DNA of 41,679 bases, from the IMG/VR virus record IMGVR_UViG_3300037086_000245, positions 1 through 41,679 of that record. One strand, 5' to 3'. Under the pieces are notes generated by a model, which made no database searches, was not told the origin of the DNA, and was given only the letters and a program-made list of their open reading frames with translations. The translations under genes were made by a program, and so were the position numbers. This document shows, one piece after another, positions 1 through 41,679 of the stretch (position 1 is the first letter of the stretch; each line of letters opens with the position of its first letter). Source of the stretch: a virus.

Positions 1-899
1 CGGAGACCGGTCTCGCCGCCACGCGGATACGGATGATCCTCATGAACCCGCTCTACAACGGCTGGATCCGGCGGCACCGGGGCAAGGACGAGACGCGGCG
101 ACCGGCACCCTGGCGGGCGACGCCACCCGTGTCAGACGAGCTGTGGGCACGTGTGGAGGAGGTCCGACGCGCCAAGACCCGGGGTGGGGGACCCAAGAAC
201 TGGGACCGCGTCGACCTGCTCGGCGGCCTCCTCGTGTGCGTCTGCGGGCGGCAGCTCCGTAACGACGGCACCTTCGCCGATGGCCGCCACCGCAAGCACC
301 ACGCGAAGCCGTGCGAGGCCTGGGGCCGCAAGGCCCGCCTCGGCGATCAGACATGGGAGGGGCCAGTGCTTGCGCAGGTCGCCGGCATCGCGCTCGACGA
401 CGCCACCATGGCGTCCGTCGTCGCGGCGCTCGGGTCGAACCACCAGCCGGTCGCGATCGACCGAGCACGGATCGATCGGCAGATCCGCGAGCTCGCGCTG
501 GAGCACGCCGGCGGCCTGCTCGGTGACGACACCTACCTCGCGCGCCTCAGGGCGCTCCGCGAGCAGCGGGACGCGATCGTGGAGCGAACTGCCCCGGGCC
601 TGCCCGGCCATCGCGCGGTCGAGTGGCTGCGCGCCCTCAGCGAGTCCTTCCAGACCGCAGACGTACCGAAGGAGAAGGCAGACCTGATGCACGCCATCTA
701 CGAGCGGATCACGGTCGCGGGCCCCTTGATCGTGGGCGTCCGGCTGACCCAGGCGGCCTACGCGCACGGATTGGCGCTGGCGCTGCCCGAAAAGGTTGAA
801 ATGGCGCGCCCGACAGGTGTTGGACGCGCGATTACAACCTGTAGCCTCCCGATCGAGGGCAGGGACGAGTGGATCGCCGCGGTCGAGCGATTGGCATGA
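1..899 (+). CDS. large serine recombinase (integrase), C-terminal part
   Basis: This is the C-terminal part of a large serine recombinase; the frame is open from base 3 without a start, so the gene enters from outside the window. The first residues end in an IRMILMNPLYNGWIRR stretch, typical of the end of the recombinase DNA-binding domain. A zinc beta-ribbon follows (CVCGRQL, then a Cys further on in KPCEAWG), then a helical stretch at about residues 150-190 that fits the coiled-coil tip, and a short tail. The catalytic domain is absent here, but a matching N-terminus (REST active-site serine) sits at 41448-41679 on the same strand. The stop overlaps the next gene as ATGA, so both are probably cotranslated. 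By family knowledge such enzymes integrate phage genomes at attP/attB. The family call is secure; identity with the right-edge fragment is inference. Confidence 0.9.
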   Translation, partial: ETGLAATRIRMILMNPLYNGWIRRHRGKDETRRPAPWRATPPVSDELWARVEEVRRAKTRGGGPKNWDRVDLLGGLLVCVCGRQLRNDGTFADGRHRKHHAKPCEAWGRKARLGDQTWEGPVLAQVAGIALDDATMASVVAALGSNHQPVAIDRARIDRQIRELALEHAGGLLGDDTYLARLRALREQRDAIVERTAPGLPGHRAVEWLRALSESFQTADVPKEKADLMHAIYERITVAGPLIVGVRLTQAAYAHGLALALPEKVEMARPTGVGRAITTCSLPIEGRDEWIAAVERLA

Positions 900-1192
900 G
901 AGACGGCTACCTGCGCGGCGCACTCTCGCGCCCAGCGACGCAACGCCAGCTAGACGTCCTCGCTGCCTTCGTTGCCGCTGGATCCGTCTCCGGCGCGGCC
1001 CGGCTCTTGGACATTCGGCCGAGCACAGTGAAACGTCACCTCGCCGACCTGCGTGCGCGGTCGGGTCTCACCACCCAGCAGCTGATCTACCGCGGACGCG
1101 CCCAGGGATGGCTCCTCGTGCCGGCTCTTGAGGGCGAGCGTGCGGAGCTGCATCGTTGGTCATTCGCGGATAGCCAGCAATCGTCCTCCTGA
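896..1192 (+). CDS. helix-turn-helix DNA-binding protein coupled to the integrase
   Basis: This is a 98-residue protein whose ATG overlaps the integrase stop (ATGA), which fixes the start and suggests translational coupling. Residues about 15-70 form a LuxR/GerE-like helix-turn-helix: QLDVLAAFVAAGSVSGAARL, then IRPSTVKRHLADLRARSGL, with the STVKRHL recognition-helix pattern. There is no sensor domain. Its place directly behind the integrase suggests control of integration or lysogeny, or a role as directionality factor, but nothing in the sequence proves this. The last 20 residues are polar and probably disordered. Confidence 0.72.
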   Translation: MRDGYLRGALSRPATQRQLDVLAAFVAAGSVSGAARLLDIRPSTVKRHLADLRARSGLTTQQLIYRGRAQGWLLVPALEGERAELHRWSFADSQQSSS

Positions 1193-1232
1193 TCCCGTCG
1201 ATCCGCGAGACTGTGGGGGCTCAGGGCATGGT

Positions 1233-1245
1233 CGCTTCCGAAGCG
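1233..1245. repeat. 13-bp palindrome CGCTTCCGAAGCG
   Basis: This is a perfect inverted repeat with 6-bp arms around one central base, in the short non-coding stretch after the HTH gene and upstream of the 1260-1297 promoter. It could be a regulator site or part of an attachment site, since attP of serine integrases usually lies near the integrase gene. No second copy was seen in the window. Confidence 0.4.
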
Positions 1246-1259
1246 CGGACCCCTGCCTA

Positions 1260-1297
1260 CTCTAAATCCTTTAGAGCTTCTGCTATGCTCCACAGCG
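1260..1297 (+). promoter_or_regulatory. promoter with palindromic operator, apparently leaderless
   Basis: A perfect palindrome CTCTAAA-TCC-TTTAGAG lies at 1260-1276 and covers the expected -35 region. A -10 hexamer TATGCT follows at 1284-1289. Seven bases later comes the GTG at 1297, which opens the AlbA-type gene, so the transcript would start at or next to the start codon. The AT-rich palindrome stands out from its GC-rich surroundings. Repression through it, perhaps by the winged-helix end of the downstream protein, is inference. Confidence 0.6.
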
Positions 1298-2742
1298 TGA
1301 GTACCACCAAGTCTCTGTCGATCGAGCAGCTCCAGCTCCTGCCGCAAGACGCCTTGGTCGAGTCGCTTCGAAGCCGGCCGGAGGACCAGTGGTTCGATCG
1401 GACCAGTGCGCGGACAAATGCGAAGCACATCGGAGACATCCTTGCGAGCCTCGCCAATGCCGAGGGGGGACTCCTCGTAATCGGGATAGCGGACGGACGG
1501 GTTGAGGGCGTCGCCGCGACGCGATCCTTGCTGAACGAATGGAAACAGGCTGCCGTCGATTTCACGGTGCCGCCAGTGCGTCATCGCTTCCGGCTGGTGC
1601 CTTGCATGAACGACGCTGGGGCACCGGATCAGCTCGCACTGATCGAGGTCGAGCCCAGCGAACATGTGCACGAGACGGTCCGTGGCGACACGATCCTTCG
1701 GATCGGCGACGAGAATCGCCGGCTCGGGCCAGTCCAGGCGATGGAGCTCCGATTCGACAAGGGCGAGTCGATCTACGACGGCACTGCCGTCAAGGGGGCT
1801 CGCGAGGCTGACCTGGAACCCGACCTGATGGATAAGTACGTGGCAGGCATCCGTGGCGTGCATCGGCCGAACATCGTGCTTCAGTCGCGCGGCCTCCTCG
1901 TTGGTCGCGACGGTGCGCTCGCGCCCACAGTGGCGGGCCTACTCGTGCTCGGGCGCGATCCACAACAAACGTTCCCGGAGGCGTATGTGCGCCTGATTCG
2001 ATACCGAGGATCGTCCCGAGAGACCGGGGTACGCGCCAACGTGATCCAAGACGTGGTATGCGGTGGTCCGATCACGGCCCAGATCGATGCCGCGCGACGC
2101 CGTCTGCGGCGGTGGATACCGGCCACGATCCGTCTCGGCGAGGCCGGCCGATTTGCCCGGGCGACGCTCATTCCGGAGTTTGCCTGGCTCGAGGCGATCG
2201 TAAACGCTGTCGTCCACCGCTCATACAGCATGGCAGGGGATCACACGAGGGTGGAGCTCTTCGATGACCGCCTCGAAGTCGAGAGCCCAGGCCGGTTGCC
2301 GGGACTGGTGCGCATCGAGAACCTTCGTTCGACGCGATTCGCCCGGAACCCTCGGATCGCCAGGGCGGTAGCCGACCTGGGTTACGGACGGGAACTTGGC
2401 GAGGGCGTGAATCGGATGTTCGAGGAGATGCAGCGGGCTGGCCTACCGGATCCGATCTATACGCAGGGATCGGCTTCCGTGCGGGTTACGTTTCTTGCTG
2501 ACACCCTATCCGGTCGCATCTTGGACGCCCTGCCCACGGGCCTAGAGCGGTTCGTGGAGTTTCTGAGTCGAACGGGCCGGGTCACCACTACCCAGGCCGT
2601 CGGGCTCATGCGGCTGTCGAGGCCGACGGCTCTGAACCACCTACATCACCTCGCGAGCCTCGGCCTCATCGAGCATGTTGGTACGTCGCTGAAGGATCCT
2701 CGCGGTTACTGGCGACTGCACCGGGGCGACGGTCTGCGGTGA
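1297..2742 (+). CDS. AlbA_2/Schlafen-like ATP-binding transcriptional regulator
   Basis: This 481-residue protein resembles the 'ATP-binding protein, RecG-like' family. The N-terminal third carries an AlbA_2 (Schlafen-type) domain: a FDRTSARTNAKHIGDILASL region, then GGLLVIGIADG. A GHKL-type ATPase domain follows, with an N-box EAIVNAVVHRSYS, a VELFDDRLEVESPGRLPG strand and an ARAVADLGYGRELGEGVNR loop. The C-terminus is a winged helix (TTTQAVGLMRLSRPTALNHL). GTG 1297 is chosen because a -10 box lies 7 bp upstream; the open frame extends further back but would cross the promoter. Relatives occur as stand-alone regulators and in mobile or defence loci; no enzymatic role is proven. Base composition is less extreme than in the virion genes, in keeping with cargo DNA. 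Confidence 0.82.
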   Translation: MSTTKSLSIEQLQLLPQDALVESLRSRPEDQWFDRTSARTNAKHIGDILASLANAEGGLLVIGIADGRVEGVAATRSLLNEWKQAAVDFTVPPVRHRFRLVPCMNDAGAPDQLALIEVEPSEHVHETVRGDTILRIGDENRRLGPVQAMELRFDKGESIYDGTAVKGAREADLEPDLMDKYVAGIRGVHRPNIVLQSRGLLVGRDGALAPTVAGLLVLGRDPQQTFPEAYVRLIRYRGSSRETGVRANVIQDVVCGGPITAQIDAARRRLRRWIPATIRLGEAGRFARATLIPEFAWLEAIVNAVVHRSYSMAGDHTRVELFDDRLEVESPGRLPGLVRIENLRSTRFARNPRIARAVADLGYGRELGEGVNRMFEEMQRAGLPDPIYTQGSASVRVTFLADTLSGRILDALPTGLERFVEFLSRTGRVTTTQAVGLMRLSRPTALNHLHHLASLGLIEHVGTSLKDPRGYWRLHRGDGLR

Positions 2743-2748
2743 CCTACT

Positions 2749-2796
2749 AGGATGGTGGCAACACTAAAACTTTTATAGCTGCCCTCTCGCCATCCT
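2749..2796. repeat. 7-bp inverted repeat between the regulator and toxin genes
   Basis: AGGATGG at 2749-2755 is mirrored by CCATCCT at 2790-2796 around an AT-rich 34-base loop. It starts 6 bp after the stop of the AlbA-type gene. A TACAAT box directly follows at 2798-2803. It could be a weak terminator or an operator; no T-run supports a terminator. Confidence 0.3.
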
Positions 2797-2894
2797 GTAC
2801 AATCACCGGGACAACCGTCAAAGCTCGGCACGTGGACGACGCGATTGCGTGTCGCTATGGCCCAGAAGGTACTAGACGCCTGAGATAGCGCAGG

Positions 2895-2903
2895 TGCTAT
2901 ATT
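2895..2903 (+). promoter_or_regulatory. extended -10 promoter of the toxin-antitoxin pair
   Basis: TGCTATATT is an extended -10 element (TG at 2895-2896, TATATT at 2898-2903). A partial -35, TAGACG, lies at 2873-2878. Transcription would begin near 2910, about 13 bases before the GTG at 2923, which argues against the earlier TTG at 2902 as start codon. Confidence 0.5.
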
Positions 2904-2922
2904 GAACCCGCTTGGTGGCCGC

Positions 2923-3315
2923 GTGGCCGCACCGATCTGGAAGGCATACGGATCCGATACGTTCGCGGACTGGCTTGCTGACTGCCACTTGGACCCGAGT
3001 GTCTTCATGCGGGTGTACGCCCATTTCGTCAACATCGTCGACAAGATCGAACTGAGCGGTCCGCACGCCGATGCGAAGTGGGTCAAGAAGCTTGAGGGGT
3101 ATGGCGGTCTCGGCGAAGCGCGCTACAACGACGGAACTGGCGCCTACCGGATGTTCTTCAAGTTCGGCAGACTCGGGCTCGAGCCCGTCGCGGTGTTCGC
3201 CGATGGAGACCGCAAGAACAGCGATGATTTCCCGCCCGAGCGATACGAGAAAGCCCTCCGGCTCGTCGATGCGTGCCTTGAATCCGAAGGCGTCGACGAA
3301 GCCAAGGATTGGTAG
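2923..3315 (+). CDS. HigB/RelE-like toxin
   Basis: This 130-residue protein resembles the RelE/HigB toxins of the phage-derived Gp49-like group. Visible hallmarks are a helical N-terminus (VFMRVYAHFVNIVDKIELSG), the turn WVKKLEGYGGLGEARYN, and the beta-hairpin YRMFFKFGRLGLEPVAVFAD followed by RKNSDDFPPERYEKALRLVD. In this family the toxin cuts mRNA on the ribosome; no catalytic residue can be assigned safely here. GTG 2923 is preferred because the upstream TTG lies inside the -10 box. The XRE protein begins 2 bp after the stop, the toxin-first order of HigBA systems. Confidence 0.78.
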   Translation: MAAPIWKAYGSDTFADWLADCHLDPSVFMRVYAHFVNIVDKIELSGPHADAKWVKKLEGYGGLGEARYNDGTGAYRMFFKFGRLGLEPVAVFADGDRKNSDDFPPERYEKALRLVDACLESEGVDEAKDW

Positions 3316-3317
3316 CC

Positions 3318-5087
3318 GTGCGTCGCTCTAGCGGTTGGGATCGGCTGCGATCTGTCGAGGCATCGCCTGAGTTTCGGGAATACCTGGCGCGAGAGTATCC
3401 ATATCGCACCGTGGCGCTGGCTGTTGTCGCGCTTCGGGGGCGCCATCAATTGTCTCAATCGGAACTCGCGACGCGCGCACACACAACTCAATCCGTGATC
3501 GCGCGTTTGGAGTCGGGCAAGCACCCGGCCGAGCTGCGACTGCTTCATCGCCTCGCGGTTTCCCTCGGTGAAACGTGGACGGTCTCGTTTGACCCGCCAG
3601 GGCTGGAGCCCTCCGAGACGCAGCTCCCCACAGGTGAAGGTGTGGCGGGACGGACAGACCGAGTCTTGATGCCCAGCAGGAGTGGCGACGATCTGCTCGA
3701 TGCGTTCAACGACGCGAACACATCGAGTGACTTTGCGGGAGCCCAAGAGGCCGCTGCAAAGATCGCGGCAGAACCATCGACTCCCCGCCGACGGGTCGCC
3801 CTGGCCCTCGCGAGTTACAACAGGGAGGATTACAAACTTGCAAGAGAGTGGGCGGAGGCCGCTCTGACGGGCGATCTGCCAGGCCCGTCACGAGAAACGG
3901 CGACGCTCGTGCTCGGACGCGCACTGATAAACCTTGATCACCCACGAATGGCGATCCAGGTTCTTCGGAAGGTGGCCGCCCACACACCAACCATCGGCTG
4001 GCTTCTCCCAGCCGCGATGGCAGATGCCTACGTCCAACTTGGCAATAACGACGCCGCCATGCGCGAGGCCGGCCGCGCGTTGGAGGCCGCCGACGACGTG
4101 CCTGAGGCGCGGTTCCATATCGCGCGCACTGCCTGGCATGCCGGCCGCGTCTGGGATGCCCTCGACCACGTTTCTCGGTATCGAGTGATGGTGCCGGGGA
4201 GCCTCCCGGGCCTCCTCCTGCACGCCTCGATCCTCGGATACCTTGGTACCCAACGTGAGGATCGCGAGGCGTTTGAATCTGCGCTCCGCCTGCTCCAGGT
4301 TGCTGCCACCGATACCGACAATTGCGAGGCGATCAGGCTCTCTGCTCTGACCGCCGCGAAGCTCGGTCGGTGGCGAGACGCCTTTCGCTGGTCCAGCCGC
4401 CTGATTCGACGGACCCGTCGAGCATGCAAGCATCCAGGTGGCGCGGACGCACACCGGCACGACATCGAGACTTACATCGTCCCGAGCGCGTTCGAGGCTC
4501 TTGGGGAACGTAACCCCGTTGCTCTTGAGCAGGCGGCGGACGAGGCAGAACGGCGCTTTGGTAGGTTGGCGTTCTTGGACTCGCAACGGGCACTTGCAAG
4601 AGCGCTGAAGGGGGACATCGCAGGTAGTCTGGCTGCGCTAGGTCGGACCGTGGAGACCCTGGCAGACGCCCCGTCTACGGACCAAGTCATTATTGCAGCG
4701 GCCTTTTACGGACGCGCCGAGTATGCCAAGGCGTTCGGGATCCTACGCCGCGTCGAGCACGATCTCACTCGCCCCGTCGGCATGCTTCGGTATCTCGAAT
4801 GCGCGATAGCTGCTGACAAGCTTGACGATGCCCGTCGCGTAGTTGGCCTCATCGCTGAGGGCGATGACGCCGCGGCGGACGTGGCCCGACTTGCACACGG
4901 CTTGCTTCAAGCGTTCGATCGCAAGGCGGCCAGGGGACTGCTGGTGACCGTCGCCGAGGCAGATCTGCGCTGGTTCCCACACTCCCCAACTGGCGAGATG
5001 CCGAGTCCGCGCCAGTCACCCTGGGAAGGCCGACACCATCGGACTACGCCGCTCCTCGATGGGCTCACGCGTCCACTGGTGCACTAG
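3318..5087 (+). CDS. XRE-family antitoxin fused to a long TPR-like domain
   Basis: This is a 589-residue protein. Residues about 38-95 are an XRE helix-turn-helix (LSQSELATRAHTTQSVIARL, then ESGKHPAELRLLHRLAVSLG), as in HigA antitoxins. The remaining roughly 450 residues are alpha-helical, Ala/Leu/Arg-rich repeats that look like TPR or Sel1-like units (for example YNREDYKLAREWAEAAL and YVQLGNNDAAMREAGRALEA). Usual HigA antitoxins are about 100 residues, so the helical extension is the oddity. GTG 3318, two bases past the toxin stop, is the likely start; an in-frame TTG at 3309 is the alternative. The extension may sense a partner or phage protein that releases the toxin, but that is speculation. 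Confidence 0.72.
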   Translation: MRRSSGWDRLRSVEASPEFREYLAREYPYRTVALAVVALRGRHQLSQSELATRAHTTQSVIARLESGKHPAELRLLHRLAVSLGETWTVSFDPPGLEPSETQLPTGEGVAGRTDRVLMPSRSGDDLLDAFNDANTSSDFAGAQEAAAKIAAEPSTPRRRVALALASYNREDYKLAREWAEAALTGDLPGPSRETATLVLGRALINLDHPRMAIQVLRKVAAHTPTIGWLLPAAMADAYVQLGNNDAAMREAGRALEAADDVPEARFHIARTAWHAGRVWDALDHVSRYRVMVPGSLPGLLLHASILGYLGTQREDREAFESALRLLQVAATDTDNCEAIRLSALTAAKLGRWRDAFRWSSRLIRRTRRACKHPGGADAHRHDIETYIVPSAFEALGERNPVALEQAADEAERRFGRLAFLDSQRALARALKGDIAGSLAALGRTVETLADAPSTDQVIIAAAFYGRAEYAKAFGILRRVEHDLTRPVGMLRYLECAIAADKLDDARRVVGLIAEGDDAAADVARLAHGLLQAFDRKAARGLLVTVAEADLRWFPHSPTGEMPSPRQSPWEGRHHRTTPLLDGLTRPLVH

Positions 5088-5447
5088 AGAGGGCGGCGGA
5101 ATCGCTGGTGGGGCTCCCCTTATCGTCGCGGTGACTCGGAAGAGCGACCGTGGCACCTCGACCACATGACACGGCGCGACCCCAGCCGTCGAGGGTGGCC
5201 CTGCAGGCGTAGCACCGCAGGGTAATAGACCGCAACATCGACCGGGCTCACGCTTGGCGAGCGATGACCCGACGCTCGGCGATGGCTTGTTCAGACACTG
5301 TTGGGGGCCCAAAGGATGCTTTAGGCCCGGGCTCGAACCTGCCCTTGACCGCGACGTTTCCCGCGCCGACGTCGACTGGCTGCGATCGGGCGTCACCAGC
5401 GTCGTGAGCGCCAGGGCCCGCACGTTCCCGGCAGGGCGAGCGGATCC
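5088..5447. other. 360-bp gene-poor gap with two adjacent hairpins
   Basis: No convincing gene was seen. The stretch holds CCCTGC/GCAGGG arms near 5198-5221 and two back-to-back hairpins at 5305-5343. The first pairs GGGCC-C-AAAG (5305-5314) with CTTT-A-GGCCC (5319-5328) around a GATG loop, with one C/A mismatch. The second is GGGC, an 8-base loop, GCCC. There is no T-run. They may be a factor-dependent terminator for the TPR gene or a small structured RNA. Confidence 0.4.
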
Positions 5448-5948
5448 ATGAAGCTCTGCACCGTCTGTGGCGTCGTCACGAGCCGATCGACTGGACGCTG
5501 CGGCGAGCATCCGCGCCTGTCGGGCATCGGTGCCAACCATCACGTCCACGCGGACCCGCGATGGGCTCGCCTGTCCAAACGGATGATCGCCCGCCACGTC
5601 GGCCAGTACGGCTACGTATGCCCTGGCGATGGTTCCGAGCATCCGGTGCATCCAACGCGTGACCTGACGCTCGACCACGTCTTGGCACTCATCGATGGTG
5701 GCGCGCCGTTCGACCCTGCCAACACCCGCGTGCTGTGCCGATCGAGGAACTCGGCCAACGGAGCGCGCCTCGTGAACGCAAGAAGGCTCGACCGGGGGTA
5801 CCCACACGCGGGTTCCGTCCTCGTGGAAGTCCGCGCCTCCCAATCGTGCGCACGCGGCCGGGTTTCGCGAATTATCCCGGCCGTCCCCGACGCCGCGCGC
5901 GACGACGGTGGCCCACGGGCGCCACGGTTGGCCCACATGGCGCGATGA
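5448..5948 (+). CDS. HNH endonuclease
   Basis: This 166-residue protein has a Cys pair at the N-terminus (CTVCG) and a later Cys in a zinc-ribbon-like setting, then an HNH core: LTLDHVLALIDGG (catalytic His in the DH pair), NTRVLC and RNSANG (the Asn/Cys part). Phage HNH enzymes next to terminase genes often assist DNA packaging, and its position upstream of the terminase fits. The last 50 residues, after NSANGARLVNARR, look unstructured and are rich in Arg and Ala, so the true end could differ. A convergent gene and a strong terminator follow. Confidence 0.8.
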   Translation: MKLCTVCGVVTSRSTGRCGEHPRLSGIGANHHVHADPRWARLSKRMIARHVGQYGYVCPGDGSEHPVHPTRDLTLDHVLALIDGGAPFDPANTRVLCRSRNSANGARLVNARRLDRGYPHAGSVLVEVRASQSCARGRVSRIIPAVPDAARDDGGPRAPRLAHMAR

Positions 5949-5984
5949 GAAACGCCACGGCCATCCGCGCGACCGAACGTGAAA

Positions 5985-6010
5985 GGGCCCTGGGTTCGTG
6001 CCCAGGGCCC
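5985..6010 (-). terminator. strong intrinsic terminator, 10-bp stem
   Basis: GGGCCCTGGG (5985-5994) pairs perfectly with CCCAGGGCCC (6001-6010) around a 6-base loop. Read on the minus strand it lies 25 bases after the stop of the 6035-6400 gene and is followed by TTTC. It also sits 36 bases past the HNH gene and may stop transcription from both sides. Confidence 0.75.
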
Positions 6011-6034
6011 GAGTCTCGGCTGGTTGCGGTCGGG

Positions 6035-6400
6035 CTATCCGGCGTCACCCTGGGAGCCCGCCTCCGGCACGGCAGCCTTGCGCCCGCGCGGGGCCCGCGT
6101 CCGGATCGGCTCGAGCTTCGGCGTCCTGGACTCCTTGGTCTTCCGGCCGCCGACGGCCTTGGGAGTGGCGACCGCCACCGGCTCCGGCTCGGTCGACAGC
6201 GCCTCGCTCGCCGTCCCGCCCTCGTCGGCCCTGCGAGCCAGCGCAGCCTTCCGGAGCTCCTTCGTGTACTGGTTCCAGTGGGGCTTGCACATCCGGCCCA
6301 GACCGTCCTTCTGGCTGGGCTGGGCCGGGAAGTCGCCGACCGGCGCCTCGTGCGCCTCGATCCCGAACTTCGCCGATCCGATGCACTTCCGCATGTCCGC
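6035..6400 (-). CDS. small cysteine-containing phage protein, own terminator
   Basis: This 121-residue protein of unknown function lies on the strand opposite the structural genes. The first half looks folded and conserved: MRKCIGSAKFGIEAHEAP, then DGLGRMCKPHWNQYTKEL, giving Cys and His residues that could bind zinc. The second half is a basic, Pro/Ala-rich tail (KTKESRTPKLEPIRTRAPR). GTG 6400 is chosen because AAAGGA lies 8 bases upstream; ATG 6394 is also possible. Its inverted orientation and private terminator are typical of a moron, a gene that can be expressed in the lysogen. Confidence 0.6.
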   Translation of the reverse strand, partial: ADMRKCIGSAKFGIEAHEAPVGDFPAQPSQKDGLGRMCKPHWNQYTKELRKAALARRADEGGTASEALSTEPEPVAVATPKAVGGRKTKESRTPKLEPIRTRAPRGRKAAVPEAGSQGDAG

Positions 6401-6504
6401 CACGTCCGTCGTCCTTTCGCTTGCCGTCGCCGATCTGGCGTTCGGCAGCCCATCCCTCACTCGGTTGGCGAGACGATGCAAGGCCGAAGATCGGGGGCCG
6501 CCTG

Positions 6505-7917
6505 ATGACGACGAAGACGCGCGTCGCCGTCACCCCGACCGCGGCCTGGCGCAACCGGATCACCGGTGCAGGTGAGGAGGCACCTGACCAGCTCCTTGCC
6601 AACCCGGCGAACTGGCGGATCCATCCGAAGGCGCAGCAGGACGCCCTCGCTGGGGCTCTCGACCAGGTCGGCTGGGTCCAACAGGTCCTCGTGAACCGGC
6701 GCTCGGGCTTCGTGGTCGACGGCCACGCCCGGGTGGCGCTCGCTCTCAGCCGCGGCGAGACGACCGTGCCGGTCCTGTACGTCGATCTCGAGCCCGAGGA
6801 GGAGGCGCTCGTCCTCGCCACCCTCGACCCGATCAGCGCGATGGCCGGCCGGGACGACGAGAAGCTCCGGACCCTCCTCTCCGAGATCACGGTGGACGAT
6901 GCCGGGCTCCTCGCCCTCCTCGGCGACCTGGCGGGCAACGATCCGAAGGCCGGCCTGACCGATCCGGACGAGGTGCCCGAGACGCCCGAGGAGCCCTACG
7001 TCAAGCCGGGCGAGCTGTACGTGCTCGGCGACCACCGCATCCTCTGCGGCGACGCAACGAACCCAGGGGACGTGGGCAGGCTGCTCGACGGGGCGGCACC
7101 GACGCTTCTCGCGACGGACCCGCCTTACGGGGTGCAGCTCGACCAGACCTGGCGCGACGGCGTCTACAACGGCCCGCGCAAGCGGGTGCGCGGCTGGGGC
7201 GTCGTCGCGGGCGCCGCCAAGCCGTACATGATGCGCGACGCCCCAGATGGCCAGCCCGACGGCAACGACGCCACACGGGCCACCCGTGGCGCCCACGGGC
7301 GAACCGCGGGCCATCGCCACACCACCATCAGCGGCGACGTCCGGGCGGACTGGTCCGAGGCATTCGCTCTCGTGCCCTCCCTCCAGGTTGGCTACGTCTG
7401 GTACGCGAGCGCCCACACCCAGGAGGTTCTATCCGGCCTCCTCGCCATCGGCTTCGAGCTGGCCCAGCAGATCATCTGGGACAAGGGCCTCTTCTCGATT
7501 GGGCGCTCCTGGTACCACTGGGCGCACGAGCCCTGCTTCGTGGTCCGCAAGCCGGGCGTGCCCAACCTCTTCATCGGCGAGCACGACCAGGCCACCATCT
7601 GGCGCGCCCCCTCACCCAAGCGGATCGGCTCGGGCTCCAAGGAGCACAAGGAGGACCACCCGACCCAGAAGCCCGTGGTCCTGTCCGAGATCCCCATCCG
7701 CAACCACCTGCGCCCGGGCGAGGCCGTGTACGAGCCCTTCAGCGGCTCAGGCACGACCCTCATGGCGGCCGAGACCCTGGGCCGGCGCTGCTACGCGATG
7801 GAGATCGACCCCAAGTACGTCCAGGTCGCCATCGAGCGGTGGCAGAACTTCACGGGCCGGCAGGCGGAGCGCCTGCCTGGCCCCAGCCCGCTGTCTGTGG
7901 CGAGTCAGATCAAATGA
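6505..7917 (+). CDS. ParB-like/DNA methyltransferase fusion (N6-A or N4-C)
   Basis: This is a 470-residue protein. Residues about 25-110 form a ParB/sulfiredoxin-like domain with the FVVDGHARVALAL motif. Residues about 180-455 form a DNA amino-methyltransferase of the beta type: motif IV DPPYGV at 205-210 comes before motif I FSGSGTT at 412-418. The substrate would be adenine N6 or cytosine N4. No restriction nuclease lies next to it, so it probably acts as an orphan modifier protecting phage DNA or marking it for packaging or regulation. ATG 6505 follows a 104-bp gap that must hold the divergent promoters of this gene and the 6035-6400 gene. A segment around residues 220-275 is rich in Gly, Arg and Thr and probably forms a loop between the motifs. 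Confidence 0.88.
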   Translation: MTTKTRVAVTPTAAWRNRITGAGEEAPDQLLANPANWRIHPKAQQDALAGALDQVGWVQQVLVNRRSGFVVDGHARVALALSRGETTVPVLYVDLEPEEEALVLATLDPISAMAGRDDEKLRTLLSEITVDDAGLLALLGDLAGNDPKAGLTDPDEVPETPEEPYVKPGELYVLGDHRILCGDATNPGDVGRLLDGAAPTLLATDPPYGVQLDQTWRDGVYNGPRKRVRGWGVVAGAAKPYMMRDAPDGQPDGNDATRATRGAHGRTAGHRHTTISGDVRADWSEAFALVPSLQVGYVWYASAHTQEVLSGLLAIGFELAQQIIWDKGLFSIGRSWYHWAHEPCFVVRKPGVPNLFIGEHDQATIWRAPSPKRIGSGSKEHKEDHPTQKPVVLSEIPIRNHLRPGEAVYEPFSGSGTTLMAAETLGRRCYAMEIDPKYVQVAIERWQNFTGRQAERLPGPSPLSVASQIK

Positions 7918-8261
7918 CAACGCCGAGTGAGCTAGATGGCCTCGACCCCGGAATCATTCGGGCCGTTCGTGTGCTGCGTCGTGCGGGAGTAGAAACCTAC
8001 GAATCATGCGAAGGCGGGCCTGGGCATTGCTACCCAGATCCCGCCGTTCGTTTCCTCGGACAAAGGTACGAGGGGTTTCGTGCGCTCAGCGCGGCTTTGC
8101 AGGGCAGCGTTGAGATCGGGCTGCGGCTCTACATGCTCCGACGGATTTGGACCATCGAAGACGGCGAGCCGACGGGCCCCACCTGGGAGCTTGTATGGCT
8201 GCGGCCGCGATCAGCCCAACCGGATGCAGTCGTCGCACCTGGAGAAGTTCCCAGTGCCTGA
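7914..8261 (+). CDS. conserved small phage protein
   Basis: This 115-residue protein begins with an ATG overlapping the methyltransferase stop (ATGA). It is compact, with a central Cys/His-containing segment (VETYESCEGGPGHCYPDP) followed by FRALSAALQ and a beta-rich end (GPTWELVWLRPR). I recognise the pattern as a recurrent phage protein but know no function for it. Its 3' end overlaps the convergent gene 8211-8381 by about 50 bp. Confidence 0.65.
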   Translation: MTTPSELDGLDPGIIRAVRVLRRAGVETYESCEGGPGHCYPDPAVRFLGQRYEGFRALSAALQGSVEIGLRLYMLRRIWTIEDGEPTGPTWELVWLRPRSAQPDAVVAPGEVPSA

Positions 8262-8381
8262 CCGCCAGTTCTCCCGCTTGATCTGCTTGCCAGTCGGGCA
8301 GTCGTCGTGATCGTGATGGACGTACCGCTGGCGCTGCATGTCCTCCGGCGAGATGGAGTGATACGCCGCGACCTTTGCCAT
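8211..8381 (-). CDS. 56-residue Cys/His-rich phage protein
   Basis: This short gene reads MAKVAAYHSISPEDM... and contains HHDHDDCPTGKQI, then NWRSGTGNFSRCDDC near the C-terminus. The spaced Cys/His residues suggest a zinc-bound mini-domain; the H..DC-K-I...RSGTG...C..C pattern recurs in small proteins of unrelated phages. A good ribosome binding site (GAGGTAA, 5 bases upstream of ATG 8381) supports the start. It overlaps the end of the 7914-8261 gene tail to tail. Its leader carries three hairpins (8394-8468). Function unknown. Confidence 0.6.
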   Translation of the reverse strand: MAKVAAYHSISPEDMQRQRYVHHDHDDCPTGKQIKRENWRSGTGNFSRCDDCIRLG

Positions 8382-8393
8382 TGCCGTTACCTC

Positions 8394-8481
8394 GCTTGCT
8401 ACAAGCCGGACGGGTTGGTCTCTTCGGGTTCCGCCTCTCGGAGACCATCCCGTCTCACCCTCACGGGTCGCCTCAATTCTA
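8394..8481 (-). promoter_or_regulatory. structured leader and promoter of the 56-residue gene
   Basis: On the minus strand a TAGAAT -10 box (8481-8476) is followed by three hairpins. ACCC-GTGA-GGGT (8468-8457) has a GNRA-type loop. A 14-bp stem with one A/A mismatch joins GACGGGATGGTCTC (8454-8441) to GAGACCAACCCGTC (8422-8409) around an 18-base loop. GCTTG-TAG-CAAGC (8406-8394) comes last, 12 bases before the start codon. This could be a regulatory leader; the plus-strand reading, as a leader of the terminase operon, is the alternative. Confidence 0.45.
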
Positions 8482-8509
8482 CCGCTGCGGCTACGCTCAA
8501 AACCCTTCT

Positions 8510-8531
8510 GAATCGAACAGGTGATCGATTC
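8510..8531. repeat. inverted repeat GAATCG/CGATTC upstream of the terminase operon
   Basis: Six-base arms (8510-8515 and 8526-8531) lie 10 bp apart in the otherwise empty stretch between the divergent small gene and the small terminase gene. The spacing of one to two helical turns would suit a dimeric regulator of late genes. Confidence 0.35.
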
Positions 8532-8631
8532 TTGGTCCCATCGTGGTCCGGCGAAGCCGCCGGTTCGCTACCCGATTTCGCAGTTGAGCCGGGCACCGAA
8601 TTCGCCGCCCGTTCCGTCGGGAGGCCGAGTC

Positions 8632-9123
8632 GTGGGTAGGCGCGGTCCGACCCCGACCCCGACCAAGGTGAAGATGCTCCGCGGCGAGACGCGCCCGAGC
8701 CGACTGAACCTTCACGAGCCGATGCCCTCGCCGGACATCCCGAAGATGCCGGCCGACATGGACGCCGAGGCGAAGGTCGTGTGGCGGCGTGTGCTCCGCG
8801 ACATGCGCCATACGGGCGTCATCCGGGCCGCCGACGCGGACATCCTGCGCTGCTATTGCGAGGCGGTCAGTCGCTACGCCCAGGCGGCGCGCCTCTATGC
8901 GCAATCGGGTCCCATCACCAAGCGCGACGGGAACCTCGTGAAGAACCCGCTCCACCAGGTCGCCCGTGACAACGCCGACGAGATCCGCCAGTTCGCCCGC
9001 GAACTCGGCCTCTCGCCCTCGGCACGGGTGGGCTTGCGGATCGAGCGCGAGCAGGCGATGAGCTCGCTCACCGCCGACATCGGCCTCCCGCCGAGGCTTC
9101 GGGTGGTCGCCGATGTGGGCTGA
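8632..9123 (+). CDS. terminase small subunit, P27 family
   Basis: This 163-residue protein has the typical opening of P27-like small terminases: GRRGPTPTPTKVKMLRGETR, then a PDIPKMPADMDAEAKVVWRR helix and the ADADILRCYCEAVSRYAQAA helix. It binds the packaging site and hands DNA to the large subunit, encoded 3 bp downstream. GTG 8632 is chosen because GGGAGG lies just upstream; the open frame to 8521 adds a non-conserved Pro/Ser-rich stretch. Confidence 0.88.
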   Translation: MGRRGPTPTPTKVKMLRGETRPSRLNLHEPMPSPDIPKMPADMDAEAKVVWRRVLRDMRHTGVIRAADADILRCYCEAVSRYAQAARLYAQSGPITKRDGNLVKNPLHQVARDNADEIRQFARELGLSPSARVGLRIEREQAMSSLTADIGLPPRLRVVADVG

Positions 9124-9126
9124 GCC

Positions 9127-10653
9127 GTGGTTCCTGATGCCCTCAGCGGCGGTCCGCATTTCGCTGCCTATTGCGAGCGATACGTGCGGCACACCAAGGG
9201 CCGATGGGCCGGTCGACCGCTCATCTACGAGGCCTGGCAGCGCGAGTTCTGGTGGGAGGCATTGGAGTTCGATCCGGCGACCGGCCTCCGCATCTACAAC
9301 GAGGTCGGCCTCGGGCTCCCGCGAAAGAACTCCAAGAGCACCATGGCTGCCGGTGCCGGGCTGTACATGCTCGACGCCGACGGCGAGTCCGAGCCTGAGG
9401 TCTACGTCGCCGCGGCGGCCCGCAACCAGGCCGGGATCGTCATGGGCCAGTCGATCAGCATGGTCCGCCGGTCCCCGCTCCTGCTCGATCGCCTCCGGCC
9501 TTACCGCTCGCTCCGGATCGAGTGCGCCCGCAACGGCGGGATCATGCGCTCGCTGTCCAGCGACGGCGCGCTCCAGCATGGCCTCAACCCCTCGGCCAAC
9601 ATCATCGACGAGCTGCACGCTCACAAGTCAGCCGAGCTGTACACCGCCCTCACGACCGGGACCGGCGCCCGCGAGCAGCCCTTCACCCTCTGGATCACGA
9701 CCGCTGGCGTCGCCGGTGAGGGCATCCTCGCCGACCTGTACGACTCGATGTTCTCCGGAACCGGCGAGCTCGAGGTCCGGGGCTCCCTGCTCATCTACCG
9801 GGACCGGGTCAACGGGACGCTCATCTACTGGTACGGCGCCCCGCGCGACGCGGACATCGAGGCCCCCGCCGTCTGGCTCGCCTGCAATCCCGCCTCCTGG
9901 CTGCAGGACGGCAAGTACCTCGGTCGTGAGTTCGCGAGGCTTCGGGCTCGGGGCGCACTCCTCGAATGGCGCCGCTACCACCTCAATCAGTTCGTCGGAT
10001 TCGAGGACACCTGGCTGCGCGAAGGCGCGTGGTCTGCGACGCGCGGCGACCTCCCGCTCAACGTCGCTCTGCCGATCGGGGTCGGCATCGACAAGAGCCC
10101 GGACGGCGAGCTTGGCGCGGTCGCGGTCGCGCAACGCCAGGGAGATCGCGTCGTGGTGAGATCGCAGGTGTTCGCCCCCGAGGCGGCCACGGGCATCGTG
10201 TCGGCCGAGGCGATGCGCGTCGCCCTCCGCACGCTCCGGACGACCTACCCACTGGCGCAGACCCGCGACGAGAAGACGAAGCGGGCGATCCCGGGACCCG
10301 CCTTCGCGTTCGACCGCGTGGCCTTCGGCGAGTCGGCCGAGATGCTCGTGCAGGACGGGCTGAACATGGTCGACGTGCCGATGACCGCGGCCGTGATGGG
10401 GCCGCCGTCGACCACGACATATGAACTCATCACAACGGGGCGTCTCGTCCACGCCGACGACCCGGTCCTCGCCGAACACGTCGCCAACACGACCGCAGTT
10501 CTGACCGACCGCGGCATGAAGGTCACCCGCTCCAAGCATGGCTCGACGCGCCCCAACGTGGCATGCGTCGCGCTCGTCCGCGCCGTCGCGATGGCCATGC
10601 AGGAAGCCCCGGTCGCGTTCGTGCGCACGCCCCGCAAGGCGGTCGGCTTCTGA
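9127..10653 (+). CDS. terminase large subunit
   Basis: This 508-residue packaging ATPase/nuclease has a Walker A GLPRKNSKST at about residues 63-72, the PRKN form typical of phage terminases, and a Walker B with catalytic Glu in NIIDELHAH (161-162 are D-E). A C-terminal RNase H-like nuclease domain includes VGIDKSPDGELGAVAVA and FAFDRVAFGESAEML with candidate metal-binding Asp residues. It starts at GTG 9127, 3 bp after the small subunit, and its stop overlaps the portal start (TGATG). It works at the portal vertex to fill the procapsid. Confidence 0.96.
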   Translation: MVPDALSGGPHFAAYCERYVRHTKGRWAGRPLIYEAWQREFWWEALEFDPATGLRIYNEVGLGLPRKNSKSTMAAGAGLYMLDADGESEPEVYVAAAARNQAGIVMGQSISMVRRSPLLLDRLRPYRSLRIECARNGGIMRSLSSDGALQHGLNPSANIIDELHAHKSAELYTALTTGTGAREQPFTLWITTAGVAGEGILADLYDSMFSGTGELEVRGSLLIYRDRVNGTLIYWYGAPRDADIEAPAVWLACNPASWLQDGKYLGREFARLRARGALLEWRRYHLNQFVGFEDTWLREGAWSATRGDLPLNVALPIGVGIDKSPDGELGAVAVAQRQGDRVVVRSQVFAPEAATGIVSAEAMRVALRTLRTTYPLAQTRDEKTKRAIPGPAFAFDRVAFGESAEMLVQDGLNMVDVPMTAAVMGPPSTTTYELITTGRLVHADDPVLAEHVANTTAVLTDRGMKVTRSKHGSTRPNVACVALVRAVAMAMQEAPVAFVRTPRKAVGF

Positions 10654-12170
10654 TGCTTGACCCGACTCAGGTTCGCCCGTTCCCCCCGGGAAGTCTCGAA
10701 TGGTGGCTCGCCCGTCTCGGCAAGCGCCTCGACGACCGCGCGCCGGCCATGAACCGATACGAGGACTACTACGCCGGGCGGCAACCGCTCGCGTTCGTGT
10801 CCGACACGTTCCGCGCGGCCTTCGGCGACCGGTTCCGCGAGTTCAGCTCCAACTTCATGAGCCTGGTCGTCGACGCCCATCGCGAGCGGCTACAGGTCCA
10901 GGGCATCCGGATCGGCGAGCACCGCGACGGCGACACCGACGCCTGGGACTGGTGGCAGCGCAACCGGCTCGATGCGGAATCCCAAACGGCGCACACGGAG
11001 GCGCTCGTCAAGGGCATCGCCTACGTGCTCGTCTGGCCCGATCCCGCCTCTGGGGAGCCCGAGACGACGATCGAGTCGCCGCTCCAGGTCGTGGTCGAGA
11101 CGGAGCCCGGCAAGAGCTGGAAGCGTCGGGCCGCCCTCAAGCGCTGGCTCGGCGACGACCGCCGCTACCACGCCGAGCTGTATCTGCCCGAGGGCATCTA
11201 CAAGTTCCGTTCGGCGCAGTCGGCAGCCGACTTTTCCGTCCCGTCCTGGAGTCAGGTCGCCCAGTGGCAGCGCGACGAGGGGACCGACGAACCCTGGCCG
11301 GTGCGCAACCCACTGCGCGTCGTGCCGATCGTCCCGATCGTCAACCGGACGCGGCTCATGGGTCGGACGCAGCTCGGCGTCCCGGCGCCCGACGACGGGC
11401 AGTCCGAGATCGCGATGGTGATAAGCAACCAGGACGCGATCAACAAGCTCCGCGCCGACACGATCAACGCGTCCGATCTCGCCGCGTTCCGCCAGCGCTG
11501 GCTGAAGAACTTCCAGGTCGAGATCGACGAGAAGACCGGGCAACCGATCGAGCCCTTCAAGGCCGCAGTAGACCGCCTCTGGATCCTCCCGCCGCCCGAT
11601 CCCGACGACCCGAACCCGCCCGATCCCGAGCTGGGTGAGTTCGAGCAGACCGACCTCGCCTCGATGATCGCCGCCATCTCCATGGAGGTCCAACACCTCG
11701 GCGCCATCAGCCGGACGCCCTACCACTACCTCCTGCCCCAGTCGGGCCAGCCGCCCTCGGGCGAATCCCTCAAGTCGGCCGAGACGGGCCTCGTCGCCAA
11801 GGTCCGCGACTCGCAGCTCTACAAGGGCGAGTCATGGGAGGAGGTCTTCCGTCTCAACTTCGCCTTCCGCGGCGACGCGCGCGCCGGCGATCTCGGGGCC
11901 GAGATCATCTGGAAGGACCCCGAGAGTCGGACGGAGGCCACCCACACCGACGCGATGTCGAAGTGGAAGGCCCTCAACATCCCCGACGAGATCATCTGGG
12001 AGGAGCTCGGCCTCTCGCCTCGGCAGATCGTCCGCATCCGCGAGCTGATCGCCGCAACCCCGCTCCCACCCGAGCCCCTGCCGCCTGACGCCGCGCCCAC
12101 CACGGTTCCGATGACGCCGGCCGTCCATTCAGTACGTGCGCAAGGAGGCACCGAGACCCACCATGTCTGA
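10653..12170 (+). CDS. portal protein, SPP1/Gp6-like family
   Basis: This 505-residue protein of the Phage_prot_Gp6-like portal group forms the dodecameric ring at one capsid vertex. Recognisable parts are the N-terminal helical start (WWLARLGKRLDDRAPAMNRY, YYAGRQPLAF), FSSNFMSLVVDAHRERLQVQ, the central beta-domain, and the long C-terminal helices around SAETGLVAKVRDSQLYKGES. Its ATG overlaps the terminase stop. The last residues overlap the scaffold gene by 8 bp. Confidence 0.92.
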   Translation: MLDPTQVRPFPPGSLEWWLARLGKRLDDRAPAMNRYEDYYAGRQPLAFVSDTFRAAFGDRFREFSSNFMSLVVDAHRERLQVQGIRIGEHRDGDTDAWDWWQRNRLDAESQTAHTEALVKGIAYVLVWPDPASGEPETTIESPLQVVVETEPGKSWKRRAALKRWLGDDRRYHAELYLPEGIYKFRSAQSAADFSVPSWSQVAQWQRDEGTDEPWPVRNPLRVVPIVPIVNRTRLMGRTQLGVPAPDDGQSEIAMVISNQDAINKLRADTINASDLAAFRQRWLKNFQVEIDEKTGQPIEPFKAAVDRLWILPPPDPDDPNPPDPELGEFEQTDLASMIAAISMEVQHLGAISRTPYHYLLPQSGQPPSGESLKSAETGLVAKVRDSQLYKGESWEEVFRLNFAFRGDARAGDLGAEIIWKDPESRTEATHTDAMSKWKALNIPDEIIWEELGLSPRQIVRIRELIAATPLPPEPLPPDAAPTTVPMTPAVHSVRAQGGTETHHV

Positions 12171-12750
12171 AGCGACACCCGCGGGCGCAACGCCCGTCGT
12201 GGCCGGCGCAACGCCGGCCCAGACTCCGCCGCCGACCGGCACGCCATCTGTCGCTCCGCTGCCCGCAACGGGCGAGCCCGAGATCGGAGACGCGGGCAAG
12301 CGAGCCATCGACGCCATGAAGGCCGAGCGCAATGCCGCCGACGCGCGAGCCAAAGCCGCCGAGCGCGAGCTCGAAACCCTGCGGACCGCGAGCCAGACGG
12401 ACCAGGAGAAGCTACTCAGCACGGCCAGGCGCGAAGCGGCGGCCGAGGAACGTGCCAAGTTCGAGACGATGCTCCGCCGCGCGGGCGTCCGATCGGAACT
12501 CCGGGCCAAGGGCCTGAGCGAGGCTCTCGCCGAGCTGGCCCTCAAAGATGACCGCTTCACCACCCTCAAGCTCGACGACGGAGGCCGCGTCACGGACGTG
12601 GATAAGGCTGTCGAGGCGTTCCTGAAGGACTTCCCTGAGATGGTCGCCCCGGCGGGCCCAGGGGGACCGACACGCGGCCCGCAGACGTCCCAACCGGAGC
12701 AGCCGAGAGATCTCGAGTCGGCCATCTCCGCGCATTACACGAAGCACTGA
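12163..12750 (+). CDS. capsid scaffolding protein
   Basis: This 195-residue protein has the build of a scaffold: a Pro/Thr/Ala-rich flexible start (about 45 residues), a long charged helix or coiled coil (KRAIDAMKAERNAADARAKA, AERELETLRTASQTDQEKLL) and a folded end (ERAKFETMLRRAGVRSELRA, then a VDKAVEAFLKDFPEM helix). Its position between portal and major capsid is the classical one. ATG 12163 lies inside the portal 3' end; AAGGAGG at 12142-12148 is 14 bases upstream, a long but usable spacing. Confidence 0.8.
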   Translation: MSEATPAGATPVVAGATPAQTPPPTGTPSVAPLPATGEPEIGDAGKRAIDAMKAERNAADARAKAAERELETLRTASQTDQEKLLSTARREAAAEERAKFETMLRRAGVRSELRAKGLSEALAELALKDDRFTTLKLDDGGRVTDVDKAVEAFLKDFPEMVAPAGPGGPTRGPQTSQPEQPRDLESAISAHYTKH

Positions 12751-12758
12751 AATGAACC

Positions 12759-12774
12759 GGCGGCGCTAGCCGCC
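12759..12774 (+). repeat. GC-rich hairpin between scaffold and capsid genes
   Basis: GGCGGC (12759-12764) pairs with GCCGCC (12769-12774) around GCTA. There is no T-run, so it is more likely an mRNA-stabilising or attenuating element in the 91-bp spacer before the highly expressed capsid gene than a full terminator. Confidence 0.4.
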
Positions 12775-12841
12775 ATCCCTCCGCCCGAGTGCGAGTGAAG
12801 GCGGAACGCGGGATGTCTCCCTACTCGCGGGAGCACCAAAT

Positions 12842-14125
12842 ATGCCAGTCACGCTTGCCCAGGCGTCGCTGAACGCGGCGACCGCCATCGACCACCAGAT
12901 CATCGACGAGTTTCGCAAGTCGTCGTTCATCCTCGACCGCCTCCCGTTCGACCAGTCGGTCAACCCGGCCGGCGGCGGATCCACGCTGGTCTACGGCTAC
13001 ACCCGCCAGGTGAGCCAGCGCGCCGCCGCGTTCCGCGCGATCAACGCGGAATACAGCCCGACCGAGGTCACCAAGGCGCAGTACACGGTCAACTTGCGGC
13101 CGCTCGGTGGCTCGTTCCAGATCGACCGCGTGCTGACCGGGATCGGTGCCGTGTCGGAGGTGTCGTTCCAGTTGACGCAGTTGGTCAAGGCGACCAAGGC
13201 GTACTTCTCGGACCAGGTCATCAACGGCAACGACTCCGTGACAACGGACGGCTTCGATGGCCTCAACCAGGCGCTCCAGGGGACCGCTACGGAGGTCGCC
13301 GGCCCGGTCCTCGACCTGACCGCGGTCAACACCCAGGCGCTCGCGATCGCCGCGGTCGCCCGGATCAACGCCTGGCTGGCGCTCATGGACGGCCGGCCCG
13401 ACGCGCTCCTGATGAACGGGACCGCCAAGGCTCTTCTCGGCATGGTCGCCGCGTTCTCCGGCCAGTTGCGCTCCGCCACCGACGCCTTCGGCGTCGAGCA
13501 GGAGACGTTCCGCGGGATCCCGCTCGTGGATCTCGGCGAGAAGGCCGGCGTGGCCGATCTCGTCATCCCGAACCGCGCAGCCGGGACCAATGAGGTCCAG
13601 ACGATCACCGCCTCCGGCACCTGGACGAGTGGCACGTTCACCCTGACGTTCCAGGGGCAGACGACCGCGCCGATCGCCTTCGGGGCCACCGCCGCGACGA
13701 TCGTCACCGCCCTAGAGGCGCTGTCCAACATCGACTCTGGCGATGTGTCGGCGACCGGCGCCGCGCCGATCGGGACCACGCCGCTCGTCGTCACCTTCGC
13801 CGGCCGCTACGCCGGCGTGGATGTCCCGCTCCTCTCGATCGATGCCTCGGGCATCGTCGGCGCAGGGCACGCGGCTGTTGTGGCCGAGACCACGCCCGGC
13901 GCGTACAGCGCAAACCCCGGCGGCCTCACCAGCATCTACGCGGTGCGGTTCGGCATGGACGGCTTCCACGGCGTTGCCGTTCCAGGCCAGCTGATCCAGA
14001 CCTGGCTCCCGGACTTCTCCACCGCGGGCGCAGTCAAGACCGGCGAGGTCGAGATGGGGCCGGTTGCCGTCGTGCTCAAGTCGAGCCGCGCGGCCGCCGT
14101 CCTGCGGAACGTCAAGGTGGCCTGA
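12842..14125 (+). CDS. major capsid protein with inserted Ig-like domain
   Basis: This 427-residue protein is the likely HK97-fold major capsid protein. Residues 1-240 and about 355-427 carry capsid-like sequence (LVYGYTRQVSQRAAAFRAIN, GGSFQIDRVLTGIGAVSEVS, ALLMNGTAKALLGMVAAFSG, FRGIPLVDLG, then IYAVRFGMDGFHGVAVPG). Residues about 250-353 form an Ig-like beta-sandwich module (VQTITASGTWTSGTFTLTFQ, then TAATIVTALEALSNI and PLVVTFAGRYAGVDVPLL), a type common in virion surfaces. It sits between the strand IPLVDLGEKAG and the C-terminal capsid strands, so it probably projects outwards. It is the first gene after the scaffold and ends by overlapping the next start (TGATG). Confidence 0.88.
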   Translation: MPVTLAQASLNAATAIDHQIIDEFRKSSFILDRLPFDQSVNPAGGGSTLVYGYTRQVSQRAAAFRAINAEYSPTEVTKAQYTVNLRPLGGSFQIDRVLTGIGAVSEVSFQLTQLVKATKAYFSDQVINGNDSVTTDGFDGLNQALQGTATEVAGPVLDLTAVNTQALAIAAVARINAWLALMDGRPDALLMNGTAKALLGMVAAFSGQLRSATDAFGVEQETFRGIPLVDLGEKAGVADLVIPNRAAGTNEVQTITASGTWTSGTFTLTFQGQTTAPIAFGATAATIVTALEALSNIDSGDVSATGAAPIGTTPLVVTFAGRYAGVDVPLLSIDASGIVGAGHAAVVAETTPGAYSANPGGLTSIYAVRFGMDGFHGVAVPGQLIQTWLPDFSTAGAVKTGEVEMGPVAVVLKSSRAAAVLRNVKVA

Positions 14126-14415
14126 TGGATGCTCGCGACGCGGGCGTGCCGATCCTCATCGGCACGCCGCTCCGCGACGCCGCGGTGGACCCGCAGCCGC
14201 AGGACTTCCTCCCGCCGACGAACGCCGGCGAGGCGGATCCTCACGGGCCGCTCGTCGTCGCGCCTGGCATCCACGGAGTCGGCCCCAAGCCGATCCGCGG
14301 GGGCCAGGTGTTCGTGGGCAACCCAGCCAAGCAGGATGACGCCGAGACGGCGCTCGCCGTGGAGGCGCTCGTCACGGAGCCTGAGCCGGCCCCTGCCAGG
14401 AGTGGGCGGAAGTAA
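14125..14415 (+). CDS. small Pro-rich head-region protein
   Basis: This 96-residue protein of unknown function has its start overlapping the capsid stop. It is rich in Pro, Gly and Ala (VDPQPQDFLPPTNAGEADPH, APGIHGVGPKPIRGGQVFVG), with a short helical Glu/Ala-rich tail. The position suggests a head decoration or head-completion role, but no family was recognised. Confidence 0.6.
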   Translation: MDARDAGVPILIGTPLRDAAVDPQPQDFLPPTNAGEADPHGPLVVAPGIHGVGPKPIRGGQVFVGNPAKQDDAETALAVEALVTEPEPAPARSGRK

Positions 14416-14417
14416 CC

Positions 14418-14990
14418 ATGCCGTCTCTCGTCGACATCGCTGCCGTTCGGGCGCTCGTGCGTTCGCGCCTCAGCGATGTCGACTTGCAGGCCGTCATCGA
14501 TCGCGAAGAGGCATGGCTCGCGGGTCGCGTTGGCCCCCTCACGGGCGAGCGCACCGACACGTTCATGCCAGGGATCGGTGACACGCCGCTCTACCTCCGG
14601 CGCCGGGCCGAGTCGGTGGTGCTCACCGACGACGGCCGGACGCTGGCAGCGAGCGAGTTCATCTTCACGCCCTCGACCGGGATGATCCGGCGCATCTGGA
14701 CCCCCAACCTCGCAGACCTGCCGTCCTGGCGCCAGGTCTACGTCGGCTGGCAGGGCATCGTGACCGCGACGTACACGCCGGCCGATGAGTCGGACTTGAA
14801 GATCGTCGTCATCGAGTTGGTGCGGCTCAGGGTCGGCGAGACGGGGTACGACTCCGAGACGATCGGCGACTACAGCTATACCCGCGGCGCCTCCGCTGGC
14901 CGCCTGAGCCGTGCTGGACTCGCTCGCAGCATCCTCGTGAAGCGGCCGGCCTACTCGCTGAGACTCCAGTCCAGCACGGAGCCCTCGTGA
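14418..14990 (+). CDS. head-tail connector (gp6/gp15-like adaptor)
   Basis: This 190-residue protein has the look of head-tail adaptors: an N-terminal helical pair (MPSLVDIAAVRALVRSRLSD, LQAVIDREEAWLAGRVG), a central beta region (LYLRRRAESVVLTDDGRTLA, MIRRIWTPNLADLPSWRQVY), and an ending WQGIVTATYTPADESDLKIV, then VIELVRLRVGETGYDSE. It would sit below the portal ring. Its 3' end overlaps the next gene (GTGA). Confidence 0.7.
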   Translation: MPSLVDIAAVRALVRSRLSDVDLQAVIDREEAWLAGRVGPLTGERTDTFMPGIGDTPLYLRRRAESVVLTDDGRTLAASEFIFTPSTGMIRRIWTPNLADLPSWRQVYVGWQGIVTATYTPADESDLKIVVIELVRLRVGETGYDSETIGDYSYTRGASAGRLSRAGLARSILVKRPAYSLRLQSSTEPS

Positions 14991-15376
14991 ACGCGGCATT
15001 CGACACGAACCACCGCTGGCTCGTGTGGTTCCAGCCGATCGTCGGCGATGCCCGGGTGGTGGGCGCGTTTGACGATCGCCCGATCGCCGAGGCCTGGGCC
15101 TCACAGAACGCCCGGCGGACGGTCCGCGAGCACATCGCATGGCTGCCGACGACGACGCTGCGCGTCCTCCGCGGCGACCTCCCCGTCCGGGTCTGCCAGA
15201 TGTATCCGCCGGAGGGAGAGATCCTCGTCTCCGGAAGCAAGCCGGCCGGCCGCGGCTTGGTCGTCGAAGTCGGCGCCAGCGAGTTCCTGGTAGCGGTCCC
15301 GGTCCTACCTCCGGGCGTCGGGGAGGGTCCGTCGCTCTGGGAGATCGGCCGCGCTTTCAGCGGGCCGGTGCAGTGA
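14987..15376 (+). CDS. conserved head-tail region protein, unknown function
   Basis: This 129-residue protein has a GTG start overlapping the connector stop and a stop overlapping the head-closure start (TGATG), so it is firmly embedded in the operon. The first 55 residues (HRWLVWFQPIVGDARVVGAF, AEAWASQNARRTVREHIAWL) look folded; the second half is Gly/Pro-rich with beta strands. No motif gives a function. Confidence 0.6.
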   Translation: MNAAFDTNHRWLVWFQPIVGDARVVGAFDDRPIAEAWASQNARRTVREHIAWLPTTTLRVLRGDLPVRVCQMYPPEGEILVSGSKPAGRGLVVEVGASEFLVAVPVLPPGVGEGPSLWEIGRAFSGPVQ

Positions 15377-15966
15377 TGAGCTTCGACGACCTGCTCATCC
15401 ACGAGCTCGTCATCTACCGGATGGCCGCGGCCACGTCCGGCGGTGTGGAGACGGTCGGCGGGGCGAACACCACCCTCACGGCGGACACGGCGGTCGGAGC
15501 GACGAGCATCGCCGTGGCGCTCGGGACGCACATCGCGGCCGGCCGGTTCCTGCGCATCGGCGACGTCGGCGAGACGGAGGTTGCCCTGGTGGCCGCCGGC
15601 TACGTCTCCGGGCTCACGGTGCCGACCGTCGAACCACTGTCGCTCCCCCACGACTCGGGCGACCAGGTGCGCGAATTGGATGACGCAGGCGCCGTGGTCC
15701 TCGACGACTACGGACAGCCCGTCTATGTGCCCGCGGTCCTCGCCACGGTGGACGGCAGGATCCGGCCGATCTCGGCCCGCGAGGTTCCGCTCGTCAGCCA
15801 GGCCGGCGCTGTCGTGTCCACGTACATCGGCGACCTCTACCCCGTGACCGGCCTGACGACGGCGTGCTGGATCGAGATGGGCGGCGAGCGATACGACATC
15901 AACTCGATGCCGGATGCGGCCGGCGCTGGGCACCACCTCATGCTCGGTCTGACGAAGGTGGCGTGA
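15376..15966 (+). CDS. head-closure protein with inserted beta module
   Basis: This 196-residue protein matches head-closure or stopper proteins in its outer parts: the N-terminal LLIHELVIYRMAAATSG and the C-terminal GRIRPISAREVPLVSQAG, then LYPVTGLTTACWIEMGGERY. Residues about 29-103 are an inserted module (TTLTADTAVGATSIAVALGT, FLRIGDVGETEVALVAAGYV, SGLTVP, HDSGDQVRELDD) that recurs in the major tail protein at 17163-17921. Usual family members are near 110 residues, which the insertion explains. Confidence 0.68.
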   Translation: MSFDDLLIHELVIYRMAAATSGGVETVGGANTTLTADTAVGATSIAVALGTHIAAGRFLRIGDVGETEVALVAAGYVSGLTVPTVEPLSLPHDSGDQVRELDDAGAVVLDDYGQPVYVPAVLATVDGRIRPISAREVPLVSQAGAVVSTYIGDLYPVTGLTTACWIEMGGERYDINSMPDAAGAGHHLMLGLTKVA

Positions 15967-15967
15967 C

Positions 15968-16501
15968 GTGCCCTACTCCAAGAACCCCTCGCCGAAGATC
16001 CTCGCCAACCGTGCGGCCAAGGTCGTCATGAACCGCGCCGCGCTCGACGATGCGGTGGTTGGAATGGCCGATGCGCTCCTCGCGGCCGGCCAGCAGATCA
16101 TCGCGGACGCCGCGGAGACCGCACGTCAGGAGTTGCACCCGGAGGAGGACGCCAAGCTGCGCGCCAAGCGTGGCGTCCCGATGATGGCCGACACCGGCAT
16201 CCTCGGCTGTTGGGCAGCCGGCAAGAAGGTCGGCGGCGGGATGGTCGGCAAGCCGAAGGTGTCAAAGCTCATCACCACGGCGATGGGGCTGCAGAAGACC
16301 GTGCGTCGCGTGGCGAGCACGCCGGCGAACGAGGCCGTTCTGTTCGTCGGGTTCGCGTCGCCGATCGCCCACTTCCGCGAACTCGGGACGATCAAGGAGG
16401 TCGCGCGGCCGTTCCTGTCGCCGGCGCTCAATCGGAACCTCGCGATGGTGGGACCGCTCGTCCCGGAGGCAATGGGCAAGCGGATCAGGGCCGCAGGATG
16501 A
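15968..16501 (+). CDS. HK97 gp10-like tail-head joining protein
   Basis: This 177-residue protein has a GTG start 2 bp after the previous stop. It has the gp10-like build: an N-terminal helix (ALDDAVVGMADALLAAGQQI), a basic central region, and the beta-rich end VLFVGFASPIAHFRELGTIK followed by RPFLSPALNRNLAMV, where the HFRELGT and RPF pieces are characteristic. It would complete the head-proximal tail end. The stop overlaps the next start (ATGA). Confidence 0.78.
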   Translation: MPYSKNPSPKILANRAAKVVMNRAALDDAVVGMADALLAAGQQIIADAAETARQELHPEEDAKLRAKRGVPMMADTGILGCWAAGKKVGGGMVGKPKVSKLITTAMGLQKTVRRVASTPANEAVLFVGFASPIAHFRELGTIKEVARPFLSPALNRNLAMVGPLVPEAMGKRIRAAG

Positions 16502-16935
16502 CGCTCCTCTCGCCCCTCAGTGCCGCCATCGCCGAGCTCGCGGCCGACACCGCCGTGAAGGCGATCGTCAGCCTCGACCCTGCTGGCGCCCGCCGGGTCC
16601 GCGCGGTCGAGCCGGGCCCGGGCGACGCGCTGGGCGCGGGGCACTACATCGCATTCATCGTCGTGTCCGTGCTCGACAGTCCCTCGCGGCCGCACGTCCC
16701 CGTTCGGGACAACCAACTGGGGATCCGGGCCTATGCCGCGACCGACGCCCAGGCGGAGACGCTGTGGCTGGCCTGCGAAGCCGTCTTCCGGGACCGCGGC
16801 GCGCGCAAGGCCGCATCCGGGCTCGGGATCTGGTGGAGCACATGCCGGTCGGTCGGCCCCGACCGGGATCCCGACACGAAACAGCCCCTATGGCACGGCA
16901 CGGTCGACTACCCAACCACCATCGGAAGCGTCTGA
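16498..16935 (+). CDS. tail terminator/completion protein
   Basis: This 145-residue protein lies directly after the gp10-like gene and before the tail tube, the standard place for the tail terminator. The fold pattern fits: an N-terminal helix (PLSAAIAELAADTAVKAIVS), a beta strand YIAFIVVSVLDSPSRPHVPV, the helix TDAQAETLWLACEAVFRD, and the closing VGPDRDPDTKQPLWHGTVDY. The call rests on both pattern and position. Confidence 0.65.
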   Translation: MTLLSPLSAAIAELAADTAVKAIVSLDPAGARRVRAVEPGPGDALGAGHYIAFIVVSVLDSPSRPHVPVRDNQLGIRAYAATDAQAETLWLACEAVFRDRGARKAASGLGIWWSTCRSVGPDRDPDTKQPLWHGTVDYPTTIGSV

Positions 16936-16944
16936 GGAGGCGAC

Positions 16945-17166
16945 ATGGGCAACAGTCCCGGGTACCGCGGCAACCCCGCCCTGCACGCGGCGCGAGCGCG
17001 TTTCAGCGAGCAACAGGCGGCCGACCTCGCGGCTGCCGAGGCGGCGCTCGCACGGGCGCAGGCAGAGGCGGACGAAGCCGCACGGATTGAGGCGGACGCG
17101 GCGCTCGTACTGCCGGCCACCCGCCGCATCAAGGCATCCCCCAAGAGCGAACAGGAGACACCGTGA
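16945..17166 (+). CDS. small helical protein before the tail tube gene
   Basis: This 73-residue protein has a good ribosome site (GAGGCGAC before ATG 16945). Residues 20-55 form one Ala/Glu-rich helix (SEQQAADLAAAEAALARAQA), probably coiled coil. The stop overlaps the major tail GTG start. No function is known; it may be a tail assembly accessory protein. Confidence 0.55.
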   Translation: MGNSPGYRGNPALHAARARFSEQQAADLAAAEAALARAQAEADEAARIEADAALVLPATRRIKASPKSEQETP

Positions 17167-17921
17167 CCCTCAACGTCAAGGATTACCTCTTCGGGCCACC
17201 GTCGAGCCTCACGGTCGGCGGGAACGAGATCGGGCCCTCCGAAGACCCGGCGACGCTCACCATCACCGAGACGATGTGGGGCCTCGACCTCCAGGGAGCC
17301 GTCAGTCAGCTCGCTGGCACGACGGGCATCACCCACATCAAGGCCGAGCTGAAGACGAAGCTCAACAACCTGAGCCTGGCCATGCTCCAGGTCGCGCTCA
17401 ACAAGATCACCGCGACCGTCGGCACCGCGGCCACCACCACGGGCAACGGGCTCTCCACGACCCTCTCGGCCGACGTGGCGGCCGGCGCCACGGCCCTCGT
17501 CCTGACGGCATCCACCAACGTCGCCACAGGCGTCTTCCTCAAGGTCGGGGACGCGGGCGAGGAAGAGATCGTCAAGGTCGATACCTACGTCTCCGGCCTC
17601 ACGGTCAACCTCACGACGCCGCTCATCCGAGCCCACGACTCCGCCGATGCGGTCGTCATGGTCGACGACGCGGGCACCACGATCCTGCGGCAGCGGATCG
17701 GCCGCATCCCGGCCACCGCGCACAAGGACGTCATCATGACGGCGCTCGGACCCGATGGCGACCCGACGCTCGTCACCCTGTTCGACTGCCTCAACACCGC
17801 GGGGGTCTCGATGGCGTTCGGGGAGGCGACGTCGGCGGGGACCCCGATCACGTTCACGGCCTACGGCGACATCGCCGACCCGACGCTCGCGCCCTACGCG
17901 ATCGAGCGCCTGACGGCCTGA
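17163..17921 (+). CDS. major tail (tube) protein with inserted beta module
   Basis: This 252-residue protein sits between the terminator and the tail chaperones, where the tube protein is encoded. The outer parts are tube-like (VKDYLFGPPSSLTVGGNEIG, TLTITETMWGLDLQGAVSQL, then DPTLVTLFDCLNTAGVSMAF and PITFTAYGDIADPTLAPYAI). Residues about 95-170 are a module homologous to that in the head-closure protein (STTLSADVAAGATALVLTAS, FLKVGDAGEEEIVKVDTYVS, IRAHDSADAVVMVDD). In a tube of stacked hexamers the module would protrude on the outside. Confidence 0.78.
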   Translation: MTLNVKDYLFGPPSSLTVGGNEIGPSEDPATLTITETMWGLDLQGAVSQLAGTTGITHIKAELKTKLNNLSLAMLQVALNKITATVGTAATTTGNGLSTTLSADVAAGATALVLTASTNVATGVFLKVGDAGEEEIVKVDTYVSGLTVNLTTPLIRAHDSADAVVMVDDAGTTILRQRIGRIPATAHKDVIMTALGPDGDPTLVTLFDCLNTAGVSMAFGEATSAGTPITFTAYGDIADPTLAPYAIERLTA

Positions 17922-17922
17922 G

Positions 17923-18417
17923 ATGGCCGCCGAACTCACGCCCGAGGAGGAGGAGATCGCCAGCGGTCTCCTCCCCTTCCAAATCGACGGGAAGACGCGC
18001 CTCGTACCGGAGCTGAAGCGGACGGCGAACCGGGAGTGGAGGGCCCGGTTCCAGGAGGTGTTCGCCTCGCTCATTGGGGTGCCCTCCGACACGCCCGACG
18101 GCCTCGACGCGATGGCCGACGCAGAGCGCGAACTGGTACTGGCCTATGACCAGACCCATGCCCTTGGCGACCTCTCGGATGCCACGGAACGCCAAATCGA
18201 CGCCATCTACAACCGACTGGTCATGGTGGCCAACCCTTTAGCGTCCAGCCCGATGGCAGTCGGGATGGCGATCCTCCGCGCGGTCGCCGAGTCGGCCCGG
18301 GAGAGTTCTACGAATGGGGCATCTCCCACTGGCACTACCGCAGCCCCGACGATCTTGACGCCTCGCTCACCGAGCGGCAGGTCACCCTTTTCTACGCGAA
18401 GGCGCAGGAACGCATGA
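17923..18417 (+). CDS. tail assembly chaperone, short form (gpG-like)
   Basis: This 164-residue unshifted product follows the tube protein and precedes the tape measure gene with a second frame behind it, the arrangement of gpG/gpGT chaperones. Residues 1-106 look folded (FQIDGKTRLVPELKRTANRE, FQEVFASLIG, DATERQIDAIYNRLVMVANP). After the slippery site at 18234-18240 the zero frame turns into low-complexity Ser/Thr/Pro/Arg sequence (SSTNGASPTGTTAAPTILTP), as expected if most selection acts on the other frame. It helps wrap the tape measure protein during tail assembly. Confidence 0.8.
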   Translation: MAAELTPEEEEIASGLLPFQIDGKTRLVPELKRTANREWRARFQEVFASLIGVPSDTPDGLDAMADAERELVLAYDQTHALGDLSDATERQIDAIYNRLVMVANPLASSPMAVGMAILRAVAESARESSTNGASPTGTTAAPTILTPRSPSGRSPFSTRRRRNA

Positions 18418-18629
18418 ATGCGGAGCGGCGCGAGCGCATGACGGAGACGTTCGTCGCCGTGCGCGACGCGCTGGAACGGGCCGCCGTGGCCATGTTCCCG
18501 GTCGTCATGGAGCAGATGCCGGACCGGCCGCGGCCTACCTATCTGCCCGAGATCCCGCCGCCATCTAAGGCCGCTGCGCGCGCGCAGATGGACGCCCTGA
18601 TCGCCAAGAGCCGGAGGCGCAAGCCTTGA
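17923..18629 (+). CDS. tail assembly chaperone, -1 frameshift product (gpGT-like)
   Basis: Reading slips by -1 at CCCTTTA (18234-18240) and continues from AGC at 18240 to TGA at 18627-18629. The product has 235 residues: 106 from the first frame and 129 from the second. The second frame has no stop from the slip to 18627 and encodes clearly protein-like sequence (PGEFYEWGISHWHYRSPDDL, TERQVTLFYAKAQERMNAER, AAVAMFPVVMEQMPDRP). The in-frame ATG at 18414 would start in the middle of a helix, so it is not a likely independent gene start. Frameshifted chaperones at this locus are well established for long-tailed phages. Confidence 0.8.
18234..18240 (+). promoter_or_regulatory. -1 ribosomal frameshift slippery site CCCTTTA
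   Basis: The heptamer fits the X_XXY_YYZ rule in the correct phase: the zero-frame codons are CCT (18235-18237) and TTA (18238-18240). Both tRNAs can re-pair in the -1 frame. It is the point where the two halves of the tail chaperone can be joined. Confidence 0.75.
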
Positions 18630-18964
18630 GCGCGATGACCGGACCGACGAGGTGCCTGTTCGACGGCTGTCCCGGCCACATGGTGGGGCAGATGGTCGTC
18701 TGCGCGCCGCACTGGGTCTACCTCAGCGAAACGCTGAGACGAGAGGCCCTCGCGGTCCACAACGAACTCAGCGAGCAACTGCGCGTCGGCAATCCGCGAC
18801 GCGCTACCCGGGACGCTTGGCGGGCGCTCCTGCCGCGCATCTCCGGAGAACTGGCCGAGGCCCACGCTGCGCTGGAACTGGCGTTCGGCGGTCCGGTCGC
18901 TGCCCATGGCCTCGCTTGGCGGCGCGCCAGCGCGATCATCGCGGCGAGGCCGGCGGATGACTGA
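18626..18964 (+). CDS. small Cys/His protein in the tail operon
   Basis: This 112-residue protein begins with a TTG overlapping the chaperone stop; ATG 18635 is the alternative. The N-terminus has a zinc-knuckle pattern (RCLFDGCPGHMVGQMVVCAP, then HW), followed by alpha-helical sequence (SETLRREALAVHNELSEQLR, AEAHAALELAFGG). It lies just before the tape measure gene; a third tail assembly factor is possible. No known family was recognised. Confidence 0.58.
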   Translation: MSAMTGPTRCLFDGCPGHMVGQMVVCAPHWVYLSETLRREALAVHNELSEQLRVGNPRRATRDAWRALLPRISGELAEAHAALELAFGGPVAAHGLAWRRASAIIAARPADD

Positions 18965-18967
18965 GCC

Positions 18968-21295
18968 ATGAGCGCGATCGCTGACATCTTCGCCGCGGTC
19001 CACCTGAACCTCGAGACCGGCACCTTCGAGGTCGACGCCGCGAAGTTGGCCGACTCCGCGGGCGCCACGATGAGCTCGAAGCTCAGCTCGAAGCTCAAGA
19101 GCGCGATCAGCGCGGGGATCGGGGCGCTCGCGGGCGCCGGCCTCAGCATGGCCCTGACGGGAGCCAACCAGCTCGACGACGCGACGAAGCAGCTTCAGGC
19201 GGACACCGGGATGACGGCCGCGGCGGCCAAGCTCGCCGAGCATTCCATCGCCGGGATGTACCAGAACAACCTCCAGGGCTTCGACGAGATCGGCGCGGCG
19301 ATGGCCGCGGTCCACAACGACCTCGGACTGGTGGGCGCCGCCGCGGACGCGGCGACCCAGCAGTTCCTGACGTTCGCCACCGCCAGTGGTCAGAACGCGG
19401 CCGATGCTGTTGCGGCCGTTCGCGGCGATCTCGACGCCTGGAACCTGACCGCCGCGGACGCCGGTCCGCTCATGGACAAGCTCATCGCCAGCCACGAGAA
19501 GTTCGGCATCGTCGTCACGGCAGACCAGGCTGCCCTGCAGACGCTGGCGCCCGCGATGCAGGCGGCGAACATGAGCGTGGACGACGGGATCGCGCTCCTC
19601 AACCTGTTCCAGACGGCCGGCATCAGCATGAGCAGGGTCTCGCTCGCGCTCGCGACCGCCATCAAGCAGCTGAAGCCGGGCGAGAGCCTGAACGACCTGA
19701 TCGCCACGTTGAGCGCGATCGATGACCCGACGCTGCGCGCTCAGGCCGCCATAAAGGACTTCGGCGCCATTTCTGGCGTCAAGCTCGCCCAGGCGATCAA
19801 GCCCGGCATGACGTCTCTCGCGGACATGACCGCCAGCCTCGGAGACACTGCCGGCGCCTCCCAAAAGGCCGACGACGCGATCCGTTCTGCCTTCGGGAAC
19901 CAGGCGGTCCTCCTGCTCCACGACTTCCAGGGCGCCCGGGCCGACATGGCCACGAGCCTCGGCACGTCCAGCGATGCCATCCTCATGGCCGCCGCGCTCC
20001 TCGGACCGAAGTTGGCCACGGGTATCCTGAGCGGGTTCGGCGCGGCCGCCGGGCTCCTCGTCCCGAGGCTCGCCGCCATGGTCACGGCCGACGTCATGCC
20101 GTGGATGACTGCCGGCACCGTGATCGGGACGACGATCTCCACCGCAGCGACCGCAGCCTTGGTCCTAGCGGTCCCGGTCGCAATCGCCAGCGTTCTGTTC
20201 CTGGCGCGCGATGAGTGGTCGAAGCAGACGGCGAGCTGGGGGCTGAATGTCCCCAACCTGTTCGGCGGGCAGGGGCCGTTCGCGCCGAAGGTCCCGATCG
20301 TCCCGGTGGGCCCTCAGACGGTCTACCCGGAGGGCAACGCCGCAGCCCACCAGGCGGCGATGGAGGCCGTGAAGGCCGCTTCCGGCGGTCTCCAGCAGGG
20401 GCTCGCGGCGGCGACGCCGCAATGGCAGAAGGACTGGCAGCAGGCCCTCACCAACACCTTCCGGGCGGGCGAACGCGATCCTTCCGGGAACGCTGGTCGG
20501 GTAGCCGCGGCCAACGTGGCCGCTACTTTCGGGACGGCGCTCGTCTCTGGGGTCGTGGCGGCCGCGGTGCACGCGAGCTCAGCGGGGATGGCAGCGCTGG
20601 CCCAGGGGATCGACGACGCCCGCAACAAGCCCGTGGACGCCTTCAACACGATGCTCGACATGCTCAAGACCCCGGAGACCGCGGCGCAGGAGGCGGCCCG
20701 GCTGGCGGGCGGCCTGACGTCCCAGGCGCTAAAGGACGGCCTCGAGTCGAAGGATCCGGAGATCCACGCCCAGGCGATTGCGGTCAAGCGGATGATCGTG
20801 GACCGGCTCGAGGAGATCGCCAAGGAGGGCGGGACGCTCGGTAAGGACGCGATGACCGAGCTGGTCAAGGGCATGAACAGCAAGGACGACGACATCGCCT
20901 ATGCTTCCAAGGTCGCCTACGACGCCGCGATGTCCTACCTCAACCAGGCCAAGACGGACGCGGGGGCGGCGGGCGAGGCGGCAGGCTCCGCGTTCGGGGA
21001 AGGCTTCACGGTGGGGGCCGGGAGGAAGCTCACCGTGGGGGGCATCCATATCAGCATCGGAGGCGGCGGCGGGCTCGCGGCCGGTGGCCCCGTCACGGCC
21101 GGGATGCCCTATATCGTCGGCGATGCCGGCCGGCCAGAACTGTTCGTCCCGGAGACGAACGGGTACGTCCTGCCCTCGGTCCCGACGGGCGCCGGGCAGA
21201 CCTTCAACTTCAACGGGCCGATCCAACTCGGCGATGCCCATGACGAGTTCTCGCTGACGCAGCAGCTTCGCTTCCTCGCGGGAGTGCAGGGATGA
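18968..21295 (+). CDS. tail tape measure protein
   Basis: This 775-residue protein is the longest product of the structural tail genes apart from the tail-tip protein. It is mostly helical and Ala-rich. The TP901-type core is visible: QLDDATKQLQADTGMTAAAA, FDEIGAAMAAVHNDLGLVGA, then FLTFATASGQNAADAVAAVR. Hydrophobic segments occur at about residues 45-62 and 390-415 (TAALVLAVPVAIASVLFLAR), typical of membrane-penetrating parts. The C-terminus has a Gly-rich stretch and the ending GMPYIVGDAGRPELFVPETN, common in this family. At about 0.15 nm per residue it would set a tail of roughly 115 nm, so a siphovirus. Confidence 0.92.
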   Translation: MSAIADIFAAVHLNLETGTFEVDAAKLADSAGATMSSKLSSKLKSAISAGIGALAGAGLSMALTGANQLDDATKQLQADTGMTAAAAKLAEHSIAGMYQNNLQGFDEIGAAMAAVHNDLGLVGAAADAATQQFLTFATASGQNAADAVAAVRGDLDAWNLTAADAGPLMDKLIASHEKFGIVVTADQAALQTLAPAMQAANMSVDDGIALLNLFQTAGISMSRVSLALATAIKQLKPGESLNDLIATLSAIDDPTLRAQAAIKDFGAISGVKLAQAIKPGMTSLADMTASLGDTAGASQKADDAIRSAFGNQAVLLLHDFQGARADMATSLGTSSDAILMAAALLGPKLATGILSGFGAAAGLLVPRLAAMVTADVMPWMTAGTVIGTTISTAATAALVLAVPVAIASVLFLARDEWSKQTASWGLNVPNLFGGQGPFAPKVPIVPVGPQTVYPEGNAAAHQAAMEAVKAASGGLQQGLAAATPQWQKDWQQALTNTFRAGERDPSGNAGRVAAANVAATFGTALVSGVVAAAVHASSAGMAALAQGIDDARNKPVDAFNTMLDMLKTPETAAQEAARLAGGLTSQALKDGLESKDPEIHAQAIAVKRMIVDRLEEIAKEGGTLGKDAMTELVKGMNSKDDDIAYASKVAYDAAMSYLNQAKTDAGAAGEAAGSAFGEGFTVGAGRKLTVGGIHISIGGGGGLAAGGPVTAGMPYIVGDAGRPELFVPETNGYVLPSVPTGAGQTFNFNGPIQLGDAHDEFSLTQQLRFLAGVQG

Positions 21296-21699
21296 CCTAC
21301 GCGAAGCGATGGATCCACAAGATCGACGGGACGGACGTGAACGACGGCGTCCACTTCGTCACCACCGTCCCGGACGCTCAGTCGCAGTTCGGCGCCTCCG
21401 CCCTCCTGACCGACATGCAGGCACGCACGCCGGTGTTCAATCGCCAGCAGCCCAACCCGGGCAAGTTCACATTCCTGATCACCAACCTCGACTTCCTCGA
21501 CGGCGCCCAGAGCATCACGAACCTCGCGACGCTCGCGACCCTGACAGGGCCTGGCGCTCACGTCTACACCTGCGCGGCGCCCGGGGAGGTCGACACCGGC
21601 CATTCCGTGACGGTCTACTTCGACGCCGGGCTCGTGGCCGACACCTCGACCGGCCTCTGCACCGCGAAGGCGATCGCCCCTGACCCGACCTGGACCTGA
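21292..21699 (+). CDS. tail tip-region protein
   Basis: This 135-residue protein overlaps the tape measure stop (ATGA), the place where distal tail proteins are usually encoded. It is beta-rich (WIHKIDGTDVNDGVHFVTTV, FTFLITNLDFLDGAQSITNL, HSVTVYFDAGLVADTSTG). It is shorter than usual Dit proteins, so the exact role is open. Confidence 0.6.
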   Translation: MTYAKRWIHKIDGTDVNDGVHFVTTVPDAQSQFGASALLTDMQARTPVFNRQQPNPGKFTFLITNLDFLDGAQSITNLATLATLTGPGAHVYTCAAPGEVDTGHSVTVYFDAGLVADTSTGLCTAKAIAPDPTWT

Positions 21700-21710
21700 A
21701 AGGAGCCCTC

Positions 21711-22424
21711 ATGGACGGCACGGATCTGCACTTCTACCTCAGCGCATCGGGAGCGTCCGAGGGCGGCGCCAAGAGCGCCACGCCGATCGTCGACGCGACG
21801 GATAACAACGTCTTCAGTGACATCTCGAGCTCGTCGCGGATCGCCGGCGGGACCGAGGTCCGCAAGATCTTCATGGCGAACGAGCACGCGACCGATCCCT
21901 ATGACGCGCACTCGATCTGGATCTCGACAGCGCCCAGCCATTGCACGGGCTCGATCGGCCTCGGCTTCGACGATGCAGACGATGACGAGCCGACCGGCGG
22001 CAACCTGGTGGCGTTCTCCGCGCCGGCCAAGGTCGCCCTCGTCTCCGACGGCGCCGACACGCGCGACGTCGACGTCATCGGCCTGGTCAGCGGCGTGCCG
22101 ACCCTCGAGACCGTCACGCTGAGCGGGACCGACGAGGTCCTCTCCACCAACACGTTCGACGACGCGCCCTATGCGCTCCACACGACCGTATCGGCCAGCC
22201 GAACCGTCGCGGTCAAGGAAGGCACCGGCGGGACCACGCGCGGGACGATCGGCATCGGCACGACGAACTGCTTCCTCTGGATCACCGCCGCATCCAAGTC
22301 CGTCGGACTCAAGCTCGCGGCCCTCGCCGCCGGCGACACGACCGGCATCTGGGAGAAGGTCACCTGGGCCGCGGCCGCGACCGCGGGTGCGCAGGACCTG
22401 CCGCTGGCGACGGAGACCCTCTGA
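21711..22424 (+). CDS. virion tail protein, beta-rich
   Basis: This 237-residue protein has a strong ribosome site (AAAGGAG before ATG 21711). The N-terminal half contains DLHFYLSASGASEGGAKSAT, VRKIFMANEHATDPYDAHSI and WISTAPSHCTGSIGLGFDD, a pattern I associate with tail-tip proteins of siphoviruses that carry external beta domains. The second half is Thr/Ala-rich beta sequence. Its stop overlaps the next start (TGATG). Function within the tip is unknown. Confidence 0.55.
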   Translation: MDGTDLHFYLSASGASEGGAKSATPIVDATDNNVFSDISSSSRIAGGTEVRKIFMANEHATDPYDAHSIWISTAPSHCTGSIGLGFDDADDDEPTGGNLVAFSAPAKVALVSDGADTRDVDVIGLVSGVPTLETVTLSGTDEVLSTNTFDDAPYALHTTVSASRTVAVKEGTGGTTRGTIGIGTTNCFLWITAASKSVGLKLAALAAGDTTGIWEKVTWAAAATAGAQDLPLATETL

Positions 22425-23467
22425 TGCCATTCACCATCCAGTCCGACGACGTCGCGGCCGTTCCCGCGCGGCAGAGCGTCTGGTACGACGTCGACATTGC
22501 GATCCTCGTCGCCGGCATCGCCGGAACCGGCGTGCTGACCGGCTGCGAGGTTACTGCTCAGGGCACGCCGGACATGACCGTCGCGGTCGCCTCCGGTTCG
22601 ATCCAGCCGGCGGCCGGGGAGACGGCCGTCAGCGTCACGGGGGACGACGTCGACGTCGACGCGGCCGACTCCGATCCCCGGATCGACCTGATCACCGCCA
22701 GCGCGGCCGGAGTGCTCACCTACACCGCCGGGACCGCGGCCACCGATCCGAAACCGCCAGCTCTGCCCTCCGGCCATATCGCCCTCGCGATGATCGACGT
22801 GCCGGGCAGCGCGACGGAGATCGACACCGCGCAGATCACCGACAAGCGGGTCAACGTGTTCGCCGCAAGCGGGGGCGGGGGCGGGGGCGCCTCGTTCCCG
22901 GGGATCGTCCAGATCCACGAAGGGCAGACCGGCAACAGCCTCAGTGGGTCAATCATGCTCGATCAGGCGCCAGCCGAGGGGCATTCGCTCATCCTTGCGG
23001 TCAGCGACTCGAGCGGCAGCGGGCCCAGCTCCGTATCGTCGGACAACACTACGTGGACGAAGCTCGACGGACCTGCGTGGGGCCTCTCCGTGTGGGTCGG
23101 CGTCTGCGGCGCGAGCGCGGGGACGGTCCTCACGGTCGACGGGCTGGGGAGTTACAGCTACGCCACGATCATCGAGATCAATCAGGCCCTGACGCCGACT
23201 CTCGCCCACGGCGGAGTCGGAACCCACGACACGACCACCGACTACGTTCGGCTGGCGGATGTCACCGCGGGACATCTCATCGTGGCCGCGGTAACCACCA
23301 ACGGAACGACTGGGACCTCGACCGCGTTGTCCGGCATCAACCCTCCGACCGTCGGCGCGACGAACCGACGGGCCTCCCTGATCGTCGGCTATGCCACGGG
23401 CCCCGAGACGATCGTGGAGTTTGTGAGCACTGAATGGTGCGCGGTGTTCCTCGGAGAGATCACGTAG
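22424..23467 (+). CDS. tail fibre/receptor-binding protein candidate
   Basis: This 347-residue protein has three parts. Residues 1-145 resemble the attachment domain of fibre proteins (VDAADSDPRIDLITASAAGV, GHIALAMIDVPGSATEID, AQITDKRVNVFA). Residues about 147-155 are a poly-Gly linker, encoded by a GGGGGC triplication. Residues 160-347 are a beta-sandwich-like domain (GHSLILAVSDSSGSGPSSVS, WTKLDGPAWGLSVWVGVCGA, AGHLIVAAVTTNGTTGTST), which may bind the host surface. The modular build and the position after the tape measure support the call. Confidence 0.6.
   Translation: MPFTIQSDDVAAVPARQSVWYDVDIAILVAGIAGTGVLTGCEVTAQGTPDMTVAVASGSIQPAAGETAVSVTGDDVDVDAADSDPRIDLITASAAGVLTYTAGTAATDPKPPALPSGHIALAMIDVPGSATEIDTAQITDKRVNVFAASGGGGGGASFPGIVQIHEGQTGNSLSGSIMLDQAPAEGHSLILAVSDSSGSGPSSVSSDNTTWTKLDGPAWGLSVWVGVCGASAGTVLTVDGLGSYSYATIIEINQALTPTLAHGGVGTHDTTTDYVRLADVTAGHLIVAAVTTNGTTGTSTALSGINPPTVGATNRRASLIVGYATGPETIVEFVSTEWCAVFLGEIT
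22871..22888 (+). repeat. triplicated GGGGGC hexamer
   Basis: Three exact copies of GGGGGC encode the Gly linker of the fibre candidate. Changes by whole units keep the reading frame and alter only linker length; three G5 runs in a row also favour non-B DNA. Confidence 0.7.
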
Positions 23468-23513
23468 GGGGCGCTTCCGGATCTAGGTCGAACCGTTCAA
23501 TGTGGTGTGACAA

Positions 23514-26057
23514 GTGACCCGAGCGATCGTCGGACCGGGCGGCGGCCTGGTCGGACCGGGCGGCGGCCTGGTAGCGGGCTCTACTCTCCCGGCGCCGGTC
23601 GTCGGGAGCTCCCTCAGCCAGCCGTTTGATCTCCTCGCCGCCTCACCGTACTTCGCGTCGCTCGAGCAGCCCTTCCACATCGGATCGGTCTACGTCAGCC
23701 TCTCGCAGCCTTGGGCCCTCGAGGGGCCGCCGATCAGCCGGAGCCTGCACCAGTTGTTCCGCCTGGACGGCCTGGTCGGCTCGGCGCTGAGCCAACCGTT
23801 CGATCTCGACGGGCCGGTGGCATCGGCGCTGCACCAACTCTTCGATCTCCTCGCGGCCGGCACCACGGGCCCGGCGCGGGGCGTCCCGCCGCTCTGGCTC
23901 CCGATGATGGTGTTCGACAAGGCCGGGCGGTACCTCGGTTCGATCGCCGCCTTCAACGTGACGAACCCGCCGGTGCGCTACCTCCGCTCGCGCCGTGTGA
24001 CGAACGAGGGCGGGATGACGTTCAACGTGCCGCGGAGCTCGCCCGACATCGCGCTGATCGCCTCGGATCGCCTGGTCCGCCTGCAGAGCCCGCGCGGCGA
24101 GAAGCCGTGGTGGGGAACGATGAGCCCCCAGGTGTCGACCGGCGGCATCGTCGAGGTCGAGTGCGCCGATCCCTTCACGGTGCTGCGCGACGGATCGGCG
24201 ATCACGCTGACCGAGGAGGTCGGCGACGGGACGCCCGCGACCGCGGTCTACGCGCGGATCATGGGCATCCACAACGATCTCCGGCTCGCGGTCGGCGAGG
24301 CCGCGTGGGAGCTCGACCTGCAAGGCTCACGACCGTTCCGGGGCGACCTCGACCTCGACACGGACACGCTCTCATGCCTCGATCTCATCATCGCCCGGAG
24401 TCGCACGGAGATCGCCTGTGACTCTCGGCTCGACGGCAACCGTCTCGTCCCGATCCTGCGCGTCCGAGACTGGTTCGACGCCGGCGCCGGTGCCGCGATC
24501 TACGACGGCCCGGGCGGCAACGTCCTCGCCGGCATCAAGGTCACGGAGGACCCCACGCCGCTCGTGTTCTCCATCCGGCTGACCGGGATGACGACGGACC
24601 TCTCGAAGTGCCTGCCCGACTGGGCCCAGTGGGCGCTCATGGACGTGACGCCGCAGGTGACGATCTCGGTCGATCCGGGCGAGCGCCGGATGCGTCAGCG
24701 GCTCGAAGAGTCACTCGACTGGGGGCTCTCGCACGCCGCGATCGCCGCCCAGTGCAACGCGATCGTGGACTGGATCTGGGGCATGTATCGGACGTTCCTG
24801 ATGGCCTTCCACGACATCGAGGGTCGGCCCTGGCACGAGGGATGGGCCTATCTGGGGCCGCCCGACTACTACGAGCCGCAGAGCGCCGGCCGCGACTCGC
24901 TCTCCCGGCGCGCCTGGCGGACCCGGCTGCAGCTGGTCGAGACCTACCCGGACGTCCCGGCGAGTGCCGTGATGATCTCGGACAAGCACAACAAGCTCGA
25001 CCTGCGGGAATGGCTGATCGTCGAGTACGACCGGGTCTCGGGGGTCCAGACGGTCGAGACCGTCGCGATCACGAGCGCGATCGGGCTCTCGCTGGTCAAG
25101 TGGCACAACACCGGCGTCGTGATGCTCTTCCGGGTCTCCGGGGGCAAGGTCGTCGAGAGCCGCTCGATCTCCGCTGGTGATGGCGCTTACGTCGACCCGT
25201 ACAGCGTGCGAGCCTGGGACGCGGCGCTCGGCCGTTACCTGAACCTCCGGCGGATCATCTCCGGGCCTCTCGCGCTCGTCTGGTACGTCAACCCGGGGGA
25301 CGCCGACAACCGCCTGACGGATCTCGGCCCGGACGCGGCGATCGACCAGGCGGCCGGCGACGGGTCCAGCCTGATCGGCAAGGTGTACGACTTCGAGGCC
25401 GACGGGATCGACGACTACGACCCGCGTCGCGACGGGATCGGGATCCTCAAGGCCACGCGCACGATCTTCAACGGGGCCGAGACATGGCGACAGCGTTGGC
25501 ACGTCGTGAGCTTCGACACTGGCGCCGATGCCAGCACGAGCCTGACAACGGGCATCTCCGCCACCGAGACCAGGATCGAGGTCGATTCTATCTTCGGCTT
25601 CCCGGATCCCGATGCCGATCCGGGGGACTTCCCGTTCCTTGCCACGCTCGACCAGGGCTCCAACAAGGAAGTGGTGCTCGTCACCTCGATGAAGGGAACG
25701 CTCTGGACGGTCGTCCGAGGCCAGGCGGGGACCGAGGCGATCGTCCACGAGGCGGGAGCTCCGGTCGGACGCGAGGGAGTCTCCGCCTGGCCCGGCTTCC
25801 CGTTCCCGTACACATGGCCCGAGGGCGAGCAATGGGCGCGGGACGAGCTCGCGGAGCTCAGCAAGCCGTACATCCGGCTCGACGCGCATGTCGCACACTT
25901 CCGGGGCGACCAGCTGACGATCGACTTCGGGACCACGCACGCCGTCGACGTCGCTACGGAAGGGCCGCCCGATCGATGGACCGGGTCGGCGCGAGCCATC
26001 GGATGGAGCACGGGCGACGGGGAGACCGAGGTCGTCGTGGAGTGGACCGATGCCTGA
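23514..26057 (+). CDS. large tail-tip protein with N-terminal LSQPF repeats
   Basis: This 847-residue protein starts at a GTG with only a weak ribosome site. After a Gly-rich start (GPGGGLVGPGGGLVAG) come about six degenerate repeats of 13-20 residues with the core S-x-L-x-Q-P/L-F-x-L (SLSQPFDLLA, SLEQPFHIGS, SLSQPWALEG, SLHQLFRLDG, ALSQPFDLDG, ALHQLFDLLA). From residue 125 a tail-hub-like region begins (LWLPMMVFDKAGRYLGSIAA, FNVTNPPVRYLRSRRVTNEG, VRLQSPRGEKPWWGTMSP), resembling the distal hub proteins that clamp the tail end. Near residue 685 there is a further copy of the beta module family (TSLTTGISATETRIEVDS, then WTVVRGQAGTEAIVHEAGAP). Confidence 0.65.
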   Translation: MTRAIVGPGGGLVGPGGGLVAGSTLPAPVVGSSLSQPFDLLAASPYFASLEQPFHIGSVYVSLSQPWALEGPPISRSLHQLFRLDGLVGSALSQPFDLDGPVASALHQLFDLLAAGTTGPARGVPPLWLPMMVFDKAGRYLGSIAAFNVTNPPVRYLRSRRVTNEGGMTFNVPRSSPDIALIASDRLVRLQSPRGEKPWWGTMSPQVSTGGIVEVECADPFTVLRDGSAITLTEEVGDGTPATAVYARIMGIHNDLRLAVGEAAWELDLQGSRPFRGDLDLDTDTLSCLDLIIARSRTEIACDSRLDGNRLVPILRVRDWFDAGAGAAIYDGPGGNVLAGIKVTEDPTPLVFSIRLTGMTTDLSKCLPDWAQWALMDVTPQVTISVDPGERRMRQRLEESLDWGLSHAAIAAQCNAIVDWIWGMYRTFLMAFHDIEGRPWHEGWAYLGPPDYYEPQSAGRDSLSRRAWRTRLQLVETYPDVPASAVMISDKHNKLDLREWLIVEYDRVSGVQTVETVAITSAIGLSLVKWHNTGVVMLFRVSGGKVVESRSISAGDGAYVDPYSVRAWDAALGRYLNLRRIISGPLALVWYVNPGDADNRLTDLGPDAAIDQAAGDGSSLIGKVYDFEADGIDDYDPRRDGIGILKATRTIFNGAETWRQRWHVVSFDTGADASTSLTTGISATETRIEVDSIFGFPDPDADPGDFPFLATLDQGSNKEVVLVTSMKGTLWTVVRGQAGTEAIVHEAGAPVGREGVSAWPGFPFPYTWPEGEQWARDELAELSKPYIRLDAHVAHFRGDQLTIDFGTTHAVDVATEGPPDRWTGSARAIGWSTGDGETEVVVEWTDA
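23529..23570 (+). repeat. perfect 21-bp tandem duplication
   Basis: Two exact copies (23529-23549 and 23550-23570), each encoding VGPGGGL, lie at the very start of the tail-tip gene. The duplication is in frame and appears recent, as no base differs. Confidence 0.85.
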
Positions 26058-26565
26058 TCCGGTGAACCCGCGCGACCGGATGGTCGGCGCGGTCGCGCCG
26101 AAACCGACGAAGCTCCCGCCGCTCGAGTACCCGCCCTCGCCCACGGTGAGAAAGGTCGTCAAGATCGTCAAGGCGCCGGCCAAGAAGCCGGTCAACCTGC
26201 CGGTCCGGGTGAAGGTGGACGATCAGTATCAGGGGATGCTCGAGTTCAGCCCGGCCTATGGCGTCGACGCGGGCAACACCTACGGGCCGCTGGGCCTCAC
26301 CCCCGGAGACGACAGCCCGGAGGGAGACAAGGAGTTCTACTGCCGGATCCGGATCACCCAAGATCGGGTGGACCCCCTCCTGCAGGGATTCAAGTGCCTC
26401 TGGGATCCGCCGCCCGGCTGGGTGATCGAGGACGGGCTCGACACGCACACCTACGACGAGGCGGTCTCCAACCCGGTCTATGTCACGCGGGTCTACCGTA
26501 CGCCTTCGACGATCTCGGTCGAGATCGGATTCAAGGTGACGATCCAGCGCAAGTACCTGCCGTGA
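26050..26565 (+). CDS. tail-region protein, unknown function
   Basis: This 171-residue protein overlaps the tail-tip gene by 8 bp. The first 55 residues are Pro/Lys-rich (KPTKLPPLEYPPSPTVRKVV, IVKAPAKKPVNLPVRVKVDD) and probably extended; the rest is a small folded domain (YCRIRITQDRVDPLLQGFKC, ISVEIGFKVTIQRKYLP). No family was recognised; the last structural genes often encode receptor or baseplate accessories. Confidence 0.55.
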   Translation: MPDPVNPRDRMVGAVAPKPTKLPPLEYPPSPTVRKVVKIVKAPAKKPVNLPVRVKVDDQYQGMLEFSPAYGVDAGNTYGPLGLTPGDDSPEGDKEFYCRIRITQDRVDPLLQGFKCLWDPPPGWVIEDGLDTHTYDEAVSNPVYVTRVYRTPSTISVEIGFKVTIQRKYLP

Positions 26566-27164
26566 TGGTCGAATCTACGATCACCGCGACCAGTCGGCCG
26601 AGCGCGACCGGTTCCGCACCGGTTTCCTCGTCGATCAGCATGACCCAGGAATCGCTGGTCAATGGCACGAGCCTCGACCGTTTCGCGGGTCAACCGGGGC
26701 CGGTGGCCGGCATGGACTTTCACGGATCAACGGGGCTTCTCGAGCCGGTCTATGGACCGACCAGAGGTGGCGGAACCGGAGTCATCGCGGTCATCGCGCT
26801 CGGTTATGGTCCCGTCACGATCGACGTCGTCGTCGGCGCGATCGGCGTCGGATACGAGGGGATCGTGTCAACGTGGTCGCTCATCGTTGATGGCGTCGTC
26901 GTTGCCTCCGACACGGCGACATATCATGGCGGGCTCGCGTTCTGGGGCCACGATGCTCACTTCTCCCTGACGGACGTTCCGGTCCATGAGGGCTCGCTCA
27001 TCTCGCTCGACTTCCAAGTTGACCCGATCCCATACTTTCTAGCCGTCGACGATTTTGCCCGTGGTGGTCCGGGGGAAACCTGGCTTGGCGTGTCGGGGAC
27101 CCTGCGGCAGAGCTATCGGTCATATCTCCGGGGCCACGTCCCGGTCGCTGGCACGCCGCTCTAG
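26565..27164 (+). CDS. last tail-region protein, beta-rich
   Basis: This 199-residue protein has its start overlapping the previous stop (TGATG). A Ser/Thr-rich first third (TITATSRPSATGSAPVSSSI) is followed by a beta-sandwich-like part (GVIAVIALGYGPVTIDVVVG, IVSTWSLIVDGVVVASDTAT, ISLDFQVDPIPYFLAVDDFA). It may be a tail appendage. It ends the plus-strand structural run; codon bias is weaker than upstream. Function unknown. Confidence 0.5.
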   Translation: MVESTITATSRPSATGSAPVSSSISMTQESLVNGTSLDRFAGQPGPVAGMDFHGSTGLLEPVYGPTRGGGTGVIAVIALGYGPVTIDVVVGAIGVGYEGIVSTWSLIVDGVVVASDTATYHGGLAFWGHDAHFSLTDVPVHEGSLISLDFQVDPIPYFLAVDDFARGGPGETWLGVSGTLRQSYRSYLRGHVPVAGTPL

Positions 27165-27355
27165 CGCAGCAGCCCCGCCGACTGCATCCACATCGCGACG
27201 AGCGCAAAGATGACCAGGACAACGATCATCCCGATCGCCATACCGAGACAGCTATTCGAGAACCTGGCGATCGGAGGCGGCTCGCCGCACTTCGGGCAGG
27301 CCTGGACGTTCCTCCCGCTGGCCGCCCCGACAGCTGCCCAGACCGCGGCGGCCAC
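27161..27355 (-). CDS. small zinc-ribbon membrane protein candidate
   Basis: This 64-residue frame ends tail to tail with the last tail gene. It contains a half zinc ribbon (CPKCGEPPPI) followed by one clear membrane span (MAIGMIVVLVIFALVAMW). GC at third codon positions is high over 27161-27330, which supports coding on this strand. The start is uncertain: GTG 27355 has no visible ribosome site. It might act at the membrane in lysis or exclusion; that is a guess. Confidence 0.42.
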   Translation of the reverse strand: MAAAVWAAVGAASGRNVQACPKCGEPPPIARFSNSCLGMAIGMIVVLVIFALVAMWMQSAGLLR

Positions 27356-27461
27356 GAAGGCGGTGATCCGCGCCCTCGCGAACTACGCCGACGTCGTGAC
27401 TGCCGAGCGGGCTACGATCAACGTCCTGGCCGACACGATCCGGTTGTTGCTACAGCGCTAG
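27210..27461 (+). CDS. small helical protein candidate after the tail genes
   Basis: This frame of up to 83 residues overlaps the previous candidate head to head. Its last 45 residues (AATKAVIRALANYADVVTAE, RATINVLADTIRLLLQR) form a convincing amphipathic helix with high GC at third positions, whereas the first half coincides with the opposite-strand gene and is doubtful. The true start is probably internal. No function can be proposed. Confidence 0.3.
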   Translation: MTRTTIIPIAIPRQLFENLAIGGGSPHFGQAWTFLPLAAPTAAQTAAATKAVIRALANYADVVTAERATINVLADTIRLLLQR

Positions 27462-27494
27462 GCGGGCGGCCTCACCGGGCATGGGGCGGCGACG

Positions 27495-28514
27495 ATGAGC
27501 GATCCGCACGCCTATTCTCGTGCGATGGTCGAGCTCCGCCTGCACGGCTCCAGCGTCGATACCGTCTTCGACCTCCTCGGTCAGAACGAGAACTACATGA
27601 CCTTCGCTCTCGGGTGGGGTCTGTCCCGCAACGATGCAATCCTCCGGCGATTCGTTGAGCGTGTTGCGACCGGCGCTGCCCTTGAACCGCCAGTCGTTGT
27701 CGAGCTCCAGAAGTACGACCCCGCCGACGGGGGCTTCACCGATATCGAGCTCCTTTCGGCCGGCTTTCACGTAATCGTGGAGGCGAAGCGGGGTTGGGAG
27801 CCCCCGTCGGAGGCACAGCTCCACCGATACGAGCTCCGTCTTACACGAGCGGGTCGCCCCGTTCAGCGCGTGGTCATCCTCACGCAGAACGGGGCAGAGA
27901 CCGTGGTCCGCTACCAGGTCGGCCCGTGGCAACCTGCGCCACCTGCGCGCGTCGAGATCCTCGGCTGGTCAGATGCAGCTGATCTCATTCGTGCGGCGGG
28001 TCGAGGCGGACCTTTGGCAGAACGCCGCCTGGCAGCCGAGCTCGCTGCCTATCTTCGAGGGGTCGCTGACATGCGGAATATTGAGAGCAACAGTGTCTAC
28101 GTCGTGTCGCTCGCGACGTCCTCGTTCCCCGGCTGGCCGCCGGACCTCACATCGGTCGACGTGATCGAGAAGCATGGGCGCTACTTCTTCCCAGGGACCG
28201 GCAAGAACTGGCCGAAGGCACCGCCGAACTACGTCGCGTTCCGCTATCACGGACGGCTCCAGTCGATTCACCACGTCGACGAGTACACGATTGTCCAGGA
28301 CATGTCGCCCTTCTTCCCGGGTGCCCCTGACACATCCGACTGGGACCCTCACTTCCTGATGACTCTCGGGCCCGCGATCCGGCCGGACCATGAGGTGAGG
28401 ACCGGGAAGGGAATCGTGCGCTCCGCGAGGGTGTGGGTCGACATCGACCTCCTACTCACGGCGAAGACCATCACCGAGGCGGCCGAACAGACGCGGCGAC
28501 GGCACGCTGGCTGA
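27495..28514 (+). CDS. PD-(D/E)XK nuclease-like protein
   Basis: This 339-residue protein carries a nuclease-like core: D83 in GFTDIELL, then IVEAKRG with E96 and K98, followed by a helix with Q108 (EAQLHRYELRL). This is the D-Xn-E-X-K signature of the PD-(D/E)XK superfamily. The N-terminal 60 residues (YMTFALGWGLSRNDAILRRF) are helical. The C-terminal half is beta-rich with many Trp/Pro (FPGTGKNWPKAPPNYVAFRY). It lies outside the tail operon and converges on the methyltransferase-helicase operon, so it may be a further defence component or a lone restriction factor. Confidence 0.58.
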   Translation: MSDPHAYSRAMVELRLHGSSVDTVFDLLGQNENYMTFALGWGLSRNDAILRRFVERVATGAALEPPVVVELQKYDPADGGFTDIELLSAGFHVIVEAKRGWEPPSEAQLHRYELRLTRAGRPVQRVVILTQNGAETVVRYQVGPWQPAPPARVEILGWSDAADLIRAAGRGGPLAERRLAAELAAYLRGVADMRNIESNSVYVVSLATSSFPGWPPDLTSVDVIEKHGRYFFPGTGKNWPKAPPNYVAFRYHGRLQSIHHVDEYTIVQDMSPFFPGAPDTSDWDPHFLMTLGPAIRPDHEVRTGKGIVRSARVWVDIDLLLTAKTITEAAEQTRRRHAG

Positions 28515-28627
28515 GATAAGTCGCAGCTAAGCCCGGCCCGCTACCGTCTCACCGGCCCCCGCTCCGCGCGTTCGCTGCGTCGTGACAGCCTGACGGACGG
28601 CGACGGGGGTCTCTTCAGCCTTCGTGT
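28515..28627. other. convergent intergenic stretch
   Basis: This 113-bp space separates the stops of the PD-(D/E)XK gene and the methyltransferase gene. No convincing terminator hairpin with a T-run was seen. Confidence 0.5.
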
Positions 28628-31600
28628 TCAATCCAAGGGAGAAGGCGGCTCATCGTTCGTTACGACGGCGAAGGCACCAGGCCACCCGCCGTGCTGGTCG
28701 ATGACCTCGTCGATCTTGCCCATGAGGCGGATCGTCTCCGAGATCGCGACCACGATCTTCTGGTAGTGGGCGATGTCCTCAGCAGACAGCGTGCGGCCCT
28801 TGCGATCCTTGAGCCACTTCTCACAGACCCGGTATGAGCCGATCTCGAAGTTCCACACCGCCGCGGGAACGCCCCGAAAGCCGGTGGTGCCAGGTCCGGC
28901 CGGCTGGCCATTCTTCGACGTAGAGGCGTCGAGCCATACGGTGTCGTTTGACCAGCCGACGAGCCCGACTTGAGGGTACTTCGCGCCCACATATAGGTTG
29001 CCGACAGAACCGAGTTTCGGCGACTCCATGAGGTGGAGGGACATGAGTTCGCAACCGAGTCGGGCCATCGAGTCCATCAGGTCGCGATTGGCGATTGGCG
29101 GTATTCGAGGGAAGTCAGCTCGCAGCTGCGACTGGTACCGCCGTCGGTACGTTGGCGAGTGCAGGATCGCGTAGATGTACCCGAGCTTCGACATCGCTCG
29201 CTGGCGAACCTCACTCTCGTCATCGAGTCCCTCGGAGACGGAATCTCGAGAGTTCTCGGCAATGGCGGCGCCGCGATCGAACATCCCGTCTGTCAACACT
29301 AGGCTCGGTGCCATGTAGGTTATGCAGGCTGAGTCGGGGAAGAAGCGACCGAGGATCGGGTCGTAGGAGACGAAGACGTGATCCCAAGGTCTTCCGGCGC
29401 CCGTATTTCTCGGAAAGACTAGGAGAGGGTTCTTGCCGATTGCCAGGTGGCGCCGCAACTCGGGCCGAGACCAGTCCACCATCCACTCGGTGAGGTAGAC
29501 ACTTCGCTCGTCGAAAGGGCGATAGAGGCAGAGCGCGACCCGGTCTCGCCAATGGTCGTCCCGTCGGAGCTTTCTCCTCGCTTCTGGTAGCTTCCAGCCT
29601 CGCGAGTCACCTGCCGGATACTTAGGCGAGCTCTTCCCCTCGAACAACCGCTGCCGAAGCGCGTCGTCTGAGACACTCGTGTCACGAAGAAGCTCGATTC
29701 GCTCGAGGATTGGCTCGGGTGCGTAGTCGAGAACGAGTTCGTCGCGAGCGGTGATCACGCCACTCGAGTAGGTGGGCATCAACTCGGACAACTTCGGCCA
29801 TTCCGGATAGGCACCCAAATCGTCAACTTCGGAGCGGAAGAAGTAGAACGGAGTAGCGGGCCGAAGGTGGCCCCAATGGGTGGTCTCGACCGAGTTCGAG
29901 CCGAGCCAGGTGTACTTCGTGTCTGTACTACCCCAGAGGTCAGTCCGGAGGACCTGCGAATCCACGGCATCACATGCGCCGACGAAGATCGCAACTCCTT
30001 GACGGATCTCGAACACGTTCTTGTCCTCCGTTCCGTCCGGCGCGCGCTCCTTCTTCAGGGCGTTTCCGTGCAGGTCGAGGACATACATGCGCGGGAACGT
30101 GCGGATGAGGCTCTGCCGCATGCCGCGGAATGTTGGGTTGTCGAGATAGCCGTGGTTGGTGATGAAGCCCAGGATGCCCACGTGGGCGCGCTCGATCGTC
30201 ACCTGTGCCATTCGGATGAACTTGACGTAGTCATCCTGCAACCAGATCTTCCGTTCGTTGAGCGCCACGCCGTCGACGAACTTGTAAGCGTCCACCAGGC
30301 GTTGGGCATCCTCCGTCATGTTTGACGAGATGCCTGAATACGGAGGATTGCCAAGCACGACGGTAAACCGCTGCTTTCGTTTGACCTCATTGACCTCCTG
30401 TGCCTCATGAGCCAGGGCAGGAACGGCGAAGAGGAAACGATCCGAGAAGTCTTCGGCCGGTTCGAGTGAGTTGGTGAGGAAGATCCGAGCACGAACCTCG
30501 CTCTCGAAGCGGTAGCCAGTCTCGTACAGCTTGAGCCCGATCTTGAGATGCGCGATGGCGTAAGGCGCCATTAGCAGTTCGAAGCCATGCAGGCGTGGAA
30601 GGACGTGCTTGGGTACATAGTCGTTCCAGAGCGACTCGCGCTCTTTCTCGCCGTGGCCCAGCGCCTTCCACTTGGTGACCACCGTCTTGTAGATGAGGTC
30701 GATGACCTCGACGAGGAAGGTGCCGGTCCCGGTGGCGGGATCGAGGATCTGCACGAAGGGCTGCTCGCGGGAGACACCCTCGGGGATCCTCAGGCCTTCC
30801 CGCCTCGTCGCCATCTCGCCCCAGGTGCTGGTGTCGGCGAGACCGTCTTCGAGTCCGAACTGGGTGCGCAGCAGCCCGTCGACCGACCGCACGATGTAGG
30901 AGACGATCGGGCGCGGCGTGTAGAAGACGCCCCGCTGCATCCTCTGACGTTCGTCGTACTCCTTGAGAAAAAGCTCGTAGAAGGGGATAACCGGGTCATC
31001 CTCAGGGTTCCGGTCGCCAAAGTCCCGGAGCACCGCCTCAATGTTGCGGTTGTTGAGGAGATCGACGACCTCCGCGACACCGAGTTCGTCGAAGTCGATG
31101 CCCGGGCCACCGACCCTTGCACCCCGACCCCCGACGTGGAGGAACGTCTGAAGCAGATCCCGAAGCATGGGATTCGTACGCATATGCCCGACGAGGTCGC
31201 CGGCTGTCTCCGACTGCGGGTCGGCGATGCGGGCCGAGAGCAGCCCGTAGGCGATGGTTTGCGCGTACATGTCCGCGAAACCGCGAGCGTCGAGGTCGTG
31301 GACCAGCGAGACCTGGACCGCCTTCATCAACTGTGTGAGGGGACCCCGTTCCGTCTCAATTGCCAACGCGCTGACGATCCGATCCCGAGTAGCGCGGGCG
31401 AGCTGCGCGAGTCGGATTGCCATCTCACGTGAGGTATTGATGACCTCGCGATGGCCCAAGGTGAATGCGCTCCCCCACCGCGACCGCCAAGCGGCAACGT
31501 TGGCCTCGTCGTCGGGCCAGACGAGGTTCCGAGTGAGGCTCTCGGCTACGTCGTCGAGGTGCAGCGGCGTATCGAGGTTGTCCCACCCAAGAACCTGGAG

Positions 31601-32038
31601 CGTCGGAAGGCTCTGCTTTTCTGGATCCTCGGCGAAATGCGCGAACGCGATCTGGCGCGTGTCGCCTTCGCCATAGTTGGAGATGAAGAGCAGGTCCGAG
31701 ATGGCCCAGGCGGCGTGATCGGGGCTGTTCGCTGAGGCGCGCTTCCTGAGGGCGACGCCGCTGAGGATGCGGCGGAGGGCGACCACCGGCAGACGCTTCG
31801 GCTCGAATTTGACGAAGAAGACGCCCCACGGTTGATTTACCGACAAGGGGCGGAGGCGCTTGATCTCCTCGATCTTCGCCGCGTTGTGGGCGTCGATGCC
31901 GAGGTCCTCCGCTGAGTAGTCGAAGACCGAGTCCTCGAAATCGTCCGTACGGATCGGCCAGTCGAGCTCCTCCCGCAGGTAGCGGACAAGCTGCGGGAAG
32001 GTGTGAATGGCGGCGAGCTCCTCGCGGGCGCCGCTCAT
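28628..32038 (-). CDS. type ISP-like DNA adenine methyltransferase with specificity domain
   Basis: This 1136-residue protein carries methyltransferase motif I DPATGTGTF at residues 433-441 and motif IV NPPYSG from 564, the gamma-type N6-adenine order. Upstream is a helical N-terminal domain (GVFFVKFEPKRLPVVALRRI; YDERQRMQRGVFYTPRPIVS just before motif I). Downstream lies a long target-recognition region ending like LlaBIII-type ISP enzymes (IDEVIDQHGG). No helicase or nuclease motif lies inside; those sit in the upstream gene, whose stop overlaps this start (ATGA). In single-chain type ISP enzymes both parts are one polypeptide, so this looks like a split version. It probably marks host DNA as self. 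Confidence 0.85.
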   Translation of the reverse strand: MSGAREELAAIHTFPQLVRYLREELDWPIRTDDFEDSVFDYSAEDLGIDAHNAAKIEEIKRLRPLSVNQPWGVFFVKFEPKRLPVVALRRILSGVALRKRASANSPDHAAWAISDLLFISNYGEGDTRQIAFAHFAEDPEKQSLPTLQVLGWDNLDTPLHLDDVAESLTRNLVWPDDEANVAAWRSRWGSAFTLGHREVINTSREMAIRLAQLARATRDRIVSALAIETERGPLTQLMKAVQVSLVHDLDARGFADMYAQTIAYGLLSARIADPQSETAGDLVGHMRTNPMLRDLLQTFLHVGGRGARVGGPGIDFDELGVAEVVDLLNNRNIEAVLRDFGDRNPEDDPVIPFYELFLKEYDERQRMQRGVFYTPRPIVSYIVRSVDGLLRTQFGLEDGLADTSTWGEMATRREGLRIPEGVSREQPFVQILDPATGTGTFLVEVIDLIYKTVVTKWKALGHGEKERESLWNDYVPKHVLPRLHGFELLMAPYAIAHLKIGLKLYETGYRFESEVRARIFLTNSLEPAEDFSDRFLFAVPALAHEAQEVNEVKRKQRFTVVLGNPPYSGISSNMTEDAQRLVDAYKFVDGVALNERKIWLQDDYVKFIRMAQVTIERAHVGILGFITNHGYLDNPTFRGMRQSLIRTFPRMYVLDLHGNALKKERAPDGTEDKNVFEIRQGVAIFVGACDAVDSQVLRTDLWGSTDTKYTWLGSNSVETTHWGHLRPATPFYFFRSEVDDLGAYPEWPKLSELMPTYSSGVITARDELVLDYAPEPILERIELLRDTSVSDDALRQRLFEGKSSPKYPAGDSRGWKLPEARRKLRRDDHWRDRVALCLYRPFDERSVYLTEWMVDWSRPELRRHLAIGKNPLLVFPRNTGAGRPWDHVFVSYDPILGRFFPDSACITYMAPSLVLTDGMFDRGAAIAENSRDSVSEGLDDESEVRQRAMSKLGYIYAILHSPTYRRRYQSQLRADFPRIPPIANRDLMDSMARLGCELMSLHLMESPKLGSVGNLYVGAKYPQVGLVGWSNDTVWLDASTSKNGQPAGPGTTGFRGVPAAVWNFEIGSYRVCEKWLKDRKGRTLSAEDIAHYQKIVVAISETIRLMGKIDEVIDQHGGWPGAFAVVTNDEPPSPLD

Positions 32039-35000
32039 TCGCCGTTGACCTCCATCCAGGCGACGAGCCTCGGCTCGACGCCGAGCGGCGCGTCGATGCG
32101 CTTGAGGTAGCTGTTCTTGATGTGCTTGCGGACCTTTGTGCGCAGGTCGAGAAGAGTCGACTCGTCCATCTGACAGACGCGCGGCGTCGACGGCGTCGAA
32201 CGGATGCTCTCAGCGATCTGGCCGGCATCCTCGAGGATGGCTTCGGTCGCGAGGTCGACGTAGTACCAGCGGGCCGTACCGGCGGCTTCGGTGAACTCCT
32301 CGGACTGCACGTCAAGAGCGGGCAGGCGATAGCAGAAGAAGACACCCCGGATGCCATTCCCCTCTCGCCGGCGACCGCTGAACACCGAACCGGGCAGCCC
32401 CGCCAGACGCGCCTCGAGTTCCGGGTCACCTTGGATGAGGGCCTGGTATTCGAGGTGGAGGTCCTCGATGGGAGTCTTCGTCCCCTCGTAGTTGTGGGTG
32501 AACTCGATCAGGGCCTGGTAGTCATCGGCAGGCGTCAGGAGCTTCTTCCCCTCGATCCCGAGCGTGGTGGAGATCATCAGGATCTTGCCGGTCACCGTGC
32601 GATAGAGCGACAAGATGAGATTGAGTTCACCAGGCGGTAGGAAGTTCCAGAAGATCACCTTCCCGCGGCCCTCCTTCTGGTCGGGGTGGTCGGCGAGCAG
32701 TCGCGCCTCCACGTCGGGGTTCATACGTCGATCGACGCGACCGATCCGCTGCATCAGGCGCACCGGGTTCCAATGGATGTCGTAGTTGATCAGGCGTGTC
32801 GCGTCCTGGAGGTTGAGTCCCTCGGAGAGCACGTCGGTCGAGATGAGCACCCGGATCTCGTCCCGGCCCCGCTTCTTCAACTCCGGTGAGCTCGAGCGGT
32901 TGTAGTACGGCGAGAACCGCCGGATCACGTCCGCCCGGTCGACCTTTGCGCCCGAGTCGAGCTCAGCGAGCCCGTCAGTCCCCGCAGCCTTCAACTCGCG
33001 TGCCACGTATCGGGCGGTGTCGGCGAACTCGCTGAAGACAAGGACCTTCTTGCCGGCCAGATCCTTGGAGGTCAGGAGCGTCTTGAGCCTGTTCAGCTTG
33101 TCGTCGTGCTTGGGCTCGAACTTCTGGGTTTCGGCGAGGAACCGAACGATTTGATCGAGGTCCAGGTACGTCTCGTTGACGATGGCGTCAACGTTGTATT
33201 CATCGCGGCTCAGGACGCGGACATCAGGGAGGAGCTCATCGGGCTCGATGTCCTCTTCGTCCGATGCGTCGTCCTCGTCCCCGCCCCAGAGGGACAGCTG
33301 GCGTACAGCGGCCGCGCGAAGGACGCTCTCGTTCATGCGGCGCCAGCGGTCGAGTCGACTTCGATCGCCGTCCGAGTTGGCATGGACCTCGACGAACGCC
33401 AGCAGCTTCCGTAGGAGGCGGTTCGTCGAGATCTCGAACGCGAACACCGAGCTCTCGAACCGTTTGAGGAACTGGGTCCGAATGAGGCCCACCACTTGCT
33501 TCTGCCGCCCCTCCTCGAGGGGATCGATCGAGGCGTCCGGGCCCTTGTAGTAGGCCAGCGGGTAGTAGAAGGGCAACGCGAACAGAGGGCTCTTCTTGGA
33601 GAAGGCCGCCTCGATCATGTCGAGGAGCTGGCCGTACGTCTTGCGCACCGAGTACTCCGCCACACGGGGCGACCCTCGTTCCGGGAAGATGGCGGCGGCG
33701 CCCTTTTCGCGTTTCTGGCTCTCGACGGCGTAGGCGCGACTGCGCTGGACAACCAGGCTCCTGAAGACATCGCTCTCCGAGAGACGCTCAGTCGCTTCGA
33801 CGGTGCTGTCGCTCAGGTCGCCGTCCTCGAGCCCGAGCTCGACCCGCAGGTCCTTCTCCATCCGGCTGAAGAGTGCCGTGAGGTTGTTGACCCCGAGGGT
33901 CCGGGCGAAGTACGCGTCGTCGCGACGCGAGAACAGCTCGACCATGTGCCGGAAGTCGGTCAGCCGGTTGTTGATCGGCGTCGCCGTGAGCATGTACACC
34001 GACTTCGGGTGGGTTGCCGGGTCGAGGAGATCGAAGAGCTCGTAGTAGCGGGAGTCCTTCGACCCGCTATCGCCACCACGCCGCTGCCCAGGGTTGCGGA
34101 AGTGGTGGGCCTCGTCGATCACGACGGCATCGGCCGTCGCGGCGATCCGCCGGAACCGCTCGGGGAAGTCGTTTCCGCGGCTCAGGTCCGTGTGGCTGAA
34201 CACCGCGAGGTTGCTGAAATCAACGCTGCCACCCACGCCGCCGACGTGCGCTAGGTACTCGCGCAGGTGCGGATCCCAGACCGCCTCCTTGGCGCCCTTC
34301 GGGGCAAACAGGACGACGCGCTTCCGCTCGTGGAGGATCAGGCGCTCGATGAGCATCAGCCCGACGAAGGTCTTGCCCAGCCCCACGCCGTCACAGAGGA
34401 ACGCCCCACCGAACTGACGGGCGATGCCTGTCAGGGCCCAATACGCCTCCTTCTGGTACCGATCGAGGCGCGGGAACATCTTCGACTGGCTCTCGTCCCA
34501 CTCGGTGTCGGTGACCTGGTGGCCGCGGAAGAGCTCGTCGAGCGCCTTGGCATACACCTCGAATGGTTGGTACTCGCGGGCGTGTCGCTCAATGACGCCA
34601 AGGACGGTGTCGCTCACGTCGACAGCTTCTCTCCAATGGGCGTCGAACCAATCCTGGAGCTGCTGCACGTCCCCCGGGCTCTGAACCTGGATGTTCAGTT
34701 CGACGTTCTGGGTCAGGCCGGGGCGGGTGAAGTTGCTTGAGCCGACGAGCGCCTTGGCGCCCACGACCTCGAGCTTGGCGTGGGTGATGTACGTCTTCGC
34801 GTGGAACTTGGCCTTGTTGTAGACCTTGCACTCGATCTGACCCGACCGCAGAGCCGCCACAATCCCGGGCACTCCGTTCAGGAACGGATTGGCGTCCTTC
34901 TCCGCCTCGAGATCCTTGTCGAGGGCGCGTCGAGCGGTGCCGCGCACCGCGTCGAGCAGGACCTTCCTGGTGCTGGCCGTGACGTCCGAGCCCATGAGGA

Positions 35001-35187
35001 TGCGGATCTTGCTCAGACCCTGCCACTTGCCGTCCAGGGCAAGGAGGGCGCCGACCTCGAAGTAGCCTGCCGCGATGTCGAAGCTGCTCGCGAGCTCGCA
35101 CCACTCTTGGAGGTAGCGGAGGCCGGTCCATCCAGGGTCCGAGTTGTCAACGATGAACAGGTCGCCGCCCTTACGCTCGCTCGTCAT
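32035..35187 (-). CDS. PLD-like nuclease domain fused to SNF2-type helicase
   Basis: This 1050-residue protein begins with a phospholipase D-type domain (residues about 1-190) with the HxK motif KFHAKTYI (H129, K131) and GSSNF at 149-153. A SNF2/DEAD-like translocase follows: Walker A GVGLGKT ending at K272-T273, Walker B DEAH at 358-361, motif III MLTATPINN, and a second RecA lobe with STDVLSEGLNLQDA and QRIGRVDRR. Only one HKD half-site is visible, so dimerisation may be needed for nuclease activity. ATG 35187 overlaps the stop of the upstream stub (ATGA) and is preferred over an extension to 35295. With the downstream methyltransferase it probably forms a restriction system that tracks along unmodified DNA. 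Confidence 0.85.
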   Translation of the reverse strand: MTSERKGGDLFIVDNSDPGWTGLRYLQEWCELASSFDIAAGYFEVGALLALDGKWQGLSKIRILMGSDVTASTRKVLLDAVRGTARRALDKDLEAEKDANPFLNGVPGIVAALRSGQIECKVYNKAKFHAKTYITHAKLEVVGAKALVGSSNFTRPGLTQNVELNIQVQSPGDVQQLQDWFDAHWREAVDVSDTVLGVIERHAREYQPFEVYAKALDELFRGHQVTDTEWDESQSKMFPRLDRYQKEAYWALTGIARQFGGAFLCDGVGLGKTFVGLMLIERLILHERKRVVLFAPKGAKEAVWDPHLREYLAHVGGVGGSVDFSNLAVFSHTDLSRGNDFPERFRRIAATADAVVIDEAHHFRNPGQRRGGDSGSKDSRYYELFDLLDPATHPKSVYMLTATPINNRLTDFRHMVELFSRRDDAYFARTLGVNNLTALFSRMEKDLRVELGLEDGDLSDSTVEATERLSESDVFRSLVVQRSRAYAVESQKREKGAAAIFPERGSPRVAEYSVRKTYGQLLDMIEAAFSKKSPLFALPFYYPLAYYKGPDASIDPLEEGRQKQVVGLIRTQFLKRFESSVFAFEISTNRLLRKLLAFVEVHANSDGDRSRLDRWRRMNESVLRAAAVRQLSLWGGDEDDASDEEDIEPDELLPDVRVLSRDEYNVDAIVNETYLDLDQIVRFLAETQKFEPKHDDKLNRLKTLLTSKDLAGKKVLVFSEFADTARYVARELKAAGTDGLAELDSGAKVDRADVIRRFSPYYNRSSSPELKKRGRDEIRVLISTDVLSEGLNLQDATRLINYDIHWNPVRLMQRIGRVDRRMNPDVEARLLADHPDQKEGRGKVIFWNFLPPGELNLILSLYRTVTGKILMISTTLGIEGKKLLTPADDYQALIEFTHNYEGTKTPIEDLHLEYQALIQGDPELEARLAGLPGSVFSGRRREGNGIRGVFFCYRLPALDVQSEEFTEAAGTARWYYVDLATEAILEDAGQIAESIRSTPSTPRVCQMDESTLLDLRTKVRKHIKNSYLKRIDAPLGVEPRLVAWMEVNGE

Positions 35188-35546
35188 TGAGGACCCCCCA
35201 GGCCCCGGCCGATCCGCCGCGATTGTCCGGCTCCGGCGGCGCTGGGTCGCTCGGCGTCTGCCCGGGCTCTGATCGGTACGTGGCTGTCTTCCCACGCGGC
35301 GCTGACCTGCTCGCGGACCCGGTTGATGAAGTCGTCGTCGGTCATCCGCTCGCCGACCCAGTCGCCGGGCAGGCTGAGCTGGGCACCGCCCTTGACCTTG
35401 GCCTTGGCGATCGGGATGAAGTACGTGCTCCGCCGGCGGCCCTCGGCGATCTCGCTCGTGATCCCGTCTTCGTCGAACCGGAAATGGCGCGTCGGTTCGG
35501 CAAATGGCGAGTTCAGGATCGGGTTCTCGATCGAGACCGGCGGCAC
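35184..35546 (-). CDS. stub resembling the N-terminus of BPTD_3080-family restriction enzymes
   Basis: This is a 120-residue frame. Residues 1-75 (NPILNSPFAEPTRHFRFDED, GITSEIAEGRRRSTYFIPIA, then FINRVREQV) strongly recall the start of the long helicase-type restriction proteins called BPTD_3080 family, which run to many hundreds of residues. After residue 75 the sequence turns into Arg/Ala-rich, unstructured text and stops. The GTG start has a ribosome site (AAAGGA), and the stop overlaps the helicase ATG, so it is still coupled to that gene. It is either a degraded remnant or a reduced module kept for its N-terminal function. Confidence 0.62.
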   Translation of the reverse strand: MPPVSIENPILNSPFAEPTRHFRFDEDGITSEIAEGRRRSTYFIPIAKAKVKGGAQLSLPGDWVGERMTDDDFINRVREQVSAAWEDSHVPIRARADAERPSAAGAGQSRRIGRGLGGPQ

Positions 35547-35695
35547 GGGGTCCTTTCAGAGCAGTGGCGACTTGGCGCTCCGTGCAGGATACGCGGCGGG
35601 CGCGTCAGCTTGAGTGGCACTGGGGTGGCCCAAGGAGCGTCACGGATAAGTACCTACGGACGGAGCGGACCTGCCGGTGGTCCCGTTGCCGTCAC

Positions 35696-35725
35696 TTGAC
35701 GCCGCGGCCCCCAAGGCCCCATCAT
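35696..35725 (+). promoter_or_regulatory. candidate promoter of the structured RNA
   Basis: TTGACG at 35696-35701 and CATCAT at 35720-35725 are separated by 18 bp. Initiation would fall near 35732, just before the first stem of the folded RNA. The -35 matches the consensus in five of six positions, the -10 in four of six. Confidence 0.45.
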
Positions 35726-35731
35726 CCGAAG

Positions 35732-35812
35732 TGGAGACCCGCCCATGGCGAACGCCCTCCCTAAAGGGGGCCCGCTGGCGCAAGCCGGCTAGCTACGGCG
35801 GGTTCCTCTTTT
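35732..35812 (+). ncRNA. candidate structured RNA next to DUF3800 (three-way junction)
   Basis: About 80 nt fold into three stems. P1 pairs 35736-35743 with 35797-35804 (8 bp). P2 pairs GCCCTC (35754-35759) with GGGGGC (35766-35771). P3 pairs GCTGGC (35774-35779) with GCCGGC (35784-35789) and is capped by the GNRA loop GCAA. P1, P2 and P3 each contain one G-U pair that would be an A/C mismatch on the other strand, so the RNA strand is plus. A TTCCTCTTTT tail follows P1 as in an intrinsic terminator, and a promoter-like pair precedes it. The RNA would end exactly at the stop codon of the convergent DUF3800 gene. Structured RNA motifs associated with DUF3800 genes are known from comparative genomics; whether this is one of them needs a covariance search. 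Confidence 0.55.
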
Positions 35813-36525
35813 CATGGCGGCGACGTCATCGGGTTCTTGCGGGTGTACCGCGTCACGCGGCCGAGATCCCAGATGCTCCCGAGTATCGGCTGTGCGAGCT
35901 GCGTCCACTTCATGTTGCCTCGCTCGAAGGCCTGAAACACCGCCCACGCGATGTAGTCCGCTGCCTGGAGGCCGCGACTGGAAGCGTGAGTCCTCAGCTG
36001 AGCGTCCACGGAGTGGCCGCTCCACTTCGAGAAGCCCCCGAGCACCACGCGATGGCGATCTCCAATCGTGGTCGCCATCTGCTGTAGCTCCTTGGCCGTG
36101 TCGAAGTCCTTCCGGCTGATCACGATCGTCGTGCGCGCGTAGGAATGGAGTTGGTCGCCCAGGAGATACCCCAGCATCTCGTTGTAGAAGCGCGTTGGAT
36201 CCGTTCTCCATGTCTGAGCGGGATCCAGCATTGTCTTGTCCATTACGATCGCGCTTGCCACCACGTCGAGACCAGCAAGCGTGGTCAGGACGCGCGACTT
36301 CAAGCCTGGGCCGTCGGTGACGGCATGAAGAATCCGGGGCTTCCCGCCTGTCGGGGCGGCGGCCGCCACCTCGCGCGCCAACCTCTGTGGGTCTGCTGTT
36401 CGAATGGCGGCGATGACGAGGTACTTGCTCGTCTTGCCCACCGCTAAGAGGTCGTCACCCTTCTTGTTGAAGACCTCAGGGCGGCCGCTTTCATCGACGA
36501 AGATGTGCTGGGCACCCGGCTTCAT
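35812..36525 (-). CDS. DUF3800 domain protein
   Basis: This 237-residue protein shows the family's landmarks: the N-terminal HIFVDESGRP, with Asp and Glu in an RNase H-like position, a central KYLVIAAIRTADPQRLAREV, and near the C-terminus GLQAADYIAWAVFQAFERGN, where the Asp is the conserved partner. The pattern suggests a metal-dependent, RNase H-like fold; biochemical function is not established. It has a ribosome site (GGAGA, 6 bases upstream of ATG 36525), and the start overlaps the stop of the upstream gene (ATGA). DUF3800 genes are frequent in defence islands and on mobile elements, and this one abuts the structured RNA at 35732-35812. Confidence 0.82.
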   Translation of the reverse strand: MKPGAQHIFVDESGRPEVFNKKGDDLLAVGKTSKYLVIAAIRTADPQRLAREVAAAAPTGGKPRILHAVTDGPGLKSRVLTTLAGLDVVASAIVMDKTMLDPAQTWRTDPTRFYNEMLGYLLGDQLHSYARTTIVISRKDFDTAKELQQMATTIGDRHRVVLGGFSKWSGHSVDAQLRTHASSRGLQAADYIAWAVFQAFERGNMKWTQLAQPILGSIWDLGRVTRYTRKNPMTSPP

Positions 36526-37058
36526 CCGTTCTCCCCGCGTGGGCTGTCCGCCAGCCAGAAGCCAGAGATGGCTGGGAGCCTGAGCCGGAGGAAAGGAAGA
36601 TCGACGTCACTGCCAACCTTTACGTCTGATAGATGGACGAAACGCGGTTCCGGCCCTTCCGCGAGGCCAGCGCCAAGTGGCTCCGGGTCTTGCGCTGTGA
36701 TGGCGGTCGCGACCACCTCGTCCAACATCTCGTAAGCCGGATCTTCCACTCGATGCGTGATGCTCGCGGCGAGCGCCTCGCGGAACGCAGCCGGGGAGAT
36801 AAGCGTGCCCGTGACAACGATCCCGTTGGAAAGGATGACCAGTCGGGCTCTCCAGCCGAGAGCTGCAAGCTCGACGAGACGCTTCAGGAGAGGGTCGCCG
36901 GAAAGTCCTGTCGGGAGCAGCCAACTCATGCCCGGTTCCGGCGACTCGTTTCCTGGCGGGCCCCCGATCCTGTCCTCGGCCGGAGGGGTGCCGGTCATCT
37001 TGTCGGGCCGTTCCATCCGGCCGTCCAACTCCGACCCAAGTTCGTCGTCGTCACCCAT
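36522..37058 (-). CDS. small protein with GvpU-like core
   Basis: This 178-residue protein starts at ATG 37058 with a good ribosome site (GGGAGG, 8 bases upstream) and is coupled to the DUF3800 gene. The first 45 residues are acidic and Pro-rich. Residues about 55-105 (LLKRLVELAALGWRARLVIL, SNGIVVTGTLISPAAFREAL) resemble the beta core of the accessory proteins named GvpU; no other gas vesicle gene is near, so that name may not describe the role. The C-terminus is beta-rich (PRFVHLSDVKVGSDVDLPFL). It is likely a partner of the DUF3800 protein; function unknown. Confidence 0.5.
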   Translation of the reverse strand: MGDDDELGSELDGRMERPDKMTGTPPAEDRIGGPPGNESPEPGMSWLLPTGLSGDPLLKRLVELAALGWRARLVILSNGIVVTGTLISPAAFREALAASITHRVEDPAYEMLDEVVATAITAQDPEPLGAGLAEGPEPRFVHLSDVKVGSDVDLPFLRLRLPAISGFWLADSPRGENG

Positions 37059-37109
37059 ACCCGATTCCTCCCGTTCAACGACCGCCGGCCGGACGGACAG
37101 ATGGCCGCG

Positions 37110-37139
37110 ACTCTAGCCCCGGCCCGTGGACGATATCAA
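37110..37139 (-). promoter_or_regulatory. candidate promoter of the GvpU-like/DUF3800 pair
   Basis: On the minus strand TTGATA (37139-37134) and TAGAGT (37115-37110) are spaced by 18 bp. Initiation near 37103 leaves a leader of about 45 bases before ATG 37058. Confidence 0.45.
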
Positions 37140-37181
37140 CCGTCGCGCCAGCTCCGCCGGATCGCATGGGGCCGCGGCGAC

Positions 37182-38624
37182 TCAGGTCGACCTCCGGCGA
37201 CGCCGTAGCGTCTTGGCCACCTTCTCCGGCAGCCACGGCTCCGCACTGGCCAGGTCCGCCTTGATCGCCCGCTCGGTTGTTGCCCGTTCCTCGATCTCCT
37301 GCTCGATGCGTGCGAGCTCCTCGTCGATCTCGGGGTCATGCGCTGGTTCGCTGAGCCGCCGTCGCCTCTCCCGCTGGGAGAAGCGGTACCGCTCACGGTC
37401 GGTGCAGAAGCTTGATCGTCGCGCGTCCAGAGTCAGGAACGGCTGCCCGCACTCTCGGCAGAGGGCGGCACCGCGCTGTCCCTCGGTCACCCGGCGCAGA
37501 GCCTCGACCAACTGAAGGTAGACAGGCGCGAGTAGCGAACTCCACCAGCGACGCTCGTGAACGACGAGCGGACCGGGGAAGCGGTCAGCAAGACTCTCGC
37601 CCTCCCGCGTCAGGTCGCGCTCAAGCCCCGGTCGGCCGATCTCCACCTGGTACTCCGCCGCTCGCCGGACGTAGGGGGTCAGCAGGCGACGCTCAAGCTC
37701 CACCAGGCCCCACCAATCGGCGCTGAGCCGCCCTACTGGCGATCGTCCCGACGGCGGGCCCAGCTCGATGTCGTAGTCCGCCCAGTCCTCTTGATACCAG
37801 CTTGCGAGCGGGACCCACAGGATCGGGATGCCTACCGCGGCGATGCGTTGCCAGGCCGCGTGAGCGGTCGGCCACCACTGCTCGGTGAACTGCTTCCGCG
37901 TGACGCCCGCGAGGTTGTACTCGGTGAGTGAGCCGCCTTTGACCACGTCCTCGAACCGAGCGTAGTGCTGCATCAGTGGCGAGATGCGCGACTCGAAGTT
38001 GCTGGTGCCTCCGAGCCACAGCACCCCACCGGTCGGATCTCGCAGCACGGGCTGTGCCCAGGCCGGGTTCCAGCCCTCGTGCGGCTGCCAGCCAGGACGC
38101 GGCGGATCGGCCCGCTCACGCTCGTCGCTCAACCGAGCCAGAGCCATGAGATGCCAACGCACGTTCGCCTGTTGCTGGAGAACATCGACCTGCGCATCGC
38201 GGAATCCAGGGTCTTCTCGCACGTGGTCCGACACCTCGAAGGCATCGGCCGGGAAGAAGTGCGCGAGGTCGAGCACGCCGTGCTCCTGGTACCACGGCCG
38301 GGCCACCTTCCGGTCCGACAGGTCAACCCGCGCGAAGTCCTCCGCGAGCAGTAGTCCGCTTGCCACGCGCTCAAACGGGTCGTATCCCGCGTCCGCGAGG
38401 TCCCCAACGATGTCCCCGCGTGCCCAGCCGAGATCGTTGGCGCGGTAGAGGACCTGGACGCTCGCGGGCAGGCGAAGCCGGCCTTCACCAGCGAAGCGCG
38501 GCCGGAGACTCACCTCGATCGAGTCTGGCGAGGTGTCATCAACAGATTCGGGATTGCAGTGGACATTTAGGGGCCTTAGACTGTCGGCATACGTCAGCAG
38601 CAGTTGCCGTGGACGCGATGACAT
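37182..38624 (-). CDS. large protein with C-terminal CGNR-like zinc cluster
   Basis: This 480-residue protein (from ATG 38624; a GTG near 38513 is another possible start) has no obvious family. Residues about 35-330 are mixed alpha/beta with many Trp (AHAAWQRIAAVGIPILWVPL, SADWWGLVELERRLLTPYVR). Near the C-terminus is a zinc cluster, CRECGQPFL...SSFCTDRERYRFSQRERRRR, which recalls the CGNR finger of ABATE-type proteins. A long charged helix follows (DPEIDEELARIEQEIEERAT). It is divergent from the HTH gene at 38659 and lies upstream of the GvpU-like/DUF3800 pair, with a 123-bp gap that holds a separate promoter. A nucleic-acid-binding role is plausible. Confidence 0.55.
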   Translation of the reverse strand: MSSRPRQLLLTYADSLRPLNVHCNPESVDDTSPDSIEVSLRPRFAGEGRLRLPASVQVLYRANDLGWARGDIVGDLADAGYDPFERVASGLLLAEDFARVDLSDRKVARPWYQEHGVLDLAHFFPADAFEVSDHVREDPGFRDAQVDVLQQQANVRWHLMALARLSDERERADPPRPGWQPHEGWNPAWAQPVLRDPTGGVLWLGGTSNFESRISPLMQHYARFEDVVKGGSLTEYNLAGVTRKQFTEQWWPTAHAAWQRIAAVGIPILWVPLASWYQEDWADYDIELGPPSGRSPVGRLSADWWGLVELERRLLTPYVRRAAEYQVEIGRPGLERDLTREGESLADRFPGPLVVHERRWWSSLLAPVYLQLVEALRRVTEGQRGAALCRECGQPFLTLDARRSSFCTDRERYRFSQRERRRRLSEPAHDPEIDEELARIEQEIEERATTERAIKADLASAEPWLPEKVAKTLRRRRRST

Positions 38625-38658
38625 GAGGATGCCACAAGTGTCGACGCAAGGGAAGCCC

Positions 38659-38853
38659 ATGGACGCAGTGGACGGGGGCAGCGGACGGCTGCTCCGCATC
38701 GAGCAGATCGCCGAGCGATTGTCGGTGAGTCGGTCGATGGCATGGAAGATCATCGACAAGGGGCAGCTGCGCTCGGTGCGCATCGGCCGAGCGGTGCGCG
38801 TCCGGCCCCAGGACCTCGACGACTACGTCGCCGATCCTGCCCGCGAGCGGTGA
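38659..38853 (+). CDS. excisionase-like helix-turn-helix protein
   Basis: This 64-residue protein (ATG 38659, ribosome site AAGGGAAG close upstream; ATG 38623 would add 12 residues) has the MerR/excisionase fold: LLRIEQIAERLSVSRSMAWK, then IIDKGQLRSVRIGRAVRVRP and a QDLDDYVA end. Such proteins act as excisionases or as small regulators. The stop overlaps the primase start (GTGA), so the two are coupled, and it may control the replication operon. Confidence 0.8.
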   Translation: MDAVDGGSGRLLRIEQIAERLSVSRSMAWKIIDKGQLRSVRIGRAVRVRPQDLDDYVADPARER

Positions 38854-41099
38854 ACTCGCCGCGGACTCTCCTCGACAGCGCTCTGGCGATAGCCGCCACC
38901 GGGTGGGGACTGATCCCGCTGCACACGCCCATTGACGGTGTGTGTGACTGCCGTCGGCGCGACTGCTCGTCACCGGGGAAGCACCCGCGGACCAAGAACG
39001 GCCTCAGAGATGCCACCGCCGACACTGATCGGATCCGAACGTGGTGGACGATGTGGCCTGACGCGAACATTGGGGCCGTGGTGCCACCCGGCATCGTCGC
39101 GGTCGACGTCGACGGACCAGAAGGCGTGGATGCCCTCCAGGCTGGTGGGTACGCTCTCCCCGAGACCGCCACGGTCGAGACCGGTCGTGGCCACCATTAC
39201 CTGTATCGGACGGCCGAGCGGATCGGGCCCAAGACGGCCATCCTCCCCGAGGTTGACCTCCGCGGTCTGGGCAGCTACCTCGTCGCGCCCCCTTCGGTGC
39301 ACTGCAGCGGCCGCCAGTACCGCTGGGTCCACGATCTTGAGGACGGTGTCGCTGACGCGCCTGCCTGGATCCACGAGCTCGCACGCGGCGGTCGCGGGTT
39401 CGACGGCCCCGCGCCGCCGATTCCCGACGTGATCCCCGAGGGCCAGCGCAACACCAGCTTGACGTCGCTCGCGGGCTCGATCCGGCGACGAGGGGCGCCG
39501 GAGCCGGTGATCCTCGCCGCGCTCCTCGAGGCCAACCGACTGCAATGTCGACCACCGCTGGACGAGGACGAGATCCGCACGATCGCGGCCTCGATCGGAC
39601 GCAAGCCACCGGGTGAGGAGTTCCAGCTTCGGGCAGGCTGGTTCCGGGACGCGGAGAGCGACCCGGACGGCCCCGCAGAGGACCCCGACGAAGGAACATC
39701 GGGCCAGATTGACCATCTGAGCCGCCAGTCGCTCGCGGCATACCACTTCGTCGAGCGACGAGGGTCCGCGATCCGCTTTGATCATGGTCGGCGGATCTGG
39801 CTCATCTGGCGTGGCCACCGTTGGCAACCTGACCGGGACCAGGAGATCCGGAGGCAGTGGCTCGATGTTCTCGGCGTCCGCTACCAGGAGGCGGTCAAGA
39901 TCGCCGATAGCGACATGCGAGAGCGGACGCTCGCCGCGATCACGGCTGCGGGCGCCACAGACGACGCGATCGCCGCCGGGCTGCGCATCAGCGCGTCGCT
40001 GAAGCCCGCAGCGACGGGCGGTGACGCTTGGGACCCAGACCCGTGGATCCTCGGCTGCGAGAACGGGCTCGTCGACCTGCGGACCGGTTCCCTGCGGGTC
40101 GGGCGACCCGCGGACATGGTCAGTCGGTCCACCCGGCTCGACTACGACCCGCGGGCGACGTGTCCGCGCTGGGATCGGTTCCTCCAGGAGGTCTTTCCCG
40201 CCGACGAGGAGCTCATCGGCTGGTTCGCGCGGCTCATCGGCGCGTCACTCGTCGGGACGTCCAAGGAGCTGATCGCCGTCCACCACGGTTCGGGCAACAA
40301 CGGGAAGTCTGTGGCCTTCCGCACCCTTGGTCGTGAGGTGGCGGGCGAATACAGCGTCGAGATCGCGGTCGAAACGGTCATCAACGCCAACCGGGCGGCC
40401 GGCGCCCCCACCTCTGATCTCATGCGCCTGCGCGGAGCGCGCCTCGCCTTTACGAGCGAACCAGAGCAGGGCGCCAAGTTCAAGGGCGGGACGCTCAAGC
40501 GCCTCGCGACGATCGATCTGATGACCGGCCGCGAGCTCCACGGGCGCCAGGAGGAGTGGCCGCCAACGCACACGCTCCATCTCGCGACCAACCACCTGCC
40601 CGCCGCCGACGATGCCTCCGAGGGTTTCTGGCGTCGTATCGCCCTAATTCCCTGGAGAGTCCGGTTCGCCAAGCGCGGCGAGTCGGGTGACGGACCCGCC
40701 GAGGACCCGGGCCTGGCGGCCATCCTCGCTGGCGAGGCCCTTGGGATCCTCGCCTGGGCGGTCCGGGGTGCCGTGTCCTACGCGACCGTCGGGACCCTCT
40801 ACCCGTTTCCGGCGGCTGTCGCGCGCGAAACGGCAGACTATCGGGAGGAAGAAGACCCGCTGGGCGGGTTCCTGCACGACTGGGTCAGGCCCGAGGCGGG
40901 TGCCTCGACGCCCGGGCCCAAGGTTTACGAACAGTACGTGGCCTGGGCCGAGTCGACGGGCTCCAAGCCCATGACGGCCCCGGTCTTCGGGCGAGCGTTC
41001 ACGGAGCGCCACGATCGGCTCGGCTTCTCCGTGCGCCGGCGGAAGGTCCACGGCAGTCCCGTCTACGAGGGACTCGTCGTGGCGAGGCCGGCGGAATGA
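38850..41099 (+). CDS. P4-family primase-polymerase/helicase
   Basis: This 749-residue protein combines a bifunctional primase-polymerase domain (residues about 10-195) with a D5/P4-type helicase. A zinc-like cluster CDCRRRDCSSPGKHP begins at C32; the catalytic VDVD lies at 85-88, and GRGHHYLYR follows near 112. The helicase has Walker A GSGNNGKS at 480-487 and a D5-N-type region before it (CENGLVDLRTGSLRVGRPAD). The C-terminus is a winged helix (PKVYEQYVAWAESTGSKPMT). It would open and prime the element's origin. GTG 38850 is chosen over the open frame to 38742 because it overlaps the HTH stop. Confidence 0.92.
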   Translation: MNSPRTLLDSALAIAATGWGLIPLHTPIDGVCDCRRRDCSSPGKHPRTKNGLRDATADTDRIRTWWTMWPDANIGAVVPPGIVAVDVDGPEGVDALQAGGYALPETATVETGRGHHYLYRTAERIGPKTAILPEVDLRGLGSYLVAPPSVHCSGRQYRWVHDLEDGVADAPAWIHELARGGRGFDGPAPPIPDVIPEGQRNTSLTSLAGSIRRRGAPEPVILAALLEANRLQCRPPLDEDEIRTIAASIGRKPPGEEFQLRAGWFRDAESDPDGPAEDPDEGTSGQIDHLSRQSLAAYHFVERRGSAIRFDHGRRIWLIWRGHRWQPDRDQEIRRQWLDVLGVRYQEAVKIADSDMRERTLAAITAAGATDDAIAAGLRISASLKPAATGGDAWDPDPWILGCENGLVDLRTGSLRVGRPADMVSRSTRLDYDPRATCPRWDRFLQEVFPADEELIGWFARLIGASLVGTSKELIAVHHGSGNNGKSVAFRTLGREVAGEYSVEIAVETVINANRAAGAPTSDLMRLRGARLAFTSEPEQGAKFKGGTLKRLATIDLMTGRELHGRQEEWPPTHTLHLATNHLPAADDASEGFWRRIALIPWRVRFAKRGESGDGPAEDPGLAAILAGEALGILAWAVRGAVSYATVGTLYPFPAAVARETADYREEEDPLGGFLHDWVRPEAGASTPGPKVYEQYVAWAESTGSKPMTAPVFGRAFTERHDRLGFSVRRRKVHGSPVYEGLVVARPAE

Positions 41100-41275
41100 G
41101 CCAGCAGGGGGGAGCAGGGGGAGCATTCAGCCGATTCTTCAGATCTCTCTCCGCGTGTATTGGGAGGAGACCAGGAAACGGCATTCTTGCTCACCCTGCT
41201 CACCCCCGAGGCGCCCAAGACGCGACGGCTGAGTTGGCAGCCGAAGGCGACGTCACGCGCGGCGGCCTCCCGTGA
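41096..41275 (+). CDS. 59-residue frame after the primase
   Basis: The ATG overlaps the primase stop and the stop overlaps the next GTG, so it fits the chain of coupled genes. The product (MSQQGGAGGAFSRFFRSL...) is Gly/Ala/Arg-rich without a recognisable fold, and the stretch also carries the inverted repeats 41108-41207. It may simply be an origin or regulatory region that is open by chance. Confidence 0.3.
   Translation: MSQQGGAGGAFSRFFRSLSACIGRRPGNGILAHPAHPRGAQDATAELAAEGDVTRGGLP
41108..41207. repeat. imperfect inverted repeats around an AT-richer core
   Basis: GGGGGAGCAGGGGGAGCA (41108-41125) is mirrored by TGCTCACCCTGCTCACCCCC (41188-41207) with a 2-base insertion and one change. Each arm is itself a double GAGCA/TGCTC unit. 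About 60 bp of lower-GC sequence lie between, including AGATCT. Its place directly behind the primase makes a replication origin possible. Confidence 0.5.
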
Positions 41276-41451
41276 ACGCCCAGGTCCAGCCGCCCATGGA
41301 GCGCGATCCGCTCATCGCCGCCCTCGCCCGCTACGTCGAGGCCCTTCATCGTCGCTATCCCGAGGGCCCCGAGCAGATGCGCCGGGAGGGCCTTGACGGC
41401 AGAGCAAACATCACCGGGATGCACCCTCCCATGGACGACACCGCGGCGTGA
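41272..41451 (+). CDS. 59-residue protein coupled to the integrase
   Basis: It starts at GTG 41272 and its stop overlaps the integrase GTG (GTGA at 41448-41451). The first 30 residues form a plausible helix (RDPLIAALARYVEALHRRYP), followed by a Gly/Asp/Pro-rich tail. Small frames of this kind directly before a serine integrase gene could control its translation by coupling. No family was recognised. Confidence 0.5.
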   Translation: MNAQVQPPMERDPLIAALARYVEALHRRYPEGPEQMRREGLDGRANITGMHPPMDDTAA

Positions 41452-41679
41452 AGCGACTGCCGCGCTCCCTTGACGAGATCCGCGGCCTGCGTGTCGCTCG
41501 CTGGATCCGGGAGTCCACGGCCGGCCAATTCGACCGCTTCGGGCCCGCCAGTCAGCGCGAGCAGCAGGATCGCTTCATCGAGCGCCACGGCCTCCTCGAT
41601 ACGGGACTCACCTTCCAGGTCGCCCACAGCGGCACCACCGTCTGGCGCTCGCCGACGATGAACGAGATGCTCGCCGAGG
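41448..41679 (+). CDS. large serine recombinase (integrase), N-terminal part
   Basis: The first 77 codons of a serine recombinase run off the right edge. The resolvase-type start is clear: GLRVARWIRESTAGQFDRFG, with the catalytic Ser in REST, then PASQREQQDRFIERHGLL. GTG 41448 overlaps the upstream stop. The frame at the edge would join in phase with the C-terminal part at bases 1-899, but the catalytic core and most of the DNA-binding domain (roughly 150 residues) would be missing, so the two ends are not directly adjacent in an intact gene. Confidence 0.88.
   Translation, partial: MKRLPRSLDEIRGLRVARWIRESTAGQFDRFGPASQREQQDRFIERHGLLDTGLTFQVAHSGTTVWRSPTMNEMLAE

What the first reader, a model, noticed from the sequence alone, without database searches (positions are those of the whole stretch)
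35696..36525. DUF3800 gene with an adjacent small structured RNA
A three-way-junction fold with a GNRA loop, one strand-specific G-U pair in each of its three stems, a promoter-like pair and a terminator-like U-tail fill the space right up to the DUF3800 stop codon. RNA motifs near DUF3800 genes have been reported by comparative genomics without known function. A protein of RNase H-like build with its own small RNA could be a ribonucleoprotein system, either a defence device or an RNA-guided or RNA-controlled nuclease. The convergent layout also allows antisense control.
Basis: partly seen in the sequence, partly recalled or inferred. Interest (0 to 1): 0.8.

Follow-up and report, generated by a model that had tools for sequence, protein, structure and literature searches.

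The report
Small RNA paired with DUF3800 nuclease
A phage cargo gene for a predicted RNase HII-like nuclease (DUF3800) has a small three-armed RNA gene pointing at its end; the same RNA-plus-nuclease pair recurs across bacteria, plasmids and phages, sometimes inside restriction-modification operons, so it is a real two-part unit, most likely a nuclease controlled by its own RNA.

Summary
Folding energy is not the evidence: many stretches of this GC-rich window fold as well. Comparison is. A model of the window RNA found two further RNAs in the same place, convergent with a DUF3800 stop codon. A structure descriptor then found 18 such RNAs beside 123 distinct DUF3800 genes, none on the opposite strand and none in 4,920 shuffles. 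Three helices covary (35 compensatory cells, shuffled mean 8.3), and G-U versus A-C counts fix the strand. The window RNA is a divergent relative of Rfam DUF3800-IX (RF02968: full-length match, 26.6 bits, gathering cut-off 36.8). The RNA type tracks one DUF3800 clade that includes the window protein. That protein is predicted to fold like RNase HII and keeps its DE-x-G motif. Four related pairs sit in type I restriction loci in the hsdS-hsdR gap; the window pair lies beside a different restriction operon. Three phage records carry the RNA without any DUF3800 gene. Best reading: an RNA-controlled nuclease linked to restriction, resembling type III toxin-antitoxin systems and PrrC in logic, with the phage RNAs as possible decoys. 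The pair is well supported; the mechanism is inferred (about 0.45). RNA guiding and simple antisense control fit less well.

The parts
35696..35725 (+). Promoter-like pair TTGACG-18 nt-CATCAT; predicted start about 35732
   Evidence: only site in 35540-35900, 9 of 12 matches; promoter-like sites before many, not all, homologous RNAs
35732..35812 (+). Small RNA gene, DUF3800-IX-like three-way junction (RF02968 match at 35737-35807)
35733..35749 (+). P1, 5' strand (CA internal loop at 35744-35745)
   Evidence: homologous P1 covaries
35750..35753 (+). Junction J12 GAAC (GA-N-A in homologues, GAAc in the RF02968 consensus)
35754..35771 (+). P2 hairpin
35774..35789 (+). P3 hairpin with GCAA tetraloop
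35790..35791 (+). Junction J31 UA, conserved
35792..35806 (+). P1, 3' strand
35807..35812 (+). U-rich 3' end reaching the DUF3800 stop codon
   Evidence: direct reading; classic terminator scan negative
35812..36525 (-). DUF3800 protein, 237 aa, predicted RNase HII-like fold; D11, E12, D96, D190 as candidate active-site acids
32035..35190 (-). Neighbouring restriction system, PLD-helicase subunit (context)
28628..32038 (-). Neighbouring restriction system, Type ISP-like methyltransferase subunit (context)

Best explanation
A two-part unit: a predicted RNase HII-like nuclease (DUF3800) and, convergent with it, a short structured RNA made from its own promoter. Shown by sequence: the RNA is a real conserved three-way junction, its strand is fixed, it is specific to one DUF3800 clade, and it lies just past the end of the gene. 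Inferred: the RNA binds the DUF3800 protein directly and keeps the nuclease off, like an RNA antitoxin; infection or inhibition of the linked restriction system lifts the block, and the nuclease then cuts an RNA or RNA-DNA target and stops phage growth. Phages that carry the RNA alone would use it as a decoy that keeps the nuclease silent. In the window, the pair is cargo of a phage, next to a two-gene restriction system. Confidence that the RNA is real and belongs with DUF3800: about 0.93; that this mechanism is right: about 0.45, the figure given.
For: Existence and class. Strand: 21 G-U/U-G against 1 A-C cells on an alignment made without structure, 12 of the 21 in one column. Clade specificity: all 20 labelled rows fall within one 32-row clade (98/91); 6 changes against 18.7 in shuffles, 0 of 500 as low. 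Nuclease fold: AF2 pLDDT 80.7, pTM 0.84, best PDB matches RNase HII/HIII, E 4e-5 to 3e-4. Restriction link: hsdS-DUF3800-RNA-hsdR order in 4 of 17 loci checked; the window and L026 place DUF3800 beside the same PLD-helicase plus Type ISP methyltransferase. Control rather than guiding: RNA core more conserved than the protein and without an evident variable segment. Decoy idea: RNA without DUF3800 in phage records G1230/G1231 (60.5 bits), G1232 (54.2 bits) and G1233 (24.8 bits). Precedents: PrrC embedded in a type IC locus (PMC3874165, PMC12707154); phage pseudo-ToxI RNA (PMC3475682).
Against: No test of binding, toxicity, cleavage or phage protection exists here. The layout differs from type III toxin-antitoxin loci (convergent, not a repeat array upstream of the toxin). 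The records with the RNA alone may be incomplete, and their hosts may supply a DUF3800. Thirteen of 17 loci checked show no hsd slot. The window RNA is divergent: R2, trained without it, gives only a mis-registered 13-bit hit, and RF02968 scores below its cut-off.
Confidence: 0.45

Rival explanations
1. The RNA is a positive cofactor: DUF3800 is active only as a ribonucleoprotein with this fixed RNA, which positions or activates the nuclease.
For: Strict pairing of RNA type with protein clade; RNase H fold with Argonaute/PIWI as weaker matches; DUF3800 as an accessory in some CRISPR loci (PMC10910872, PMC12669027).
Against: Phage copies of the RNA alone are harder to explain, unless they serve a host DUF3800.
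Confidence: 0.3
2. Convergent transcription or antisense pairing controls DUF3800, and hsdR where it lies downstream; the protein never binds the RNA.
For: Convergent layout in every member; in some members P1 overlaps the 3' coding end (L096, L112).
Against: Structure and junction bases are conserved with compensatory change, which complementarity does not need; the RNA tracks the protein clade; phages carry it without DUF3800.
Confidence: 0.12
3. RNA-guided nuclease: part of the RNA base-pairs with targets.
For: RNase H-like fold.
Against: No evident variable segment: L184 and L185 RNA cores identical over 62 bases with 69% identical proteins; most of the core sits in helices or conserved junctions.
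Confidence: 0.05
4. Only a two-way terminator between convergent genes; no RNA function.
For: A-rich 5' and U-rich 3' ends around a GC-rich stem in many members.
Against: Three covarying helices with conserved junctions, fixed strand, occurrence without DUF3800.
Confidence: 0.05

Closest known systems
DUF3800-IX RNA (Rfam RF02968)
   Same: P1, GAA-type J12, P2, P3, UA J31 and U-rich end, beside a DUF3800 gene; full-length match with only two marks for non-standard pairing.
   Different: 26.6 bits against a gathering score of 36.8. The window has an internal loop in P1 that the consensus lacks, and a GCAA tetraloop on P3.
Type III toxin-antitoxin systems (ToxIN)
   Same: Nuclease with its own small structured RNA; phage RNA mimics known for ToxIN (PMC3475682).
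   Different: Other nuclease fold, convergent layout, no repeat array.
PrrC in EcoprrI
   Same: Predicted nuclease gene embedded in a type I restriction locus, in the hsdS-hsdR gap, in 4 relatives.
   Different: PrrC is not reported with a small RNA and is unrelated to DUF3800 (own knowledge); the window locus itself is not an hsd operon.
RNase HII
   Same: Predicted fold and DE-x-G motif.
   Different: Small, clade-linked RNA; accessory, mobile distribution.

Membership tests
RF02968 DUF3800-IX | Score at or above the curated gathering cut-off | tested here: not met
   26.6 bits against 36.8; no hit at gathering over the whole window
RF02968 DUF3800-IX | All helices and junctions of the model present | tested here: met
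   model positions 1-67 matched, two marks for non-standard pairing
RF02968 DUF3800-IX | Location next to a DUF3800 gene | tested here: met
   RNA 3' end at 35812, gene 35812-36525
RF02968 DUF3800-IX | Covariation among homologues | tested here: met
   13 homologues without the window: 12 pairs with changes on both sides, 0 of 500 shuffles as high
Type III toxin-antitoxin | RNA antitoxin repeat array upstream of the toxin, co-transcribed | tested here: not met
   single RNA, convergent with the gene
Type III toxin-antitoxin | RNA binds and inhibits the nuclease | not testable with these tools
   needs expression and binding assays
PrrC-like restriction-linked nuclease | Gene embedded in a type I restriction locus in the hsdS-hsdR gap | tested here: inconclusive
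   met in L237, L243, L245, L246; the window lies beside a different restriction operon
RNase HII | RNase H-like fold with DE-x-G motif | tested here: met
RNase HII | Cleavage of RNA-DNA hybrids | not testable with these tools
   no assay

The most novel reading that the evidence does not exclude
DUF3800 and its RNA form a restriction-linked abortive infection module in which a structured RNA silences an RNase HII-like toxin, and phages carry copies of the RNA as decoys.
Probability: 0.3. Interest if true: 0.85.

Novelty: new variant of a known kind. Interest (0 to 1): 0.62.

Why it matters
DUF3800-associated RNAs have Rfam families (RF02968, RF02969), and to my knowledge no function is known. 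This case gives a shared architecture, a fixed strand, a protein clade that goes with it, a predicted nuclease fold, a restriction-operon position and phage records with the RNA alone. Together they turn the open question into a small set of direct tests.

Tried and rejected
Close relatives of the window DUF3800 by single-protein search: none in genome contigs, viral contigs, phages or plasmids. The 178-aa neighbour: no relatives in viral contigs. Exact pattern from the window RNA: no hits. R1 over 16 whole genomes and records: nothing. RF02968 over 149 genomes of one phylum: one hit below the cut-off. RNA sequence searches in named phages and plasmids: none. Folding-energy z-score as evidence: rejected, not exceptional in this window. 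R2 on the window: only a mis-registered weak hit, so the window's link rests on R1, RF02968, the descriptor, its position and the protein tree. The pair counts lean towards the structure because the descriptor selected them; one search is the cleaner test. Promoter strength is uneven: 18 RNAs average 7.5 of 12 matches against 4.8 in shuffles, and some show no clear site. The 2017 paper that described the DUF3800 RNA motifs is not in the library held, so what it says about layout could not be compared.

Full report
Setting. The window is a 41,679-base virus record with terminase, portal, major head and tape-measure genes. A cargo stretch holds a two-gene restriction system, PLD-helicase 32035-35190 and Type ISP-like methyltransferase 28628-32038, and DUF3800 at 35812-36525. 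L087, a near relative (79% DNA identity over the primase region), does not match the cargo region.

Observation. The plus strand of 35732-35812 folds as a three-way junction, preceded by the only promoter-like pair of the region. Its folding energy is not unusual here. Comparative evidence was therefore needed.

Homologues. A model of this one sequence (R1) found L110 and L099, each E about 0.0015-0.0017 over 748 kb, and both end at a DUF3800 stop codon in the convergent layout. Reading of neighbours and a full-sensitivity search added L091, L115, L113, L116, L117, L118 and L119. A descriptor (P1, GA-type J12, P2, P3, UA, P1) on the antisense strand at the 3' end of 123 distinct DUF3800 genes gave 18 hits at 18 or more, 0 on the sense strand and 0 in 4,920 shuffles; the window scores 22.5. 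In the whole window it is the only hit at 16 or more.

Structure and strand. On an alignment of 13 homologues made without structure and without the window, 98.6% of cells pair, 12 pairs change on both sides and 35 cells are compensatory (shuffled mean 8.3; 0 of 500 as high); sliding the partner destroys the signal.

Class. Given only the 81 bases, Rfam RF02968 (DUF3800-IX) matches the window at full length, 26.6 bits, E 3.2e-4; the gathering score is 36.8. In 451 bases it was not reported. L115 matches RF02968 at 30.9 bits. R2, trained without the window, finds many relatives strongly but the window only at 13 bits and out of register. The window RNA is thus a divergent relative, not a formal member.

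Protein. AF2 gives pLDDT 80.7 and pTM 0.84; the only PDB matches with E below 0.001 are RNase HII and HIII. The motif DESG matches the DEAG of RNase HII (own knowledge). D11, E12, G14 and D190 are invariant in two small alignments; position 96 is D or E. An earlier paper also reports an RNase H fold for DUF3800 (PMC10910872).

Pairing. In a 112-row DUF3800 tree all 20 rows labelled with this RNA fall within one clade of 32 (98/91), needing 6 changes against 18.7 in shuffles. Eighteen of the labels come from the descriptor; L117 and L118 were set by eye and later found by R2. Of the other 12 rows, L186, L188 and L104 are found by R2 and L111 and L112 by a looser descriptor; the rest look alike by eye only. 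The window and L096 are sisters, and L096 has the RNA overlapping the end of its gene. Other DUF3800 groups have different convergent structured stretches.

Neighbourhood. Of 17 loci checked, four place DUF3800 and the RNA in a type I restriction locus in the hsdS-hsdR gap: L237, L243, L245 and L246, some with further genes in the gap (AAA ATPase plus HNH, NYN). L026, like the window, joins DUF3800 to a PLD-helicase and Type ISP methyltransferase. L226 has it beside an integrase.

RNA without DUF3800. A pattern scan of viral contigs found the RNA in G1230/G1231 (one phage; R2 60.5 bits), G1232 (54.2 bits) and G1233 (24.8 bits), records in which no DUF3800 was found at E 1. L228 carries a portal gene nearby and L230 phage replication genes. 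These records may be fragments.

Mechanism. Shown: a conserved RNA gene, its strand, its place, its protein clade, a predicted nuclease fold. Inferred: direct binding, silencing, release on infection. The RNA has no evident variable part, which speaks against guiding. The restriction slot recalls PrrC and the phage RNAs recall pseudo-ToxI; these are likenesses in working, not membership.

Noticed in passing
window 28628-35190: Two-gene restriction system (PLD-helicase plus Type ISP-like methyltransferase) widespread in bacteria, helicase relatives up to 68% identical.
   Followed up: partly
window 35184-35546: 120-aa ORF between the RNA and the helicase, without Pfam match; weak relatives in L043 and L045.
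   Followed up: partly
window 36522-37058 and 37182-38783: Two minus-strand ORFs (178 and 533 aa) without Pfam match beside DUF3800.
   Followed up: partly
window ends against L087: L087 continues from window 41679 to window 36 with about 440 bases between, suggesting a permuted or circular genome.
   Followed up: partly
window 6841-6930, minus strand: Most unusual folding energy of the window, z -7.6, inside the methyltransferase ORF at 5998-7917.
   Followed up: no
window 2731-2910: Structured stretch, low z: both strands at 2731-2820, plus strand at 2821-2910; overlaps the end of the ORF at 1213-2742.
   Followed up: no
L228/L229, L230, L231: DUF3800-type RNA in phage records without a DUF3800 gene; P3 longer in L228 and L230.
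   Followed up: partly
L127, L129, L130, L132, L133; L123, L153, L155, L181; L152, L157, L179; L154, L162: Other DUF3800 groups have other conserved structured-looking stretches convergent with the gene.
   Followed up: no
L237: DUF3800 plus RNA followed by an AAA ATPase and an HNH gene within a type I restriction locus.
   Followed up: partly
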